Positions 1-64,000 of a stretch of 64,000 nt of DNA are shown in pieces (within the stretch, counting starts at the first letter, position 1; each line of letters opens with the position of its first letter). The DNA is from Arthrobacter rhombi (lineage in GTDB: Bacteria > Actinomycetota > Actinomycetes > Actinomycetales > Micrococcaceae). A program made the translations under genes and the position numbers. The notes under the pieces were generated by a model that made no database searches, had not been told where the DNA came from, and saw nothing but the letters and a program-made list of their open reading frames with translations. The stretch is from the NCBI RefSeq assembly GCF_900163545.1, contig NZ_FUHW01000022.1, positions 1 through 64,000 on the forward strand, written 5' to 3'.

Positions 1-323
1 AGGTCTTCCCTATTTCAACTACCCCGGAGCGTTACCAACGTCCGTGGTCAATACAACTAGCCGCCGATGGGGCCACCCTGCTGATTTCCAGCCATGTGAT
101 GGATGAGGCCACCCGCTGCGACCGGTTGCTCTTGATGCGCGAGGGCAGATTCATCGCCGACGATTCCCCCGAAGGGCTGCTGCGGGCCACGAACACAGAG
201 ACAGCTGAGGACGCTTTTCTGGCCCTGATTGCCTCCGATGGTGCCCCCTCCCCGGCCAGCCTTCCGGCACTTGGGCGACATCGCAGGGCTGCGGCCGCTC
301 CGACCCACGGAGTCAAACCATGA
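1..323 (+). CDS. ABC transporter ATP-binding protein, C-terminal part only
   Basis: Only the C-terminal quarter of an ABC ATPase is present. From about base 60 the frame reads AADGATLLISSHVMDEA, the end of the D-loop helix, the following beta strand and the H-loop histidine, then the usual tail with LMREGRFIADDSPEGLL. The Walker B and D-loop that should sit just upstream are absent: the frame stays open to base 3, but its residues (for example FTTPERYQRPWSIQ) do not resemble an ABC ATPase, and these 59 bases are about 50% GC. The stop overlaps the ATG of the permease gene by four bases (ATGA), so the two form a translationally coupled exporter operon. Confidence 0.8.
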   Translation, partial: VFPISTTPERYQRPWSIQLAADGATLLISSHVMDEATRCDRLLLMREGRFIADDSPEGLLRATNTETAEDAFLALIASDGAPSPASLPALGRHRRAAAAPTHGVKP

Positions 324-1054
324 ACCTCTCCGCCACATGGGCCACCGCCGGACGCGTTCTGGCTCAGATCCTCCATGATCCACGCACGATGGCGCTCCTG
401 TTGGTGGTTCCCAGTCTCCTCATCGGCCTGGTGGCCTGGATCTTCACGGAGACCGATGTCTTCAACACCATTGGGCCGGCCATTATTGCGATGTTCCCCT
501 TCATCATCATGTTTCTGGTGGCGAGCATCAGCACGCTGCGCGAACGCCGTTCCGGGACCCTCGAGCGGCTGCTGACCATGCCACTGGGCAAGGGGTCGTT
601 CATCCTCGGCTACACGCTGGCTTTCGGGCTCCTCGCGCTGGCTCAGACAGCGATCGCCGTGACGTTCTCGATCTGGGTCTGCGGCCTGGAAATCAACGGC
701 CAGCTGTGGCTGCTCTTGGTGATCGCCGTCGCCGATGCCCTGCTGGGAACCGCCCTGGGCCTCCTGGCCAGCGCTTTTGCCCGCACCGAGTTCCAGGTCG
801 TCCAGTTCATGCCGGCCTTCGTTTTTCCGCAGATCCTGCTGGGAGGACTCTTTTTGCCCCGCACCCAACTACCTGGCGTTTTGGAAACCATCGGGGACTG
901 GCTGCCCCTCTCACACGCCATGGACGCCCTGACCGCCGTGGCCACCGGCGACGAGGATTCCAGTTATGTCGTGGTGCGGGCCCTGTTCATCGGGGCGTGG
1001 ATCGTCGGTTCCATTGTGTTGGGATCCATCACCCTGCGCCGTCGGACACCCTAG
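320..1054 (+). CDS. ABC-2 type transporter permease
   Basis: This 244-residue integral membrane protein has about six hydrophobic segments and the layout of the ABC-2 (DrrB/NodJ-like) exporter family. The motif STLRERRSGTLERLL between the second and third segments is typical of this family. It would form the membrane channel for the ATPase whose end lies directly upstream, the ATG overlapping the ATPase stop. The substrate cannot be told from sequence; relatives export drugs, lipids or polyketides. Its stop overlaps the convergent Lrp gene by four bases. Confidence 0.88.
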   Translation: MNLSATWATAGRVLAQILHDPRTMALLLVVPSLLIGLVAWIFTETDVFNTIGPAIIAMFPFIIMFLVASISTLRERRSGTLERLLTMPLGKGSFILGYTLAFGLLALAQTAIAVTFSIWVCGLEINGQLWLLLVIAVADALLGTALGLLASAFARTEFQVVQFMPAFVFPQILLGGLFLPRTQLPGVLETIGDWLPLSHAMDALTAVATGDEDSSYVVVRALFIGAWIVGSIVLGSITLRRRTP

Positions 1055-1542
1055 AGCCAGGGGACTTCGCCGCGGGTGTGCTCGAAGACCAGCGATGTCT
1101 GCGTGGAGGCCACCGCCGGGTTGGCCGACAGGTTGTCGAGCACGAATTGGCGCACGTCGTTGGAATCTTTGACCGCCACATGGATCACGAAGTCATCCGT
1201 TCCGCCGAGGAAAAACAGCTGCATCACCCCTGCCTTGCTGCGGATCTCCTCGGCAAAACTGGACATCAGGTGCCGCGCCCCGGGACGGATCCTCACGAAG
1301 ATCAGCGCCTCGAGCGCATGTCCGAGGACCTCTGGATCCAGATCCAGTGTGAATTTACGGATGACCCCCGTTTCGCGCAGCGCATTCATGCGGGCCAGGC
1401 AGGTCGAGGGGGCGATCCCGAGTTCTTCGGCGAGCGAGTTGTTGGTCCGCCGGGAGTTCTCCGTGAGCATCCGCAAGAGGCCACGGTCGATATCATCGAG
1501 CTCATAGTGCCGACCGGTCCGAACATTCTTCGCTGTGGCCAC
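1051..1542 (-). CDS. Lrp/AsnC-family transcriptional regulator, probably controls ald
   Basis: A 163-residue regulator with an N-terminal winged HTH (about residues 15-60, NNSLAEELGIAPSTCLARM) and a C-terminal RAM/ligand-sensing domain (FLGGTDDFVIHVAVKDSND). I chose the GTG at 1542 because GGAAAGAG precedes it; a longer open frame upstream lacks family similarity. It is transcribed divergently from alanine dehydrogenase, the arrangement of aldR-ald in other Actinobacteria, where the Lrp protein activates or represses ald in response to amino acids. That function is inferred from context. Confidence 0.88.
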   Translation of the reverse strand: MATAKNVRTGRHYELDDIDRGLLRMLTENSRRTNNSLAEELGIAPSTCLARMNALRETGVIRKFTLDLDPEVLGHALEALIFVRIRPGARHLMSSFAEEIRSKAGVMQLFFLGGTDDFVIHVAVKDSNDVRQFVLDNLSANPAVASTQTSLVFEHTRGEVPWL

Positions 1543-1647
1543 GTCACACTCTTTCCGATGGATGGAAATTACGGATATTCTCGATTGTACCGAAATAAAA
1601 TCTGTGTAACACCCGAAGGGCCGCAGAAAACACACCAAGGAGTCCTT
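1543..1647. promoter_or_regulatory. Divergent Lrp/ald promoter region
   Basis: This 105-bp gap between the divergent Lrp and ald genes is clearly more AT-rich than its surroundings, especially at 1565-1610. It contains an imperfect inverted repeat with outer halves TTACGG and CCGAAA. It most likely carries both promoters and the Lrp binding site, but I cannot define exact -10/-35 boxes. Confidence 0.45.
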
Positions 1648-2775
1648 ATGATCATCGGCGTTCCCCGTGAAATCAAGAACAACGAGTTCCGTGTCGCCAT
1701 CACCCCGGCAGGTGTCTCCGAATTCGTCGCACAGGGTCACGAGGTCATCGTCGAGACCGGCGCAGGCCTCGGTTCAGGTATTCCCGATGAACTCTACGTT
1801 GAAGCCGGTGCGCAGATCTGCGCAGACGCCGACGCCGCGTGGGCCAGCGCCGACATGGTCCTGAAGGTCAAGGAACCGATCGCCGAAGAATACCACCGCA
1901 TCCGCGCCGGACAGATCCTCTTCGCCTACCTGCATCTGGCCGCCTCCCGCGAATGCACCCAGGCCATCATCGATGCCGGGGCCACCGCGATTGCCTATGA
2001 GACGGTCACCATGGGCCGTACCCTGCCGCTATTGGCCCCCATGTCCGAGGTCGCCGGCCGGCTCGCCGCACAGATCGGGGCCTTCCAGCTGCAGCAGCCC
2101 AATGGCGGGTCGGGCATCCTGATGGGAGGTGTTCCCGGCACCCGTCCGGCCAAGGTGGTGGTCATCGGTGGTGGTGTTGCCGGCGAAAATGCCGCGGCGA
2201 TCACCTCGGGCATGGGCGCCGACGTGACCATCATCGACATCAGTCTGGCCCGCTTGAAGGAAATCGATGTCGCCTATAACGGCCGGATCAAAACCCTGGC
2301 CTCCACCAAGTTCACGATCGCCGGCGAGGTGGCTGCGGCCGACCTGGTCATCGGTTCCGTCCTCATCCCCGGCGCCGCCGCCCCGAAATTGGTCACCACC
2401 GAAATGGTCTCGCATATGCGCCCCGGATCGGTTTTGGTGGACATCGCGATCGATCAGGGCGGCTGCTTCGAGGGGTCGCACACCACCACACACCTCAACC
2501 CCACTTTCACGGTCCACGACGCCGTCTACTACTGCGTGGGGAACATGCCTGGTGCCGTGCCGCAAACCTCGACGGTGGCACTGACCAACGCAACCCTGCC
2601 CTACGCACTGCGCATCGCCTCCAAGGGCTGGCACCAGGCACTGCAGGAAGACGCCGGGCTGGCCAACGGCTTGAACGTGCACGACGGCCACGTCACTTTC
2701 GCCCCCGTGGCCGAGGCCCTGGGGTTGGCCCATACCCCGACCGCCGAGATCCTGAACGGGGCAGGACAGCAGTAG
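1648..2775 (+). CDS. ald: Alanine dehydrogenase
   Basis: This 375-residue enzyme catalyses reversible NAD-dependent oxidative deamination of L-alanine to pyruvate and ammonium in the cytoplasm. It begins MIIGVPREIKNNEFRVA, the family N-terminus. The catalytic Lys75 (VLKVKEP) and His96 (AYLHLA) sit at the same positions as in the Mycobacterium enzyme, and the Rossmann motif GGGVAGENAA starts near residue 173. AAGGAG lies seven bases before the ATG. The length matches the family (about 371). The gene stands alone behind the divergent Lrp regulator, so it is probably induced by alanine or other amino acids. Confidence 0.97.
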   Translation: MIIGVPREIKNNEFRVAITPAGVSEFVAQGHEVIVETGAGLGSGIPDELYVEAGAQICADADAAWASADMVLKVKEPIAEEYHRIRAGQILFAYLHLAASRECTQAIIDAGATAIAYETVTMGRTLPLLAPMSEVAGRLAAQIGAFQLQQPNGGSGILMGGVPGTRPAKVVVIGGGVAGENAAAITSGMGADVTIIDISLARLKEIDVAYNGRIKTLASTKFTIAGEVAAADLVIGSVLIPGAAAPKLVTTEMVSHMRPGSVLVDIAIDQGGCFEGSHTTTHLNPTFTVHDAVYYCVGNMPGAVPQTSTVALTNATLPYALRIASKGWHQALQEDAGLANGLNVHDGHVTFAPVAEALGLAHTPTAEILNGAGQQ

Positions 2776-2852
2776 CAGAGTTCGATCCCGTCCCCCCGTC
2801 GGACCGCCGCATTCCCCCGGTCTAGGCTGGAGGCTGGCGGAAAGGAAAAAAG

Positions 2853-3407
2853 ATGTGGGAACAATACGGACTGACCTGGATTGACGCGGCACGCGTGGTG
2901 GTATCCGCCATCGCGCTCTATCTCGTGATTCTGGCGCTGATCAGGATCATGGGCCAACGCACGATGGCCAGCCTGTCCAGCTTCGATCTGGCGGCCGCCG
3001 TCGCCCTCGGCGCCGTCGTCGGGCGTGCGATCCTGGGCTACACCCCGACGGTGGTCGCCGGCGCATTGGGCCTGGTCACGCTGCTGGCCCTGCAGGCGAT
3101 CACCGGGCAGCTGCGTCGGTTCCGGCGGGTCTCGGGAATGATCAACAACCGCTCGTTCCTGCTCATGGCCGGGGACGAGATCGTCCAGACCAACCTTCGC
3201 CGCACCCATGTTTCCGAAAGGGAATTGGTCGCCCGCTTGCGTCAGGCAGGCATCCGCCACCGGTCCGAGGTCGCCTGCGTGATCTTGGAGTCCACCGGGC
3301 AGATCAGCATCCTGCGTTCGGGGGTGCTCATCGAGCCGCGAATGCTCGAGGGTGTCGCGGGCGCAGACCTGGTGCCAGCGTCGTTCATGGCAGTGCGGAC
3401 CGAATAA
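2853..3407 (+). CDS. DUF421 (YetF-like) membrane protein
   Basis: A 184-residue protein with three N-terminal membrane segments (about residues 12-85) followed by a cytoplasmic domain. The family signature is visible as LIRIMGQRTMASLSSFD in the membrane part and INNRSFLLMAGDEIV and RQAGIRHRSEVACVILE in the soluble part. DUF421/YetF proteins are widespread in spore-formers and Actinobacteria; their molecular function is not settled. The start has GGAAAGGA upstream. It follows ald by 77 bp and could be a separate unit. Confidence 0.88.
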   Translation: MWEQYGLTWIDAARVVVSAIALYLVILALIRIMGQRTMASLSSFDLAAAVALGAVVGRAILGYTPTVVAGALGLVTLLALQAITGQLRRFRRVSGMINNRSFLLMAGDEIVQTNLRRTHVSERELVARLRQAGIRHRSEVACVILESTGQISILRSGVLIEPRMLEGVAGADLVPASFMAVRTE

Positions 3408-3423
3408 GAGCCGGTCCCTCCGC

Positions 3424-3876
3424 CTAGCCGTTCCTGCGCCGGTACCTGATCCACAGGATGGCTCCGGCCACCACCAGAACCCCCGCCAGAGCGATCCATT
3501 GCCAGCCAACGGCAATCGCCGCGTAGACCACAGCCATCCCCACCGTGGCATAGATCAGCGCCCACATCAGGCAGCCGGCGATCACCGCAGGAAGGTAGCG
3601 AGATAAGGGCATCCTGGACATCCCCGCGCTCGCGTTGACTGCGGTCTGGATGCCGATGGTCAGGAAGGACAGCGGAACCGCAAGGATCCCCCAGCGGGCG
3701 ACGAAGCGTTTGGCCCGCCGGTAGATCGGGCCTTCCAAAACGTATTCGAAACGAGAATGCTTGACCCCTGCGACCACGCCGCGCCCCACCCAGTAGGTGG
3801 TGTTCGCGCGGGCCATGGACAGCAGAAAAAGGAAGAGGTACGCCCAGCCAAAGGGAGCCTCGCGTAACCAATCCAT
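3424..3876 (-). CDS. Small multi-pass membrane protein, DedA/VTT-like
   Basis: A 150-residue protein with about four hydrophobic segments. The stretch with YWVGRGVVAG, an amphipathic YEGPIYRRAKRF-like helix and a following LSFLTIGIQTAVNASAG resembles a shortened DedA/VTT (SNARE-associated) domain. DedA proteins are implicated in lipid flipping and membrane homeostasis. I place the start at MDWLREAPFG; a longer frame exists to 3915. The family assignment is tentative. Confidence 0.6.
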   Translation of the reverse strand: MDWLREAPFGWAYLFLFLLSMARANTTYWVGRGVVAGVKHSRFEYVLEGPIYRRAKRFVARWGILAVPLSFLTIGIQTAVNASAGMSRMPLSRYLPAVIAGCLMWALIYATVGMAVVYAAIAVGWQWIALAGVLVVAGAILWIRYRRRNG

Positions 3877-3925
3877 TGACCCAGAATACCGCCGAAACCC
3901 GGCCGCCCTCGCCACGGGTCAGCCA

Positions 3926-5197
3926 TCAGGGGACGGATTTGATCCGATACACCAAGGCTGCTGCAGCCAGACCGATAATTGCCGCCAGGACGAAGAGGGC
4001 CAGATAGCCGCCGAGGAACTTCACCGCCACGAGGGCCAGTGCCGGGGCCACCACCTGGGGCAAGGCGGCAGCAATATTGACCACCCCCATGTCCTTGCCA
4101 CGGGCCGCCGCCGAGGGAAGCACCTGGGTCAACAGGGCAAAATCGACCGCCAGGTAGGCGCCGAAGCCGATGCCCAGGACGGCTGCGCCGACCATCGCCG
4201 CCGGCCAGACCTGGAAGAACGCCATGATCAGCGCCGCACAGGCGATCACTGCCGATGCCCCGGCGACGAAGACCTTCCGCTTCCCCACCCGATCGCTCCA
4301 CCGCCCGGCCAACACGCTGGTGATGACCACCATGACGGCGTAGAGCCCCGTCAGAACCAGCACCCCGGCGGCGGGATCCGGATGGTGGATCACATCGGTC
4401 AGGAAGAACAGCAGGTAAACGATGACCAGCTGGTTGCCCACGAACATCAGGAACCGAGTCAGCCAGGCCCAGCCAAAGTCGGGATACTGGACGGGGTTGA
4501 TCCAGAAGGAGCGCAGGAATCCGCCGATCCGGAACGGTGGGTGGTGCCCCGAAGGCAGAACCGGATCATTCCGATGAGTCAGGTAGGGGATCACCCCGAG
4601 GGCGATGGCCGCAGCGCAGATCCAGTACCCGACGGCCACATTTCCGGAGATCACGAAACCGACCACTGATCCGCCGAGGATCCCCAGGGTCTGACCCATT
4701 GCGGCCAGTCCACCGACGGAGGCCCGTTGGGCCACCGGGACCCGGTCCGGGACGGCAGCGGTGATGGTTGAATACATGGCATTGCAACCGGCTTGGACCA
4801 ACGCCCATCCGATCACTAGCGCGGCGACGGTCGTGGCCCCCGAGAGGAAGAGCATCGCCGCGGTGCCCAACACCGCTCCGGCCAGGATCCACGGCGAGCG
4901 CCGACCCCACCTGGAGGTCGTCCGGTCCGAGAGTGCCCCCGTGACGGGGTTGGTGACCAGGGCGACGGCGGCACCGCAAGCGGTCACCAGGGTGAGGATG
5001 GCCTCCTTGTTCCCGGCATCGATCGCCGTAGCCTGCAACCCGATCAGGATGTTGATCGGCGCGAAGAACGCCACATTGATGACCAGGTTCACCATCACCG
5101 CCCCGGTGACCCACCGGGCACTGACGCGGCGGGTCGGCTCCATCAGCGCTTCGACGTCTGAGGCGGCGGTACCGGCGCCGGTGACGCCGTCGTTCAC
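3926..5197 (-). CDS. MFS transporter (sugar/GPH-like)
   Basis: A 423-residue 12-segment permease of the major facilitator fold. The loop between segments 2 and 3 reads GALSDRTTSRWGRRSPWI, which is characteristic of glycoside-pentoside-hexuronide cation symporter-type carriers, suggesting a sugar or glycoside substrate. I chose the GTG at 5197 because GGAGGA sits six bases upstream; the frame continues open far beyond but without similarity. It is preceded eleven bases upstream by the stop of a short membrane peptide (5209-5307). Confidence 0.85.
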   Translation of the reverse strand: MNDGVTGAGTAASDVEALMEPTRRVSARWVTGAVMVNLVINVAFFAPINILIGLQATAIDAGNKEAILTLVTACGAAVALVTNPVTGALSDRTTSRWGRRSPWILAGAVLGTAAMLFLSGATTVAALVIGWALVQAGCNAMYSTITAAVPDRVPVAQRASVGGLAAMGQTLGILGGSVVGFVISGNVAVGYWICAAAIALGVIPYLTHRNDPVLPSGHHPPFRIGGFLRSFWINPVQYPDFGWAWLTRFLMFVGNQLVIVYLLFFLTDVIHHPDPAAGVLVLTGLYAVMVVITSVLAGRWSDRVGKRKVFVAGASAVIACAALIMAFFQVWPAAMVGAAVLGIGFGAYLAVDFALLTQVLPSAAARGKDMGVVNIAAALPQVVAPALALVAVKFLGGYLALFVLAAIIGLAAAALVYRIKSVP

Positions 5198-5208
5198 GAC
5201 TCCTCCGC

Positions 5209-5307
5209 TCACAAGACGCCTTGCAGTGCACCGGCTCCTACGGTTCCTACCAGGGCAATAATGAGCAGCCACGTCAGGGGCTTGGCGAGTGAACGAGTTT
5301 TTTTCAT
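5209..5307 (-). CDS. Putative 32-residue membrane peptide upstream of the MFS gene
   Basis: The short frame MKKTRSLAKPLTW... encodes a positively charged N-terminus followed by a single hydrophobic helix of about 20 residues, so a one-pass membrane peptide or uncleaved signal anchor. It ends 11 bases before the GTG of the MFS carrier. An alternative start at 5331 would give 40 residues. No strong ribosome site is seen at either start, so expression is uncertain; its placement suggests co-transcription or a translational leader for the transporter. Confidence 0.45.
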   Translation of the reverse strand: MKKTRSLAKPLTWLLIIALVGTVGAGALQGVL

Positions 5308-5447
5308 GATGACGCCATCGTATTCGGCCATCGGCAGATCCGCGCACTTCGTCTCGGAGCGGGATGTACGACGCCGTCTCTCCGCCAGACGCTGGAGCGC
5401 CAGGCAGGCTGATCCTCCTCTGCCGGGGCCCCGGTCCGGACCTGCTG

Positions 5448-6464
5448 TTATGGCAGCGGCTCTCCCCGGGCCGCGGTCCAGATCCCGTACCAGTCGGCGC
5501 CCGACATCCGTGCCGCGACGTCCTCCGCCGGGGCGCAATCAACGATCCGTCGCGGGTTCGTGGTCCCGATGACCGGCCGGATGCCGGCGGGGTGGCGCAT
5601 CAGCCAACCGAGCACGACCGCCTCTTTGGTGCTCCCGAGTTTCCGTGCCACCTGTTCCACCCGTGCCGCGGTGTCACGGTCGGCGTCGGGAGCATCGGCT
5701 GCCGGTGCCGTATAGCGGCCGCGATCCATCGACCCCCAGGCTTGCACTTGCACCTGATGTGCGGCGCAGTATTCCAGCGTCCCCGCGGGGAACCCCGCCG
5801 CCGCCAGGGCCGGTGACGGGTCAGTCTGCTTTTGCTGGTCGCCGTCGTCTCCGGAGGCCGGCCCGGCAGGACCCTGGGGGACGTTGACCATGACCGCGGA
5901 TTCCACCCAACCACGGTGCCCCAGACTGATGTGTAGCTGGTTGACCGCCAACGGTTGATCCAGCACTGACTGCAGCCGAGTCATCTGCACCGCCGAGTGG
6001 TTGGAGACCCCGAAACGGCCAACCTTCCCTGCCCGGTGCAACTCACTGAAGGCCGCGGCGATCTCTTCGGGAGGCGTCAACGGGTCGGGCCGATGGACCA
6101 GCAGAGTATCGATCCGTTCGACCCCCAACCGGACCAACGATTCCTCGGCCCGCGACAGGATCGACGCCGCGCTGGAATCGTACCGTCCCGGGGTCTGGGC
6201 ATCCCCCAGCACGATTCCGCATTTGGTTTGCAGCTGCAGATTCCCGGCCAGCCCGGGGCGCTGGGCCAGCACCATCCCGAAGACTGCTTCGGCTTTCCCG
6301 TTGCGGTAGATGTCTGCATGATCGAAAACGGTGATCCCTGCGTGGAGCGCCGCGTCCACCGCAGCATGCGCCGTGGCCACGTCCGCCGCCTCAATGGGGC
6401 CGGTCCCCCAATCTCCGCCGAGTCCCATGCAACCGAAAACCAGTCGTGATCCGGCGTCGTGCAT
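5448..6464 (-). CDS. Aldo/keto reductase
   Basis: A 338-residue NADPH-dependent oxidoreductase of the AKR superfamily. The catalytic tetrad is complete: Asp48 and Tyr53 in FDHADIYRNG, Lys81 in QTKCG and His124 in LLVHRPDP. The start at 6464 is preceded by AAGGAG six bases upstream. Around residues 195-225 it carries a low-complexity insert (PQGPAGPASGDDGDQQKQ) not typical of the family, probably a surface loop. It resembles YdhF-type reductases; substrate unknown. The gene is divergent from the 2-hydroxyacid dehydrogenase. Confidence 0.9.
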   Translation of the reverse strand: MHDAGSRLVFGCMGLGGDWGTGPIEAADVATAHAAVDAALHAGITVFDHADIYRNGKAEAVFGMVLAQRPGLAGNLQLQTKCGIVLGDAQTPGRYDSSAASILSRAEESLVRLGVERIDTLLVHRPDPLTPPEEIAAAFSELHRAGKVGRFGVSNHSAVQMTRLQSVLDQPLAVNQLHISLGHRGWVESAVMVNVPQGPAGPASGDDGDQQKQTDPSPALAAAGFPAGTLEYCAAHQVQVQAWGSMDRGRYTAPAADAPDADRDTAARVEQVARKLGSTKEAVVLGWLMRHPAGIRPVIGTTNPRRIVDCAPAEDVAARMSGADWYGIWTAARGEPLP

Positions 6465-6573
6465 TCTGGGCTCCTTCATGACGGTGGCCGCTCCGGCCCG
6501 CCCCGGCCAGAGACTGCCAGCATACGGCGCTAGGGTTCACAGAACACGACTATCCGTACGGAAGGCGCCTTCG

Positions 6574-7548
6574 ATGTCCCCCACCGACCATCCGGCCCAT
6601 CGGCTGGCCATCCTCGACGACTATCAGGATGTCGCCCTGGATTTCGCTCCCTGGAACACGCTGCAGGATGTCGAAATCGTCGTCTTCCACGACCCGCTAC
6701 CCACCCTGCAGGAAACCGTGGAGGCCTTGGCCGGATTCGACATCATCATCGCCATGCGTGAACGCACGGCCTTCGACGCCGAGGTGATCTCCGCTTTACC
6801 TCGGTTGAAATTGCTGGTCACCACCGGAAAAGTCAACGCGTCCATCGACCTTGACGCGGCAACCGGAGCCGGGATCACGGTCTGCGGGACCGCCGGGTCG
6901 ACCACCGCCACTCCCGAGCACACGTGGGCACTGCTGATGGCCTGGATGCGGGATATTCCTGCCCAACAGGCTTCGTTGCGGGCAGGAACGTGGCAAAACG
7001 GCACCACTGTTGGCAGGGGCCTCTCCGGCACGACGTTGGGCATCCTGGGACTGGGCAGGATCGGTTCGCGTATTGCCGCCTATGGTGCCGCCTTCGGGAT
7101 GGAGGTCATCGCCTGGAGTCAGAACCTCGCAGCGGACCGGGCCGCGGCGGCCGGCGCTCGGCTCGTGGGCCGCGAGGAGCTCTTTGCCTGCGCCGATGTC
7201 GTGAGCATCCACCTGCAACTATCCGAACGCACGCGTGGCCTGGTCGACGAAGCAGAGCTGCCCCTCCTGGGTCCCGACGGGCTGCTGGTCAACACCTCAC
7301 GGGCCGGAATCGTGGACCAGGACGCGATGCTGCGCTGCCTGCATGAGGGCTGGCTGGGCGGGGCTGCGCTGGATGTCTTCGACGTCGAACCGTTGCCGGC
7401 CCACCACCCGGTCACCTCCGCGCCTCGCACCGTGCTCAGCCCGCATCTGGGCTACGTGACCCGGCAGACCTATGAGGTCTTCTACGGGGAAGCCTTCGAG
7501 GATGTGAAAGCCTGGCTCGATGGTGAGCCGTTGCGCCGACTCAACTGA
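6574..7548 (+). CDS. D-isomer specific 2-hydroxyacid dehydrogenase
   Basis: A 324-residue NAD(P)-dependent dehydrogenase that interconverts 2-oxoacids and D-2-hydroxyacids. The nucleotide-binding motif GLGRIGSRIA and the three catalytic positions are present: Arg in NTSRAGIVD, Glu in DVEPLP and His in SPHLGYVT. The length is normal for the family. The ATG follows GGAAGG. It may belong to the phosphoglycerate dehydrogenase/glyoxylate reductase branch; the substrate is not determinable here. Confidence 0.9.
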   Translation: MSPTDHPAHRLAILDDYQDVALDFAPWNTLQDVEIVVFHDPLPTLQETVEALAGFDIIIAMRERTAFDAEVISALPRLKLLVTTGKVNASIDLDAATGAGITVCGTAGSTTATPEHTWALLMAWMRDIPAQQASLRAGTWQNGTTVGRGLSGTTLGILGLGRIGSRIAAYGAAFGMEVIAWSQNLAADRAAAAGARLVGREELFACADVVSIHLQLSERTRGLVDEAELPLLGPDGLLVNTSRAGIVDQDAMLRCLHEGWLGGAALDVFDVEPLPAHHPVTSAPRTVLSPHLGYVTRQTYEVFYGEAFEDVKAWLDGEPLRRLN

Positions 7549-7598
7549 GCCACGCCCGGCTGCCGCCGAACGGCACGGTTCCTCGATACGATGGATGC

Positions 7599-8447
7599 AT
7601 GTCAGCACAGGAACGCCACGAGGTCCAGTGGGCCCCGCGTAACCGGGGGTGGAAGCTGGCTCACCACCTACTTCCCGCCTTCGTCATGGCAGGGTTCCTG
7701 ATCGGTTTGGGCGTCTGGGCGTTGGTCCTGCAATCGCTCCTCTTCGGTATCCCCCTGGTGGCCTTCGGCATCGGCACCATCGTGTCGCTGGTCCGCGAGT
7801 TCCGCCTGCCCGCCACCGCCCAGGTGCCCGAGCTCAGCCCCGTCAACACGTCCAGCGGCCTGCGCGCCTCCACCCGATTCGCCTACCGCCATAATTCGCC
7901 GGCTTTTGCCGCAGCAACGGTCGGCCTCGGGGTGATCGGGCTGGTCGCCGCCCTGGCTGCTGTCGGAAAATTCGCTCTGCTACATGCCGGGTTCGAGCGC
8001 TTCTGGACGATAGCCGGTGCCATCGCCTTGGGCATTACCGGATTCATGATCCTGCGTGAAGGCCTGCGGCTGCTGCGCATCGCCTCCGCCGAGCAGGAGC
8101 CGGGGGTTTTCCTGACCCGGAGCCGCGTGGTGGTCTTTGGGCCCTTGGGCCTGACCGAAATGTATTGGCGGGATATGGAATCGATCAGCGCCGAGAATCC
8201 ACGTGGTCGTACGCCCCTGGGCCGGCGTGGCCCGGCGCTAATGGTCCTGAGGGCCCACGACCGGTCGGCAGGTGAGGGGCCGACACACAACACCACCACC
8301 TCCCCAGAGGTGGTGGTGCAGGTGGCGTACCTGTTGGCGGATCCGAACGGCCTGCATTCGGCCCTGGTGCATTATCTTGAACACCCGTCGGATCGGCCCG
8401 AATTGGGAACCGCCCTGGCGCTGGAGCGTCTAGCCGGCGTTGGGTGA
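7599..8447 (+). CDS. Uncharacterised four-segment membrane protein
   Basis: A 282-residue protein I do not recognise. It shows two pairs of hydrophobic segments (about residues 25-65 and 102-150) joined by a cytoplasmic linker, then a soluble C-terminal half of about 130 residues. A -10-like TACGAT lies just before the ATG, so the transcript may have a very short leader. The 3' end overlaps the convergent ferredoxin gene by 18 bp. Confidence 0.7.
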   Translation: MSAQERHEVQWAPRNRGWKLAHHLLPAFVMAGFLIGLGVWALVLQSLLFGIPLVAFGIGTIVSLVREFRLPATAQVPELSPVNTSSGLRASTRFAYRHNSPAFAAATVGLGVIGLVAALAAVGKFALLHAGFERFWTIAGAIALGITGFMILREGLRLLRIASAEQEPGVFLTRSRVVVFGPLGLTEMYWRDMESISAENPRGRTPLGRRGPALMVLRAHDRSAGEGPTHNTTTSPEVVVQVAYLLADPNGLHSALVHYLEHPSDRPELGTALALERLAGVG

Positions 8448-8774
8448 AACCCCGGGGTAGAGCAAGACGTCCCCGTCACGGACCTCGACCTTATGGATGC
8501 GGGCGTTGACGGTTGCCGGCAGGCAGAGTGCTTCACCGGTCTTGAGGCAGAAACGCGCCGAGTGCACGGGGCATTCGACCTCGCCATCTTCGATCCAGCC
8601 TTCAGCCAGCGAAGCGGTTTCATGGGTGCATTCGTCGTCGAGCGCGTAGAAGTTGCCGTCTTCACTATGGAAGATGGAAATATCGTTTCCGGTCCCGGTG
8701 TCATCGGCGTCGATGACCTTGGCCTCGCCTTCTTCGATCTCTTCAACCGGTCCCACATTGATGGGTTCGCTCAC
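8430..8774 (-). CDS. Rieske [2Fe-2S] ferredoxin, non-heme dioxygenase type
   Basis: A 114-residue electron carrier with a complete Rieske cluster site: Cys49 and His51 in DECTHE, Cys68 and His71 in ECPVHSARF. This is the soluble ferredoxin type that feeds ring-hydroxylating dioxygenases, without an oxygenase domain. GTG start at 8774, with AAGGAG seven bases upstream. No oxygenase lies next to it; a ferredoxin reductase-like flavoprotein lies 40 kb away at 48217-49476, so partnership is only a possibility. A role in Fe-S assembly, as for SUF-linked homologues, cannot be excluded. Confidence 0.92.
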   Translation of the reverse strand: MSEPINVGPVEEIEEGEAKVIDADDTGTGNDISIFHSEDGNFYALDDECTHETASLAEGWIEDGEVECPVHSARFCLKTGEALCLPATVNARIHKVEVRDGDVLLYPGVSPNAG

Positions 8775-8871
8775 GGTGTTACTCCTTGGTTGGCGCAGCG
8801 GGACACCAGGTGGGTCCCTTTCATTCCAGTGTTGTCCACGGCTGACTTCCACGCAATGTGGGGCATCACAA

Positions 8872-8900
8872 AGGGGCACCCCCTTTCGGGAGATGCCCCT
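8872..8900 (-). terminator. Hairpin downstream of the EmrB-type transporter
   Basis: The arms AGGGGCA and TGCCCCT pair perfectly over seven bases, with a further CCC/GGG pairing inside. On the minus strand a short T run follows the stem. It lies 37 bp after the stop of the MFS gene and is probably its intrinsic terminator. Confidence 0.6.
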
Positions 8901-8936
8901 GGGTGAAGCTGTCCGTCGGCCGCTGGTATCGGTCGG

Positions 8937-10691
8937 TTACTCGGCCTGGCCGGTGGCACGGTGGGCGCCGCGAGGACGTTGCCCCGCCTCGCTACCCACC
9001 GCCTCGGACACCTGTGTAGCCGGTACTGGTGCCATGGACGGCACCTGGGATGGTTCGCTGCCGCCACCGCCGGCTCCCACGGATACCGGTTCGCGCTGCT
9101 CGGCCGGGACAGGCGCGTCTGCTCCTGGCAGCTGTCCCTCGGAAACCGATGCCGCCGGGATCTCGCGCTCGATACGAGTAGCCAGCGTCACCTCCTTCAT
9201 GAAGAACAGGGCGATGGTCGCGGCAATGGCCAGCGGGACCATCCACAGGAACAGCGGGACCAGGGCCTCGTTATAGGCGGAGACGATCACGTCGCGGATC
9301 GGAGCGGGCAGGGAGGTGACCAATTCGGGAGTCAATGAGTTGGTGCTGGCCCCCGAAGAGGCCCCCGCGGGTAGCTTATCGGCCAAAATGTCCTTCAACC
9401 GGCTGGCAAAGAGCGAGCCGACCACTGCCGAGCCGAGGGTGGCCCCGACCTGACGGAAGTAGTTCTGTCCTGCGGTCGCCGTACCGACGAACTTCAGCGG
9501 GAAGGAGTTCTGCGCCACCAGGGTGAGCATCTGCATGCTCATGCCCAACCCCAGACCGATCACACCCAGGAACACACAGATCATGTAGACCTCGGTATCG
9601 GCGTGAATGCTCGACAGCAGTCCGAGACCCAAGCCCAAGAGCAACGTGCCGGCCATCATGACCTTCTTATAGCGCCCGGAGGCGGAGACCTGCCGGCCAA
9701 CGACGACCGAGGTCACCAGCAGGGCACCCATCATCGGGATCATCAGCAAACCGGCTTCGGTCGGGCCGAACCCGGTGACCATTTGCAGGTAAGTCGGCAT
9801 GTAGCCGATGGCACCGAACATGGCGATGCCGACCATCAGGGCGGCGAACGTCGTGAGAACGAAGTTGCGGTTCTTGAACAGCATCAGCGGGATCACTGGT
9901 TCGGAGACCTTGCGCTCAACGAGGACGAAGGCCACGCCGAAGAGCACGGTGGCACCGAAGAGACCCAGAATTTCGGGGGAATCCCAGGCGTAGGTGTTCC
10001 CGCCCCAGGTGCAGGCGAGCACCAGGGTGGTGGTCGCGATGCCCATCATCATCATCCCGACGACGTCGATCTTCGGGCGGACGTCATTGAGCGTGCGGGG
10101 CACGTGCAGCAGGAAGATGGTGGCCAGGACCGCGAGGACGCCCAACGGCAGGTTCAGCCAAAAGGCCCAGCGCCAGCCCGGCCCTTCGGTCAGCCAACCG
10201 CCCAGCAACGGGCCAGCGACGGAGGACAGAGCGAAGACCCCGCCCATGATCCCCATGTATTTGCCGCGTTCGCGGGCAGGGATGACGTCGGCGATGGTGG
10301 CCTGAGAAAGAATCATCAAGCCGCCGCCGCCGAGCCCCTGGACGACTCGGGCGATGATGACGCCGTTCATCGTGCCGGAAAGGGCACCAAGAATGGAGCC
10401 GCTCATGAAAATCAGGATGGCGACGATCAGCAGGGGTTTGCGCCCGAACAAGTCGCCGAGCTTGCCGTAGACCGGCATCATGATGGTGGAGGCCAGGATG
10501 AACGCCGTAATGATCCACGCCATGTGCTCGACGCCGTTGAGCTCACCCACCATGGTGGGCAAGGCGGCGGAGAGCACGGTCTGATTCAGCGACGCCATGA
10601 GCATCGTGATCATCAGGGCGGCGAAGAGCAGCATGATGTGGTTTTTGCTGCCGATCACCGGTTTGGCTTTGGTGGTTTTAAGCGTTGTCAT
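8937..10691 (-). CDS. EmrB/QacA-type MFS drug efflux transporter (DHA2, 14 segments)
   Basis: A 584-residue proton-coupled exporter of the DHA2 family. It shows KLGDLFGRKPLL in loop 2-3, GGGGLMILSQATIADVIPARERGKY around segment 5 (motif C region PLLGGWL follows), and about 14 membrane segments. The C-terminal 80 residues after the last segment are Pro/Ala/Ser-rich and probably a disordered cytoplasmic tail. Its start overlaps the upstream TetR gene by 14 bp, so the two are co-transcribed and the regulator very likely controls the pump in response to a toxic substrate. Confidence 0.93.
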   Translation of the reverse strand: MTTLKTTKAKPVIGSKNHIMLLFAALMITMLMASLNQTVLSAALPTMVGELNGVEHMAWIITAFILASTIMMPVYGKLGDLFGRKPLLIVAILIFMSGSILGALSGTMNGVIIARVVQGLGGGGLMILSQATIADVIPARERGKYMGIMGGVFALSSVAGPLLGGWLTEGPGWRWAFWLNLPLGVLAVLATIFLLHVPRTLNDVRPKIDVVGMMMMGIATTTLVLACTWGGNTYAWDSPEILGLFGATVLFGVAFVLVERKVSEPVIPLMLFKNRNFVLTTFAALMVGIAMFGAIGYMPTYLQMVTGFGPTEAGLLMIPMMGALLVTSVVVGRQVSASGRYKKVMMAGTLLLGLGLGLLSSIHADTEVYMICVFLGVIGLGLGMSMQMLTLVAQNSFPLKFVGTATAGQNYFRQVGATLGSAVVGSLFASRLKDILADKLPAGASSGASTNSLTPELVTSLPAPIRDVIVSAYNEALVPLFLWMVPLAIAATIALFFMKEVTLATRIEREIPAASVSEGQLPGADAPVPAEQREPVSVGAGGGGSEPSQVPSMAPVPATQVSEAVGSEAGQRPRGAHRATGQAE

Positions 10692-11313
10692 GGGTGGATT
10701 GCATTACCTCTCGGAAAATCTTGACGGTTGAATCGATATGGAGCTCGATATCGGCGACGGTCCCTTGTGGATCGGAACGGTAGGCGTATCGGGTGATGGT
10801 TCCCGCGAGCATCAGGAGCGCCCTGGCGGAGTCTTGACCATCGGGTAGCAAGTTCAGTGTTTCCTCGGCCGCATCGCTATCGATGCGCTCCTGCAGAATT
10901 TCCTCGACCAGCTGCTCTGCGGCATTAATATGTTGCATCATCCGCCCCTTGAGCTCGGGGTAACGGGCAATAATGTCGCGACGGGTCTGGTAGGCGTGGC
11001 CCCGGCCCAGGCTGGTGGACATGACGCCGGTCAGGATCCTCACGATCCGGGTCAACAGATCAGCATCACTGGTGCGGAACTGCTCGAGCAGCTCCTCGGA
11101 AACCGACGGATCCCGGGTGCCGAGGATGGCATCTTCCTTGGTCGGAAAATAGTTGAAGAAGGTTCGCTTGGAAACTCCGGCCAGGGCGGCGACGGCCTCG
11201 ATCGTCACGGAGACGGGGCCGTCCTCGAGCGCCATGGCCGCCGCTGCATCATGGATCGCATTCCAGGTGTCGAGACGATTGCGCTCTCGTTGGGTTAAGG
11301 GGACTTCTTGCAT
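10678..11313 (-). CDS. TetR-family transcriptional regulator
   Basis: A 211-residue repressor with an N-terminal HTH (about residues 15-60; IEAVAALAGVSKRTFFNYFPTK) and an all-helical ligand domain. It is the promoter-proximal gene of a two-gene operon with the EmrB-type pump, overlapping it by 14 bp. Immediately upstream is a tandem repeat of a 14-bp motif likely to be its operator, giving a self-regulated efflux unit. Confidence 0.92.
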   Translation of the reverse strand: MQEVPLTQRERNRLDTWNAIHDAAAAMALEDGPVSVTIEAVAALAGVSKRTFFNYFPTKEDAILGTRDPSVSEELLEQFRTSDADLLTRIVRILTGVMSTSLGRGHAYQTRRDIIARYPELKGRMMQHINAAEQLVEEILQERIDSDAAEETLNLLPDGQDSARALLMLAGTITRYAYRSDPQGTVADIELHIDSTVKIFREVMQSTHDNA

Positions 11314-11325
11314 GGGTACAGTTTA

Positions 11326-11356
11326 TGCACGACTGCAAACATTGCACAACTGCAAA
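11326..11356. promoter_or_regulatory. Tandem operator-like repeat upstream of TetR/efflux operon
   Basis: Two copies of TGCACRACTGCAAA lie 17 bp apart (11326-11339 and 11343-11356); each contains a TGCA-N4-TGCA inverted core. The first copy begins 13 bp upstream of the TetR start codon. This arrangement fits a TetR operator bound by two dimers. Confidence 0.6.
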
Positions 11357-11470
11357 GTTGTTCCATGAAACACATTTTGCCATTGACTCCACGACGACCC
11401 TCGGTAGGATCACCCGAGTGTCGTACCGAAAATGTGCGATACATCACACCTCGCATCCGGGAGTCCAGTC

Positions 11471-13294
11471 ATGAACCCACATCAGCAAACACTCCGAGCG
11501 GCCGGCGCGGTGATCGCCGGCCTCGCCCTGGCGGCCACCGCACTGGTGGCCCCGGCCCAGGCAGCCATGCCCTTGGGAGGCAGCCACGGAAGCCATCACG
11601 GTGGCGGCCCCGGGGGCCACCATGGCGGAGGCCACGGCAACGGTCATGGCGGTCATCATGGTGGGGGCCATGGACAGGGTCACCACCAGCCGGGAACGAG
11701 TACCATCCAGCTGCTGGGCATCAATGACTTCCACGGTCGGATCGAGGCGGGCGGTACGTCTGCCGGTGCGGCGGTCTTGGCTGGGGCTGTCAACGAATTA
11801 TCCGGGAAGAAAAAGAACAACACCCTGTTCGTTTCCGCGGGCGATAATATCGGCGCCTCGACCTTCACCTCATTTTCCCAGGACGACACCCCGACGATCG
11901 ATGCACTGCGCACCGCGGGGCTTGATGTTTCCTCCGTGGGAAACCACGAATTCGATCGCGGGATCGACGACCTGAAGAATCGGGTCATCCCGCGCTACGG
12001 TAAGCACAACAAGAATGCCGGGGCCGACTACGCGTTGGGGGCCAACGTCTACTACGAGGGAACCCAGAAGCCGGCGTTGAAGGAATATGCGTTGCGCAAG
12101 GTCCAGGGTGTCACGGTCGGATTCATCGGCGTCGTGACCGAACAGACCAAATCCTTGGTCACCCCCTCCGGAGTCGCCGGCCTCGACTTCGGCAACCAGC
12201 TTGAGGCCGTCAACCGGGTATCGGAGCAGCTCTCCGACGGCAAGAAGTCCAACGGCGAGGCGGATGTGATCGTTCTGCTGGCTCATGAGGGCTCCGCAAG
12301 CACGGACTGCTCGGCGATCGCCAACGAAGACACCGCCTATGGCGAGTTGATCCGCGGGGCATCGGCTGACGTCGACGCCATCTTCTCCGGCCACACCCAC
12401 CAGGAATATGCCTGCTCCTTACCGGTCAAGGGTTGGTCCTCCTCGATGAAGCGCCCGGTCGTGCAGGCCCATGAATACGGCACCACGCTGGACCGGGTGA
12501 AGATCACCGTGGACCGTCGTTCCAAGAAGCCTGTTGCCCTCTCTGGTTCGCTGGTGGAACTGACGAAAACGAGCGACGCCGGCGAGACCGTTCCTGCCTT
12601 CCCGGCGGATCGTCGAGTGGCGCAGGTCGTGAAGAAGGCCGCCGAGCAAGCCGAGATCGTCGGCGCGGAAGAGGTGGGCCAGATCAGTGGCGACATTCTG
12701 CGCGGTGGGGCCGAGCCCGGCGCCGACCGCAGCGTCGAATCCTCGATGGGCAATCTCGTGGCAGATATGCAGCTGTGGGCGACCTCCAATGAGGATTTCG
12801 GCGGAGAACCGGCACAGATCGCCCTGATGAACCCGGGAGGCCTGCGGGCAGACCTGCTGTATGGCACGGACGGGACCGTCACGTATAAGGACGTGGCCAA
12901 CGTCCAACCTTTCGGTAACACCTTGTGGACCGAGGACCTCACCGGGGCGCAGCTGAAATCGGTGCTGGAAGAACAGTGGCAGCCCGACGGCTCCAGCCGC
13001 CCCAAGTTGCATCTGGGGATTTCCGAAGGCCTGGCATACACCTATATGCAGGACGCGGCCCGCGGCTCACATATCACCTCGATGACCTTCGAAGGCGAGG
13101 CAATTGCGGACGACGACGTGTTCAAGGTGGTTATGAACTCGTTCCTTGCTGCCGGTGGCGACAACTTCACGACGTTGGCCGAGGGCGCAAACGCGACCGA
13201 CTCGGGCCAAAGCGACCTGGTCGCTGCCTTGGATTACTTCGAAGCCCACGACGTCGTCGACCCGGCCCCGCTGGGCCGGGCAGTCACGCAGTAG
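11471..13294 (+). CDS. Secreted 5'-nucleotidase/UshA-type metallophosphoesterase
   Basis: A 607-residue exported enzyme that hydrolyses nucleotides to nucleosides and phosphate outside the cell. It has a signal peptide (hydrophobic core ALAATALVAPAQA, cleavage after about residue 31). Residues 37-73 are almost only Gly and His, with 12 histidines. The metallophosphatase domain follows (INDFHGRIE, GNHEFDRG, SGHTHQEY), then the C-terminal 5'-nucleotidase domain (NPGGLRADLLYG, VANVQPFGNTL, AAGGDNF). GGGAG precedes the ATG. No LPXTG or C-terminal membrane anchor is visible, so it is probably released. The His-rich stretch may bind metal ions. Confidence 0.93.
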   Translation: MNPHQQTLRAAGAVIAGLALAATALVAPAQAAMPLGGSHGSHHGGGPGGHHGGGHGNGHGGHHGGGHGQGHHQPGTSTIQLLGINDFHGRIEAGGTSAGAAVLAGAVNELSGKKKNNTLFVSAGDNIGASTFTSFSQDDTPTIDALRTAGLDVSSVGNHEFDRGIDDLKNRVIPRYGKHNKNAGADYALGANVYYEGTQKPALKEYALRKVQGVTVGFIGVVTEQTKSLVTPSGVAGLDFGNQLEAVNRVSEQLSDGKKSNGEADVIVLLAHEGSASTDCSAIANEDTAYGELIRGASADVDAIFSGHTHQEYACSLPVKGWSSSMKRPVVQAHEYGTTLDRVKITVDRRSKKPVALSGSLVELTKTSDAGETVPAFPADRRVAQVVKKAAEQAEIVGAEEVGQISGDILRGGAEPGADRSVESSMGNLVADMQLWATSNEDFGGEPAQIALMNPGGLRADLLYGTDGTVTYKDVANVQPFGNTLWTEDLTGAQLKSVLEEQWQPDGSSRPKLHLGISEGLAYTYMQDAARGSHITSMTFEGEAIADDDVFKVVMNSFLAAGGDNFTTLAEGANATDSGQSDLVAALDYFEAHDVVDPAPLGRAVTQ

Positions 13295-13300
13295 TGCCAA

Positions 13301-13329
13301 TGGCCGCGCCGGACTTGCCGGCGCGGCCA
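13301..13329. terminator. Strong hairpin between convergent genes
   Basis: Arms TGGCCGCGCCGG and CCGGCGCGGCCA form a perfect 12-bp stem with the five-base loop ACTTG. It sits 7 bp after the nucleotidase stop and 14 bp before the end of the convergent membrane-protein gene, so it can serve both. There is no marked T run on either side. Confidence 0.75.
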
Positions 13330-13342
13330 CTGGCGGCCGCCT

Positions 13343-13795
13343 TCAGCCCATCCGTGAATTCGCCAGAATGATGCCGATCGGGGCCGACACCAGAATGACC
13401 ACGATCATCGCCCGGTATCCATAAAGCCACCACCGCTGTTCCGAGGCAGCACCGCGGGCCGCCCAGATGAACAGGCCCATGGCAACGACGATCAGTCCTG
13501 CACCAGTCCACGTCAGCAACGTCAGTGAAAACATCGAGCCGCCCAGCACGGCGATATTGGCGAGGTTGTAGGTCAAGACCTCGGCCGAAACGATGCCCTC
13601 CGAAGGGGTCTTTACGGCCAGCCGGTCCTGGCCCAGGCCCAGCACCACCTGCGCGACTCCGACCACCAGCACCAAATAGGCGACCGCCCAGGCGGCCAAA
13701 TAGGAGGGGGAACCGGCACTGATGGCGGAGAAAAGACCGCCGAGCACAATGCCAAGGCCACCGATAACGAGGAAGGGCGTTGCTGTTCTGTTCAC
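13343..13795 (-). CDS. Uncharacterised four-segment membrane protein
   Basis: A 150-residue protein with four clear hydrophobic segments (about residues 8-27, 32-53, 75-110 and 127-145) and short polar loops. I do not recognise the family. It faces the nucleotidase gene and is followed in the same direction by nothing; upstream, 41 bp away, lies another small membrane protein gene on the same strand, so the two may form an operon. Confidence 0.65.
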   Translation of the reverse strand: MNRTATPFLVIGGLGIVLGGLFSAISAGSPSYLAAWAVAYLVLVVGVAQVVLGLGQDRLAVKTPSEGIVSAEVLTYNLANIAVLGGSMFSLTLLTWTGAGLIVVAMGLFIWAARGAASEQRWWLYGYRAMIVVILVSAPIGIILANSRMG

Positions 13796-13836
13796 GCCTA
13801 CAGACTACGGATTCAGCGCCTCCCGTGGAACAACCC

Positions 13837-14043
13837 TCAGGCCCGGTTCTTCAGGGTGTCTTGACCTCGAAACTCCCGCAACCAGATGGAGAGCGTGAAT
13901 CCGGATCCTGCGGCGATGAGCGCTCCGATCACGGGCAGCCACCAGGATTCTCCGAAGAGCCCGAGGATCAGGAGAAGCAGGCCCACGAGCATCATGGCGC
14001 AGTAGGCGGCTATGAGGAGGCGTTGCTTGGAGGTGAAGCGCAT
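13837..14043 (-). CDS. Small two-segment membrane protein
   Basis: A 68-residue protein beginning MRFTSKQRLLIAAY with two hydrophobic helices (about 9-30 and 36-54) and a short basic, polar tail. Its function is not recognised. It lies 41 bp upstream of the four-segment membrane protein and is probably co-transcribed. Confidence 0.55.
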   Translation of the reverse strand: MRFTSKQRLLIAAYCAMMLVGLLLLILGLFGESWWLPVIGALIAAGSGFTLSIWLREFRGQDTLKNRA

Positions 14044-14108
14044 GTGCGCACCTTACCGCGTATTCGCCGGCCGTTCCAGAGGTGGCCAACACCTGAGAGA
14101 CTCTGCCC

Positions 14109-14602
14109 ATGAGCGTGTCTTTCCAGTGCACGACGTGGACCACCATCCCTCAGGAACGGTTATTCGATCTGGCTCGGAATATCGACATCTATCAGTAATC
14201 GCTGGGGAAGTCCCGGGAGGAGGCCGTCGCCGACGTCACGTCGGGCCTCGTCTCACAAGGGGACGACGTGACGTGGCGGGCTTGGCATTTCGGCGTCCCC
14301 CTGAAGATGACCAGCCGCGTCATGCAGATGGAAGCACCGCACTCCTTCATCGACGAACAGGTCAAGGGCCCGTTCCGATGGTTTCGGCATATCCATGAGT
14401 TCAGCCAGGAGTCGGGGGAACGACCATGGGTGACCGCATCGATTTCGCGGCGCCCTTCGGCCCTCTCGGTCGTCTGGTCGAGAAGTTGGTCCTGGCCCGC
14501 TATCTGCAGAAGCTCATCGAGGAGCGGAATCGCCATCTCAGCGCCGGGTCTGGGCATGAGTCATCGACCAGGATTGGACACCGAATCGGAGGCGATGCTT
14601 AG
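14109..14602 (+). pseudogene. SRPBCC-family protein, broken by a stop codon and a frameshift
   Basis: Translation from the ATG at 14109 gives MSVSFQCTTWTTIPQERLFD and then an in-frame TAA at 14196-14198. The same frame continues with typical SRPBCC (polyketide-cyclase-like) sequence: DVTWRAWHFGVPLKMTSR and GPFRWFRHIHEFS. Near 14420 one base appears to be missing in a GGGGGAA run, and the homology continues in another frame as DRIDFAAPFGPLGRLVEKL and IEERNRHL up to the stop at 14602. Two independent lesions argue for real decay rather than a single read error. The parent protein would have been about 160 residues; its ligand is unknown. Confidence 0.8.
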
Positions 14603-14820
14603 CCCCGATTCCGTGGATGACTCTGCGCAACGCGTTCGTTTCCGCGCTTATAGTTGCCGGTGACTCGCGCCATCAGCGCTTGTGGTTCTTGTGTTTCGAC
14701 GTCACGAAGGAATCGCGAGGCTGCCGTCCCGCGGAGCGTCGACGCTCGCCGGCCCTGATGGAAGATGACGACGGAACCGCCACCGACGGAGTATTCAAAA
14801 TCTCTGGGCGCATGAGGCAT
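14599..14820 (-). CDS. Small conserved hypothetical protein
   Basis: A 73-residue soluble protein (MPHAPRDFEYSV..., ending VTGNYKRGNERVAQSHPRNRG). I recognise the pattern of a small protein common in Arthrobacter relatives with a predicted beta-rich N-terminus and the basic tail TGNYKRGNE. A longer start at 14844 is possible; no clear ribosome site was found for either. It overlaps the end of the SRPBCC pseudogene by four bases. Confidence 0.6.
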   Translation of the reverse strand: MPHAPRDFEYSVGGGSVVIFHQGRRASTLRGTAASRFLRDVETQEPQALMARVTGNYKRGNERVAQSHPRNRG

Positions 14821-14852
14821 GACCCAATATTGCGCCACGGGCACACGGTTTG

Positions 14853-15521
14853 TCAGCCCCCTGCCGCACCAGCCGCGTCGCGCATCGCTTCAGGCCACGG
14901 CAGCCAGTGCCCATCGGAAGGGAGCATGGCTTCTGCAGTCTCCATCCTTCCCTCGGGCACGTCCTCGGCCTGGATGCACCCGGCTTCTTCCCACCGGCCC
15001 GGCTCGGCCAGCCGATAATCGACCGATTGGTCGTCGGTGGGACTAATCCGTTCAAAAAAGCAGCCGGAGATGACGGCTCGCACCACGGATTCAAGGTTTT
15101 CCAGAAGTTCCGGAACGTCGTCATCACAGGCGTCGCAACCGCATACCGGATAGTGGGCGTCGTAGAGGGCACCCGCGTGCAGGAAGATCCCCGGGAACCC
15201 GGTGAAGACGAAGGTCACCGGGGCCGCGAACAGGATGGACGGGACGACCCGGACCGCACGGACGACGTCTTCCGAAGGGAACAGCAAATCGGAGGCAACT
15301 TCCGGTTCCCGTTCGACGACGACGTCGAAAGCACCCAACAGCCAGTCGATCAGGGCATCGGCAACCTCGTGCAAGGGGATGAAACGGTGCCGATGACCCA
15401 CCGTGGAGTAGGCGCGTGAAGGCGGAGACGTTCCTTCCCACCGATGGCCGTAGGCGATCGGTGCGCCCTGTCCATCGCGATGGATCTCCCGGGTGAAGTC
15501 TGGGCGCCGATATCCGCTCAT
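14853..15521 (-). CDS. DUF6226-family protein
   Basis: A 222-residue soluble protein. It begins MSGYRRPDFTREIHRDGQG, and has FTGFPGIFLHAGALYD followed by the cysteine cluster YPVCGCDACDDD, the signature of the actinobacterial DUF6226 family. The closely spaced cysteines (CGCDAC) could bind a metal, but the function is unknown. The start was placed at 15521, where the family similarity begins. Upstream is the riboswitch region of the divergent OsmC gene. Confidence 0.85.
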   Translation of the reverse strand: MSGYRRPDFTREIHRDGQGAPIAYGHRWEGTSPPSRAYSTVGHRHRFIPLHEVADALIDWLLGAFDVVVEREPEVASDLLFPSEDVVRAVRVVPSILFAAPVTFVFTGFPGIFLHAGALYDAHYPVCGCDACDDDVPELLENLESVVRAVISGCFFERISPTDDQSVDYRLAEPGRWEEAGCIQAEDVPEGRMETAEAMLPSDGHWLPWPEAMRDAAGAAGG

Positions 15522-15659
15522 AGCCCCACGGTAGCCGCCGGGATACCGCGTGGCGACGGGAATCACGCTGCAGGGATGGCGGTCCCTCCACATGCGGACG
15601 CGCTGGTGTGTGTCCCCGGATGACGCGACGGGTTTGCCCGATCTACTCTCCCGCCAGCA

Positions 15660-15780
15660 GAATCGAACCCAAGAATCAAGAGATCCAACCCGAGGCCCTG
15701 GCCGGTTGGACGGCAACCCCCTTCGCCATAGTGGGGTGCCCCAGGTGACGATTCGACGCCGTCCCGACCGGGAGGCGTAA
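15660..15780 (+). ncRNA. SAM-family riboswitch (SAM-I/SAM-IV type) in the OsmC leader
   Basis: The 300-bp gap before the OsmC gene contains a recognisable S-adenosylmethionine aptamer core: ATCAAGAGATCCAACC, its pairing partner GGTTGGA, then CGGCAACCCCC, and TGGGGTGCCCCAGGTGA. The GGCAACC and GGTGCCCC-GGTGA blocks match the SAM-IV/SAM-I superfamily of Actinobacteria. TCGAA (15663-15667) can pair with TTCGA (15752-15756) as the closing P1 stem. A second hairpin, ACGCC/GGCGT with inner CCC/GGG (15756-15778), follows and could be the expression platform. Exact class needs covariance scoring. Confidence 0.82.
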
Positions 15781-15823
15781 GTATGGCGCAGCGCTACGCT
15801 CGCCATGACAGCGAAGGAACGCC

Positions 15824-16366
15824 ATGACCGAGACCCTTGCAGAAACCAGCATTTCCAACCGCGCCGAACGCCTCGATTCCGCGGGATCCGCCTGGGCAGA
15901 ACGGATCGGCCAGAATACCGCCAGCGCATCGCTGCAGTTCCGTGCCACCGCCGACCCGGTGGGATCGGTCGGTTCGACCATCCGCGCCGGACGCCACGAA
16001 TTCACCGTCGACGAACCGGCTGCTTTGGCCGGGGACGACGTCGCTGCCAGCCCGGTGGAATACGCTCTCGGGGCGCTCATCTCCTGCCAGGTGGTGGTTT
16101 ACCGGCTGTACGCCCACCAACTGGGCATCAGCATCGACTCGCTGGATATCTCCGCGGATGCCGACCTCGATGTGCGCGGCTTGTTCGGGATCGAGGAGAA
16201 GGTTCGCCCCGGATTCGGCGCCGTTCGGTTGACCGTAGAGGTCTCGGGCCCGGACGCCGAGGAACGTTATGCCGAACTTCAGGCGGCGGTCGATGCGCAC
16301 TGCCCGGTATTGGACATCTTCACGAATCCGACACCGGTGACTACCACTTTGCGGGTCAACTCCTAG
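15824..16366 (+). CDS. OsmC-family protein
   Basis: A 180-residue OsmC/Ohr-fold protein. The two redox cysteines expected in the family are present, in GALISCQVVVYRLY (near residue 87) and DAHCPVLDIF (near residue 162). Proteins of this fold reduce organic hydroperoxides or act on sulfur species with their cysteine pair. GAAGGA precedes the ATG. The SAM-type riboswitch in the leader is notable, because it ties the gene to methionine/sulfur status rather than to peroxide stress. It is convergent with and overlaps by 11 bp the next gene. Confidence 0.9.
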   Translation: MTETLAETSISNRAERLDSAGSAWAERIGQNTASASLQFRATADPVGSVGSTIRAGRHEFTVDEPAALAGDDVAASPVEYALGALISCQVVVYRLYAHQLGISIDSLDISADADLDVRGLFGIEEKVRPGFGAVRLTVEVSGPDAEERYAELQAAVDAHCPVLDIFTNPTPVTTTLRVNS

Positions 16367-17250
16367 AGGCGGCCAGCAGCCGGCTCGCCAGCAGGACTTC
16401 CGAGCCGGCCAGGCCGACCGAACAATGCACGGTAATGTCCTCGGCGTTGCGGCGTCCGGGGACCTTTCCCAGCAGGACCTCGCCTAGGGCCACCAGGGAA
16501 CCCGGGTCGGCGAAGAAGGGGTCAGGATATGCCGCCGCCTGGTCCGGGGAGTCGCAGGTGAGCACGGCTGCTACATCCAATAACGCCACCGGTGTTTCAT
16601 GACTGCCCTGCGACTTCGGGCCGAGGGTCGTCACATGGGTCCCCGGGGCCACGTCGGCAGCGTCGATGACCGGTGTGGAAGAACGCGTAGCCACGATGAC
16701 GATATCTGCATCCCGGACCGCGTCCGCGGCGTCGGTGACAGCAACGGCATTCAGGCCCAGCTCGCCCTGCGCTCGCGCGGCAAAATCCGCGGCATGAGCT
16801 CTGGTGCGCCCGTAAACCCGAACCTGGTGCAGGCGCCGGACTGCCGTGAGTGCCCATAACTGGGCCCAGGCATGGAGACCACTACCGATGACCGCAACGC
16901 TCTCTGCCTCCGGGCGAGCCAGGACATCGGCGGCCACGGCACCCAACGCACCGGTCCTCCGGATGCCCAGTTCGTCCCCCCCCGACCAAGCCCTCCAGAT
17001 CACCTGCTCCATTCCATATGGCCACGAGTTGTTCTCCTGCAGGTTGACCGGCACGGTAGGCCCTGAAGCCGCTGGTCCCATCGGGCAAGGCACCCGCCGT
17101 ATAGACGTAGTCAAGGGACCCGAGCGCGCTTCTGGCCCGCGGTGGGGCGACCAGCTCGCGGCGCCCATGCATCGCCAGCGCCTCCCGCATCCATTCCACG
17201 ACGTCCGCTGCCGCGGTCCTACGCACTTGTTCGTCACCGATGATTTGCAT
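16356..17250 (-). pseudogene. Ornithine cyclodeaminase/mu-crystallin family gene with a frameshift in a run of eight G
   Basis: The N-terminal part starts MQIIGDEQVRRTAAADVVEW at 17250 and runs through FRAYRAGQPAGEQLVAIWNG to GDLEGLV. The C-terminal part, in another frame, starts DELGIRRTGALGAVAAD and has the NAD site VAVIGSGLHAWAQ. The two join exactly at a run of eight G (eight C at 16976-16983 on the plus strand); with seven G the protein reads continuously as a normal family member of about 297 residues. Relatives catalyse NAD-dependent ornithine cyclodeamination or ketimine reduction. It may be a sequencing slip, a fresh mutation or a switchable tract. The 5' end overlaps the upstream gene by 17 bp. 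Confidence 0.8.
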
Positions 17251-17908
17251 GGCCCGATCCTGCCACGTGGTCCAGCGACTGCGCGACGGTGAAGTGGCGG
17301 TCTTCACCGGGGCTCTCGATCTCGTCCAGCATCGCCACCGCGAAATCCTCGACGGTGATCCATGACGATCCGTCCGGGGCGACGAGCAGTGTGGTGGTTC
17401 CGCGTCGGTAGGACCCGGTGCGTTGGCCGTGCTCCAGCACCGCGGGTGGACTGGCATAGGTCCACCGTTGGTTCTCATGCCGGAGGCACGTTTCGAGCTG
17501 GACCACGCTGGCCAGGGCGACGCCTCGCCATGAACGCCCTACATATCGCGGGTCGTCCACCACCAGGCGTAGCGGATCATCCATGGAACGCAGCGGCCCC
17601 GCCCCACCGGCCACCAGCACGGGCGCTCCTTCCACCGCTGCTGCCTCAAGTACTGTGCCGGTCACGGACGCGGTGGACTGCTCGTTGCGGTGATCGGGGC
17701 GAATGGCGAGCATGACGATGTCCGAGCCGGCAAGCGCGGACGCCAGTTGTGCCGATGATCCGGCATCCACGCCGAAGACGGTGACTGCGGGGTTCTGGTG
17801 CGCCGTGGCCCGCCGCGAACCGGCAAAAACGTGGTGTCCACGCCGTGCCGATTCGAGAACCAGTTCGGATCCGACCATTCCGGTGGAGCCGAGGATCGTG
17901 ATGTTCAT
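17234..17908 (-). CDS. NAD(P)-binding (NmrA/SDR-like) protein
   Basis: A 224-residue Rossmann-fold protein of the atypical short-chain dehydrogenase type. The nucleotide site is MNITILGSTGMVGSELV at the very N-terminus, and VLVAGGAGPLRSMDD lies mid-protein. AGGAG lies eight bases before the ATG. Its start overlaps the stop of the EamA gene by four bases, and its end overlaps the next gene, so the three genes form one tight operon. The reaction is unknown; homologues act as NAD(P)H-sensing or reductase proteins. Confidence 0.85.
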   Translation of the reverse strand: MNITILGSTGMVGSELVLESARRGHHVFAGSRRATAHQNPAVTVFGVDAGSSAQLASALAGSDIVMLAIRPDHRNEQSTASVTGTVLEAAAVEGAPVLVAGGAGPLRSMDDPLRLVVDDPRYVGRSWRGVALASVVQLETCLRHENQRWTYASPPAVLEHGQRTGSYRRGTTTLLVAPDGSSWITVEDFAVAMLDEIESPGEDRHFTVAQSLDHVAGSGHANHR

Positions 17909-18828
17909 GAGGTGATCTCCTGTCGAGTTCGCCGTCGGGGTGAGAACTGCCCGGCGCCCAGTGCCATGATGGCCAGAGCGAAACCAGCGAGTTGTTGCGG
18001 ATCGAGGCTTTCCCCGAGCACCAGGGCGCCGAGGCCGGCTGCCACCAGTGGTGAGAGCAGCCCCAGAAGGGCAGTCGCGGTGACCGGCAGAGTCCACAGT
18101 CCCTTGAACCACAACGTGTAGGCGGTAAGCCCTCCGATGCCGCCGAGCCAGAGATATCCGGCCGCCCCGGCGGCATCGATCTGGCTGGGTGGTCCCTCGA
18201 GCAGCATGGCGGGCACCAGCAGGATCAGTCCGCCAGCGGTCAATTGCCAGCCGGCGTATTGCAGGGGGCCCACGCCTACTGGTCTGCCCCAGCGTTTGGT
18301 CAGGACGACGCCGGTGCCCATCGAGGCAGCGCCGGCAAGCCCAGCGCTGATTCCCACTGGATCGAGTTCCGCCGTCGGGCCCAGGACCACCAATCCGACT
18401 CCGACGACGCCGACGACGCCCCAACTCATCCGCCACCAGGAGAAGCGTTCGGCCAGGACGAGGACGGCGAGCACCGCGACCAGCAACGGCTGGCTGGCCC
18501 CCAGGGTCGCTGCCACACCACCCGGCAGTCGTTCGGCGGTGAAGAACAGCAGCGGGAAGAAGAGCCCGATGTTCAACGCCCCCAGGACGAGGATCCTGAA
18601 CCACCACCGGCCCTGGGGAAGTCTCCTGGTCATCAGCAGGGCGATGACACCTGCGGGTAGGGCACGCATGAGTGCGGCGAACAGGGGGTGGTCCGGTGGC
18701 AACAGCTCCGTGGTGACGAGATAGGTGGTGCCCCAGGCCATCGGGGCCACAGCGGTCGCCAGGGTCAGTCGGCCGCGATGCGAAGTCGCCGCGGAACCAC
18801 GGCTCGGGGAGAAGGTTGAGGTAGTCAC
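17905..18828 (-). CDS. EamA-family (DMT) exporter
   Basis: A protein of about 307 residues with ten membrane segments arranged as two EamA repeats (MAWGTTYLVTTELLPP at the N-terminus; GGIGGLTAYTLWFKGL in repeat two). This is the drug/metabolite exporter family that includes amino-acid and metabolite efflux carriers. The start is uncertain: the GTG at 18828 has GGAAGG immediately before it, unusually close. First gene of a three-gene operon; divergent from a LysR regulator that probably controls it. Confidence 0.85.
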   Translation of the reverse strand: MTTSTFSPSRGSAATSHRGRLTLATAVAPMAWGTTYLVTTELLPPDHPLFAALMRALPAGVIALLMTRRLPQGRWWFRILVLGALNIGLFFPLLFFTAERLPGGVAATLGASQPLLVAVLAVLVLAERFSWWRMSWGVVGVVGVGLVVLGPTAELDPVGISAGLAGAASMGTGVVLTKRWGRPVGVGPLQYAGWQLTAGGLILLVPAMLLEGPPSQIDAAGAAGYLWLGGIGGLTAYTLWFKGLWTLPVTATALLGLLSPLVAAGLGALVLGESLDPQQLAGFALAIMALGAGQFSPRRRTRQEITS

Positions 18829-18886
18829 CCTTCCAATGTCGCCGTAAGCGATCCATGAGTCCAACACATGCTTTTCATGGGAACAA

Positions 18887-18901
18887 TCGTCATGCACGAT
18901 G
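18887..18901. promoter_or_regulatory. Possible LysR box (T-N11-A)
   Basis: ATCGT-CATGC-ACGAT has perfect five-base arms and contains the T-N11-A pattern of LysR targets. It lies in the gap between the divergent EamA operon and the LysR gene, 5 bp before the regulator's ATG. Confidence 0.35.
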
Positions 18902-18906
18902 GATTC

Positions 18907-19779
18907 ATGGAACTTCAACAATTTCGCTATGTGCTCGCCGTGGCCCGGACCCGCAATTTCACCCGGGCGGCCGAAGAGTGCTTCGTCGTCCAGTCGGCGC
19001 TGAGCCACCAGATCAAATCCCTGGAACACGAACTGGGCGTCCAACTTTTCACGCGCACGAGTCGCCGCGTTGAGCTCACCGAGGAAGGGGCCGCTTTTCT
19101 TCCCGCCGCCAGGGCAAGCCTGGATTCAGCCGAGCGCGCCGCTGCAGATGCCTCCGCCAGCATCGGCCAGGTCAGGGGCACCTTGAGGGTCGGCATCATT
19201 CCGACGGTGACTGCCCTGGACGTTCCTGCCGCCCTGGGCGCCTTCCATCGGACCCATCCGGGAGTCCGGGTGGTCTTGAATAGCGGTGGAAGCGATGACT
19301 TCATCGCGGCCATCGCTGCGGGGGGACTCGATATCGCGCTTTTGGGCATGGCCGAAAAGACGGTTCCGGCCCGCGTGCGCACCGTGGAGCTCTCCCGCGA
19401 ACGATTGGTGGCTGTTCTCGGCTCCGGCCATCGTCTGGCCGGGAGGAAGAGGCTGCGTCTGGCGGACCTGGCCGATGAGACCTTCGCCGATTTCCCCGAA
19501 GGCACACCCGGCCGGACCCAAAGCGATCTCGCCTTCAAGGCCGCCGGCCTGCGCCGAGAGGTCGCCTTCGAATCGATGTCCACGGATTTCACCTTGGGGA
19601 TGATCAGGCAGGGCCTGGCCATCGCGCTTCTGCCTCCGGCCTTCGTCACGCCGGGCCCGAATCTCAGGACCATCAAGGTCGACGATGGGCCAACCCGCAT
19701 CGAATACCTGGCGTGGAGCGACTTCAACCCCTCGCCCGCGGCCCGGGCCTTCCTGGACCTGCTACCCGTGGAGGGTTAG
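18907..19779 (+). CDS. LysR-family transcriptional regulator
   Basis: A 290-residue regulator with an N-terminal winged HTH (MELQQFRYVLAVARTRNFT, SALSHQIKSLEHELGVQLF) and a C-terminal periplasmic-binding-like effector domain. The start was chosen at the canonical MELQQF. It is divergent from the EamA/NmrA/cyclodeaminase operon and probably controls it. Its end overlaps the convergent M20 hydrolase gene by four bases. Confidence 0.92.
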   Translation: MELQQFRYVLAVARTRNFTRAAEECFVVQSALSHQIKSLEHELGVQLFTRTSRRVELTEEGAAFLPAARASLDSAERAAADASASIGQVRGTLRVGIIPTVTALDVPAALGAFHRTHPGVRVVLNSGGSDDFIAAIAAGGLDIALLGMAEKTVPARVRTVELSRERLVAVLGSGHRLAGRKRLRLADLADETFADFPEGTPGRTQSDLAFKAAGLRREVAFESMSTDFTLGMIRQGLAIALLPPAFVTPGPNLRTIKVDDGPTRIEYLAWSDFNPSPAARAFLDLLPVEG

Positions 19780-21041
19780 ACGAATTCCCCGCGTACGACC
19801 CGGCCCAACAGCTCGGTGAACAGGTCAACGCCGGCGAGCATGTCCTCATCCGAGGTCAGTTCCTTCTCGTTATGGGAGATGCCCTCGACGCTGGGGACGA
19901 AGAGCATGATCGTGGGGACGATGTCCTTCATGTTCGTCGAATCGTGGCCGGCTAAGGTGCGCACCGTGCCATGAGACAGGCCCAGCGTTTCCGCCGACGC
20001 GGCAGCCAGTTCCATGCCTGCGGCGTCGTAGGCCTTGGCGGCCCAGATATGTTCGGCCCCACGCTCGATCGACACGCTGGCACGCTGCTCGATGGCCGCG
20101 ATGCGGCGGTGTAGTTCGGCATCGGCGGTGGCCAGGACATCGGGATCGGTGCTGCGCAGATCCACCAGCAGGTTCACCCGACTGGCCACGACCACCGGAG
20201 AGTTCGGGAAGACGGTGAATTCCCCGCAGGAGGTGATCACCGCATGATCCTCGGTGCTGTATTCGTCGGCGATATCCCGGGCCGCGGCAACCAAGAGCGA
20301 AGCCCCCAAGAGGGCATCGTGACGGTCGGCAATGATGGTCGCCCCGGTATGGGCCTGCTCGCCGTGGACCACGAACTCGTATTTATTCGCGCCCCAGGTC
20401 GATTCCACCAAACCGATGGTCAGCCCGTCGTTCTCCAGGGAGCGGCCCTGTTCGATGTGGATCTCCAGGTAGGCGGCGACATCGAGACTGAAATCGCCGA
20501 TGGTGCCGATCGACTCCAGCGCCTCACGCACGGTCGTGCCCTGCGGATCGGTCGTTTGAAGGACCTGGTCGGCCGGGAGTTTGCCGGTGAACACCGAGCT
20601 GCCCATCATGGAGGGTTTGAAGCGGCAGCCCTCCTCGTTGAACCAGTTGATGACGGCAATGTTGAACTTCGCGCCCTCGGCCACCTGCTGCAACCGGATG
20701 GCCGCGTGGGCTGCGGTGAGCACACCGTAGGCCCCGTCGAACCGGCCGCCGAGCGGCTGGGAATCCAGATGGGATCCCAACGCCACATAGGGTGCCCCGG
20801 GCACGAGTTCGAGCAAGGCGAACTGGTTCCCGACCGCGTCGTAGCGGACCTCGAAGCCGTGGCCCTCGACGAGTCCGCGGAACCAGTTGCGGGTCTGACC
20901 GTCGGCGGCGGTGCCGGCCTGGCGGTCCACTCCCCCTCCGGCGGTGGCGCCGAAGGTGCTCATGGAGCGGAAATCGGTCAGGAAGGCGCGGGCTGCCTCG
21001 GAGTGTTCGACGGCAGAGGTGGACGTGGCGGTGTTGCTCAT
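19776..21041 (-). CDS. M20-family amidohydrolase (N-carbamoyl-amino acid hydrolase/allantoate amidohydrolase type)
   Basis: A 421-residue metal-dependent amidase. The dimetal site is visible: His91 in GSHLDSQPLGG, Asp102 in RFDGAYG, Glu136/137 in NWFNEEGCRFKPSM, and a C-terminal His in VEGISHNEKE. The family hydrolyses N-carbamoyl-L-amino acids, allantoate or ureidoglycolate, releasing ammonia and CO2. It is the last gene of a four-gene operon; its ATG overlaps the upstream amidohydrolase stop by four bases. The true substrate is unknown, and the gene set does not match the standard purine ring pathway. Confidence 0.9.
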   Translation of the reverse strand: MSNTATSTSAVEHSEAARAFLTDFRSMSTFGATAGGGVDRQAGTAADGQTRNWFRGLVEGHGFEVRYDAVGNQFALLELVPGAPYVALGSHLDSQPLGGRFDGAYGVLTAAHAAIRLQQVAEGAKFNIAVINWFNEEGCRFKPSMMGSSVFTGKLPADQVLQTTDPQGTTVREALESIGTIGDFSLDVAAYLEIHIEQGRSLENDGLTIGLVESTWGANKYEFVVHGEQAHTGATIIADRHDALLGASLLVAAARDIADEYSTEDHAVITSCGEFTVFPNSPVVVASRVNLLVDLRSTDPDVLATADAELHRRIAAIEQRASVSIERGAEHIWAAKAYDAAGMELAAASAETLGLSHGTVRTLAGHDSTNMKDIVPTIMLFVPSVEGISHNEKELTSDEDMLAGVDLFTELLGRVVRGEFV

Positions 21042-22759
21042 ACAAGGTCTCCATTCGAGGTGGTCATCGGGTAGGTGGTGTGGGTGAATTGGCCGCCGAG
21101 GATCGTTGCCACTACCTCGAGGGAGGAAATATCTGCGACCTCCAGCGGGGAGCCGGAGAGGATGACGAAATCGGCGAGTTTGCCGGTGCGCAGGGTGCCC
21201 TTGTCGTCGAGGGTGCCGGTGGCGCGGGCGGCCCAGGCGGTGTAGCTGCGCAGAGCTTCTTCGGCAGTCAGCGCCTCGACGGGCATACCGTCGTCGTGCA
21301 CCCCGCCCAGGATGCGCCCGTCGGCTGTGCGGCGGTCGACCCAGGCCTGCATGCCGCGGCGGACATTATTATCGGCCACGGGTAGGTCGGAGGAACCGGC
21401 CAGCAGTCCGCCGGCGTCGACGATGGAGCGTCCGCGGTAGAGCCAGCCTTCACGGTCGGGGCCGACGAGCTCGGCCATCTGGTCCCCCAGCGGTCCGATG
21501 AACGCGGCCTGCGGGGTGACGGCGATGCCGTGTTGCGCGGCGAGGTCGACCTGGTCTTGGCGGGCGATGCCGAAGTGTTCGATCCGGTTGGGCAGCAGGT
21601 TCTGCCCGTAGGTTTCCTGGCAGGAGATGACCAGGTCAAGGGCCAGGTCGATGGCCGCGTCGCCGATGGCGTGCAGGGCGATCGGCCAGCCGGCCCGGTA
21701 CGCACCGGCCACTCGTTCGCGGTAGGTGGTTTCGTCGTCGAGCAGGTATCCGCGCTGGTGTGGATGACCGCAGAAGTCCTCCGTTACTGCTGCCGTGGCC
21801 CCCAACAGTGAACCGTCCATGAACACTTTGACCGGTCCCAGCGATACCCATTCGTCGCCGAATCCTGCCCCCAGGCCCAGATCGAGTCCGCGTCCCTGCC
21901 CCGCGCCGTGCAGGTCCTCGGTATGGCCGGTGACCGGGTGCAGGGCGTCCAGGACGGGCATCAGCTGGGCGCGGGCATGGAGCCGGCCGGTGCGGCGGGC
22001 CTCCTGGTAGGCGCCGACCTCCAGTGGGGAGTGCCCGATCCATCCGGCGGCGATGCCGGCTTCGGTGAAACTGGTGATGCCCTGGGCCGCGTAGCGGGTC
22101 GTCGCGGCGTCGAGGGCGGCGACGATCTGATCGCGTGAATACGGCAGCAGCAGGGTCTGGATGAGTGCCTGCGCGGATTCCTCCACGACTCCCGTCGGCT
22201 TCCCGGCGTCGTCGCGGAGGACTGCGCCGCCGACAGGGTTCTCGAAACCGTCTTCCAGCACGCCGGCCAGGCGCAGGGTCGCGGTGTTGGTGATCGATTG
22301 GTGGCCTGAGACGTGGCGCAGATACAGCGGCCGGTCCCCGCTGATGGCATCGAGCCGGGCGATGTCGGGGAACGCTCCTCCGTGATGTTCGTGATTGAAC
22401 CCGGTGCCCTGGAGCCAGGCCGGGTCGGCATCCGGGCCAGTCATGGCGTCTGCCTCGAGAGCCTCGAGCCGTCCCATTTCTGCTTCCAATAACGTGTAGA
22501 CCTCGTCCAGGCCCTTGGCCTGGGCCAGGTCCACGGATTCCAGCCCGAGGCCCCACCACGTGGTGTGGCAGTGTGCGTCGATGAACCCCGGGACCAGGGT
22601 GGCCCCGTTCAGATCGATATCGCGTTCGGCGGTGCAGCCGGTGAGCTCCTCATCGAATCCGGCGATGCGCCCGTTCAGCACCCCGAGGCTGTTGGCGCGG
22701 GGGCGCTCGTTCTCGAGGGTGATGATGTCGGCCCCGCGCAGGATCAGGTCGAGTTTCAT
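21038..22759 (-). CDS. YtcJ-like amidohydrolase (amidohydrolase family 3)
   Basis: A 573-residue TIM-barrel metallohydrolase. The metal-binding HxH is His63/His65 in GFIDAHCHTTWWG, further ligands are in LHAIGDAAIDLAL and RIEHFGIA, and the barrel ends at LLAGSSDLPVADNN. YtcJ-type enzymes cleave amide, formamide or cyclic-amide bonds of varied substrates. It is third in the operon, overlapping both neighbours by four bases, so translation is coupled and the stoichiometry probably matched. It presumably acts before or after the M20 amidase on the same compound. Confidence 0.9.
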   Translation of the reverse strand: MKLDLILRGADIITLENERPRANSLGVLNGRIAGFDEELTGCTAERDIDLNGATLVPGFIDAHCHTTWWGLGLESVDLAQAKGLDEVYTLLEAEMGRLEALEADAMTGPDADPAWLQGTGFNHEHHGGAFPDIARLDAISGDRPLYLRHVSGHQSITNTATLRLAGVLEDGFENPVGGAVLRDDAGKPTGVVEESAQALIQTLLLPYSRDQIVAALDAATTRYAAQGITSFTEAGIAAGWIGHSPLEVGAYQEARRTGRLHARAQLMPVLDALHPVTGHTEDLHGAGQGRGLDLGLGAGFGDEWVSLGPVKVFMDGSLLGATAAVTEDFCGHPHQRGYLLDDETTYRERVAGAYRAGWPIALHAIGDAAIDLALDLVISCQETYGQNLLPNRIEHFGIARQDQVDLAAQHGIAVTPQAAFIGPLGDQMAELVGPDREGWLYRGRSIVDAGGLLAGSSDLPVADNNVRRGMQAWVDRRTADGRILGGVHDDGMPVEALTAEEALRSYTAWAARATGTLDDKGTLRTGKLADFVILSGSPLEVADISSLEVVATILGGQFTHTTYPMTTSNGDLV

Positions 22760-24438
22760 GCCTCGGCTCCCGCCCCGAAGGCGGGGAGAGCTGTCGACGG
22801 CGGCATGGTCGCCGGGTCGATGCGCAGGTGCAGCAGTGCCGGGACCTTGCGCACGGTGACCGCTTCAAGGGCCCTGTCGATCGCTGCCCCGGCCTCTGCG
22901 GTGTCACTGACGTCCTCCCCGTGGCCGCCGAAGGTCGCGATGAACGCCGCGAAGTCGGGGTTGGTCATCGCGGTGCCGGAGGGCCGCCCGGGGTAATGGC
23001 GTTCCTGGTGTTGGACGATCGTGGCGAAGACCCCGTTGTCGACCACCACCACCAAGGGTGCCGCCCCGTGGGCCATGGCCACGGCCAGTTCCTGCCCGTT
23101 CATCATGAAGTCCCCGTCCCCGCAGATCGCGACGGATACCCGCTCGGGGTGGACCAGCGTGGCGGCTACGGCCGCCGGGATGGAAACACCCATGGCCCCG
23201 TTACGGGGGGCCACCAGCGTGCCGGGCCCGGAATGCTTGAGGTAGCGGTGACCCCATAGGGTCGCGTTGCCTGCGCCGTAGGTCAGGATCCGATCGGCGG
23301 GCAGCTTCGCTTCCAGCAATCCAAAGGCCACTGAAAGGTCGACTCCGGTGGCCGGGTCTTCAGGTTGCGGGGTGGCGAATCCGCGTTGCTCGGCGGTCAG
23401 CCGGTCCATCCATTCACTGCCGCGACTCCCCCGGGCTCCTTCGACGTGGGGCAGGGCCGAGGTGAAGGAGGCAGGGGTGGCCATCAGTTGCTGGTCGATC
23501 CGCCCGGCATGCCCGGTGGCCTCGGGTTCGGGGAGGACGAGGACGGTTTCCGCCTCGAGGCCGCGGGTATACCCGTCGGAGAGGACATCGGTGCGGGCGC
23601 AGCCGATGAACACCAGCAGATCGGCCTGCCCCAGTGCTTCGGCGAGCGCGTCGGAGCGGTAGTAGCCCAAGTATCCGGCCCATGCCGCCGAGTCGTGGGG
23701 GACGGTGTCGTAGGCCCGCCAATCCGCGGCGATCGGCACGTGGGCTTGTTCCGCCCATGCCGCCAGGGCAGCCCCCGCCGTCCCTACTTTTTCGGGGGCC
23801 GGTAGGGCCCATCCGTCGCCGCCGGCGATGATCAGCGGGCGTTGGGCGGCACCGAGCCGGGCGCCCAGTTCTTGGTTCGAGGCCGCATCGGGAACGGGGG
23901 CGGGCACGGGACGCGGGGATACCGGCTGCGCGTCGGTCATCCGGACCAGGACGTCCTCGGGTAGTCCCACCACCACCGGGCCCGGGCGGCCCGAGGCGGC
24001 GGCGTGCATGGCCTCGGAAACCACGTCGGCGGCGCGGTGTTCGTCATCGAGCACGATGACGCGTTTCGCCGTCGTCCCGAACCAGCCGTCGAGGCTGAAC
24101 TCCTGGAAGGAGTCGCGTCCGCGGTCCGCGACGGGGATCAACCCGACGAAGAGCACCAGCGCGGTGGCGTCCTGCCAGGCGGTATGCACGGCGATCATGG
24201 CGTTGGCGGCTCCGGGGCCGCGGGTGACCAGGGTGATGCCCGGGATTGAGGTGAGCCGGGATTCGGCCAGGGCCATGAATCCGGCGCCGCCCTCCTGCCG
24301 GGCGACCACGGTGGTGATCGGTGAATCATGCAGTCCGTCCAAGACATCGAGGAAGCTCTCCCCCGGGACGGAGTAGACGCGGCGGACGCCGTGGGCCTCG
24401 AGTTGGCGGACGATCAGGTGTCCTGCGGAGGTGCTCAT
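22756..24438 (-). CDS. ThDP-dependent acetolactate synthase-like enzyme
   Basis: A 560-residue thiamine diphosphate enzyme with the three usual domains. The cofactor-activating glutamate is Glu49 (VARQEGGAGFMA); TRGPGAANA follows; the C-terminal ThDP/Mg site is GDGDFMMNGQ ending at VVDNGVF. It resembles the acetolactate synthase/benzoylformate decarboxylase superfamily but stands outside any isoleucine-valine gene cluster, so a catabolic 2-oxoacid decarboxylase or C-C lyase is more likely. GAAGGA precedes the ATG. Second in the operon after the MHS carrier. Confidence 0.88.
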   Translation of the reverse strand: MSTSAGHLIVRQLEAHGVRRVYSVPGESFLDVLDGLHDSPITTVVARQEGGAGFMALAESRLTSIPGITLVTRGPGAANAMIAVHTAWQDATALVLFVGLIPVADRGRDSFQEFSLDGWFGTTAKRVIVLDDEHRAADVVSEAMHAAASGRPGPVVVGLPEDVLVRMTDAQPVSPRPVPAPVPDAASNQELGARLGAAQRPLIIAGGDGWALPAPEKVGTAGAALAAWAEQAHVPIAADWRAYDTVPHDSAAWAGYLGYYRSDALAEALGQADLLVFIGCARTDVLSDGYTRGLEAETVLVLPEPEATGHAGRIDQQLMATPASFTSALPHVEGARGSRGSEWMDRLTAEQRGFATPQPEDPATGVDLSVAFGLLEAKLPADRILTYGAGNATLWGHRYLKHSGPGTLVAPRNGAMGVSIPAAVAATLVHPERVSVAICGDGDFMMNGQELAVAMAHGAAPLVVVVDNGVFATIVQHQERHYPGRPSGTAMTNPDFAAFIATFGGHGEDVSDTAEAGAAIDRALEAVTVRKVPALLHLRIDPATMPPSTALPAFGAGAEA

Positions 24439-24455
24439 GCGTAATGTCCTTCGGG

Positions 24456-25778
24456 TTAGTGCTTGAAGCCGGGCAGGTCCACGCTCATCCGCGGGGCGAG
24501 CACGCCGGCTACGGCGGTGAACAGGGACAGGAAGACCAGGATCGCGGCTGCGGGCCACCAGTGATTTCCTGCCGCTGCGGTGACGCTGACGGCGAGCAGC
24601 GGGATGAAGCCGGAGAGCATGCCGGCGACATTCTGGGAGAACCCGACGCCGGTGTACCGGGTGCTGGCCGGGAAGAGTCCGGTGAGCACGGTGCCCGAGG
24701 CGGCGTAGGGGAAAGACAGGGTGGCGACCGCGATGGTCACGCCCAACACCACGACGACGGGGTTCCCGGTGCCGACCATGAGGAAGGCGGGGACCGCGAC
24801 CAGTGCCGAGACGATGCCGCCGTAGGTGATGACCTTGCTGGCCCCGAACTTCTCGGAGAGCCGGCCGCCGGCGAGCAGCACGGGGATTTCCACGGCTGCG
24901 GCGATGATTGTGGCCAGGAGCATCAGCGATGCGCTGTAGCCCAGGATCGTGGTGCCGTAGTAGACCATGAACGCGGTGACCAGGTAGAAGCCGCCCACGC
25001 CGAGCAGTGCAGCTGCCATGCCGACGATGATGTGTTTCCAGTTCCGCTGCACCACGGTGCGGATCGGGGCGGCTTCGGTGGCTCCTGCTTCCTTCATCTC
25101 GGTGAAGACCGGGGACTCGTCAAGCCGCGAGCGGATGTACAGGGCCAGCAGCAGCATCGGGAAGGCGGCCAGGAAGGGGATGCGCCAGCCGTAGGAGGTG
25201 AAGCTGTCCTGCGAGAAGTACAGGGTCGCCAGGAAGAATCCACCGGAGGAAAGGATGGTGCCGATCGGTGAGCCGATCTGGGGCAGGGCGGCGTAGCGGG
25301 CCCGGCGCTTCAGCGGGGCGTTCTCCACGACGATCGTCATGGCACCCGACCATTCGCCGCCGACGAAGAGACCCTGGAAGATCCGCAACACCACCAGCAG
25401 GATCGGTGCGGCGATCCCGATGGCCGCGTAGTCGGGCAGCAGCCCGATCAACCCGGTGATCAAACCGATGCCGATGATGGTGATCATCAGAGTCTTACGC
25501 CGGCCGATCTTGTCGCCCATGGCGCCGAAGAACATCCCGCCCAGCGGACGGGCCACCAGTCCGACGCCGAAGGTCGCGAAGGAGGCCATGGCAGCAGCCG
25601 TCGCATTCTCGTTGGTGAAGTAGTGGACATTGAAGATCAGCGCCGCCGCGGCGCTGAACAGGAAGAAGTCGTACCATTCCAGGGCCGTACCCACGAGGGC
25701 GCCGACGGCGACCTTGGTGGCCTCCTTGTCGGTGACCTGGTGGGTAGCCCCGGCTTCGAGGTTCGCTGCTTGTGTCAT
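24456..25778 (-). CDS. MFS transporter, metabolite:H+ symporter (MHS) family
   Basis: A 440-residue 12-segment carrier. The features TALEWYDFFLFSAAAAL in segment 1, MGDKIGRRKTLM in loop 2-3 and FVGGEWSGAMTIVVENAP in segment 5 are diagnostic of the MHS family (ShiA, KgtP, ProP), which imports organic acids and zwitterions. It is the first gene of the operon and presumably brings in the compound degraded by the downstream enzymes. It is divergent from the PucR regulator. Confidence 0.92.
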   Translation of the reverse strand: MTQAANLEAGATHQVTDKEATKVAVGALVGTALEWYDFFLFSAAAALIFNVHYFTNENATAAAMASFATFGVGLVARPLGGMFFGAMGDKIGRRKTLMITIIGIGLITGLIGLLPDYAAIGIAAPILLVVLRIFQGLFVGGEWSGAMTIVVENAPLKRRARYAALPQIGSPIGTILSSGGFFLATLYFSQDSFTSYGWRIPFLAAFPMLLLALYIRSRLDESPVFTEMKEAGATEAAPIRTVVQRNWKHIIVGMAAALLGVGGFYLVTAFMVYYGTTILGYSASLMLLATIIAAAVEIPVLLAGGRLSEKFGASKVITYGGIVSALVAVPAFLMVGTGNPVVVVLGVTIAVATLSFPYAASGTVLTGLFPASTRYTGVGFSQNVAGMLSGFIPLLAVSVTAAAGNHWWPAAAILVFLSLFTAVAGVLAPRMSVDLPGFKH

Positions 25779-25929
25779 GGGTGCCTCCGCACTGGTGCCG
25801 AGGCAGGACGGCGATCACCGCCCTGCCCGTTGATGCCTTCCAGTCTTCCAGTGTGAGGGCGGTCACCTGAAGAGTGAATCGTCACCGTTTCGACGACCGG
25901 ATATGTGCAAAAGCACATAAAGTAACGGT
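25779..25929. promoter_or_regulatory. Divergent PucR/catabolic operon promoter with perfect inverted repeat
   Basis: The gap of 151 bp between the divergent carrier operon and the PucR gene contains TATGTGC-AAAA-GCACATA at 25902-25919, a perfect 7+4+7 inverted repeat. It ends ten bases before the PucR ATG. It is the obvious candidate operator for PucR or another dimeric regulator. Confidence 0.6.
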
Positions 25930-27144
25930 ATGGGTTCGGAAAATACTCCACGAACAGTGGAAAATCACGGTACGACGGCGAATGTGGACGTGGCGCGCTG
26001 GAACAGCCTGCTCGACGGTTTGGAAGTCACCCGGCTGACGTCGGACTTCCTGGCCCGGGTGCTGGAGCTGCCCTACTATCGTGACGCGCTGCTGCCCACC
26101 ACCGAGGTCCGACGCACCGGCGAGCAATCCTTCGCGGCACTGATCACCAGCCTGCGCTCCACCGACCCTACCGGGGCACCTGCCGATCCCGCGGAGCTGC
26201 ACGATGTGAAGGTCGGTATCGCCACCGACGTCGGGGTCTCCCGCGCCCGGGCGGATATCCCGCTGGACGCCCTGATGACGGCCATCCGAATGGACTTCTC
26301 CGTCCTGTGGGATGCGCTGACAGCACTCTCCTCGCCATCGGACGCCCCGTTGTTGGTGGCCCGGGCGAACAGTGTTTGGCAGGTCGTGGATGCCTATGCG
26401 AGCCAGAGCCAGGGCGCCTATATGTCCGAACGCCAGCGCATGGCCACCGAGGCCTCCTCCGTCAGGCAGGGCCTGGTCGCTTCCCTGTTCGGTGAGACGC
26501 CACCGCCGAGCACCGTTGTTCAGCAAGCCGCCGCGGCACTGGGCCTGGATCCCGGGGCACGGCTGGACGTTGCCGTGGCAGCCGGCGAGGATGCTCCCGC
26601 CCTGCGCGTGAGCATCGCCCTCGCCGCACGACGGGGAACGGAGATCTTCACGCACCCGTTCGCCGATGCCCTGCTGGCCTTCTGGCCGGCCGGTTCAAAG
26701 CCCGGGTCCGCGCTGTACGAAGCTGCGGATCGCATTTCCACCCTGCGATGCGGCCTGGTCGAGGAGGTCCAGGGGGTGGGGGCATTGCACGATGCCAGCA
26801 CCTTGGCCTTGGAACTCGCCCAGCTGGCCACCGCCCAAGATGAAGGGGCCCTGAGCCTGGATACCGCCTGGGGGCGGCTGGCTCGGGCCCGATTGGGATC
26901 CGAGGGCATCGGACTGGCCACCGACGTCGAGAGGACCCTCAGCGAATGCGGGCCCGGCGAGCGGGAACGACTCGTGGAAACGGCCAGAGCCTACCTCGAA
27001 ACCGGAAGTGTCTCGGCCTCGGCCCAGCTCCTGTTTTGCCATCGAAATACGTTGATGAACCGCATGCGCCGGTTCGCCTCGCTCACGGGAATCGACCTCT
27101 CAATTCCGGCTCAGGCAGCCCGGCTCGTGGTGGCGTGGGCCTGA
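25930..27144 (+). CDS. PucR-family transcriptional regulator
   Basis: A 404-residue regulator with an N-terminal sensory region (RsbT-RD-like, about residues 20-170), a middle GGDEF-like degenerate domain, and the C-terminal PucR HTH (SVSASAQLLFCHRNTLMNRMRRF), which ends the protein as usual. PucR-type regulators activate catabolic operons in response to a pathway intermediate. Divergent orientation and the inverted repeat in between make it the probable controller of the 25778-19776 operon. A start further downstream is possible. Confidence 0.88.
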   Translation: MGSENTPRTVENHGTTANVDVARWNSLLDGLEVTRLTSDFLARVLELPYYRDALLPTTEVRRTGEQSFAALITSLRSTDPTGAPADPAELHDVKVGIATDVGVSRARADIPLDALMTAIRMDFSVLWDALTALSSPSDAPLLVARANSVWQVVDAYASQSQGAYMSERQRMATEASSVRQGLVASLFGETPPPSTVVQQAAAALGLDPGARLDVAVAAGEDAPALRVSIALAARRGTEIFTHPFADALLAFWPAGSKPGSALYEAADRISTLRCGLVEEVQGVGALHDASTLALELAQLATAQDEGALSLDTAWGRLARARLGSEGIGLATDVERTLSECGPGERERLVETARAYLETGSVSASAQLLFCHRNTLMNRMRRFASLTGIDLSIPAQAARLVVAWA

Positions 27145-27177
27145 GACCGCCCACGCAAGGCCGCGACACGACAAGAC

Positions 27178-27195
27178 ATGGGGAGTACTCCCCAT
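27178..27195. promoter_or_regulatory. Perfect 18-bp palindrome upstream of the DUF805 gene
   Basis: ATGGGGAGTACTCCCCAT is a perfect palindrome with no loop, so a protein-binding site is more likely than a terminator. It lies 34 bp after the PucR stop and 66 bp before the DUF805 start, where a promoter is expected. The regulator is unknown. Confidence 0.5.
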
Positions 27196-27261
27196 CGCAT
27201 GTCAAGGCTCCATCTGAAAGACTATTCCCGATCACCCGCAATACTTTCGATGGAGGAAACT

Positions 27262-27876
27262 TTGAGCAGCAGCACCCCCAACCCCTACGGCAACCCCGGG
27301 GGGGTCACCATGCCCGCATACGGCGAGGCTCCCCTGGACCAGCCGCTCTACGGCGCCAGCTTTGGCCAGGCCATCAAACGCTTCTTCAAGAAGTATGCGA
27401 CCTTCTCGGGTCGAGCCAGCCGCAGCGAGTACTGGTTCTTCGCACTCTTCAACGCGATCATCTACATCGTGCTCTACGGTTTGGCCATCGGATTCGGGCT
27501 GGCCGGCGCTGATCCCGTCACCGGTGAAATGGGTGCCGGCGGAACCATCCCCACCGTGCTGATCGGGCTCTATGGGTTGGCCATCATCATCCCGTCCATC
27601 GCCCTGGGCGTCCGCCGCCTGCATGACGGCAACTTCAGCGGTCTCTTGTACCTGCTGATCCTGGTGCCGATTCTCGGCGGGCTGGTGGTCCTGGTCCTCA
27701 TGATCATGCCCTCCGTCCCCGAAGGCGCTCGTTTCGACGCCGATGGCGGCGCTGCAGCCCACGGGAACGCCTTCGGCGCACCGGCCGGCTACCCCGGAGC
27801 ACCGGCGGCAGGCGGTTTCGCGGGACAGAACCCCCCGCAGGGCTACCAGCAGCCCACCGATCCGACCCAGGGCTAG
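27262..27876 (+). CDS. DUF805-family membrane protein
   Basis: A 204-residue protein with a soluble N-terminus and three or four membrane segments. The family signature is clear: FKKYATFSGRASRSEYWFF before the first segment and GVRRLHDGNFSGLLYL before the last. The C-terminal 50 residues are a Gly/Ala/Pro-rich tail (GAPAGYPGAPAAGGFAGQ) with repeats like those of many actinobacterial membrane proteins. I chose the TTG at 27262 because GGAGGAAAC sits before it; the ATG at 27250 would overlap that site. Function unknown. Confidence 0.85.
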   Translation: MSSSTPNPYGNPGGVTMPAYGEAPLDQPLYGASFGQAIKRFFKKYATFSGRASRSEYWFFALFNAIIYIVLYGLAIGFGLAGADPVTGEMGAGGTIPTVLIGLYGLAIIIPSIALGVRRLHDGNFSGLLYLLILVPILGGLVVLVLMIMPSVPEGARFDADGGAAAHGNAFGAPAGYPGAPAAGGFAGQNPPQGYQQPTDPTQG

Positions 27877-28716
27877 TTACGCCCCACGGATGTCCCGGCG
27901 GTTCAATGCCAGCACCGCGAACCCGGTGCAGGCCAGGCCCACACCTGCCAACAGCAGGGCCGCCGGGACATCCACCCCGCCCACCAGCGGGGACTGTCCG
28001 TAGGCCCAGTAGTAGGGCGAGAGGCCGTGCAACCATTCCAGCTGGGCATTCTGGTTGCCGATCGCGTTGAACGCATATCCCAGCACAGCCACCACGGCCC
28101 CGACACCAATCCCATGGATCCGCCGCCCCCCGATGGCACCGCCCAGCAGGGCGAAGGAACCGTTGAGGAAGACCAACAGGGCGAACATCAGCACCCCTGC
28201 CGCGGCATGACCGGCGTCGATCCCCAGTTCCGCAGGCCCCTTGAGGACCAGCAACACGGCCAGAATGAACAGGTGCAGGACCAGGATCCTCACGACCAGG
28301 GCCCCGGCGCGCTCGAGGACCACCTGGCTGCGGGTCACCCCGTGGGCCAGGGTGAGTTCGAGAAGACCGGACTCCTCATCCCCACCAATGGCCGCCGCCC
28401 CGGCGCCGACGGCCATGATCGTCATCAACAGGAAGCCGATCAGGCCGAAGACGGTCGCCTGGGTGTAGCCCGGCCCGCTGGTGATCTGACCGTAGTTCAA
28501 CGCGTCGACCAGTTCCGGGGGTAGGGACTGGATCATTTGCTTCATCTGCTCGCTGCCCCCGATGGACGGGTAGAGCGGCAGATAGAGGCCCATCACCGCC
28601 AACATGGCCACGGCCCAGATGAGCATCGAGGCCCTCGCGTCGATCAGGGCCTTGAAGAAGAGTGGAAGCATTTGTGGACGGCTTTCCCGGCGGCGATGCA
28701 GTGCGGTGGCGCTCAT
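27877..28716 (-). CDS. ABC-2 type transporter permease
   Basis: A 279-residue permease with about six hydrophobic segments, starting with a basic cytoplasmic stretch and SMLIWAVAMLAVMGLYLPLY. The exchange GGDEESGLLELTLAHGVTRSQVV between segments 2 and 3 is typical of ABC-2 exporters of the antibiotic/tetronasin-resistance kind. Its start overlaps the ATPase stop by four bases. Its last base abuts the last base of the convergent DUF805 gene. With the ATPase and TetR gene it forms one operon. Confidence 0.88.
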   Translation of the reverse strand: MSATALHRRRESRPQMLPLFFKALIDARASMLIWAVAMLAVMGLYLPLYPSIGGSEQMKQMIQSLPPELVDALNYGQITSGPGYTQATVFGLIGFLLMTIMAVGAGAAAIGGDEESGLLELTLAHGVTRSQVVLERAGALVVRILVLHLFILAVLLVLKGPAELGIDAGHAAAGVLMFALLVFLNGSFALLGGAIGGRRIHGIGVGAVVAVLGYAFNAIGNQNAQLEWLHGLSPYYWAYGQSPLVGGVDVPAALLLAGVGLACTGFAVLALNRRDIRGA

Positions 28717-29675
28717 GACGTGGCCCTTCCAGCGGTGTGTTGCCCGTCGGTGGCTCCCGGGGCCCGGTAGAGACCCAGTACCACTTCTTCCAGATCCGGT
28801 TCCTCCAAGGCCAGGTCCACGACGCGCAGTTGGGGCAGGAGGTCCACCAGCTCAGCCACCGGGCCCGACCACGTCGCCGAGGCTTGGCACACGGGCCGGC
28901 CGTCGCCGTCGTGCTTCTCCTCGAGCCGCAGCCCGCCGAGGCCCTCCAACCTCCCGAGCAGCCCCCTCACTTGCTCCACGGGCAGCGGGCTGTGGATGCG
29001 CAGCCGGCTGATCGCTCCTTCACGCAGTTCGGCGACCGTGGAGATGGTGGCAATGGACCCCTCGCGCAGGATCGCCACGGTGTCTGCTGCCTGTTGGATC
29101 TCGCTGATGACATGCGAGGAGAGGAAAACCGTTTGCCCGGCTTCGCGCGCTTCGGAAACCAAGGACAGGAATTCTTGTTGCATCAGCGGGTCCAACCCGC
29201 TGGTGGGTTCGTCGAGGATCAGTAGCTCGGGTTCGTGCATGAAGGCCTGGATGATCCCGAGCTTCTGTTTATTACCCTTGGAGAGTCGACGGGTCTGCCG
29301 GTCCAGGTCGAGCCCAAGACGTTCCGCGAGACCTTGGACTTTGCCGGGTTTGACGGGTCCGCTGATGTCCTCGAAGTGGCGCAAGAGCCGCCGCCCGGTG
29401 GTCCTGCCCTCGAGGATCAATTCCCCCGGCAGATAGCCGATACGTCGACGGATCTCGGGTCCGGCGTCGCGTGATGGGGTGCCCAGGACACTGATGTCTC
29501 CTCCGCTGGGGCGGATGATATCCAGCAGGCAGCGCATCAGCGTGGTCTTGCCGGCACCGTTGGGGCCGATGACCCCGACAACGGATCCACGTGGAACGGC
29601 GATGTCGATACCGTGCAGAACCTCGTTCGCCCCGTAGCTCTTACGGAGCCCGATGACCTCAACGACGTGGTCCAT
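28713..29675 (-). CDS. ABC transporter ATP-binding protein
   Basis: A 320-residue ABC ATPase with all motifs: Walker A GPNGAGKTT, signature LSKGNKQKL, Walker B LLILDEPTSGLDP and H-loop LSSHVISE. The C-terminal 90 residues form the extra domain of multidrug or antibiotic exporters of the CcmA/DrrA group. The start at 29675 overlaps the end of the upstream TetR gene by 17 bp. It powers the permease encoded next. Confidence 0.94.
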   Translation of the reverse strand: MDHVVEVIGLRKSYGANEVLHGIDIAVPRGSVVGVIGPNGAGKTTLMRCLLDIIRPSGGDISVLGTPSRDAGPEIRRRIGYLPGELILEGRTTGRRLLRHFEDISGPVKPGKVQGLAERLGLDLDRQTRRLSKGNKQKLGIIQAFMHEPELLILDEPTSGLDPLMQQEFLSLVSEAREAGQTVFLSSHVISEIQQAADTVAILREGSIATISTVAELREGAISRLRIHSPLPVEQVRGLLGRLEGLGGLRLEEKHDGDGRPVCQASATWSGPVAELVDLLPQLRVVDLALEEPDLEEVVLGLYRAPGATDGQHTAGRATS

Positions 29676-30324
29676 GACTGCCCTTTCCCACACGCGTGGT
29701 GGCGGCTTCCCGCGTCGCCTTCAGGAACGCGGAGTCCATATACAGCGGATGCGTGTAGAGGTCGGCGGCGGGGACCGCGAGTCGGTCGATGGTTTCCACA
29801 CCGAACCCCTCCTGTCCCAAACCGCGGGCAACGTGGCGGCCCAGGACCAGCAGGCCCAACGACTGGGTGACCATCAGGGCTGCGGTGGCTTCGGGATCAT
29901 CGACCCGGCGCATGGTCCCGGCGCGGGCGCCATCCTGGAGGATCTGCAAGGTCAGTGAGAAGTACGCGTCGAAGAGGGAGTCCCCTGCCGCCGAATCGTC
30001 CACCACCGATCGCCGGATATAGGCGAGCTCCCGTTCGTACTCACCGGGGTTGGCCAGATATCCGCTCAGCGCGTCCCGCAATTCGGTGGGGTCCTGGGAC
30101 TTGGCGGTGGCCGATTCATGGGCCGTTTCCAACACGTGGGTATCGCAGGTCCGGCGCAGCCCGTCCTTGGTCCCGAAATGGTGGATGACCAGCCCCGGGG
30201 AGACCTCGGCGGCGGAGGCGATGTCTCGGACCGTGGCCCGGGCGAAGCCGCGCTGCCCGAAGAGGGTGATCGCGGCATCGCGGATCCTGGCGCGGGTGGT
30301 GACATCACCATCAACTGAACGCAT
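29659..30324 (-). CDS. TetR-family transcriptional regulator of the ABC operon
   Basis: A 221-residue repressor with an N-terminal HTH (RDIASAAEVSPGLVIHHFGTK) and a helical ligand domain. It heads the operon with the ABC exporter genes. The ATG at 30324 is immediately preceded by an inverted repeat GTTTA-N6-TAAAC, so it most probably represses its own operon and is released by the exporter's substrate. Confidence 0.9.
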   Translation of the reverse strand: MRSVDGDVTTRARIRDAAITLFGQRGFARATVRDIASAAEVSPGLVIHHFGTKDGLRRTCDTHVLETAHESATAKSQDPTELRDALSGYLANPGEYERELAYIRRSVVDDSAAGDSLFDAYFSLTLQILQDGARAGTMRRVDDPEATAALMVTQSLGLLVLGRHVARGLGQEGFGVETIDRLAVPAADLYTHPLYMDSAFLKATREAATTRVGKGSHGPRR

Positions 30325-30340
30325 GTTTAATATACTAAAC
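30325..30340. promoter_or_regulatory. Inverted repeat abutting the TetR start
   Basis: GTTTAATATACTAAAC has perfect five-base outer arms and an AT-rich centre, in a locally AT-rich stretch. Directly upstream of the TetR start codon, it is a likely operator overlapping the promoter's -10 region; the transcript leader would then be very short. Confidence 0.5.
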
Positions 30341-30384
30341 AGCAGTTCAATAAAGTCAAGGGTTTTCCTGTTGACCCCACACAG

Positions 30385-30420
30385 AAGGAGGCCGACCCGC
30401 ATCAGCGGATCAGCCTCCTT
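30385..30420 (-). terminator. Intrinsic terminator after the persulfide dioxygenase gene
   Basis: AAGGAGGC pairs with GCCTCCTT, and inside these CCGC pairs with GCGG around the loop ATCA. It lies 15 bp downstream of the stop at 30436 on the minus strand, and also separates that unit from the TetR operon. Confidence 0.7.
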
Positions 30421-30435
30421 CGTCAGGGAATGAGC

Positions 30436-31842
30436 CTAGGCATTCACTACCTGACCCGCTCCCTTCCACTCCTCCCAGCCGGCGTAGCTGCCGTCGAGTT
30501 CGATGACGTCGTGACCGGCACGGCGCAGGGCGCTGGCGGCGACCGAGTTACGCACCCCGCTCTGGCAGTAGGTCACGATGGTGCCGGAGGTCGGCAGCTC
30601 GTCCTGGTGCCACAGGACGCGCCCGCCACTGAGCTGTTCGGAGCCGGGGATGTGGCCCTCCGCGTGTTCGGTCTTATTGCGCACATCCAGCACGAGTGCC
30701 GCGTCGAAGCCCTCGAGCTCCTCGGGCTGGAGCAACGCCGGGGTATGCATCGGGAGCCCCTCGAGGCCGGTGACGTAGCCGGCGACCCGGTCGATCCCGA
30801 CCCGCACCAGGTGGTCCCAGATGTTCTGGGCCTGCTCCTGGCTGGCCGCCAGGAGGACCAGTGGACGTCCATCGGTTTCCGGGTCCACCGCCCAGGCGCC
30901 ATAGCTGGCAATCTTCTGACCAGCGGGGATGTTCAGCGAGTTGTCCACCGTGCCCTGATGCACCTCGTGGTGTGATCGCGTATCGACGAAGGTCACCGTG
31001 TCCAGTTCGAGATCGCGGCGAACGTCGTCGGTGGAGAGTTCCTTCAAGGCGGCGCGTTCGCCCAGCATCGCCGGGCCATCGCGGTTTTCACGCTTCATCC
31101 GGCCGAAGTAGGCATGGGCATCGGGCTGGCCATTGAGCAGCTCGTCCACGAAACCCTGCTCGTCATTGGCGGCAACGTAGGGGCCCCACCACGAGTACAG
31201 GCGCTCGTACCCTACGGTGGTCGCCGGGACCGCGCCGAGGGCCTTGCCGCAGGCGCTACCCGAACCATGGGCCGGCAGGACCTGAACGTGGTCCGGCAGG
31301 CTCAGGAACTTTTCTTGCAGGCTCTTGAAGATGAGACTGGCGCCTTCGAACCGGGTATCTACTCCGCCAGCTGCCTCGTCGAGCAGATCCGGCCGCCCGA
31401 GGTCCCCGACGAAGACAAAGTCGCCGGAGAGCATGAAGCCCGGCTGATCGGCGAAGGCACCATCGGTCACGAGGAACGAGAGGTGTTCAGGGGTATGCCC
31501 GGGGGTATGCGAAGCGGTGAGCTTGATATTGCCGATGGTGACGGCATCACCGTCATACAGGCGGTTGGCCTCGAAGTCATACTGCCAGTCGGGGCCACCT
31601 TCGCCGGAAACATACATTTCGGCCCCGGTGGCAGCGGCCAGTTCACGGGTACCTGAGAGGTAGTCGGCGTGGATATGGGTTTCGGTCACCGCGACAATAC
31701 GCATGCCGTTTTCCGCGGCAAGGTCGAGATAGGTGGCGATATCGCGACGGGCGTCGACCACCACGGCCTCGCCGTTGCGCTGACAGCCGATGAAGTAACT
31801 TGCCTGCGCCAGGTCCTGGTCGTAAATGCGCTCGAGTAGCAT
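30436..31842 (-). CDS. Persulfide dioxygenase-like MBL hydrolase fused to two rhodanese domains
   Basis: A 468-residue protein. The N-terminal metallo-beta-lactamase domain has the ETHE1-type iron ligands His56, His58 (ETHIHADYLSG), His116 (SHTPGHTPEH) and an Asp in LSGDFVFVGD. Two rhodanese domains follow: the first lacks the active cysteine (LLAAS in its place) and the second has it (TYCQSGVRNS). ETHE1-like enzymes oxidise glutathione or other thiol persulfides to sulfite; the rhodanese transfers sulfane sulfur. GAAGGAG precedes the ATG. Two CstR-type operator sites lie just upstream, so it is expected to be induced by sulfide or persulfide. Confidence 0.92.
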   Translation of the reverse strand: MLLERIYDQDLAQASYFIGCQRNGEAVVVDARRDIATYLDLAAENGMRIVAVTETHIHADYLSGTRELAAATGAEMYVSGEGGPDWQYDFEANRLYDGDAVTIGNIKLTASHTPGHTPEHLSFLVTDGAFADQPGFMLSGDFVFVGDLGRPDLLDEAAGGVDTRFEGASLIFKSLQEKFLSLPDHVQVLPAHGSGSACGKALGAVPATTVGYERLYSWWGPYVAANDEQGFVDELLNGQPDAHAYFGRMKRENRDGPAMLGERAALKELSTDDVRRDLELDTVTFVDTRSHHEVHQGTVDNSLNIPAGQKIASYGAWAVDPETDGRPLVLLAASQEQAQNIWDHLVRVGIDRVAGYVTGLEGLPMHTPALLQPEELEGFDAALVLDVRNKTEHAEGHIPGSEQLSGGRVLWHQDELPTSGTIVTYCQSGVRNSVAASALRRAGHDVIELDGSYAGWEEWKGAGQVVNA

Positions 31843-31864
31843 GCGATCTCCTTCGCGTGATTCG

Positions 31865-31916
31865 ATACCCCAGGGGGTATTGGTTTCATTAATGATGATA
31901 ATACACCCGGGGGTAT
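31865..31916. promoter_or_regulatory. Two CstR/CsoR-type operators before the persulfide dioxygenase gene
   Basis: ATACCCCAGGGGGTAT (31865-31880) is a perfect inverted repeat of the CsoR/CstR kind, and ATACACCCGGGGGTAT (31901-31916) differs by one base. On the minus strand TATTAT, next to the second site, is a good -10 box, so a bound repressor would block RNA polymerase. Confidence 0.82.
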
Positions 31917-31951
31917 TCCTCAACCGATAGGCTCCCCGGGTCGAAACTGTT

Positions 31952-33247
31952 TTAGTAGTGCGTAGGGGTGTTTCCGGCGGGGATGGGGTGATGGGTTTCC
32001 TTCAGCCGGACGGCAACGATGATCGACATGAGTACACTCAGGATCGCTGCCATGACGACCGCGGCCTGCAAGCCCAAGGCGTCGGCCACCAGGCCGCCCG
32101 CGATTGCACCCACCGCGTAGCCCGCATCACGCCAGACCCGGTAGACCCCCACGGCCCTCCCCCTCCAGGCTGGATGGGCAACGTCCCCGACAACGGCCAG
32201 CAGCGTGGGGTAGACCATCGCGGTTCCGACCCCCAGCAGCGCGGCCGCTGCCGCCCAGATGCCGAAGCCGTCTCCGGCGGCGATGACGGCGAGCGCAACT
32301 CCCTGGACGGCCATCCCCCAGACCACCAGCTGTTTGCGCCCGATCCGGTCGGACAGTGCTCCGGTGACTAGCTGCCCAAGGCCCCAGACGCCCGGGTAGA
32401 TGGCGAAGAGGAGTCCGATCCGCCCGTCGCTGAGGTGAGCTGTGGCGAACAGCAGGGGGAAGACGCCCCAGGAGAGCCCGAAGTTCAGGTTGTTCACCAA
32501 CCCCGCCCAGCTGGCCGAGGAGAGCGAGGGGTCCTTGAAGCTGGTCAGCTCGGCGATCCGCCGGTTGTCCAGCTGCGCGTCCACCCGGGTGGGGCCCGCA
32601 GACCGTGCCGTCGCCTGTTGTTCTGCTTCCAACCGGGCGTGGCCCTTGGTTTCACGGACGAACAGGCCGGTGAGCACGAGCCCGAGGGCCGTATACGCGA
32701 TCCCGAGGAGGAACGGGGCGGGACGCAAACCGAATTGTTCGGCCAGATGCCCGGCCAGCAGGGAGGTGATGGCCACGGCACCGTATCCCGCCGCTTCGTT
32801 GAACCCCATCGCCAGGCCTCGCCGATTGGGTCCGACCAGATCGATCTTCATCACCACGGTGGTGGACCAGGTCAGGCCCTGGTTGATGCCCAACAGGATA
32901 TTCGCGGCCACGACCCATCCCCAGCTGGGGGCCAGGATGAGCATCAAGGGGACCGGGACGGCGAAAAGCCAGCCGATCATCAGTACTGGTTTGCGCCCGT
33001 GGCGGTCCGAGAGCGTTCCGGCGAACCAGTTGCTGACGGCCTTGGCGATGCCGAAGGCCGCGACATAGGAAAAGATGAACGTGTACCCGGAGAGGCCGAA
33101 CTCGGCGCCGGCGAGCAGGGGCAGCACCGTTTGCTGCTGGCCCACCATTCCACCGACGAGGGCGTTGACCGCCACGAGCAGCACGAACTGCGGGGCATTC
33201 GCCCGCAACCCCAACACGGGGATCCTCGCGCCGGACTTCTTCTTCAT
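31952..33247 (-). CDS. MFS transporter of the persulfide-response operon
   Basis: A 431-residue 12-segment carrier; loop 2-3 reads GTLSDRHGRKPVLM and segment 4 has LLGINQGLTWSTTVVMKIDL. It is the last gene of the unit reading leftward from 35574, 63 bp after thioredoxin, and is not a known member of sulfide detoxification. It might export a sulfur oxyanion or low-molecular-weight thiol, but that is inferred from context only. Confidence 0.85.
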   Translation of the reverse strand: MKKKSGARIPVLGLRANAPQFVLLVAVNALVGGMVGQQQTVLPLLAGAEFGLSGYTFIFSYVAAFGIAKAVSNWFAGTLSDRHGRKPVLMIGWLFAVPVPLMLILAPSWGWVVAANILLGINQGLTWSTTVVMKIDLVGPNRRGLAMGFNEAAGYGAVAITSLLAGHLAEQFGLRPAPFLLGIAYTALGLVLTGLFVRETKGHARLEAEQQATARSAGPTRVDAQLDNRRIAELTSFKDPSLSSASWAGLVNNLNFGLSWGVFPLLFATAHLSDGRIGLLFAIYPGVWGLGQLVTGALSDRIGRKQLVVWGMAVQGVALAVIAAGDGFGIWAAAAALLGVGTAMVYPTLLAVVGDVAHPAWRGRAVGVYRVWRDAGYAVGAIAGGLVADALGLQAAVVMAAILSVLMSIIVAVRLKETHHPIPAGNTPTHY

Positions 33248-33309
33248 GCGGGAGTTCCCTTCGGTCGGTGTCAGGCGGTTCGGCGAGAGCCGCTTCAGCG
33301 GCCCAGGTT

Positions 33310-33678
33310 TCAGGCTTGCTGGCCCTGCTGCTCCAGTTGGGAGCGGACGGTATCCACATCGAGTTCCTTCACGGCTTCAATGACCTTTTCCAGTTCCTTC
33401 CCTGGCAGGGCACCCGGCTGACTGAATACGAGGATGCCATCACGGAAGGCCATCAGTGTCGGGATGGAGCTGATGCCCGCGGAAGCCGACAGGGCTTGTT
33501 CGGCCTCCGTGTCGACCTTTCCAAAGAGTACGTCGGCATGGTTGTTCGAAGACTTCTCGTAGGTGGGGGCGAACGAACGACACGGTCCGCACCAAGCCGC
33601 CCAGAAGTCCACCAGGACGATGGGGTTCTCCTGCAGGATTTTCTCGAAGTTCTTTTCGGTCAGGTCGATGGTGGACAT
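33310..33678 (-). CDS. Thioredoxin
   Basis: A 122-residue cytoplasmic redox protein with the active site Cys30-Gly-Pro-Cys33 in DFWAAWCGPCRSF and the cis-proline loop ISSIPTLMAF. It is slightly longer than standard thioredoxin because of a Gln-rich C-terminus. Located between the TauE exporter and the MFS carrier in the sulfur operon, it probably reduces persulfidated proteins or regenerates the rhodaneses. Confidence 0.93.
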   Translation of the reverse strand: MSTIDLTEKNFEKILQENPIVLVDFWAAWCGPCRSFAPTYEKSSNNHADVLFGKVDTEAEQALSASAGISSIPTLMAFRDGILVFSQPGALPGKELEKVIEAVKELDVDTVRSQLEQQGQQA

Positions 33679-33718
33679 GTTGACTCCTTTTCGTGGTGAC
33701 GGTGGTTCCGTCGAATAA

Positions 33719-34609
33719 TTAGCGGGAGGTCGTGATGACGGGCTCTTCGGTGGAGGCGAGGAAGCGGGCCTTGCACGAGGGAATGAGGTACCTGCAGGCC
33801 ACCACGGCCACCGCCAGTGCGACCCCGAGGATGCCGACCACGAGGTTGGCCGGGGCCGGTAGCTCCTGGACCAGGACGAACACGCCCATGGCCAGGACGA
33901 ACACCCCAAATCCCTTGCGCAACGCGTTTTCGGGAATTTTTCCTGCCAGGCGTGCCCCGACCAGTGAACCCAGGATCGCTGCGGCAGTCACCCCCGACAC
34001 CAGGGCCCAGTCCAGGGAGATGGTGGTCAGGTACCCACCCAGTCCGGCGAAGGACTTCAGGGCGATGACCACCAAAGAGGTGCCAACGGCGACCGGCATG
34101 GACAGCCCGCCCATCAGCGCTAGTGCGGGAACAACAAGGAATCCGCCGCCGGCACCGACGAGCCCGGCGACCAGGCCGACGACCAGTCCTTCGAGGATGA
34201 CCTTGCCCAGCGGAAGATCGCCGTCGTGCACCTGCGCGCCTCCGCCCTTGCGGCCACGGATCATGGCCAGGGACGTGGCAACCATCATCAGGGCGAAGGC
34301 GATCATGAGCACCGTTCCGGGGATATGTCCGCCCAGCAGTCCGCCGCCGAAGGCCCCCGCCATGCCGGCGGCCCCGAAAACCAGGCCGGTGCGCCACTTC
34401 ACCCGGCCGTTGCGGGCATGACTCACGGCACTGACCGCCGAGGTGGCCCCCACCACGAACAACGAGGCGGCGATGGCCTCCTGGGGATTCATTCCTGCTA
34501 CATAGGTCAGGATCGGAACGGTGAGGATGGAGCCACCCCCGCCGAGCAGTCCGAGGGAGAGTCCAATCAGCACCGAAAGGACGAGTGTCAACAGGAGGGT
34601 CAGCGTCAT
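33719..34609 (-). CDS. TauE/SafE-family sulfite exporter
   Basis: A 296-residue membrane protein with eight or nine segments and two internal repeats, each beginning with a Gly-rich stretch (GLLGGGGSILTVPILTY and GLVGAGGGFLVVPALAL), the hallmark of TauE/SafE (formerly DUF81) exporters of sulfite and organosulfonates. In this operon it can expel the sulfite made by the persulfide dioxygenase. Confidence 0.92.
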   Translation of the reverse strand: MTLTLLLTLVLSVLIGLSLGLLGGGGSILTVPILTYVAGMNPQEAIAASLFVVGATSAVSAVSHARNGRVKWRTGLVFGAAGMAGAFGGGLLGGHIPGTVLMIAFALMMVATSLAMIRGRKGGGAQVHDGDLPLGKVILEGLVVGLVAGLVGAGGGFLVVPALALMGGLSMPVAVGTSLVVIALKSFAGLGGYLTTISLDWALVSGVTAAAILGSLVGARLAGKIPENALRKGFGVFVLAMGVFVLVQELPAPANLVVGILGVALAVAVVACRYLIPSCKARFLASTEEPVITTSR

Positions 34610-34653
34610 GGCAGGGTCCTTATCGGAGGTCGGAGGAAGGCGGGGCCCACGGG

Positions 34654-34950
34654 CTAGGCGGTGGGCAGACCGGCGCCCTGCCAGGCGGACATGCCGCCGG
34701 CCATGGTGTCCGCCGTGTAGCCGGCGGCGTTGAGCGCGTCGGCCACGTGGGCGCTACGGTTTCCGCTGCGGCAGACCACGATGACGGGGCGGTTGGCATC
34801 AAGCTCCCCCACGCGTTCGTTCAGTTGTCCCATCGGGATATGCACCGCGCCGGGGATCATCCCGTCGACTAATTCGAAGTCCTCACGGACATCGAGGACC
34901 TGTTCGGTCCTGCGGCGTTGGTCGGTTTCGGTGATCGTGGTTTCAGGCAT
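34654..34950 (-). CDS. Single-domain rhodanese sulfurtransferase
   Basis: A 98-residue rhodanese with the active-site loop VVCRSGNRSAH (Cys60) and the N-terminal LDVREDFELVDG. It transfers sulfane sulfur to thiols or cyanide. It lies between TauE and the rhodanese-DUF2892 gene, with short gaps, and is part of the CstR-controlled operon. Confidence 0.93.
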   Translation of the reverse strand: MPETTITETDQRRRTEQVLDVREDFELVDGMIPGAVHIPMGQLNERVGELDANRPVIVVCRSGNRSAHVADALNAAGYTADTMAGGMSAWQGAGLPTA

Positions 34951-34980
34951 GGTTTCTCCAATGGCTTCGGGGGTCTGGGA

Positions 34981-35574
34981 TCAGCTGTTCGAACGCGGGA
35001 TCTGGCCGATGACCGCACGCGGCGCCGGGCAGGTGGCACCCTGGTTCCACGGCATCTTGGACAGCGCCTGGCCCATGGCGCAGGTGTTGGTCGCCGCCGA
35101 GACGGTCAGCCCGGTGCCGATCATCCCGGAAAGCAGGCGGAGCTTGGGTGACAGGAATTTTCCGGCCAGAAGTCCGGCGACCACCAAGGATCCGGCCACC
35201 AGGCGTACCTGACGCTCCAGGTCCCAGCGCTGGACTCCGCGCACGACGTCCCCACCGGCAGCGGCAAAGGCCGCCACGCCGCCATCGAGCACCTGGGCGT
35301 GGTCGACACCGACACCGTCGAGGCGAGTGCGTGCTTGATCGGCACGGACTCCCGATTGGCAGACCAGCACCACGCGGCCATCGAGGCGTTCGGCCAGTTC
35401 GGCGGTGTGCTCGGAAAGCAACGGAAGCGGCACGTTGTACGAGCCACGAATGTGCATGGTCTCGAATTCGGCGGCGGAGCGGACGTCGATGATCTTCACG
35501 TTCTGCTGGTCGTCGATCCAGCTGCGGACCGTCTGTGCGTCGAGGTCGGTGACGGCGGGTGTTGCAAGAGACAC
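34981..35574 (-). CDS. Rhodanese fused to a DUF2892 membrane domain
   Basis: A 197-residue protein. Residues 1-110 form a rhodanese domain with Cys72 in VLVCQSGVRADQ; residues 120-185 form the DUF2892 (YgaP-like) domain with two membrane helices (LVAGSLVVAGLLAG and SGMIGTGLTVSAATNTCAM). YgaP is the known membrane-bound rhodanese; this is its counterpart. First gene of the operon, divergent from the CstR-like repressor. Confidence 0.93.
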   Translation of the reverse strand: MSLATPAVTDLDAQTVRSWIDDQQNVKIIDVRSAAEFETMHIRGSYNVPLPLLSEHTAELAERLDGRVVLVCQSGVRADQARTRLDGVGVDHAQVLDGGVAAFAAAGGDVVRGVQRWDLERQVRLVAGSLVVAGLLAGKFLSPKLRLLSGMIGTGLTVSAATNTCAMGQALSKMPWNQGATCPAPRAVIGQIPRSNS

Positions 35575-35620
35575 GTCTACTTCTTCCTATCGGTTCAGTG
35601 GTTCCCCAGCAGTCTCACAC

Positions 35621-35949
<329 letters not shown>

Positions 35950-35983
35950 CCGAAGAATCAGACACCGAACCGAAGAGAAGCCC

Positions 35984-36181
35984 ATGTGCCGAGCCGTGAA
36001 ATGCCGCAAATGCCAGAAAACGACGTGGGCCGGATGCGGACAGCATGTCCGGCAGGTCATGGCGAATGTGCCCCGCGCCGACCGCTGCTCCTGTGATCCG
36101 AATGCCCCCAAGGAATCCTCGACCTCCGGCGGCTGGCTCTCACGCCTGTTCAAGCGCACGCCGAACAACACCTGGAGCTAG
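35984..36181 (+). CDS. Small cysteine-rich protein (MCRAVKCRKC family)
   Basis: A 65-residue protein with six cysteines and one well-placed histidine in the first 37 residues (MCRAVKCRKCQKTTWAGCGQ, then H21, C35 and C37), a probable zinc- or metal-binding knuckle, followed by a Ser/Lys-rich tail. Similar short proteins occur in many Actinobacteria, without known function. It lies 34 bp downstream of the CstR-like repressor and is probably in its transcript, which links it to sulfur stress; its thiols might also be persulfide targets. Confidence 0.75.
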   Translation: MCRAVKCRKCQKTTWAGCGQHVRQVMANVPRADRCSCDPNAPKESSTSGGWLSRLFKRTPNNTWS

Positions 36182-36218
36182 GCTGGGGTTCAACCACCCG
36201 CTCTCGAGGAGTCAACAG

Positions 36219-36407
36219 ATGGACCACGACGAACCCTCCACGGCCCGTCCGGCCGATAGCGCCCCGCTGCTCGGCGGAAACCCGAGCGCACCGGGCCTGC
36301 GGGAATCCTATGACCCGCAGGCCGGTCCCAGGAACCCGTGGCCGGCGATCATCGGCATGATCACCACGCTCTCCGTCATCGTGATCGTGCTGTTCATGGT
36401 GCTGTAG
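36219..36407 (+). CDS. Small single-pass membrane protein
   Basis: A 62-residue protein with a polar, Pro-rich N-terminus and one C-terminal helix (IIGMITTLSVIVIVLFMVL), so tail-anchored. CGAGGAG lies before the ATG. Function unknown. It follows the Cys-rich gene by 37 bp, and its stop abuts the convergent LacI gene. Confidence 0.6.
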   Translation: MDHDEPSTARPADSAPLLGGNPSAPGLRESYDPQAGPRNPWPAIIGMITTLSVIVIVLFMVL

Positions 36408-37451
36408 CTAGTCCACCGTGGTGGAGCCCCGCACCACCAACGAGCTGGCCAACGTCAACTCCTGGTCTTCGAGCATTTCGCCGGCCATGAGCCGGCGCAG
36501 CTGCTGCGCCGCCTGCCGGCCGAGCTCCTCGCCCGGCAGGTGCACACTGGTCAGTGACGGATTGCTCGTGCGCGAATACGGCAGGTCATCGAAGCCGGCG
36601 ACAGCCAGGTCCCCGGGAACGCGCAGCCCGCGGGCGCGGGCCTCCTGCAGGATCCCGTAGGCATGGGTATCGGTCGCGCAGGCCACAGCGGTGACCCCTG
36701 CCTGCTGCCAGGCAGGCCAGACGGAGGCGAATTCGGAGGCGACCACACCGACGTCGATGGTGGTCGCCAAGCACGCGGCGTCCGGGACCTCCAGACCCAA
36801 GGCATCTGCGGCGGCCAGGAAGGCCGCGCGGCGCAGCTCAAAGGTCGCCGTGCCGGTGATGCCGTCGACATAGGCGACCTTCCGGTGGCCGGCTGCGGCC
36901 AGATGCCCTGCCAGTTCCCGGGCGCCGTGGGCGACATCCAGGTTCACCGCGGCGAACCGCTCCCCCAGGCCCGGAGCGTCGAGCAGCACCAGCGGGTCCG
37001 GAGCCGACAGCTCCTCCAGGAACGCCTCGTCCGGGGCATCGACCAACAATCCGGCAGGTCGCAGGGACAGCAGCCTGCGGGTATCGGCGGCGCTGGGCAA
37101 CGTACCTGCGTCCGTGACCGAGAGCAGCAGCTGGTAGTCCTGCCCCAGCGCCGTGCGCACTCCAGCGATCACGTTGGCGAAGAAGGGGTTGGAGATATCG
37201 GGGGCCACCATGATCACGGTCGAGCTGACTCCGCGGGACAGCGAGCTGCCGATGCCATCGACCACGTAGCCCAGCTCGTGGATGGCCTGCAACACGCGGG
37301 CCTCGTTGACCGCCGAGACCCGTCCACGTGATTTGCCGTTGGCGACCAGAGACACCGTGGCGGTGGAGACCTGCGCCCGATCAGCGACCATCGCCGCGGT
37401 GGCCCGCCGCCTGCCGGGCGCGCCGGGAAGTGGGGCATCGGCGGATTCCAT
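36408..37451 (-). CDS. LacI-family repressor of the nucleoside operon
   Basis: A 347-residue regulator with the N-terminal HTH and hinge (AMVADRAQVSTATVSLVANG) and a periplasmic-binding-like effector domain (DISNPFFANVIAGV; VAGFDDLPYSRTSNPSLTSV). It is divergent from the nucleoside hydrolase/MFS/ribokinase operon. The gap contains overlapping LacI-type operators, so it very likely represses that operon and possibly itself, with a nucleoside or ribose as the inducer. Confidence 0.92.
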   Translation of the reverse strand: MESADAPLPGAPGRRRATAAMVADRAQVSTATVSLVANGKSRGRVSAVNEARVLQAIHELGYVVDGIGSSLSRGVSSTVIMVAPDISNPFFANVIAGVRTALGQDYQLLLSVTDAGTLPSAADTRRLLSLRPAGLLVDAPDEAFLEELSAPDPLVLLDAPGLGERFAAVNLDVAHGARELAGHLAAAGHRKVAYVDGITGTATFELRRAAFLAAADALGLEVPDAACLATTIDVGVVASEFASVWPAWQQAGVTAVACATDTHAYGILQEARARGLRVPGDLAVAGFDDLPYSRTSNPSLTSVHLPGEELGRQAAQQLRRLMAGEMLEDQELTLASSLVVRGSTTVD

Positions 37452-37525
37452 GGCCCCATCCTACCGAGCCGGCAGCCCGGCAGGGCCACCAGCTCGAGCG
37501 TCTCGGGCCGCCGTCGCACCGTTTG

Positions 37526-37557
37526 ACGTTAAGCGTTTGACGTTAAGCGTTTGACGT
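37526..37557. promoter_or_regulatory. Two overlapping LacI-type operators in a triple direct repeat
   Basis: The unit GTTTGACGTTAAGC occurs twice in tandem from 37521, followed by a partial third copy GTTTGACGT. This produces two imperfect palindromes ACGTTAAGC/GTTTGACGT with a central CG (37526-37543 and 37540-37557), each matching at seven of nine positions, as in LacI-family sites. Confidence 0.65.
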
Positions 37558-37640
37558 ACCGGGGTTGGCAGTGGAAAACTGCCCCTGAAGACCCCTGACG
37601 CCTGGCTCCTACCGGGCACCCCAATGACGTGGAGAAAAAA

Positions 37641-38642
37641 ATGGGCGCAGATGCCCCCGCCGGACCCCGCAAGATCATCCTGGACTGCGACCCCGGTCAC
37701 GACGACGCCGTGGCCATCCTGCTGGCCCATGGCAACCCCGATATCGAACTGCTGGCGGTCACCACCGTCGTGGGCAACCAGACCCTGGCCAAGGTCACCC
37801 AGAACGCCTTGTCCGTGGGCACCATCGCCGGCATGACAGGCATCCCCTTCGCCGCCGGCTGCGATCGTCCGCTGGTTCGACAGGTCGAAACCGCCGGCGA
37901 CATCCACGGGGAGACCGGCATGGACGGCCCCACCCAGCCCGAACCGGCCATCGAACTGGATCGGCGTCACGCCGTGGATCTGATCATCGAGACGATCATG
38001 GCCCACGCGCCGGGGACGATCACCCTGGTCCCCACCGGCGGTTTGACCAACATCGCCATGGCCGCCCGCAAGGAACCACGCATCGTTGAACGGGTGCGCG
38101 AAGTGGTGCTGATGGGTGGCGGCTACCACGCCGGGAACTGGAGCGCCGTGGCCGAATTCAACATCATCATCGACCCCGAGGCCGCCCATATCGTCTTCAA
38201 CGAGGACTGGCCGGTAGTCATGGTCGGTCTGGACCTGACCCACCAGGCACTGGCCACCGACGAGGTCGTCGCCCGGATCGAGTCGATCGGCACGGGACCG
38301 GCGAAGTTCGTGCGCGAATTGATGGACTTCTTCGCACAGGCCTACCAAGACCACCAGGGTTTCGATTTTCCCCCGGTCCACGATCCCTGCGCCGTCGCCT
38401 ACGTCATCGACCCGACCATCGTCTCCACCGTGAAGGTCCCCGTGAACATAGAACTCCGAGGAACCCTGACCCTGGGCATGACGGTCGCCGACTTCAGGGC
38501 CCCGGCGCCACCTGACTGCAACACCTCGGTCGCCGTGGACCTGGACCACGGGCGCTTCTGGGATCTGGTCACCGACGCCCTCGAACGCATTGGCGACGTG
38601 GATCTGGCCTCCACCGCACCGATGACGGCGACTGCCCGATGA
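37641..38642 (+). CDS. Nucleoside hydrolase
   Basis: A 333-residue enzyme that splits ribonucleosides into base and ribose. The calcium-binding DxDxxxDD motif is at residues 15-22 (LDCDPGHDDA), with NIIIDPEAAHIVF and VHDPCAVAYV further on, as in the IunH/Rih family. I chose the ATG at 37641 over the upstream GTG at 37629 because GGAG lies within the latter's codons. First gene of the LacI-controlled operon; its stop overlaps the MFS start. Confidence 0.95.
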   Translation: MGADAPAGPRKIILDCDPGHDDAVAILLAHGNPDIELLAVTTVVGNQTLAKVTQNALSVGTIAGMTGIPFAAGCDRPLVRQVETAGDIHGETGMDGPTQPEPAIELDRRHAVDLIIETIMAHAPGTITLVPTGGLTNIAMAARKEPRIVERVREVVLMGGGYHAGNWSAVAEFNIIIDPEAAHIVFNEDWPVVMVGLDLTHQALATDEVVARIESIGTGPAKFVRELMDFFAQAYQDHQGFDFPPVHDPCAVAYVIDPTIVSTVKVPVNIELRGTLTLGMTVADFRAPAPPDCNTSVAVDLDHGRFWDLVTDALERIGDVDLASTAPMTATAR

Positions 38643-40066
38643 GCGCGACCAGCACCCGTCCGGCGGCATCCTCCACCGGCGGGGCCACCGCTCTCATGGT
38701 CGCCCTGCTGGCCGCCTGCGTGGCCTTCCAACTCAACGCCTCCATGCTCAGCCCCGCATTGGTGACCATCGGGCAGGAGCTTGACACCGACCAGGCCGCC
38801 GTCGGACTCTCGCAGACCTGGTTTTTCACCACCGCTGCACTCTTCTCGCTGTTCCTTCCCCGGCTCAGCGACATCATCGGACGCCGCCGGGTGTTGGTGG
38901 GGATGCTGTTGCTGACCGCCGTCGGCTCCACGGTCGCCGCGTTGGCACCGAATATCGGCTGGCTGTTCGCCGGACGCATCATCCAGGGCGTCAGCGGCCC
39001 CACCGTCCCGCTCTGCCTGCTCATGCTCCGCTCGGCCGTGACCGACCAGCGCCGCTATGGCACCTTGATGGGTCTCATCCTCGCCGTCAACGGCGGCATC
39101 GCCGGCGTCGACTCCTTCCTGGGCGGGTATCTGGCGGAGAACCACGGGTTCCGCAGCATCTTCTGGTTCATGGTCGTCATCTCCGTCGTCGCAGCTGCCT
39201 GCGTCGCCTGGAAGTCCCCCGAATCGACGCCACAGGCCGGGACACGCATGGATTGGCGCGGCGTGTTGTTCATCGTCGTCGCCGTCGGCGCGCTGCTGAC
39301 CGCCCTGAATGAGGGCGCCGAACTGGTGGCCGCCTTCTCGGCTTCCGGGCTGCTGGTGTCGCTGCTCCTGTTGGCGGTGGCCGTCGCCGCCTTTGCTGCG
39401 TTCTGGGCCACTGAGAAGGCCTCCACGGAGCCAATGGTGCAGATCGTCCATCTGCGCCAACGCTCCACCTGGGCCCCGCTGCTGACCACGGTACTGACCA
39501 TCACCGGAGTCTTCGCCGTCATCAACGGGATTGTTCCCGCTTACGTACAGGCCACGGGTCAGGGATTCGACCTCGGACCCACGGCCACGGCCCTGCTGAT
39601 CCTCACCCCGTACGCCCTGCTGGGCTGGATCGTCGGGCCATTCGCCGGCCGGCTGGCCCCGGTCCTCGGCTACAACAAGGTGTTGCGGCTCGGCCTGGTC
39701 GGCAGCATCGCCGCCCTGCTGGTGATCCTGCTGTTCGGTCTGGGCAGCCTGCCCTTGATGATCACCGGCACCGCCCTGCTGGGCATCGCCTATGCCGGCA
39801 CTGCGAACATCATGCTCAACGGGTTGGGCATCGTCCTGTCCCCGGTCGGCAACCCCGGCTTCCTGCCGGGTATGACTGCCGGCGCGTTCAACCTCGGCGC
39901 CGGGCTCAGTTTCCTCGTGCTGCCTGCCGTGTTCGTGTCAACGACCGGGCCGGATGGGCAGGGCTCCTACGCAGCGGTCATCATCACCGGCCTCGTCATC
40001 ACCGCGGCCGCCCTATTCGCCTCGTTGCTCATCCCCAAACCCGTCGACGCGGAGGTCACCGCATGA
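38639..40066 (+). CDS. MFS transporter, probably nucleoside uptake
   Basis: A 475-residue carrier with about 14 membrane segments, similar in layout to the DHA2 group (LPRLSDIIGRRRVLVGM in loop 2-3; GRIIQGVSGPTVPLCLLML). The position between nucleoside hydrolase and ribokinase, overlapping both by four bases, suggests nucleoside or ribose uptake, although this MFS group is better known for drug export. The substrate is inferred from context. Confidence 0.88.
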   Translation: MSATSTRPAASSTGGATALMVALLAACVAFQLNASMLSPALVTIGQELDTDQAAVGLSQTWFFTTAALFSLFLPRLSDIIGRRRVLVGMLLLTAVGSTVAALAPNIGWLFAGRIIQGVSGPTVPLCLLMLRSAVTDQRRYGTLMGLILAVNGGIAGVDSFLGGYLAENHGFRSIFWFMVVISVVAAACVAWKSPESTPQAGTRMDWRGVLFIVVAVGALLTALNEGAELVAAFSASGLLVSLLLLAVAVAAFAAFWATEKASTEPMVQIVHLRQRSTWAPLLTTVLTITGVFAVINGIVPAYVQATGQGFDLGPTATALLILTPYALLGWIVGPFAGRLAPVLGYNKVLRLGLVGSIAALLVILLFGLGSLPLMITGTALLGIAYAGTANIMLNGLGIVLSPVGNPGFLPGMTAGAFNLGAGLSFLVLPAVFVSTTGPDGQGSYAAVIITGLVITAAALFASLLIPKPVDAEVTA

Positions 40067-41031
40067 ACACCCCCAGCCACACCACCGAAGACCGGGGCCG
40101 CGTCGTAGTCGTCGGTTCCCTGAACGCCGATCTCACCATTTACACCCAACGCCTCCCCACCCCGGGCGAGACCCTGCATGGCGAAGGGTTCACCGTGAAC
40201 CCCGGGGGCAAAAGTGCCAACCAGGCGGTCGCCGCCGGCCGACTCGGCGCCGACGTGACTCTTCTGGGTGCCGTCGGCGATGACCCGCACGGCACCATGC
40301 TGCTCGATTCCTGTTCCGCCGCAGGCGTCCGCACCGAGGCGGTACAGCGCGTGGCAGGGGTGGAAACCGGCGTCGCCGTGGTGACCGTGGACGCTGCGGG
40401 CGAGAACAGCATCGTCATTTCAGCAGGAGCCAACGGAACCGTCTCGGAGGACACGATCACCCAGGCCTCCGGGCTGTTCACCGGTGCCTCCGTGGTGTGC
40501 CTGTGTCTGGAAGTTGCTCCGGAGGCAGTCATGGCTGCGGCGCGTGCCGGGAACGACGCCGGTGCCACCGTGGTCCTGAATCTCTCCCCCTATGCCCCGA
40601 TCACCCGGGAGTTGGCGGAGCTGACGTCGGTGTTGCTGGTCAACACGCACGAGGCTTCCCAGTTCTTGGACGGCACGGGCATCCCCGCGGCCGACGCCGC
40701 CGATGAAGCCTGGGAGCCGGTGCTCGGACGTTTCACCGACCGCGGGTTGAACCGCGTGGTCGTCACCCTGGGCGCCCACGGTTCGGTGGTGCTCGATGCC
40801 CACCCAGGCGCCGGAGCCCGCATCACCAGGGTCGCCCCCACCCGGGTGCACGCTGTGGACACCACCGGGACCGGCGACGCCTTCACCGGTGCCCTGGCGA
40901 CCCGGTTGGCCGCAGGAGACCCCCTGTCCGACGCCGCCTCCTTCGCCTCGGTGGCCGCGGCCTTGGCTGCCACGAAGAAGGGTACGCAGGCCGCCTACCC
41001 CGACGACGCAGCGGTCACCGCGGCACGCTAG
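40063..41031 (+). CDS. rbsK: Ribokinase
   Basis: A 322-residue PfkB-family sugar kinase. The N-terminal GSLNADLTIYTQRLPTPGET and NPGGKSANQAVAAGRLGADV, and the C-terminal DTTGTGDAFTGALATRL with the catalytic Asp and anion hole, are typical of ribokinase. It phosphorylates the ribose released by the nucleoside hydrolase to ribose-5-phosphate. Last coupled gene of the operon. Confidence 0.93.
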   Translation: MNTPSHTTEDRGRVVVVGSLNADLTIYTQRLPTPGETLHGEGFTVNPGGKSANQAVAAGRLGADVTLLGAVGDDPHGTMLLDSCSAAGVRTEAVQRVAGVETGVAVVTVDAAGENSIVISAGANGTVSEDTITQASGLFTGASVVCLCLEVAPEAVMAAARAGNDAGATVVLNLSPYAPITRELAELTSVLLVNTHEASQFLDGTGIPAADAADEAWEPVLGRFTDRGLNRVVVTLGAHGSVVLDAHPGAGARITRVAPTRVHAVDTTGTGDAFTGALATRLAAGDPLSDAASFASVAAALAATKKGTQAAYPDDAAVTAAR

Positions 41032-41064
41032 GTTCCGCGGAGACCACTGTGGTGGGATGGTTGC

Positions 41065-41928
41065 ATGAAACTTGCCACCCTTCGCACACCCGGCACCGGG
41101 TCCACCTTCGCCGCAGTGATCCACGGTGAGACGGCCCACGAACTGTCGGGCTTTTCCGACGTGGGGGCCTTCTTGGCCGCCGATGAACAAACCCGCGCCG
41201 AAGCTGTGGCGGCCGCCGATCCCACGGCTTCCCTGCGGGCCCCCTCCGCCGGGATACCGGTAGCCGACGCCGATTTCGCGACGTTGCTCAGCTCCCCGGA
41301 GAAGGTCTTCTGCATCGGGCTGAACTACCGCAACCACATCCTAGAAACCGGGCAACAGCTCCCCGAATATCCGACGGTGTTCACGAAGTTCGCCCGCTCG
41401 CTCACCGGGCCGATGGACCCCATCGACGTGCCGCCGGAGGACCACCGCCTCGATTGGGAAGGTGAACTGGCCATCGTCATCGGCAGGGCAGGCCGCCGGA
41501 TCCCCGAGGCCGATGCCGCCGGGCATATTGCCGGCTATACGGTCGCCAATGACGTATCGATGCGCGGCTGGCAAGGGCGGACCACCGAATGGCTGGCCGG
41601 TAAATGCTGGGAGGCCTCCACCCCGGTGGGCCCGTATCTGGTCAGCGCCGAAGAATTTCCCGACGCGGCCCGCATCAGCACCCGAGTCAACGGCGAGACC
41701 GTCCAGGAGGATTCGACAGCAGATTTGGTGTTCGGCCCGGCTCGACTGGTCGCCTACCTCTCCACCATGGTCACCCTGGTCCCCGGCGACCTCATCCTCA
41801 CCGGGACTCCGGCGGGGGTGGCCTTGGGACGGCGCAACGAGCAGGGACGCCACCCCTGGCTCACCTCCGGGGATGTGCTGGAAACAGGGATCGACGGCCT
41901 CGGAACTCAGCGCAACCGGATCCGATAG
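41065..41928 (+). CDS. Fumarylacetoacetate hydrolase family protein
   Basis: A 287-residue FAH-fold enzyme. The metal-binding and catalytic elements are FCIGLNYRNHILETG, LDWEGELAIVIGRAGR and MRGWQGRTTEWLAGKCWEAS, ending with ILTGTPAGVALGRR. Relatives include acylpyruvases, 2-hydroxyhepta-2,4-diene-1,7-dioate isomerases and oxaloacetate decarboxylases; the substrate here is not clear. It starts 33 bp after ribokinase and may be read from the same transcript. Confidence 0.92.
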   Translation: MKLATLRTPGTGSTFAAVIHGETAHELSGFSDVGAFLAADEQTRAEAVAAADPTASLRAPSAGIPVADADFATLLSSPEKVFCIGLNYRNHILETGQQLPEYPTVFTKFARSLTGPMDPIDVPPEDHRLDWEGELAIVIGRAGRRIPEADAAGHIAGYTVANDVSMRGWQGRTTEWLAGKCWEASTPVGPYLVSAEEFPDAARISTRVNGETVQEDSTADLVFGPARLVAYLSTMVTLVPGDLILTGTPAGVALGRRNEQGRHPWLTSGDVLETGIDGLGTQRNRIR

Positions 41929-41947
41929 AAGGTTCCGGAACCCGCGC

Positions 41948-42625
41948 TCAGCCCGCCTCGGTGAAAGACAGGCAGTACAGCAGGTTCGACACCGTGCTGC
42001 GATCCGCTGCCTCCGGATCCGCTGCGGCGATCGCCTCAAGAAGTTCCTCATGACCTGCCGCCCGGCAACCGTCGAAACCGCGGTAGAGGCGCTGGGCTAG
42101 CTTGCTGCCATGGAAGACGTCACCGAAACTGGCATACAGCTCGGCCAATAAGGCATTTCCCGAGGCGCGGGCCACCCCCAGATGGAAGTTCCAGTCGGCG
42201 TCGATCCACCCCTCGATATCCTCGACCTCCCACGCTCGACGGCGTTCGGCCAGAATTGCCCGCAGCTGCTCCAGCTCGGCTTCACCGGCGACGCCCGCTG
42301 CCAGCCGGGCCGCTTGGGCGTCCAGGGCGAACCTGACCTGCATGACGTCCTGGTCGGAATGACGTTGGTAGGCCTGCCCGATGGCGCCTTCGATCTCGCT
42401 GCGAGTGCGCACATAGGTTCCGTCCCCGCGACGGACTTGAAGCATGCCGGCATGCGATAGGGCCTTGATGGCTTCACGCAGCGTGCCCCGCGAGACGGCA
42501 AATCGTTCGATCAGCGCCGGCTCGGCGGGGATCCGTGCACCGACCGGCCACTCGCCCGAGCTGATGGCCCGGCGCAGGGCATCGGTGACTTGTTGGACCA
42601 AGGGGGTCCGCGGCGGGATGTTCAT
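41948..42625 (-). CDS. GntR-family (FadR/FCD) transcriptional regulator
   Basis: A 225-residue regulator with a GntR winged HTH (IPAEPALIERFAVSRGTLREAIKALSHAGML) and an FCD ligand domain. Its start overlaps the stop of the CynX-like MFS gene, so it is the second gene of that unit. A 24-bp near-perfect palindrome in front of the MFS gene is the probable binding site, giving feedback control of the carrier. Confidence 0.9.
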   Translation of the reverse strand: MNIPPRTPLVQQVTDALRRAISSGEWPVGARIPAEPALIERFAVSRGTLREAIKALSHAGMLQVRRGDGTYVRTRSEIEGAIGQAYQRHSDQDVMQVRFALDAQAARLAAGVAGEAELEQLRAILAERRRAWEVEDIEGWIDADWNFHLGVARASGNALLAELYASFGDVFHGSKLAQRLYRGFDGCRAAGHEELLEAIAAADPEAADRSTVSNLLYCLSFTEAG

Positions 42626-43905
42626 GCCGGCACCTCACGCTTCCTCCTCCGGCGTGCCTGACCTGCCGGTCCTGCCGGTCTATCGGAGGTGAGAGCCCAG
42701 GCCAGCAGCAGCTGGATCACCGCGACGACGAACAACACCCACAACGGTGCGGTCCAGCCGCCGGCCAGGGTGTGGAGCAACGCCAGGCCGAAGGGTCCAG
42801 CGCTGGCCACCAGGTAACCCACGGATTGGGCCACCGTGGAGATCGCCGTGGTTTCGACAGCATTGCGGCCGCTGCGGCTAATGACGACCAGCAAGAGAGG
42901 GAAGATCGTGAGTCCGAGGCCCAACAGGACCACTGACAGGACGGAGAAACCGACGGGCAGCAGGATCAGGCAGCTCAGACCCAGCAGGATCCCGATACAG
43001 CACACCATGAAGGCCGAACGCAGCAGATGCGGGCGGGTGGCCATGGCCAACAGCACCACGGTCGCCGGGATCGTGACCAGCTGCATGAGACCCAGCATGA
43101 TTCCTGCTGCCGAGGGGTCCATGCCACGGGAGATCAGGATGACCGGCAACCAACTGATCAGCGAATAGACCAACAGTGCCTGGACGGTGAAGAACCCCGT
43201 GATCAGCAGGCCCTGGCGGGTTCGCAAGACTGCCAGCAGTGAGCCTCCGGGTTCCGCCGGAGCCACCGGCAGGGCGGCATCCTGTCGCGGCCGCGGCCGC
43301 GGCCGACCGGCGATCGCCAACGGGATGAAGACCAGGACGGAGACGGCGGCCAGAATCGACCAGGCAGCCAACCCCAGGCTCGGGGAACCCAGTTGCCGGG
43401 CCAACGGGACCCCCAGCGCCGAGGCTGCGGTGGCCCCGAGGGACATCGTGATCGTGTACGTTCCGGTCAGGGTCGATGTCCGGTGTGCATAGTGTTCGCG
43501 GATGAAGGAGGGCATCGCCACGTTGCACAACGCGATCCCGCACATTCCTGCGACGGTCCCCACCAGCAGCATGCCCACCGAGGGGATGGCACGGATCGCC
43601 AGCCCGGCAGCCAGGATGACCAACGCCAACAAAATGGTCCGCTCCACCCCGATGCGGCGGACCAACCATGCGGTCGCGGCACCGGCGAAGGCGAAGGTCA
43701 CCGTGGGGATGGAAGGGAGGATGGCCGCCACCAACGGCCCGTACCCGAGCACCGCCTGCAGGTCGTGGAACAGGGCGGCGGCACTGGTGATGCCGGCCCT
43801 CAGGTTCAAACCCACCAGCACGACGGCGACCACGCCGAGCACCGTGATCCAGCGCGTCCGGGGGATGACGGAGGGTGGTGGGGCGGTGGAAGTCGAAGAG
43901 GGCAC
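42622..43905 (-). CDS. MFS transporter, CynX/NimT family
   Basis: A 427-residue 12-segment carrier. The N-terminal VVLVGLNLRAGITSAAALFHDL and the SLGATAASALGVPLA stretch match the CynX/NimT group (cyanate and nitroimidazole-type substrates). It is coupled to the GntR gene and divergent from rraA. The substrate is unknown. Confidence 0.88.
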   Translation of the reverse strand: MPSSTSTAPPPSVIPRTRWITVLGVVAVVLVGLNLRAGITSAAALFHDLQAVLGYGPLVAAILPSIPTVTFAFAGAATAWLVRRIGVERTILLALVILAAGLAIRAIPSVGMLLVGTVAGMCGIALCNVAMPSFIREHYAHRTSTLTGTYTITMSLGATAASALGVPLARQLGSPSLGLAAWSILAAVSVLVFIPLAIAGRPRPRPRQDAALPVAPAEPGGSLLAVLRTRQGLLITGFFTVQALLVYSLISWLPVILISRGMDPSAAGIMLGLMQLVTIPATVVLLAMATRPHLLRSAFMVCCIGILLGLSCLILLPVGFSVLSVVLLGLGLTIFPLLLVVISRSGRNAVETTAISTVAQSVGYLVASAGPFGLALLHTLAGGWTAPLWVLFVVAVIQLLLAWALTSDRPAGPAGQARRRRKREVPA

Positions 43906-43908
43906 GGA

Positions 43909-43932
43909 GAAACATTAGACGTCTGATGTTTC
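43909..43932. promoter_or_regulatory. 24-bp near-perfect palindrome before the CynX-like gene
   Basis: The left arm GAAACATTAGAC and right arm GTCTGATGTTTC are reverse complements at 11 of 12 positions, centred on AGACGTCT. It begins 4 bp upstream of the CynX-like start and 55 bp before rraA. It fits a GntR/FadR dimer site. Confidence 0.7.
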
Positions 43933-43986
43933 ATGGTCCAACTATGGTGATCCACGTCTTATCGCCGTTGGAATTATGCTGGGTTC

Positions 43987-44451
43987 ATGACTTTCACTAC
44001 CTGCGACCTGTTCGACGACGACGAATCGCTCCAGACGCTCTCCGTGCAGCTCCAGAACCTGGGGGGACGGACATGGTTCAGCGGCCCGATACGGACCATC
44101 CGCTGCGACCGCGATAACGCCCTGCTCAAACAGACCCTGAACACTCCCGGCGAGGGCGCCGTCCTCGTTGTTGACGGCGGCGGATCACTGGAGACCGCCC
44201 TCATGGGTGACATGATCGGCGAGGCCGCCGTGGCCAACGGCTGGTCGGGCGTCGTCATCCATGGCTGCATCCGCGACCGGGTGGCCCTGGCCGAACTGGA
44301 CCTCGGGGTGAAGGCCATCGGTTCAAACCCGCGCAAGTCCTCCAAACACGGCAACGGAGAGGCCGACGTCATTCTCTCCTTCGGCGGGGTCGACTTCAGG
44401 CCGGGTGCCATGCTGCATTCGGACGAGGACGGGATCGTCGTCGAGGCCTGA
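43987..44451 (+). CDS. rraA: RraA-family protein
   Basis: A 154-residue RraA-fold protein (TCDLFDDD at the start; VVDGGGSLETALMGDMIGE and VIHGCIRDRVAL with the conserved Gly/Asp/Arg residues). In enterobacteria RraA inhibits RNase E; many actinobacterial members instead act as 4-hydroxy-4-methyl-2-oxoglutarate/oxaloacetate aldolases or decarboxylases, and keep the metal-site residues as here. Divergent from the CynX-like carrier. Confidence 0.93.
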   Translation: MTFTTCDLFDDDESLQTLSVQLQNLGGRTWFSGPIRTIRCDRDNALLKQTLNTPGEGAVLVVDGGGSLETALMGDMIGEAAVANGWSGVVIHGCIRDRVALAELDLGVKAIGSNPRKSSKHGNGEADVILSFGGVDFRPGAMLHSDEDGIVVEA

Positions 44452-44500
44452 GCTCCGGGCACACCTGCCGACGCCATGGCGGTGCGACGAGTTATATGCA

Positions 44501-44526
44501 ACTATCTACGCATGAATGCAGATAGT
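44501..44526. promoter_or_regulatory. Inverted repeat spanning the ArsR start codon
   Basis: ACTATCT and AGATAGT form a perfect 7-bp inverted repeat separated by 12 bp that include the ATG at 44512. The wider stretch is AT-rich and could be the ArsR operator, with a leaderless or very short-leader transcript. Confidence 0.4.
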
Positions 44527-44898
44527 GAATTTACTGTGCCGCCGGACAGTGACTACGTGGAGTTGGCGGTGGAAGTCTTCACGATGCTGGCCGATGCGAC
44601 CCGAGTCCGCATCATCTTGGCACTGCGCGATGGGGAATTGCCGGTGAATAGCCTGGCCGAAATCGTCTCCAAGTCGCCGGCCGGAGTGTCGCAGCACCTG
44701 GCGAAACTGCGCCTGGCCCGCATCGTGGCGACGCGGCAGGGGGGAAACAGGGTCTTTTACCGTCTCGCCAACGAGCACGCCCGACAGCTGGTGACCGACG
44801 CTATTTTCCAAGCCCAACACGCCCTGGATGAACACCCGGCCCACCACAAGCAGGACCGTCCTCCCACGGAAACAACTACGGATGCCGCGCGTGCTTGA
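44512..44898 (+). CDS. ArsR-family transcriptional regulator
   Basis: A 128-residue winged-HTH repressor (FTMLADATRVRIILALRDGE, SKSPAGVSQHLAKLRLARIV) of the SmtB/ArsR family. The C-terminus has a His-rich cluster (DEHPAHHKQD), a possible metal site, while the alpha-3 CxC of ArsR is absent, so the likely signal would be Zn, Ni or Co, or none. Its 3' end overlaps the MFS gene, which it presumably controls. The start at 44512 lies inside an inverted repeat and lacks a clear ribosome site. Confidence 0.88.
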   Translation: MNADSEFTVPPDSDYVELAVEVFTMLADATRVRIILALRDGELPVNSLAEIVSKSPAGVSQHLAKLRLARIVATRQGGNRVFYRLANEHARQLVTDAIFQAQHALDEHPAHHKQDRPPTETTTDAARA

Positions 44899-46117
44899 GG
44901 TCCTGCGCAACGCGTCCTACCGGAAGCTCTTCAGCGCCCAAGTCGTCGCCTTGCTGGGTACCGGCCTACTCACGGTGGCCCTGTCCCTGCTGGCCTTCGA
45001 CCTGGCCGGCGGCGACGCAGGCATCGTTCTCGGCACGGCACTGACCATCAAGATGCTCGCCTACGTCGCCGTGGCACCCATCGCCGCGGCCATCACCTCG
45101 CAGGTGCCTCGCAAGGTCCTGCTGATCGGCTCCGATGTGCTGCGTGCCGGAGTTGCCCTCATGCTGCCCTTCGTCACCGAAGTTTGGCAGATCTACGTGT
45201 TGATCTTCGTGTTGCAGGCCGCCTCGGCGACGTTCACCCCGGCGTTCCAGGCAGTGATCCCGGAGATTTTGCCCGAGGAGCGCCAATACACTCGGGCCTT
45301 GTCCATGTCCCGCCTCGCCTACGACCTGGAATCCCTGCTCAGCCCGATGCTCGCCGCGGCCCTGCTCACCCTTCTTAGCTACCACAATCTCTTCGTGGGC
45401 ACGGCCATCGGATTCGTCGGCTCGGCCGTCCTGGTCTTGGCGACCGTCTTTCCCGCCCTCCGGCCCGCCGCTGCTTCCCCGTTCCTGGAACGGCTGACCC
45501 GCGGATCCCGGGTGTTCTGGAAAACTCCTGAACTTCGGAGTCTCCTGGCACTGAACATGGTGGTCGCCGCGGCCACCGCCATGGTCGTGGTGAACACCGT
45601 GGTGCTGGTCCAGGGACAGTTGGGTCGCTCGCAAACCGATGTCGCGCTGCTTCTGGCCGCCTACGGCAGCGGCTCCATGATCGTTGCGCTGGCACTTCCC
45701 CGGGTGCTCGACGCGATCCCCGATCGACGGGTCATGCTCGGCGGAGCCATCATTCTGCCGGCCGGGCTGGTGGCCACCTCAGCTGCGACGATGCTCGCGG
45801 ATTCGGGGTCGACATGGGCGTTCCTGCTGACCATCTGGTTGGTGTTGGGGGCAGCGACCTCCCTCATCCTGACGCCCTCGGCTCGGCTTCTGCGGCGTTT
45901 CTCGAACGAGTCAAACCGGCCTGCGGTGTTCGCCGCACAGTTCTCCCTTTCCCACGCCTGCTTCATTCTCACCTATCCGGCAGCCGGAATCTCGGGGGCG
46001 CTGCTGGGGCTGCCGGCCACGGCGCTGGTCCTCGCCGGACTCACCGTGGCAGCGGCAGTGGCCGCACGGCGGGCCTGGCCCGCCCGCAGCTCGGTGAACC
46101 GTCAAGGCGTGGCCTGA
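44882..46117 (+). CDS. MFS transporter (possible metal or drug efflux) paired with ArsR
   Basis: A 411-residue 12-segment carrier (RNASYRKLFSAQVVALLGTG at the N-terminus; QAVIPEILPEERQYTRALSMSRL after segment 4) resembling the enterobactin/macrolide exporter-like MFS group. It overlaps the upstream ArsR gene by 17 bp, so the pair behaves like a metal-responsive efflux unit such as NmtR- or CzrA-type pairs. An alternative start at 44828 exists. Substrate inferred only. Confidence 0.85.
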   Translation: MPRVLEVLRNASYRKLFSAQVVALLGTGLLTVALSLLAFDLAGGDAGIVLGTALTIKMLAYVAVAPIAAAITSQVPRKVLLIGSDVLRAGVALMLPFVTEVWQIYVLIFVLQAASATFTPAFQAVIPEILPEERQYTRALSMSRLAYDLESLLSPMLAAALLTLLSYHNLFVGTAIGFVGSAVLVLATVFPALRPAAASPFLERLTRGSRVFWKTPELRSLLALNMVVAAATAMVVVNTVVLVQGQLGRSQTDVALLLAAYGSGSMIVALALPRVLDAIPDRRVMLGGAIILPAGLVATSAATMLADSGSTWAFLLTIWLVLGAATSLILTPSARLLRRFSNESNRPAVFAAQFSLSHACFILTYPAAGISGALLGLPATALVLAGLTVAAAVAARRAWPARSSVNRQGVA

Positions 46118-46127
46118 CGACAAAAGA

Positions 46128-46973
46128 TCAGGCGTTCCAGAGGCCGTAGGAGTCGGCCAGGTCGGCGATCTTCTGGGCGCGAGCCAGACGCGGCAGGTAG
46201 GAGCCGTCGCCGACCGAGGCGCCGGCGGCATGGGCTTCGAGGAGTTCGTGAGCCCAGGAGAGTTCGTCGGTGCTCGGGGAGAGGTCTTGGTTGATGTCGT
46301 CGACCTGCCCTGCGGAGAGGCTGAGTTTTCCGGTCATGCCCATGGTGGCGGTCGTCCGGCAGCTGGCGTGAACAGCCTCGGAGTCGGCTCCTGCTGCGGC
46401 CGGGCCGTCAATGGCTCCGGGCAGCTGGCCGACGCGGGAGGCCACCACCAGCTTGCCTCGGGCGTAGGCCAAGGCCAGCGGGTCGTCGGAGACGCCGGTG
46501 TCCTTGCGGAAGTCGTTGACGCCGAAGGCCAGCCGGAACGTGCCGGGGGCGGAGGCAATCGGGGTGGCGTTTTCGATGCCGACCGCCGATTCGATCAACG
46601 CCAGTACCGGGGTACCGGCCTGCAGACGCATGGCCGTCAGGGTCACCTGTTCGGGCTTTTCGGTCATCGCCAACATCACCCCGCGCAGGCCCTTGGCCTT
46701 GGACAGTGCCGCCAGGTCTTCGGCCCAGAAATCGGTTTCGATTCCGTTGACGCGCACCCAAGCGGTCATCCCGGTGCTCAGCGCTTCGACCACGGCATCG
46801 CGGGCTTCGGCCTTCTGGCTATCGGGTACCGAGGCTTCCATATCGAAAATGACCGAGTCCGCTTCGGATGACAGTGCCGGGGCAAACAACTCGGGGTTTG
46901 CTGCATTGACCAACAGCCACGAGCGGGAAAGTTTGGCAGGCAGGGACGCGGCGCGGCGGTTACGAAGGGACAT
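46128..46973 (-). CDS. HpcH/HpaI aldolase (CitE-like CoA ester lyase)
   Basis: A 281-residue TIM-barrel protein: SWLLVNAANPELFAPAL, DSVIFDMEASVP (metal-binding region), WVRVNGIETDFW, VLALIESAVGIENA and RLAFGVNDFRKDTGV. It belongs to the CitE-like family, which acts on malyl-CoA, citramalyl-CoA and similar esters. No other citrate lyase subunit is nearby. The start codon follows a clear gap from the divergent YihY gene. The exact ester is unknown. Confidence 0.88.
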   Translation of the reverse strand: MSLRNRRAASLPAKLSRSWLLVNAANPELFAPALSSEADSVIFDMEASVPDSQKAEARDAVVEALSTGMTAWVRVNGIETDFWAEDLAALSKAKGLRGVMLAMTEKPEQVTLTAMRLQAGTPVLALIESAVGIENATPIASAPGTFRLAFGVNDFRKDTGVSDDPLALAYARGKLVVASRVGQLPGAIDGPAAAGADSEAVHASCRTTATMGMTGKLSLSAGQVDDINQDLSPSTDELSWAHELLEAHAAGASVGDGSYLPRLARAQKIADLADSYGLWNA

Positions 46974-47122
46974 ACCTACACACTACCGAGTTGGCGCCTC
47001 CGCCTTCCACCGGACAGGGCGGTCATCACACGCCGCCCGTGAGGTTGTGCCTCCCCGCCCCCCATGCTTGACTTTCAGTGCCCACGAAAACCCACGTCAA
47101 CCACTAGTCAGCGGAGGCTCCC

Positions 47123-48220
47123 ATGCCAGGTCATCGTCGCGTCGAACCTGAGAGCGGCACTGCCGCCGATACCGCAGCGAAGGATCGCAACGCACCCTCG
47201 CCCGACGACGCACGCAAACCCTCGGCGCCGACCGATCTGCGCGGCCCGTCATGGAAATACGTGATGAAGCGGTCACTGCACGAGTTCGGCCGTAATAAGT
47301 GCACGGACCAGGCTGCGGGTCTGACCTATCACGCGGTCTTGTCCATCTTCCCGGCCCTGCTGGCGATGGTCTCCGTGCTGGGTGTCGTCGGCCAGGCCGA
47401 ATCCACCACGAAGGCGTTGATCGGTTTCCTCGAGAAGTTCGCGAGCCCGGGGGTTGTCGATACGCTGCGTCAGCCCATCGAGCAGCTCACCAATACCCCC
47501 TCGGCCGGGCTGGCTCTCATCGTCGGTATCCTCGGTGCCTTGTGGTCGGCCTCGGGCTACACCGGGGCGTTCGGGCGGGCGATGAACCAGATCTATGACG
47601 TGACCGAAGGCCGCTCCTTCTTCAAACTCAAGCCGGTGCTGCTGCTGGTGACCCTGGTGATGCTGCTGGTCGCCGTCGTCGTGGTGGTCCTGCTGATCGT
47701 CTCGGGCCCCATCGCCCAGACCATCGGTGATGTGATCGGACTCGGCGACACCGCGGTGCTGGTGTGGGGCATCGCCAAATGGCCGCTCGCCGTGCTCCTG
47801 GTCATCCTCGTGATCGCCATCCTCTACTACGGCACCCCTAACGTGAAGCAGCCCAAGTTCCGCTGGCTCAGCGTGGGTTCGGTGATCGCGCTGGTGGTCT
47901 TGGCGCTGGCCACCGTCGGTTTCTTCTTCTACGTGTCCAACTTCGGGAACTACAACGCAACCTACGGGGCCATTGGTGGCGTCATCGTCCTGCTGCTGTG
48001 GATCTGGATCGCGAACCTTTCGCTGCTCCTGGGGGCAGTCTTCGACTCGGAGATGGAACGGGCCCGCCAGTTGCAGGGTGGCATCAAGGCAGAGCGCTCG
48101 GTGCAGTTGCCCCCACGCGATACCAAGGCCAGCGATAAGCAGGCCTTGGTCGAGGAACGTGACGTCCAGGCCGGCAGCTCGCTGCGACACCAGGCGGCCC
48201 GCGAACCGGAAGACAGCTAG
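47123..48220 (+). CDS. YihY/BrkB-family membrane protein
   Basis: A 365-residue protein with six membrane segments in the YihY arrangement: LTYHAVLSIFPALLAMVSVL, GILGALWSASGYTGAF, NQIYDVTEGRSFFKLKP and YNATYGAIGGVIVLLLWIWI. The first 50 residues are charged and disordered, and the C-terminal 60 residues form a hydrophilic tail. It was once thought to be RNase BN, which is no longer accepted; the real function is unsettled. AGCGGAGG lies before the ATG. The end overlaps the convergent flavoprotein by four bases. Confidence 0.92.
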   Translation: MPGHRRVEPESGTAADTAAKDRNAPSPDDARKPSAPTDLRGPSWKYVMKRSLHEFGRNKCTDQAAGLTYHAVLSIFPALLAMVSVLGVVGQAESTTKALIGFLEKFASPGVVDTLRQPIEQLTNTPSAGLALIVGILGALWSASGYTGAFGRAMNQIYDVTEGRSFFKLKPVLLLVTLVMLLVAVVVVVLLIVSGPIAQTIGDVIGLGDTAVLVWGIAKWPLAVLLVILVIAILYYGTPNVKQPKFRWLSVGSVIALVVLALATVGFFFYVSNFGNYNATYGAIGGVIVLLLWIWIANLSLLLGAVFDSEMERARQLQGGIKAERSVQLPPRDTKASDKQALVEERDVQAGSSLRHQAAREPEDS

Positions 48221-49476
48221 CGGGCGAGCTTCTTGAGGTTGACGGTGGGGTCTGCCAAGTGCGCGGGATCCACGCGGATCCGCCGGTCGATGATCCGACG
48301 GGCGGCCTTCACCGCCAACCCCCCGTCCACCGTGGCACACCCGAGCAGATAACCCTCGCCGTCCACCCGGAAGGCCATCACCGGAACCCCGTCCGCCTCG
48401 CGGATCACGGTGGTCCCCGGTTCGGTCATCGAGCCCACCCCTTCGACATGGACCCCGTGGCGGTCGGACCAGAACCAGTCGGCCCGTTGCGTCGGAGCGT
48501 CGACTCCGGCGATGGCCGATGCCGCCTGGTGGCCCGAGTTCATCGCGTTTTCCCAGTGCTCCGCCCGCCGTTTGAGAACGCCTTCAACGGTGCGGGTCCG
48601 GGCGCAGTCCCCCACGGCGTAGACGCGCCGGTGGCTGGTGCGTTGCTGGCTGTCCACGATGATCCCGCCGTCGACCTCCAGCCCCGAGGCCTCGGCGAGC
48701 GCCGTATTGGGGGTGATCCCGACCCCCACCAAGACGGCGTCGGCGATGATCTCTTCACCGTTCGCGAGCGCAATGATGTGTTGCCCCTCGTTCCGGGTGA
48801 TGGATTCGGGAATTCCCGTCACCACGGTGACTCCCTTCTCGGCATGCATATCGTGCAACCGGCGGGCCAGTTCGGGACCGACGGCCGGGACCAGGGGCGG
48901 GTCCATGGGGTCGATGAGGACGACGACGGCGCCCAGTTCACGGGCCGCAGAGGCAGTTTCTGCCCCGATAAGGCCCGCCCCGATAATCGCCAGCCGTATG
49001 CCGGGCAGTAACGCGTGGCGCAGCCGGTCCGCGTCGTCCCGGTTGCGCAACTCCAGCACGGTGCCCAGGTCCCCGCCGGGGATCGAAAGTTTCCGTGCCG
49101 TCCCCCCGGTGGCCAGAACCAGCACGTCGGCATCCAAAACCGTGCCGTCGACCAGAACCACTTCGCCAGTCGCCGGGTGCAGGCTGGCCACGGCTCCGGT
49201 GAGGATTTCGATCTCGTGCTCTTCACACCAGGCAGCGTCGGCCAGCAGCAGTCCCGTCTGGTCGGTGCGCCCGAGCAGGTAGTCCTTGCTCAAGGGCGGC
49301 CGGTCATAGGGCAGTCCTTCGGGGTCCACGATTCTGACCCGTCCGGTATGGCCCAGGCTGCGCAGCTGACGCGCCGTGGAGAATCCCGCCAGCCCGGCAC
49401 CGATGATCAGGACGGAGGCCTCCGGGCCCGAAGATGGGTTGCCTCGGTTGGATGCGGTGCTGGATTCGGTGTTCAT
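48217..49476 (-). CDS. FAD-dependent ferredoxin reductase-like oxidoreductase
   Basis: A 419-residue flavoprotein with two dinucleotide sites, LIIGAGLAGFSTARQL for FAD and LAIIGAGLIGAETAS for NAD(P)H, plus YDRPPLSKDYLLG and VYAVGDCART, and a C-terminal reductase domain (ADWFWSDRHGVHVEGVG). This is the ferredoxin reductase type of dioxygenase and P450 systems. No ferredoxin is adjacent; the Rieske ferredoxin at 8430 might be a distant partner. It overlaps the upstream Gfo/Idh gene by four bases. Confidence 0.92.
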   Translation of the reverse strand: MNTESSTASNRGNPSSGPEASVLIIGAGLAGFSTARQLRSLGHTGRVRIVDPEGLPYDRPPLSKDYLLGRTDQTGLLLADAAWCEEHEIEILTGAVASLHPATGEVVLVDGTVLDADVLVLATGGTARKLSIPGGDLGTVLELRNRDDADRLRHALLPGIRLAIIGAGLIGAETASAARELGAVVVLIDPMDPPLVPAVGPELARRLHDMHAEKGVTVVTGIPESITRNEGQHIIALANGEEIIADAVLVGVGITPNTALAEASGLEVDGGIIVDSQQRTSHRRVYAVGDCARTRTVEGVLKRRAEHWENAMNSGHQAASAIAGVDAPTQRADWFWSDRHGVHVEGVGSMTEPGTTVIREADGVPVMAFRVDGEGYLLGCATVDGGLAVKAARRIIDRRIRVDPAHLADPTVNLKKLAR

Positions 49477-50516
49477 GCCCGGTTGCTCCCGTGGATGTCT
49501 TCGATGATCTGCAAGGTGGCCACGGCGTCCTCCGGATCCACCGGCAGCAAAGTGTTGCCGTGGACCGCCGTGGCGAAGAGACGATAGAACTCCGGATAGG
49601 CGCCCACCGCCGAGGGCACCGGTTCCATGGACCCCGGAACACCGAGCCGACCCCACTGGTTTTCTGGGACCCGCCCATACCCTGCGTCGTCGGGTTTCAT
49701 TCCGGCGTCCAGCGCTGCCTCCTGCCCGTCGGTACCCCAGATTTCGAATCCGGCACGGGATCCCAGGACCCGGAAGCGCGGAGCCGGGACCGCGAAGTGC
49801 AGCCCGACCGATAAATGCGAATCCACGCCTGACTGGTGCCGGATGACGATGGAGGCATCTTCGTCCGCGTCGGATCCTCCAGCACTGATCCTCCGGGTCA
49901 GCCCATGCACCTTCGCCGCAGGTCCGAATAAGGCCACTGCCTGGTCGATGACGTGGCTGCCCAGATCGAACAGGACTCCCCCGCCACCTGAAATTCCTGC
50001 GCTGTCTTTCCAATCACGCAGTCCTGCGGGTTTCCAGCGTTCGAACCGTGACTCGAAGGTGTGGACCTCACCGAGGGACCCCTCACGGACCACCCGGGCA
50101 ACAGTCAAAAAGTCAGCGTCCCACCGGCGGTTCTGGAAAACTGAGAGCTTCACGCCGGCGGCGTCGGCCGCCGCAATGACTTCACGTCCTTCGGCAGCAG
50201 AGATGGCAAAGGGTTTATCGATCACCACATGCAGGCCGTGCCCGATCGCTTCCAGTGCCAGGGGTGCATGGGTGGCCGGCGGGGTTCCGATGACGACCAC
50301 ATCAAAATCTGCGGCCCGGGCGAAGAGGGTCTGCGCGTCGGGGATGATCAAGGTCTCTGGGTGGGCCGTAGCAGCGTCGGCACTGCGCACCGGGTGACTA
50401 GTGACGATCGCGTCCAGCGAGTAATCGGGGTCGGCGGCAATCAGCGGGGCGTGGAAGACGCGGCCGGACAGCCCATATCCCAGCACGGCGGTACGCAATT
50501 TCGGGCGCGGGTTCAT
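49473..50516 (-). CDS. Gfo/Idh/MocA-family oxidoreductase
   Basis: A 347-residue NAD(P)-dependent sugar-type dehydrogenase. The Rossmann motif is VLGYGLSGRVFHAPLI, the catalytic lysine lies in VVIDKPFAISAAEG (the EKP-like motif, with Asp for Glu), and the substrate domain includes GGGVLFDLGSHVIDQAVAL. The substrate is probably a sugar or inositol derivative. First of a two-gene unit with the flavoprotein. Confidence 0.92.
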   Translation of the reverse strand: MNPRPKLRTAVLGYGLSGRVFHAPLIAADPDYSLDAIVTSHPVRSADAATAHPETLIIPDAQTLFARAADFDVVVIGTPPATHAPLALEAIGHGLHVVIDKPFAISAAEGREVIAAADAAGVKLSVFQNRRWDADFLTVARVVREGSLGEVHTFESRFERWKPAGLRDWKDSAGISGGGGVLFDLGSHVIDQAVALFGPAAKVHGLTRRISAGGSDADEDASIVIRHQSGVDSHLSVGLHFAVPAPRFRVLGSRAGFEIWGTDGQEAALDAGMKPDDAGYGRVPENQWGRLGVPGSMEPVPSAVGAYPEFYRLFATAVHGNTLLPVDPEDAVATLQIIEDIHGSNRA

Positions 50517-50595
50517 GGTGGCTCCTTCGGGACGGGTCTAGCCAAACCCTACCAATCAGGACGCCGGCGGCTTCTGGAAGTAAACTAATGGCGAA

Positions 50596-50656
50596 GAGCC
50601 ACGGGCACCTGCCCTCTGGCTCGCCACCCGGCGGTCCGGGACCCGGAACCGCCGGG
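50596..50656 (+). promoter_or_regulatory. Two strong consecutive hairpins in the leader of the LapA-like gene
   Basis: Hairpin 1 (50596-50622) has GAGCCA/TGGCTC outer and GGGCA/TGCCC inner stems. Hairpin 2 (50627-50656) has CCCGGCGGT/ACCGCCGGG arms with inner CCGG pairing. A -10-like TAAACT lies at 50581-50586. Both would be in a leader of about 100 nt ahead of the ATG at 50696. An open frame also runs through this region in phase with the gene. Confidence 0.5.
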
Positions 50657-50695
50657 CACGGACGGCACGGCCCACGTCGACGAAAGGTAGTGCTC

Positions 50696-51139
50696 ATGGC
50701 GAAGGACCCGAAGCCAGCGAAGGACCCCCGGAAGCCGGCCACCGGGACACCGGTCGGCGATCAGCCAGCAGGGCCGACGCCCGCAGGGGTCACCCCCACC
50801 GGCGGCACACCGGCCAATCAGCCCACCGGCGGCACCTCCGCCGCACGTGCCGAGGACCCGCTCCGGGTCACCCGTAGCGGGGTCATGTGGACGGCGACGG
50901 TGCTGGCGTTGGTGTTCCTGGTGCTGCTGATCATCTTCATCGCGCAGAACACCAATACGGTGCAGCTGCGCTACTTCGGGTGGGAGGGGACGGTCCAACT
51001 CGGACTGGCACTGTTCGTTGGAGCGGTCGGCGGCGGCATCATCGTCGCCATTGCCGGAGCGGCCCGCATCGTCCAATTGCGCAGCCACGCCCGCAAGGCC
51101 CAGCCGAAGGCACCCAAGAAGGCCCCAAAGAAGGGCTAG
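50696..51139 (+). CDS. LapA/DUF1049-family membrane protein
   Basis: A 147-residue protein. The first 60 residues are a Pro/Thr/Gly-rich disordered stretch with repeats (GVTPTGGTPANQPTGGTS). Two membrane helices follow (VLALVFLVLLIIFIAQNTNT and LALFVGAVGGGIIVAIAGAA) flanking LRYFGWEG, the LapA signature. The tail is Lys-rich (KAPKKAPKKG). LapA-like proteins are linked to envelope or lipopolysaccharide assembly in proteobacteria; the actinobacterial role is unknown. Its start at 50696 follows GAAAGG. Confidence 0.85.
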   Translation: MAKDPKPAKDPRKPATGTPVGDQPAGPTPAGVTPTGGTPANQPTGGTSAARAEDPLRVTRSGVMWTATVLALVFLVLLIIFIAQNTNTVQLRYFGWEGTVQLGLALFVGAVGGGIIVAIAGAARIVQLRSHARKAQPKAPKKAPKKG

Positions 51140-52428
51140 GACCCGGCTGCCACTTCGCGGGCCCAGGCCGTGATCGCCACGGCCGACCCATCGGTGATGT
51201 CCAGCACCGGTGACGGGTCGGCCCGCTCGCGGTCGGGAACCTCCGGGTCGCGCTCACCGGGGTGGCGGATGGTATCCGGCGCGGAGGCCGCGGAATGCCC
51301 CTCCCGGCCCGAGCGCAACGGAAGTCGGGCCCGCGCGGCGCCGGCATACGGGGCCACCAGCGCGGTGCCCGGGGTGGGAACCCCCGCGGTGGCCATGGCG
51401 TTCCATCCCAGTTCCGCCGTTGCACTGGAGCCCGGTTCCAGGATCACTGCCGCCAGGCCGGCATCCTCGGTCATGAAGGATCCGCCCCGGTAGAACAAGA
51501 CGTTCATCGCATCGCCCTCGGCGTTGTCGAAGACGATATCGGGGTAGTTCCCCAGCCGACATGCCTGCCCCGAGGTGTTGGTGACCCGCAGCAATTGGGA
51601 ACGGTGTCCGGTCGCGGCGTCCCCGATGCCGAATTCGCTGTGCACCGCATCCCCTGAACACCAGTGTCCGCCCTCGGGATGCGCGGAACCGGGAGCCCCC
51701 TCCTCGACGGCCGCCGAGACGTCGGGGTGCCCGAAGTGCTTCGGTGCGGGGGGCGGTTCGGAGACAGCCGGGGTCGTGGCCCGGGGTGCCGCAGCGGCCA
51801 GCGAGATCGCCGCCACCAGCACGACGGCGAAGCCCAGTGCCGGCAGAATATCCACGATGGCGCGCGTACCCCGCCATGCAGGAGACTTCCTCCCCGACGG
51901 TGCGGTGGCAGCTTCGGTGGAGTGTCGGCTCACCAGGACCGCGACCGCCGCGGGAATCCAGCCCCACACCAGCCCCCAATAGGCTCCTGCCCCGACCTGT
52001 GGCTGGACTCCTGAGAAGATGAACGACCACCGTGCCGGGGGCCATCCGGCAACGATGGCGCCCAGGGCCAGCAGCGCGCCCAGCAGGGCTGCGGCAGCGA
52101 CCACGCACGCCCAGCCGGCCAGGAAGAGAGCCAGCGGTTTCGGGCGGGGAACCTGTCGCAGCACCGCAGGCAGCAACGCCAACAGAAGCGAACCCAGGGC
52201 CAGCGCGGCGGCCAGTGGAACGAGGAAGGGCCAGGGTGCCGGAATCCCGGCCAGCCCGGATGGCCCCGTGGCGGGAATCAGTGGCTTCAGGGCGGTGATG
52301 ACCGGCCCGGTGCCGGGCGCGGCGATCCACTGATTGATCAGCGTGGCCACCAGCCAGACGCCCGCGGCGGTCACCGCGGCCCACAGGGCAACTGCCGGGC
52401 GGACGGAAACGGGGCGCTGCGGGGTCAT
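51136..52428 (-). CDS. Membrane protein with C-terminal DUF4232 domain
   Basis: A 430-residue protein. The N-terminal half has five or six membrane segments. The C-terminal half is extracellular: it begins after ISLAAAAPRATTPAVSEPPP and contains GGHWCSGDAVHSEFGIGDA and LLRVTNTSGQACRLGNYPDI, the DUF4232 fold with its disulfide cysteine pair. DUF4232 is common in actinobacterial secreted and lipoproteins; function unknown. Joining it to a multipass N-terminus is less usual. It overlaps LapA by four bases. Confidence 0.85.
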   Translation of the reverse strand: MTPQRPVSVRPAVALWAAVTAAGVWLVATLINQWIAAPGTGPVITALKPLIPATGPSGLAGIPAPWPFLVPLAAALALGSLLLALLPAVLRQVPRPKPLALFLAGWACVVAAAALLGALLALGAIVAGWPPARWSFIFSGVQPQVGAGAYWGLVWGWIPAAVAVLVSRHSTEAATAPSGRKSPAWRGTRAIVDILPALGFAVVLVAAISLAAAAPRATTPAVSEPPPAPKHFGHPDVSAAVEEGAPGSAHPEGGHWCSGDAVHSEFGIGDAATGHRSQLLRVTNTSGQACRLGNYPDIVFDNAEGDAMNVLFYRGGSFMTEDAGLAAVILEPGSSATAELGWNAMATAGVPTPGTALVAPYAGAARARLPLRSGREGHSAASAPDTIRHPGERDPEVPDRERADPSPVLDITDGSAVAITAWAREVAAGS

Positions 52429-52492
52429 TCCCGGAGTGTACCGGGCACGATCCCCCGCCGCGTCCTCGTTCCGCCGGCCGGCCGGTGACTGG

Positions 52493-54085
52493 TCAGCCCT
52501 TGCGGGCCTGCCTGATCAGTTCGGCGCAGCGTTCGCCGATCATCATGGTGGTGATATTCGGGTTTACGGTGACCTGTTCGGGCATCACCGAGGCGTCGGC
52601 CACGCGCAGCCCCTGCACGCCCTTGACCCGTAGTTCGGGGTCCAGCGGCGACATCTCGTCGTCGGCGGGCCCCATCCGGACACTGCCCACCGGGTGGTAG
52701 ACCGTGTTGTGGGTGCGCCGGATGTAGTCGGCGATTTCCTCATCCGACTGGGCCTCCGTCCCCGGGTAGAGCTCACGCCCGGCCCATTCGGCCATGGCCG
52801 GCTGGGAGACGATCTCGCGGGCCTTGCGGATGCCGGCGATCATGACGCGCATGTCGTGACCTTCTGGGTCGGTGAAGTAGCGCGGGTCGACCTTGGGCTT
52901 ATCCCGGAAGTCGGCGCTGCGCAGGCGCACGGTGCCGCGTGACTTCGCGTGGGTGACATTCGGTGTCAGGCAGAAGCCGTTCTCCGTGGTCGGGTAGCCC
53001 TGACGCAGGGTGTGCATATCGAAGGGCACCGAGCCGTAATGCATCATGAGGTCGGGGCGGTCCAGCCCTTCGGTGGTCTGCGTGAAGATCCCGATCTCCC
53101 ACCACTGGGTCGACTCGGAAACCATCGGCTTCTTCGCTTCCCACTGGATGACCCCCTCGGGGTGGTCCTGCAGGTGTTCGCCCACACCGGGGGAATCCAC
53201 GCGGACCTCCACCCGGTTCTGCTTCAGTTGCTCCGCCGGGCCGATGCCCGAGAGCATCAGCAGTTTGGGCGAATCGATGGCACCGGTGGAGACCACGACC
53301 TCTGCGCGTGCGTTGAGCTGGTAGGTCTTGCCGAACCCGTTGTCGACGACGGCCACACCGGTGCACCTGTTCTCCTCGTCGAAGGTCAACACCTTCGCGC
53401 GCAGCCCGGTCAGCAGGTGGAAGTTCTTCCGGTCGGCAATCGGGTGGATATAGGACACCGAGCTGGAGGAGCGGGTTCCATCGGCCCTGCGGTTGATCTG
53501 GAAAAAGTTCGCACCGTTGGTGACGGTTTCGTTGTTGTTGAACTTCGCCCGCGGGATGCCCGCCTGCTCGGCGGCGTCCAGTACTGCCACACCGCTGGGG
53601 TCCGCCGGGGGGACGTTCATCAGGTGGACGGGCCCGGAATCTCCGTGGTGCGGGGCGTCAGGCCCCGCGTCCTCGTTGGTCTCCAACTGTTTGTACAGCC
53701 GGAAGGCGGTCTCGGCGTTCCAGCCGGTGGCCCCGTACTTCGACTCCCATTCGTCCAGGTCCTCGCGCGGCGCCCAGAAGGCAATGCACGAGTTGTGGCT
53801 GGAGCAGCCGCCCATCACCTTGGCGCGGGCGTGGCGCATGAACGAGTTGCCGTTCTCCTGCTCCTCGATCGGGTAGTCCCAGTCGTAACCGGACTCAAGC
53901 AGTTCCATCCAGCGGTCCAGCTGCAGGATCTCGTCGATTCCCCGGTCATCGGGCCCGGCTTCGACCAGGGCCACCTCGAGGGAGGAATCCTCGCTGAGTC
54001 GTGCGGCGACCGCGGCGCCCGCGGATCCACCGCCGACGATGATGTAGTCGTAGGTCGAACCATCCAACGTCTCGAAATCAGTCAT
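52493..54085 (-). CDS. codA: Choline oxidase
   Basis: A 530-residue FAD enzyme of the GMC family that oxidises choline to betaine aldehyde and on to glycine betaine, with O2 as acceptor. It is strongly similar in pattern to the Arthrobacter globiformis enzyme: YIIVGGGSAGAAVAARLSED, the FAD-linking His97 in GGCSSHNSCIAFW, STQWWEIGIF, the catalytic histidine in THNTVYHPVGSVRMG and the ending VTVNPNITTMMIGERCA. It is 34 bp downstream of betB in one operon. The product is an osmoprotectant. Confidence 0.95.
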   Translation of the reverse strand: MTDFETLDGSTYDYIIVGGGSAGAAVAARLSEDSSLEVALVEAGPDDRGIDEILQLDRWMELLESGYDWDYPIEEQENGNSFMRHARAKVMGGCSSHNSCIAFWAPREDLDEWESKYGATGWNAETAFRLYKQLETNEDAGPDAPHHGDSGPVHLMNVPPADPSGVAVLDAAEQAGIPRAKFNNNETVTNGANFFQINRRADGTRSSSSVSYIHPIADRKNFHLLTGLRAKVLTFDEENRCTGVAVVDNGFGKTYQLNARAEVVVSTGAIDSPKLLMLSGIGPAEQLKQNRVEVRVDSPGVGEHLQDHPEGVIQWEAKKPMVSESTQWWEIGIFTQTTEGLDRPDLMMHYGSVPFDMHTLRQGYPTTENGFCLTPNVTHAKSRGTVRLRSADFRDKPKVDPRYFTDPEGHDMRVMIAGIRKAREIVSQPAMAEWAGRELYPGTEAQSDEEIADYIRRTHNTVYHPVGSVRMGPADDEMSPLDPELRVKGVQGLRVADASVMPEQVTVNPNITTMMIGERCAELIRQARKG

Positions 54086-54119
54086 CTCAGTACTCTCCTT
54101 GCTCAAGATCGGGAACGGG

Positions 54120-55637
54120 TTAGGCGCGATCGGCGAACCAGCCGGTGACCTGCGGAGCCGTGTTCTGGTAGATGTGCTTGGCTTCCTGGTACTCGCCCAG
54201 GCCGGTCGGGCCGAGCTCACGGCCGACACCCGACTGGCCCATGCCGCCCCATTCTGCCTGCGGCAGGTAGGGGTGGAAGTCGTTGATCCAGATGGTTCCG
54301 TGACGCAGGCGTCCGGCCACCCGTTGGGCGCGTCCGGCATCCTGGGTCCACACGGCGCCGGCCAGACCATAGATCGTGTCGTTGGCGATGGCTACTGCCT
54401 CGTCCTCGGTGGAGAACGTCTCGACGGTGACCGTGGGGCCGAAGGCCTCGTCCGCGACGACCGACATGCCCCGGCTGACCTGGTCCAAAATGGTCGGCAG
54501 GTAGTAATGCCCGGCGCCCAGCCCGGCACCATCCTCCTCCGTGGCGGCACGGCCGCCGGTGCGCAGGCGGGCCCCCTCGGCGACCCCCTTCTTGACGTAG
54601 GCGTCGACCTTCTCCAGGTGGGCGGCGGAGATCAGCGGACCGGTTTCGGCGTTGTCGTCATAGGGGCCGCCGATGCGGATATCCTCGGCTCGGCGAACCA
54701 GTTGATCCACGAAGGCTTCGGCGATGGATTCGTGGACGACCAGCCGGGCCCCGGCGGAGCAGACCTGGCCGGAGTGCACGAACGCACCGTTGAGGGCATT
54801 GTCCACGGCGGCGTCGAAGTCGGCGTCGGCGAACACGATGTTGGGGTTCTTTCCGCCCAGTTCCAGCGCGACCTTCTTCACGGTCCCGGCGGCGCCTGCG
54901 GCAATCACCCGACCGGTGACCAGACCGCCGGTGAAGGAGACCATGTCGATGTCCGGGTGCGTCGACAGCGGAGCACCCGCGGTCGCTCCGGCACCGGTGA
55001 CCAGGTTTGCGACGCCGTCGGGCAGTCCGAGCTCGGCGAAGACGTCCATGATCAGGATGGAGGTAGAGGGGGTCAGCTCGGCGGGCTTGAGCACGAACGA
55101 GCAGCCCGCGGCGATGGCCGGGGCCATCTTCCAGGCCGCCTGCAGCAGCGGGTAGTTCCACGGGGTGATCATCGCGCATACGCCCACCGGTTCGTAGGCG
55201 ATCCGGGAGACGACCGTATTGTCCCCGGCGTCCACGACGCGTCCGGCATCCTGACCGGCCAGCCGGCCGAAGTACTCGAAGCAGTTGGTGATGTCATCCA
55301 TGTCGATGCGCGATTCCAGGATCCGCTTGCCGGTGTCACCGGTTTCGGCGCGGGCGAATTCCTCCTTGCGCTCGCGCAGCCGTGCGGCGACCTTCAGCAG
55401 GAAGGCACCGCGTTCGGGGGCGGGCACCGAGGACCAGACTCCGGAATCGAAGGTGGCACGGGCGGCGGCGATCGCACGCTCGGTATCGGCAGCTGCCGCC
55501 TCGGAGGCAGTGGCCACGTGGGTGCCATCGGCCGGGCAGATGATATCGCGGGTTTCACCGGAGGCGGCCGCCTCCCATTGCCCGCCGATGAACAGCGTGT
55601 GCTGGTTGGGGTAGGGGGTCTGCGGGGTAGCGGTCAT
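54120..55637 (-). CDS. betB: Betaine aldehyde dehydrogenase
   Basis: A 505-residue NAD(P)-dependent aldehyde dehydrogenase. The catalytic cysteine is in HSGQVCSAGARLVVH, the general base glutamate in KVALELGGKNPNIVF, and the cofactor loop in TPWNYPLLQAAWKMAPA. It oxidises betaine aldehyde to glycine betaine. GAAGGAG lies before the ATG. First gene of the operon with choline oxidase; a folded leader precedes it. No BetI repressor or choline transporter is in the window. Confidence 0.93.
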   Translation of the reverse strand: MTATPQTPYPNQHTLFIGGQWEAAASGETRDIICPADGTHVATASEAAAADTERAIAAARATFDSGVWSSVPAPERGAFLLKVAARLRERKEEFARAETGDTGKRILESRIDMDDITNCFEYFGRLAGQDAGRVVDAGDNTVVSRIAYEPVGVCAMITPWNYPLLQAAWKMAPAIAAGCSFVLKPAELTPSTSILIMDVFAELGLPDGVANLVTGAGATAGAPLSTHPDIDMVSFTGGLVTGRVIAAGAAGTVKKVALELGGKNPNIVFADADFDAAVDNALNGAFVHSGQVCSAGARLVVHESIAEAFVDQLVRRAEDIRIGGPYDDNAETGPLISAAHLEKVDAYVKKGVAEGARLRTGGRAATEEDGAGLGAGHYYLPTILDQVSRGMSVVADEAFGPTVTVETFSTEDEAVAIANDTIYGLAGAVWTQDAGRAQRVAGRLRHGTIWINDFHPYLPQAEWGGMGQSGVGRELGPTGLGEYQEAKHIYQNTAPQVTGWFADRA

Positions 55638-55949
55638 GGCTGCTCCTTCGGGTTGGGGGGTGCTTCGTCTTCGGTGGCGATGGAGGTGCCGAAGAAGGCG
55701 AACCGGTTGCTCGGCCTCCGGCACGGCTCTCGGAGCCGTTCACCGGAGGGCGGCACGGCATGTGGGTGCCGGGCAGATCCGACCGGTTTGCTCGAAGTCA
55801 TATTCAGCACAGTAACAAGAAGGGGAGTCTGCGCGGAGTGCCCGCGCATGTTAGCACGGGATCTGGGTGAGCAAACGCACACCAGAACCCGGTGATCGCC
55901 GGCCCCGCGCCCCCTTGGCTCCTGCGTTGGCGTGACGGAGGATGGGGGC
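55638..55949. promoter_or_regulatory. Leader and promoter region of the betaine operon
   Basis: This 312-bp gap has no convincing gene. At 55715-55749 a hairpin forms from CCTCCGG/CCGGAGG outer arms and CGGCTC/GAGCCG inner arms, with small internal loops. On the minus strand TGCTAACAT (about 55848-55856) resembles an extended -10 box, and a GCGCGG/CCGCGC repeat (55831-55847) lies just downstream of it. The hairpin would be in the betB leader and could be an attenuator or a regulator-binding structure. Confidence 0.5.
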
Positions 55950-56246
55950 ATGTGGTTCGGCTGGATCGAATTCGATGTGCTGCTTGGCGACGTTCACTCG
56001 CTGAAGGCCAAACGTGCCCTGGTCCGGCCCCTTCTGGCCGAGATGCGGCGGCGCTTTGAGGTGTCCGTCGCCGAAACGAGTCATCAGGACCTGCACCGCC
56101 GGGCCGGGTTGAGTGCCGGCGTCGTGGCAGCGGAGGCGGCCCACGTGATCGAGGTGCTCGACGCGGTCGAACGTTTGGTCGCCGACAGGCCCGAAATCGA
56201 GCTTCTCAGCGCTAGACGCCGGCTCCACTCCTCCGAGGACGAGTAG
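55950..56246 (+). CDS. DUF503-family protein
   Basis: A 98-residue ferredoxin-like-fold protein starting MWFGWIEFDVLLGDVHSLKAKR, the DUF503 signature, with VSVAETSHQDLHRRAGLSAG further on. These small proteins often lie near rbfA/truB in Actinobacteria and Firmicutes; function unknown. Here it stands alone. GGAGG precedes the ATG. Confidence 0.88.
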   Translation: MWFGWIEFDVLLGDVHSLKAKRALVRPLLAEMRRRFEVSVAETSHQDLHRRAGLSAGVVAAEAAHVIEVLDAVERLVADRPEIELLSARRRLHSSEDE

Positions 56247-56265
56247 AGCCGGCTACGCCACGGTT

Positions 56266-57453
56266 CTATGTTCCGGAGGCGACGTCCTGCACGGCAGCGG
56301 CGACAGCAGGAGCCACCCGCGGGTCCAGCGGCGAGGGGACAATGTGCTCAGCGGCCAGATCCCCGGCGACCAGGTCGGCGATGGCTCGGGCCGCGGCGAT
56401 CTTCATCTGCGCGGTGATCCGGCGCGCCGAAGCATCCAGGGCGCCGCGGAAGATCCCCGGGAAGGCCAACACGTTGTTGATCTGGTTCGGGAAGTCGCTG
56501 CGCCCGGTCGCGACGACCTCCGCATAACGGGCGGCGACCTCGGGCATGACCTCGGGATCCGGATTGGACAGCGCGAAGATGATGGCGCGCTCGTTCATGT
56601 TCGCCAGGTCCTCTTCGGGGACCTGCGAGGAGGAAACACCGATGAAGGCGTCAGCCCCGTCGAGGGCTTCGCGGATCCCGCCCATGATGGAGTCCCTGTT
56701 GGTCCTGGCCGCATATTTGGCCTTGATCGGGTTCAGGTCGTCGCGGTCGCGGTGGATCACGCCCTGCGAATCCACCAGCACCACGTCCCCGACACCGACG
56801 GTGAGAAGGATCTCGGTGATCGCGATACCGGCGGCGCCGGCGCCGGAAACGACCACCCGCAGCCCGGACAGCTCCTTATCGACCACCCGGACGGCATTGG
56901 TCAGCGCAGCCAGAACCACGACGGCCGTTCCATGCTGGTCATCGTGCATCACCGGGCAGTCCAAGGCCTCGATGAGACGCTCTTCCAATTCGAAGCAGCG
57001 CGGTGCCGAGACGTCTTCAAGGTTGACCGCCCCGAAGCTGGGACGAAGCCGGACGAGAGTCTCAATGATCTCGTCGACGTCGGTGGTTTCCAGCACCAAG
57101 GGAATGGAATTCAACCCACCGAATTCCTTGAAGAGTGCGCATTTGCCTTCCATCACGGGCAGGGACGCCGCGGCGCCGATGTTCCCGAGGCCCAACACCG
57201 AGGTGCCGTCGGAGACCACGGCCACCAGGCGTGAAGCCCAGGTGTAGGCGGCATGCTTGGCGGGGTCCTCGGCGATCGCCCGGGAGACCTGGGCGACACC
57301 GGGGGTATAGGCGATGGAAAGGGCCCGCGTGGAATCCAAGGCCATCGTGGACTCGACGGAAAGTTTCCCGCCTTCATGGGCGGCGAAAACCTCTTCGGTT
57401 CGCACGGGCGTCGCGGGGCCGGGGGTGGTTTCAGGGGTGGTCGTGGTGGACAT
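56266..57453 (-). CDS. NAD(P)-dependent malic enzyme
   Basis: A 395-residue cytoplasmic enzyme that decarboxylates malate to pyruvate. It begins after a disordered leader with STRALSIAYTPGVAQVSRAI, the malic N-terminal domain, has the metal site DDQHGTAVVVLAAL and the cofactor site VVVSGAGAAGIAITEIL, and ends with ADLVAGDLAAEHIVPSPLD. The short form without a phosphotransacetylase domain is usual in Actinobacteria. CAGGAG lies before the start. Confidence 0.95.
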   Translation of the reverse strand: MSTTTTPETTPGPATPVRTEEVFAAHEGGKLSVESTMALDSTRALSIAYTPGVAQVSRAIAEDPAKHAAYTWASRLVAVVSDGTSVLGLGNIGAAASLPVMEGKCALFKEFGGLNSIPLVLETTDVDEIIETLVRLRPSFGAVNLEDVSAPRCFELEERLIEALDCPVMHDDQHGTAVVVLAALTNAVRVVDKELSGLRVVVSGAGAAGIAITEILLTVGVGDVVLVDSQGVIHRDRDDLNPIKAKYAARTNRDSIMGGIREALDGADAFIGVSSSQVPEEDLANMNERAIIFALSNPDPEVMPEVAARYAEVVATGRSDFPNQINNVLAFPGIFRGALDASARRITAQMKIAAARAIADLVAGDLAAEHIVPSPLDPRVAPAVAAAVQDVASGT

Positions 57454-57683
57454 GAGGATGCTCCTGGAGAAAGTCTGCCGATCGGGAAGCGGGCCTGGCG
57501 CGGATTCCGCGGACTGCACGTTTCCGGCGACCGGTTCGTCACGCGAAGGGCAGCCTGCCCTGCTCTGCGGAGGCCAGCCAGGGGTGGTGGCTCGCGGCGC
57601 TGGCGCAGTGGTCAGTACTTTCTTTAGACCGTTGTTCACCAGAGTAGGGCATCACCTGACCCATCCCCAGCATTCCGGTCGCG

Positions 57684-58535
57684 CTACCGCCCCTGAACCG
57701 GCGCGGAACCGGGCGCTGTCGCTCGACCCTGGGCGTCGATCTGACGCGCATTGGCCAGCACTGGTAGTTTGCTCCGGGCTTCTTCGACGTCGCCGGCTTC
57801 CACCTCGACGACCGTCAGGCGAGGGCCGGTTGGCCCGGAGGCCAAGGTGGCTCCCAACGGAGAGATGACACTGCTGTGTCCTACGCCCAAGGGGGTGCTG
57901 CCCGTGGCCGGTCGTCCACTGGCTGCGGGGTCCGCCTGATCGCAGGCGATCACGAACGTCGTCGTGTCCACGGCGCGGGCACGAACCAGGATGTCCCACT
58001 GTTCGGCCTTGCCGGGGCCGTCGCCCCACGAGGCGCACACGATGTTGACCACTGCCCCGGCCGCGGTGTTAGCCCGAAAAAGGTCGGGAAAACGCACGTC
58101 ATAGCAGGTGGAAAGACCGAACCTGACGCCTTCGATCTCGAAGGTCGCGATCGAGTCACCGGCGGTCACCGCATCGGATTCGGCGAAACCGTAGGCGTCA
58201 TAGAGATGGATCTTGTCGTAGCTGGTCTCCACCCCGGGCCCGGTGGCCAGCAGCGTATTGCGCACGCGGCCATTCTCGCCGGGGGTGAACATCCCGTGGA
58301 CCGTGACGATCCCCAGTTCGGCCGAAAGCGAGCGGATCCGCTGGGCCCAGTCCCCGTCCAACGGTTGGGCCACTTCGGCTAGCGGGTTGCCGAAGGCGCA
58401 CATGGTGGCTTCGGGAAAGACCACGACGGCGGCCCCGGCGTCTCGAGCACGGGTCGCCTGATCACGGACGACCTCGAAGTTGGCCTCGAGATCGGCGATG
58501 GAGTTGATTTGGGCCAAGGCGATTTTCAACGGCAT
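57684..58535 (-). CDS. Carbon-nitrogen hydrolase (nitrilase superfamily)
   Basis: A 283-residue amidase-type enzyme with the complete Glu-Lys-Cys triad: Glu42 (VVFPEATM), Lys108 (SYDKIHLYDAYGF) and Cys144 (LSTCYDVRFPDLF). The sequence around the cysteine resembles omega-amidase/NIT-type and deaminated-glutathione amidases, which clear 2-oxoglutaramate or deaminated glutathione. The start was set at MPLKIALAQ. Confidence 0.92.
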   Translation of the reverse strand: MPLKIALAQINSIADLEANFEVVRDQATRARDAGAAVVVFPEATMCAFGNPLAEVAQPLDGDWAQRIRSLSAELGIVTVHGMFTPGENGRVRNTLLATGPGVETSYDKIHLYDAYGFAESDAVTAGDSIATFEIEGVRFGLSTCYDVRFPDLFRANTAAGAVVNIVCASWGDGPGKAEQWDILVRARAVDTTTFVIACDQADPAASGRPATGSTPLGVGHSSVISPLGATLASGPTGPRLTVVEVEAGDVEEARSKLPVLANARQIDAQGRATAPGSAPVQGR

Positions 58536-58621
58536 GTCTTCGAGGTTGCCATACGGGGCCGATCCACCCAAGGCGTGAATCGGCAAGGCATGATGGTCCT
58601 ATTCCACAGGAGACCACTGCC

Positions 58622-59023
58622 TTGACCAAAACCACCCAGCATGAGGCCTTATCGGCGTCCGACGCTTCCCGTTTGGCTCGGGCGCTGGGAGAGTCCGCCG
58701 ACGCGACGGTTTTCGTCGACGGCACGGCACTGCGCCTGCCATCGACGGCCGCTGACGCCGTCCTGGATCTGCTGGGCCGGCTGGCCGCGGGGGAAGCCAT
58801 TGTGCTCAGCACCGCCGAGCGGTGGCTGAACACCTCGCAGGCCGCCCGCTTGGCTGGGGTGTCCAACACCTATATGCGCAACCTCACCGACGCGGGAACC
58901 ATCCCGGTGGAGTACCGGGGCAGTCACCGCAGGATCAAACCCGCCGATGTCGCCGCATGGGTATCCTCCCGGCAGACGGAAGCCCCGTCCTCAGAACCTC
59001 GTGGCGGCGAAGCTTCTCAGTAA
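58622..59023 (+). CDS. Excisionase-type HTH protein (orphan antitoxin-like)
   Basis: A 133-residue protein with a TTG start (AGGAG about ten bases upstream). The C-terminal half has an excisionase/MerR-like HTH: WLNTSQAARLAGVSNTYMRNL followed by the wing GTIPVEYRGSHRRIKPADVAAW. The N-terminal half (DATVFVDGTALRLPSTAADAV) resembles the dimerisation part of antitoxins of PIN/VapC-type modules. No toxin gene follows; the next gene is an aminotransferase. Confidence 0.75.
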   Translation: MTKTTQHEALSASDASRLARALGESADATVFVDGTALRLPSTAADAVLDLLGRLAAGEAIVLSTAERWLNTSQAARLAGVSNTYMRNLTDAGTIPVEYRGSHRRIKPADVAAWVSSRQTEAPSSEPRGGEASQ

Positions 59024-59081
59024 ACATCCTGCTGGTAACAACTGTTGCCTCATGGTGAACCCATGTTGCTACGATGTGAGG

Positions 59082-60377
59082 GTGAACACACCAGAGAACC
59101 CCACCGCCCCGGACAGCGAAACGTTGCCCACCGAATCCGAGCTTGCCCTGGAGCGTGCGGAGGCCTCGTCCCGCCACGAAAGCCTGTTCTCCGAACGTGC
59201 CGCCAATATCAAGCAATCCGCCGTTCGGGACGTCTTCGACATCTCACTGCGCCCCGGCTTGGTCTCGCTGGCCGGAGGAAACCCCTATCTCTCCTCGCTT
59301 CCCTTGGAGAAGATCGGCCAGATGGCCCATCATCTGATCGCTCAGGAGGGGTTGACCGCCCTGCAATACGGTGGCGGCAAGGGAACGATCGAGCTGCGCC
59401 GGCATATCTGTGACGTGATGGCGGAAGAAGGCATCACCGACGCCGACCCCGAGAACATCGTGGTCACCACCGGCTCACAGTCAGCCCAGGACGTGGCCTG
59501 CAAAGTCTTTTGCGACCCCGGAGACGTCGTCCTGTGCGAGGATCCCACCTACGTCGGGGCATTGAATACCTTCGAGGCCCACCAGATTCAGGTGGAATCT
59601 GTTGCCATGGATGAGAACGGCCTGGTCCCGGACGCCCTCCGTGAACGAATCGCCGCGGTCACGGCCACCGGCAAGCGGATCAAGTTCCTGTACACGATCC
59701 CGAACTTCAACAACCCCTCGGGGATCTCGCTGGCCGCCGAACGCCGTCAGGAAGTCGTCGACATCTGCCGTGAGGCCAATATCCTGGTCCTCGAGGACAA
59801 CCCCTACGGGCTGTTGAAGTTCGACGGCGAGCCCTACCCGACGTTGCGCGCGAACAACCCCGAAGACGTGATCTACATGGGTTCGTTCTCCAAGATTTTG
59901 GCCCCCGGCCTGCGTATCGGCTGGGCCCTGCTGCCCGAACACCTGACCCGCAGGTTCTACTTGGCTAGCGAGGCAGTGGTCCTGTGCCCACCAACCCTGA
60001 ACCAGATGCTGATCACCAGCTACCTCGACGGACATGACTGGCGCGCCCAGATTTCCGCCTACCGTGGCCTGTATGCCGAGCGCTGCACCGCAATGCTCTC
60101 TGCCCTCGAGGAGCTCATGCCGGCCGGGGTGCACTGGACGACGCCGACCGGAGGCTTCTTCATCTGGGTCACCCTCCCGGAGGGGATCGACACCTACCCG
60201 TTGCTGGCCGAGGCCATCGATGATGGTGTCGTCTTCATTCCCGGGGCGGCCTTCACCCCCGGGGACGAGCCGAACAACCGGCTGCGCCTGGCCTTTAGCG
60301 CCATCGACCCGGAGAAGATCCACGAGGGCATCAAGCGTCTGGCAGTGGTGTTGAAGCGCGCCATCGACGCCGCCTGA
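59082..60377 (+). CDS. PLP-dependent aminotransferase (class I, 2-aminoadipate type)
   Basis: A 431-residue fold-type I aminotransferase. Key pieces are LQYGGGKGTIELRRHI, TTGSQSAQDVACKVF, IPNFNNPSGISL, LEDNPYGLLKFDGEPYP and the PLP lysine in YMGSFSKILAPGLRIGW. It is the stand-alone form of the MocR-type catalytic domain, as in LysN/2-aminoadipate aminotransferases. I chose the GTG at 59082: a -10-like TACGAT lies just six bases upstream, so the mRNA is probably leaderless. Confidence 0.92.
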   Translation: MNTPENPTAPDSETLPTESELALERAEASSRHESLFSERAANIKQSAVRDVFDISLRPGLVSLAGGNPYLSSLPLEKIGQMAHHLIAQEGLTALQYGGGKGTIELRRHICDVMAEEGITDADPENIVVTTGSQSAQDVACKVFCDPGDVVLCEDPTYVGALNTFEAHQIQVESVAMDENGLVPDALRERIAAVTATGKRIKFLYTIPNFNNPSGISLAAERRQEVVDICREANILVLEDNPYGLLKFDGEPYPTLRANNPEDVIYMGSFSKILAPGLRIGWALLPEHLTRRFYLASEAVVLCPPTLNQMLITSYLDGHDWRAQISAYRGLYAERCTAMLSALEELMPAGVHWTTPTGGFFIWVTLPEGIDTYPLLAEAIDDGVVFIPGAAFTPGDEPNNRLRLAFSAIDPEKIHEGIKRLAVVLKRAIDAA

Positions 60378-61100
60378 TCACTGCCGGACGTCGACCTGCT
60401 CGTGGAACCACGGCCGGATATCGAGGGTGATGCGGTTCCGGGCGCCCTGAGGGCCCGTCTCTCCGTCCAGGTCATAAGCCTCGTCGCCGGCCCAGGCCAC
60501 AATGGGGCTACCCTCGTCGTTGCGGGCACCCACACTTTTGAATACTGCCGGCTCGGCGGCGCGAGCTGCGGCCATCGCCTCTGCCGCGGTGCGGTGATCG
60601 GTCAGCCAGCTCAGGGTCATCCACGTGGGCGGGACCAGTTCCATGGCCCCGCGGGCGTGCCGCTCGAGTGCCTCGGCGGGAGTCAGCCACGCGTGATCGA
60701 CATGCTCGTCGGGACTGAGCCGAAGCCGCTGTGAAGCAGCTAGCTCCACCGTCGCGAGGAAGAACCAGGTGAGCAGTCGTTTCGGAACGCTGGGCGGCGG
60801 TGCCCAGACGGACAGTGGGGCCAGGTCTTGTTCGTTGATGACCACCCCGGTCTCCTCCCACGTTTCACGTACACCAGCCTGCCGGGCGGCACCGAGGAGC
60901 GGCTCCACGGAATCCTGCGGGACTTCATCCCGATCCTCCGGGTCGACGTGACCTCCGGGAAAAACCCAGGCCCCGGCAAAGGAGCCACGATGGGAGGGCC
61001 GTTCCAGCAGGAGGACCTCCAGCCCGCGGGGCGCATCGCGCAACAGGACGACGGTCGCCGCATCGCCGTGCAGGGCGGGCTCGACAGGGGATTCAGGCAT
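60378..61100 (-). CDS. Nudix hydrolase
   Basis: A 240-residue Nudix protein. The box is recognisable as GGHVDPEDRDEVPQDS with an insertion and then AARQAGVRETWEETGV, the REXXEE part reading RETWEETG. The domain occupies the first 150 residues, with an extra 80-residue C-terminal part typical of larger actinobacterial Nudix enzymes (CoA or NADH pyrophosphatase-like). The start overlaps the idi gene end by 8 bp, so the two are coupled. Confidence 0.9.
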   Translation of the reverse strand: MPESPVEPALHGDAATVVLLRDAPRGLEVLLLERPSHRGSFAGAWVFPGGHVDPEDRDEVPQDSVEPLLGAARQAGVRETWEETGVVINEQDLAPLSVWAPPPSVPKRLLTWFFLATVELAASQRLRLSPDEHVDHAWLTPAEALERHARGAMELVPPTWMTLSWLTDHRTAAEAMAAARAAEPAVFKSVGARNDEGSPIVAWAGDEAYDLDGETGPQGARNRITLDIRPWFHEQVDVRQ

Positions 61101-61698
61101 GATCTGCTTCCCTTCCACCATCAGGTGTGTTCCGGGTCGGGGCCTGATAGGAGATGCCGCGGGACTCCAGTTCCTGCATCTGCAAGACCAGCCAGGGGCT
61201 GAAGGCCCAGGGGGTGGCGCGGACCGCGGCCACCAGATCCTGTGGGGCCACCCAATGGTGTTCGGAAACTTCGCTGGGACGGGGATCGGGGTTGGAGGCC
61301 GCCCGGGCGAAATACACCGGGCAGAACTCGTTTTCGACCACTCCCGAGGCGTCCACGGCACGGTAGGCAAAGTCAGGAATGACCATCTGAACCACGTCCA
61401 GCTCCATCCCGAGTTCGAACTCGGCACGACGGTGGACGGCATCCTGCCGGGGTTCGCCCGGTCCCGGGTGCCCGCAAACCGAGTTCGTCCACACTCCCGG
61501 CCAGGCCTTCTTCGCGAGGGACCGGCGCGTGACCAGGACGCGCCCTTCGGCGTCAAAGACATGGCAGGAGAACGCCAGATGCAGCGGCGTCGTCCTCGTA
61601 TGCACCTCAGCCTTATCGGCGCTGCCGACCTCCTGGTGGTCGGCATCCAGCAGCACCACGCTTTCGATGGCGCCTGGTGTCTGCGTCCGAGTGCTCAC
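61093..61698 (-). CDS. idi: Isopentenyl-diphosphate delta-isomerase, type 1
   Basis: A 201-residue Nudix-fold isomerase that interconverts isopentenyl and dimethylallyl diphosphate. The catalytic cysteine is Cys75 in WTNSVCGHPGPGE and the metal histidines are His33, His40 and His77 (TTPLHLAFSCHVF). The acidic Nudix-like part is RRAEFELGMEL, and the catalytic glutamate-bearing end is FCPVYFARA. Feeds isoprenoid (carotenoid, menaquinone) synthesis. It is coupled to the downstream Nudix gene. Confidence 0.95.
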   Translation of the reverse strand: MSTRTQTPGAIESVVLLDADHQEVGSADKAEVHTRTTPLHLAFSCHVFDAEGRVLVTRRSLAKKAWPGVWTNSVCGHPGPGEPRQDAVHRRAEFELGMELDVVQMVIPDFAYRAVDASGVVENEFCPVYFARAASNPDPRPSEVSEHHWVAPQDLVAAVRATPWAFSPWLVLQMQELESRGISYQAPTRNTPDGGREADHA

Positions 61699-61755
61699 GT
61701 TGGGTTCCTCTCCAGTTGTCCTGGGACACGTTCCGACATCCCGAGCGGGGTGCGG

Positions 61756-63102
61756 CTAGTCGAGCAGTAGTGCCGGTTCTTCCATGATCGCGGCGACATC
61801 GGCCAGGAAGCTTCCGGACAGGGCCCCGTCGACGACCCGATGGTCGAAGCTGCCACCCAAGGTGGTGATCCAGCGGGGGACGACTTCCCCATCGACCACC
61901 CACGGCTTCTGCCGGATGGTGCCGAAGGCGATGATGGCGACTTCGCCGGGATTGATGATCGGAGTTCCGGTATCGACGCCGAGGACCCCGATGTTGGTGA
62001 CTGTCAGCGTTCCGCCGCGCATGTCCTCGGGACGGGTCTTGCCCTCCCGCGCGGTGGAGGTCAGGTCGTTCAGGGCCAGCGCCAATTCCTTCAGGCTCAG
62101 ATCCTGCGCGTCCTTGAGGTTCGGAACCATCAGTCCCCGTGGGGTCGCGGCGGCAATACCGAGGTTCATGAAGTGCTTGACATGGATTTCGGCGCCCTGC
62201 TCGGTGTCCACCCAGCTGGCGTTGACCCCGGGGTTCCGTTCCGCTGCCCAGATCACCGCCTTGGCCAGGATCAGCAGCGGAGAGACCTTGATGCCTTCGA
62301 AGTCACGGGACTTCTTCAGTCGCTGGGTGAACTCCATCGTCCGGGTGGCGTCGACGTCGACGAAGATACTCGCATGCGGGGCGGTGGACGCGGATTCCAC
62401 CATGGCCTTGGCGGTGGCCTTGCGGACCCCTCGCACCGGTTCGCGGGTCACCCGCTCCGAGGCGGCTCCACTGGGTGGACGGTAGGAGGTCAGGTCCTCG
62501 CGGGTGATCTGCCCCTGCCCTCCGGTGCCGCGGACCTCGGAGAGGTCGATACCCATATCCTTGGCGATCTTCCGCACCGGCGGCTTGGCGAGCACCCGAT
62601 CCTGGACCTGGGTTTCCTTCGGCTTGGCCGGTGTTGCCGTGGCCGGGGCTTCCGGTACCTCGGTTGCAGACTGTGTCGCGGAGGTGCCCGGACGGCTGCG
62701 GGGGCGCCGCCGAACCGGATCCGCCTTCGGGCCCGATCCCACCAGCGGGCCGGGGGCCTGTTGGTCTGCGGGCTCTTCGGCCGGGTCCTCCACCGGTGGT
62801 GCGGCAGCGGTTGTGGGCGCCGGGGTCGCCTCCGGTACGGGCGTTGCCGGCGCACTCCTCGGCTGCCCGGCTTCGTCGACGGAGAACAACGGTTGGCCGA
62901 CCTCGACGACCTGACCTTCTGCAGCGTGCAGCTCCGTCACCACCCCGGCATAGGGGCTGGGCAGTTCGACCAAGGACTTGGCGGTTTCGATCTCGACGAA
63001 GATCTGGTTGACCGCCACGGTGTCACCGGCTTTGACCTTCCAGGAGGCGATATCGGCCTCGGTCAGTCCTTCGCCGACATCCGGCAGGTTGAAGGTACTC
63101 AT
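61756..63102 (-). CDS. Dihydrolipoamide acyltransferase (E2) of a 2-oxoacid dehydrogenase
   Basis: A 448-residue E2. One lipoyl domain lies at residues 1-80 with the lipoylated Lys42 in [16 protein letters not shown] long Pro/Ala/Thr linker follows, then the E3-binding domain ([19 protein letters not shown]) and the catalytic domain with the active-site histidine in [15 protein letters not shown]. The type and the neighbouring E1-beta gene suggest a branched-chain 2-oxoacid (or pyruvate) dehydrogenase. Confidence 0.95.
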
Positions 63103-63143
63103 GGGTTGCTCCTTGGGCGCATGCTGTTCGGTGTGCCGGGCAT

Positions 63144-64000
63144 CTAGTACTCGAACGAACGATCCACGGCATCGAGCAGCTTGTCGATATCCGGTAGGTA
63201 TTGGTCCTCGACCTTGGCCACAGGGTAGGGCATGTGGAATCCTCCCACCCTGATCACCGGCGCCTCAAGGGAGAGGAAGGCCCGCTCGGAGACGCGGGCG
63301 GCGATCTCGCCGCCGATGCCGCCGAAGATCGGGGCCTCATGGGTGACGATCAGTCGGCCGGTCTTGCGGACGGAATCGGTGATGGTGTCGAAGTCGATCG
63401 GGCTGATCGAGCGCAGGTCGATGACCTCGATGCTGCGCCCGTCTTCCGTTGCGGCTTCGGCCGCGGCCAGGGCCACCGGAACCAGGGGTCCGTAGGTGAC
63501 GATCGTGGCGTCGGAGCCCTCACGGATCACCTGGGCGCTGAAGGCATCCTGGGCCGGGTTCTCCGTGTCGACGTCGCCCTTGAGCCAGTAACGGCGCTTG
63601 GGTTCGAAGAAGATCACCGGGTCCTGGCAGGCGGCCGCCTGTTGGATCATCCAGTAGGCGTCATTGGGGTTCGACGGGGTGATGATGCGCAGGCCCGCCG
63701 TATGAGCAAAGAGGGCTTCGGGCGATTCCGAATGGTGTTCGATGGAGCCGATGCCACCACCGTAGGGGATGCGCACCACCACGGGGGCTCCGAAGCGGCC
63801 TTCCGACCTGGCCCGCATCTTCGCCAGCTGGGTGGTGATCTGGTTGAAGCCAGGGAAGACGAAGCCGTCGAATTGGATCTCGGCGATCGGCTGATAGCCA
63901 CGCAGGCTCATGCCGATCGAGGTACCGATGATGCCGGATTCGGCCAGCGGCGAGTCGACCACGCGGTCGGTCCCGAAGTCAGCCATGAGGCCTTCGGTGA
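63144..64000 (-). CDS. 2-oxoacid dehydrogenase E1 beta subunit, N-terminus beyond the window
   Basis: The window contains the last 285 or so residues of an E1 beta chain: [59 protein letters not shown] and [15 protein letters not shown]. The frame stays open to the window's right edge with TEGLMADFG, so the true start, about 40 codons further, is outside. It lies 42 bp upstream of the E2 gene, forming a bkd/pdh-type operon; the E1 alpha gene is expected next. Confidence 0.93.

Follow-up and report, generated by a model that had tools for sequence, protein, structure and literature searches.

Beyond the classical OsmC and Ohr groups, OsmC-like proteins have, to our knowledge, no settled physiological role. 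OsmC/Ohr proteins have been described as thiol peroxidases (PMC8945050), and in Candidatus Pelagibacter ubique a SAM-V riboswitch precedes an osmC gene that is clustered with bhmT and ordL; sulfur-limited exponential growth raises the mRNA of this osmC 50-fold and its protein 4.5-fold, and the authors interpret the product as a peroxidase (PMC5069961). OsmC-like proteins are also found near SQR and rhodanese in Rhodococcus erythropolis MI2, in the setting of organosulfur chemistry (PMC5157978), and in the thiosulfinate-tolerance (alt) cluster of Pantoea (PMC9933511). Among SAM riboswitches, the SAM-IV class is defined with two pseudoknots, PK-1 and PK-2, in a cryo-EM description according to which the aptamer does not change conformation significantly when it binds SAM (PMC6890682), and in M. 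avium a SAM-IV element precedes the O-acetylhomoserine sulfhydrylase gene MetY (PMC3774663).

Here we analyze a 64,000-nt stretch of Arthrobacter rhombi DNA (GCF_900163545.1, contig NZ_FUHW01000022.1, positions 1–64,000, forward strand; hereafter the window) in which a SAM-IV aptamer precedes an OsmC-family gene (Table 1). The locus shares with the SAM-IV/O-acetylhomoserine sulfhydrylase system the same aptamer family, matched over the full model, and the A. rhombi genome also carries a SAM-IV element before MetY, but the target in the window is an OsmC redox protein and no methionine or cysteine biosynthesis enzyme. Like the Pelagibacter gene, the window osmC lies downstream of a SAM riboswitch; the Pelagibacter element belongs to an unrelated aptamer class, SAM-V, in another phylum and sits with a bhmT/ordL cluster (PMC5069961), whereas the window osmC has no conserved partner. 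The likeness to the Rhodococcus MI2 and Pantoea proteins, by family and not by orthology, is that an OsmC-family protein is tied to organosulfur or thiosulfinate chemistry; those genes sit in sulfur clusters, and the available portions of the two reports mention no riboswitch (PMC5157978, PMC9933511). A search of the open literature, with the founding SAM-IV paper outside its reach, found no paper that places an OsmC gene downstream of SAM-IV, and we make no claim of novelty in print. We consider it probable that this SAM-IV element represses osmC translation and that OsmC is made during SAM or methionine shortage, together with sulfur-supply proteins.

Table 1. Coordinates of riboswitch, putative promoter and gene features in the window
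Feature	Position	Strand	Details
Putative −35 TTGCCC	15634–15639	+	18 nt before putative −10; highest-ranked promoter-like pair within 90 nt upstream of the aptamer
Putative −10 CAGAAT	15658–15663	+	10 nt before the aptamer
SAM-IV aptamer	15674–15789	+	RF00634, 84.3 bits
P1 5′ strand	15674–15677	+	Partner 15750–15753; Rfam alignment; paired and invariant in 35/35 leaders
PK-1 5′ strand CCUGG	15697–15701	+	Partner CCAGG 15741–15745; name from cryo-EM description
PK-2 5′ strand CGCCAU	15724–15729	+	Partner AUGGCG 15783–15788
Putative expression-platform hairpin	15782–15807	+	UAUGGCG, bulged C, AGCG, loop CUA, CGCUCGCCAUG; MFE −14.7 kcal/mol (tail-to-SD segment)
Shine-Dalgarno-like AAGGA	15814–15818	+	5 nt before start codon; sequence
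OsmC-family gene	15824–16366	+	180 aa; PF02566 E 6.1e-17

A SAM-IV aptamer and its pairing with osmC

At Rfam gathering thresholds the whole 64-kb window contains a single match, SAM-IV (RF00634), which exceeds the gathering score of 38 with an E-value of 1.3e-13 and spans the full model (1–116) with no truncation; a search of the A. rhombi genome recovered the same match. The original prediction had placed a SAM-type riboswitch before an OsmC gene and proposed a covariance-model check against SAM-I, SAM-IV and SAM-I/IV. That check agrees with it and gives the class as SAM-IV, which is significant and was kept as the match in clan competition, with the SAM-I and SAM-I/IV models not best of the clan. 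The core motifs it had named are likewise present (GGCAACC 15712–15718; GGGGTGCCCCAGGTGA), and the extent it gave, 15660–15823, contains the aptamer but begins within the putative −10 box and ends directly before the ATG.

To assess the structure, we aligned 35 distinct orthologous leaders drawn from 49 leaders of two overlapping genome sets. Standard pairs occupy 93.0% of cells in the named structure compared to 87.3% in shuffles, and sliding the 3′ partners by 1–3 columns as a control reduces this fraction to 34.3–46.0%. Changes on both sides of a pair occur in 15 of 40 pairs compared to 11.2 in shuffles, and in 90 cells compared to 31.4, counts that come from related sequences and do not represent independent events; among five measures, the count of further pair types is the exception in not exceeding shuffles (36 versus 33.8, with 96 of 500 shuffles as high). 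P1, P2 and PK-1 are paired in 100% of cells, P3 in 98.4%, PK-2 in 94.8% and P5, a loosely aligned region of variable length, in 73.5%. One PK-1 pair changes on both sides. No PK-2 pair does so in the 35 leaders, where departures are one-sided or pair losses at the outer pairs, and PK-2 is thus without compensatory support of its own. The SAM-pocket positions 2–4, 7–8, 63–65 and 77, transferred from the cryo-EM model by position number and not by structure (PMC6890682), are invariant in all 35 leaders. The P1, P2, P3 and P5 helices and both pseudoknots of SAM-IV are present, and sequence analysis confirms the aptamer as a real, full-length member of this known riboswitch class that is predicted to bind SAM.

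The pairing of SAM-IV with osmC recurs across several genera of soil actinobacteria within the family. Among 149 Micrococcaceae genomes, SAM-IV as such is nearly universal (148/149), OsmC relatives at E ≤ 1e-20 are found in 29, and SAM-IV lies directly upstream in 23 of these 29. The window aptamer ends 34 nt upstream of the start codon, and in 23 leaders this spacing is 30–41 nt. Six of the 29 loci have no SAM-IV before osmC (L021, L022, L023, L025, L029 and L033), including L033, which encodes a distant OsmC relative of 38% identity. In L029 (genome G127), all that is left of the aptamer is a 32-nt piece of its 5′ half, within the last ~60 nt before the osmC start codon; 29 of these positions are identical to L024 (score 49, compared to 35 for the best of 300 shuffles), and this residual sequence marks L029 as a decayed SAM-IV switch and a natural loss-of-switch variant. 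The same comparison found no aptamer remnants above shuffles in the other five loci.

A second collection, which overlaps the first and includes many of the same genomes, was used to examine the best 80 of 250 OsmC relatives. SAM-IV lies upstream of 26 of these 80 (13 + 5 + 4 + 4), in loci titled Arthrobacter, Paeniglutamicibacter, Glutamicibacter, Paenarthrobacter or 'Micrococcaceae'. The other 54, three Yaniella of the same family included, have no SAM riboswitch at gathering thresholds, and Tsukamurella and Nocardia plasmid osmC copies have no SAM switch even at E 0.1. This absence from 54 of the best 80 relatives rules out a SAM switch as a general trait of this OsmC branch, which therefore does not need the switch. 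The distribution of osmC itself is patchy: an order-level survey of 396 genomes found a relative at E ≤ 1e-30 in 39. On an OsmC tree built by a quick method (91 rows), the SAM-IV label takes five changes, three of them forced by starred branches, and the weak backbone of this tree does not tell one origin with losses from several gains. A Guanidine-III riboswitch was also observed in a Cryobacterium locus of the comparison (L152 478–541, 53.0 bits).

No neighboring gene is common to most OsmC loci. The largest recurring clusters within four genes reach 6 of 29 loci, two of these (CL3 and CL4) span genera, and in the second set, where gene calling was heuristic, the largest cluster reaches 8 of the 80 loci (best 80 of 250 relatives). 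OsmC itself is therefore the likely riboswitch target. Operon context was dropped as a guide to OsmC function for the same lack of a common neighbor. In the window, a divergent DUF6226 gene lies upstream on the opposite strand (14856–15521 scanned) and an ornithine-cyclodeaminase-like gene lies convergent downstream, and osmC thus appears to be a single-gene unit. The convergent gene seems broken into two reading frames close to a tract of eight C (16976–16983); in ORF 16356–17237 the ornithine-cyclodeaminase family match starts at residue 93, the other frame has no Pfam match, and the gene seems to be a pseudogene or the product of a sequencing error.

OsmC among the targets of a probable sulfur-supply regulon

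We surveyed what lies behind 44 other SAM-IV elements, taking the closest well-scoring ORF in each case. They comprise three elements of the A. rhombi genome and 41 of the 44 above cut-off in ten further genomes that carry the OsmC switch, with the three weakest left out (G038:C81:76305, G110:C1:210738 and G062:C1:1680092). The genomes were picked for having the OsmC switch, and the frequency of OsmC itself among them is uninformative. MetY stands behind a SAM-IV element in all 11 genomes, a flavin reductase in eight, a SufS-like cysteine-desulfurase relative in five, a rhodanese in four and DszC/SfnB-like oxidoreductases in two. Target ORFs were grouped by similarity and each family was tested on one or two members: the MetY assignment (L001) scores above the NF005872 cut-off, the desulfurase relative (L189) and the DszC/SfnB-like oxidoreductases (L200, L201) fall below curated cut-offs, and rhodanese and flavin reductase were tested on L213 and L002. 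Exceptions are PIN-domain, VIT1, MFS and unknown ORFs. The target list reads as a sulfur-supply regulon, with these exceptions, of which OsmC is a member by its switch. The retention of SAM-IV before OsmC across genera without a common neighborhood, together with the sulfur genes behind other SAM-IV elements, therefore makes the link between OsmC and sulfur in the original prediction well founded. Action of OsmC on persulfides or methionine-related hydroperoxides, the examples it gave, is hypothetical. Its further contrast with methionine genes carries less weight than it may seem to: general sulfur genes make up several of the other SAM-IV targets in these genomes, and osmC behind SAM-V in Pelagibacter is already published (PMC5069961).

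Closer inspection of 19 SAM-IV loci placed two further kinds of gene. A two-gene unit of DUF1737 and rhodanese stands behind SAM-IV in 4 of 11 genomes (L213, L214, L217 and L219; DUF1737 tested on L214), and an orphan small protein with the motif VLPxxD starts about 9–21 nt after SAM-IV in 8 of 11 genomes (L004 1623–1907, on C15 of the A. rhombi genome, and L206, L212, L215, L216, L220, L222 and L225). Seven of these small proteins are about 88–97 aa long and one is 141 aa; searches gave no Pfam match for L004, L206, L215 and L222 and no NCBIfam match for L004 and L215. A VIT1 gene is next after the small protein in L004, and look-alike ORFs follow it in L206, L212, L220 and L222. These SAM-IV-linked small proteins may form a new SAM-controlled family. 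Two weaker SAM-IV elements, L221 (63.3 bits) and L224 (55.8 bits), precede a short ORF and a PIN-domain ORF (PIN tested on L224), an arrangement reminiscent of a toxin–antitoxin pair.

The first gene after the window aptamer is OsmC-like, as predicted, with a PF02566 score of 62.3 bits against a cut-off of 27.5; its score of 75.3 bits for OsmC_like_Se (NF041052) is under the curated cut-off of 95. Five OsmC-family genes are present in the A. rhombi genome and SAM-IV precedes only this one, with no SAM-IV match in the 1.5-kb flanks of the other four even at E 0.1. Two cysteines are the expectation for OsmC-family redox proteins. All 40 relatives compared conserve Cys88 and Cys160, which are also among the invariant columns of an 18-protein comparison. 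Classical OsmC/Ohr peroxidases carry a catalytic Arg and Glu next to the peroxidatic Cys; E64 and E79 are invariant in the 40 relatives, at positions that may or may not correspond to that Glu. The predicted structure has an OsmC fold (mean pLDDT 83.5), and the nearest solved structure by both sequence and fold is the OsmC-like Geobacter protein GSU2788 (2opl), deposited as hypothetical (Z-score 16.4, 2.0 Å over 167 residues, 26% identity; profile search E 4e-18). Both proteins share DEP..L.G....A.PVEY.L.AL..C in alignment, but 2opl has Ser at the place of the second conserved Cys of the window protein. Structural matches to E. coli OsmC (Z-score 10.1) and to Ohr chains (Z-score about 10–11) are lower, and in this structural model the window protein lies apart from both.

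From these features we infer the biochemical role of OsmC, which would most likely be that of a two-cysteine thiol redox enzyme acting against, or processing, reactive sulfur or peroxide by-products during sulfur scavenging. An alternative that stands at not quite even odds accepts the switch as real and sees in OsmC a general protein of the organic-hydroperoxide or disulfide stress response, with SAM only coupling antioxidant supply to sulfur starvation and sulfur metabolites left untouched by the protein. The OsmC/Ohr fold and the two invariant cysteines are consistent with such a protein, as are the thiol peroxidase activity described for OsmC/Ohr (PMC8945050) and the peroxidase interpretation of Pelagibacter osmC (PMC5069961), whereas the separation of the window protein from E. 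coli OsmC and Ohr and its closeness to 2opl argue against it, as do the OsmC-like proteins beside sulfur genes in Rhodococcus MI2 (PMC5157978) and Pantoea (PMC9933511), which are comparable by family and not by orthology. More tentatively, and at odds we would call unlikely, this OsmC branch could be a dedicated sulfur-starvation enzyme, a two-cysteine protein for the reduction or transfer of sulfane sulfur (persulfides, organic di- or polysulfides, thiosulfinates) made by co-regulated cysteine-desulfurase-like, rhodanese and flavin-dependent desulfurizing enzymes, a role for which SAM-IV in Micrococcaceae and SAM-V in Pelagibacter would have been recruited independently.

Expression platform and direction of switching

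Of the 35 leaders, 24 have their best −10-like hexamer 8–10 nt upstream of the aptamer, with a mean score of 8.4 compared to 7.5 in shuffles; a strict sigma-70 scan found no promoter. From the putative promoter (Table 1), transcription would begin roughly where the aptamer begins, and the osmC mRNA, short and probably of a single gene, would have SAM-IV at its 5′ end. Just upstream of the Shine-Dalgarno sequence, the downstream hairpin takes up the PK-2 3′ strand AUGGCG as its 5′ arm, and hairpin and PK-2 are therefore mutually exclusive. Tail pairing is present in the minimum free energy fold of the tail-to-Shine-Dalgarno segment in 29 of 35 leaders. Competition of both folds for the same tail is shown at the level of predicted base pairing, and the choice of fold would set ribosome access. 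The alternatives are plain in Glutamicibacter-type leaders, GGCGC/GCGCC in some and CCCCUU/AAGGGG over the Shine-Dalgarno sequence in others (−8.9 to −10.6 kcal/mol), and in L024 and L030 an alternative CCUUC/GAAGG covers the Shine-Dalgarno sequence.

In the translational repression mechanism that we favor, bound SAM would stabilize the aptamer including PK-2 and keep the AUGGCG tail occupied, and low SAM would free the tail to form the downstream hairpin, with PK-2 excluded. For the Glutamicibacter leaders and some of those from Arthrobacter, formation of PK-2 would free a complementary strand to mask the Shine-Dalgarno sequence, such that SAM turns translation off; this logic is carried over to the window leader by analogy, folding giving no decision there. 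Attenuation is the mode of many riboswitches, and control could instead be transcriptional, through a terminator or through access of Rho or RNase. We regard this as improbable, given that positions 15540–16500 contain no terminator-like site compared to 0.7 expected in shuffles and that only 34 nt separate aptamer and start codon in the window, a gap similarly short across the family leaders.

Opening energies around the ribosome site bear on the direction of the switch. Blocking the PK-2 strand makes region −14..+6 costlier to open by more than 0.5 kcal/mol in 21 of 35 leaders, with a mean change of +1.54 kcal/mol compared to −0.07 in shuffled spacers, and in 16 of 35 leaders at most 5 of 100 shuffles are as high. 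The change is +1.97 kcal/mol in the window leader (5 of 100 shuffles as high) and +0.5 in L006; eight of the 35 leaders, all from the Paeniglutamicibacter group, have the opposite sign, with a drop of more than 0.5 kcal/mol. Over the widened region −20..+6, all 12 Paeniglutamicibacter-group leaders are at 0.0 or above and 11 of 35 leaders fall below −0.5 kcal/mol, with the window at −4.9 (39 of 40 shuffles as high) and L006 at −6.4. Both regions were chosen after a test of the Shine-Dalgarno pentamer, and they disagree for the window. Mean accessibility of the pentamer itself does not differ between the free and bound states of the leaders (0.40 in each), and this measure was set aside as a switch test for that reason.

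The values for −20..+6, at which the ribosome site of the window and L006 is more open with PK-2 formed, would fit an ON switch in the genus of the window, with the hairpin crowding the ribosome site without SAM and opened with SAM. This is less probable still than transcriptional control: the sign flips for −14..+6 in the same two leaders (+2.0 and +0.5), the plain sequestors in Glutamicibacter, L024 and L030 indicate an OFF switch, and the class also stands before MetY, where repression by SAM would be expected. A chance or decayed aptamer without function is highly improbable: its 84 bits are fewer than the 112.6 bits of the MetY switch in the same genome, but conservation, covariation, the kept spacing of 30–41 nt and retention in differing gene neighborhoods all argue against it. 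A translational OFF switch is well supported for part of the leaders, and for the window it is proposed by analogy with them.

Under translational repression by SAM-IV, a shortage of SAM or methionine would lead A. rhombi to make this OsmC paralogue alongside MetY, flavin reductase, cysteine-desulfurase-like and rhodanese proteins. The locus thus joins a known riboswitch class to an unusual but sensible target, and a SAM-reading switch on osmC is a direct clue to the role of OsmC-like proteins outside the classical groups. Together, these data suggest that the Micrococcaceae SAM-IV regulon reaches well past methionine synthesis to include flavin reductase, desulfurase-like, rhodanese and orphan small proteins, and some of these targets could be assigned to sulfur metabolism through their switch.
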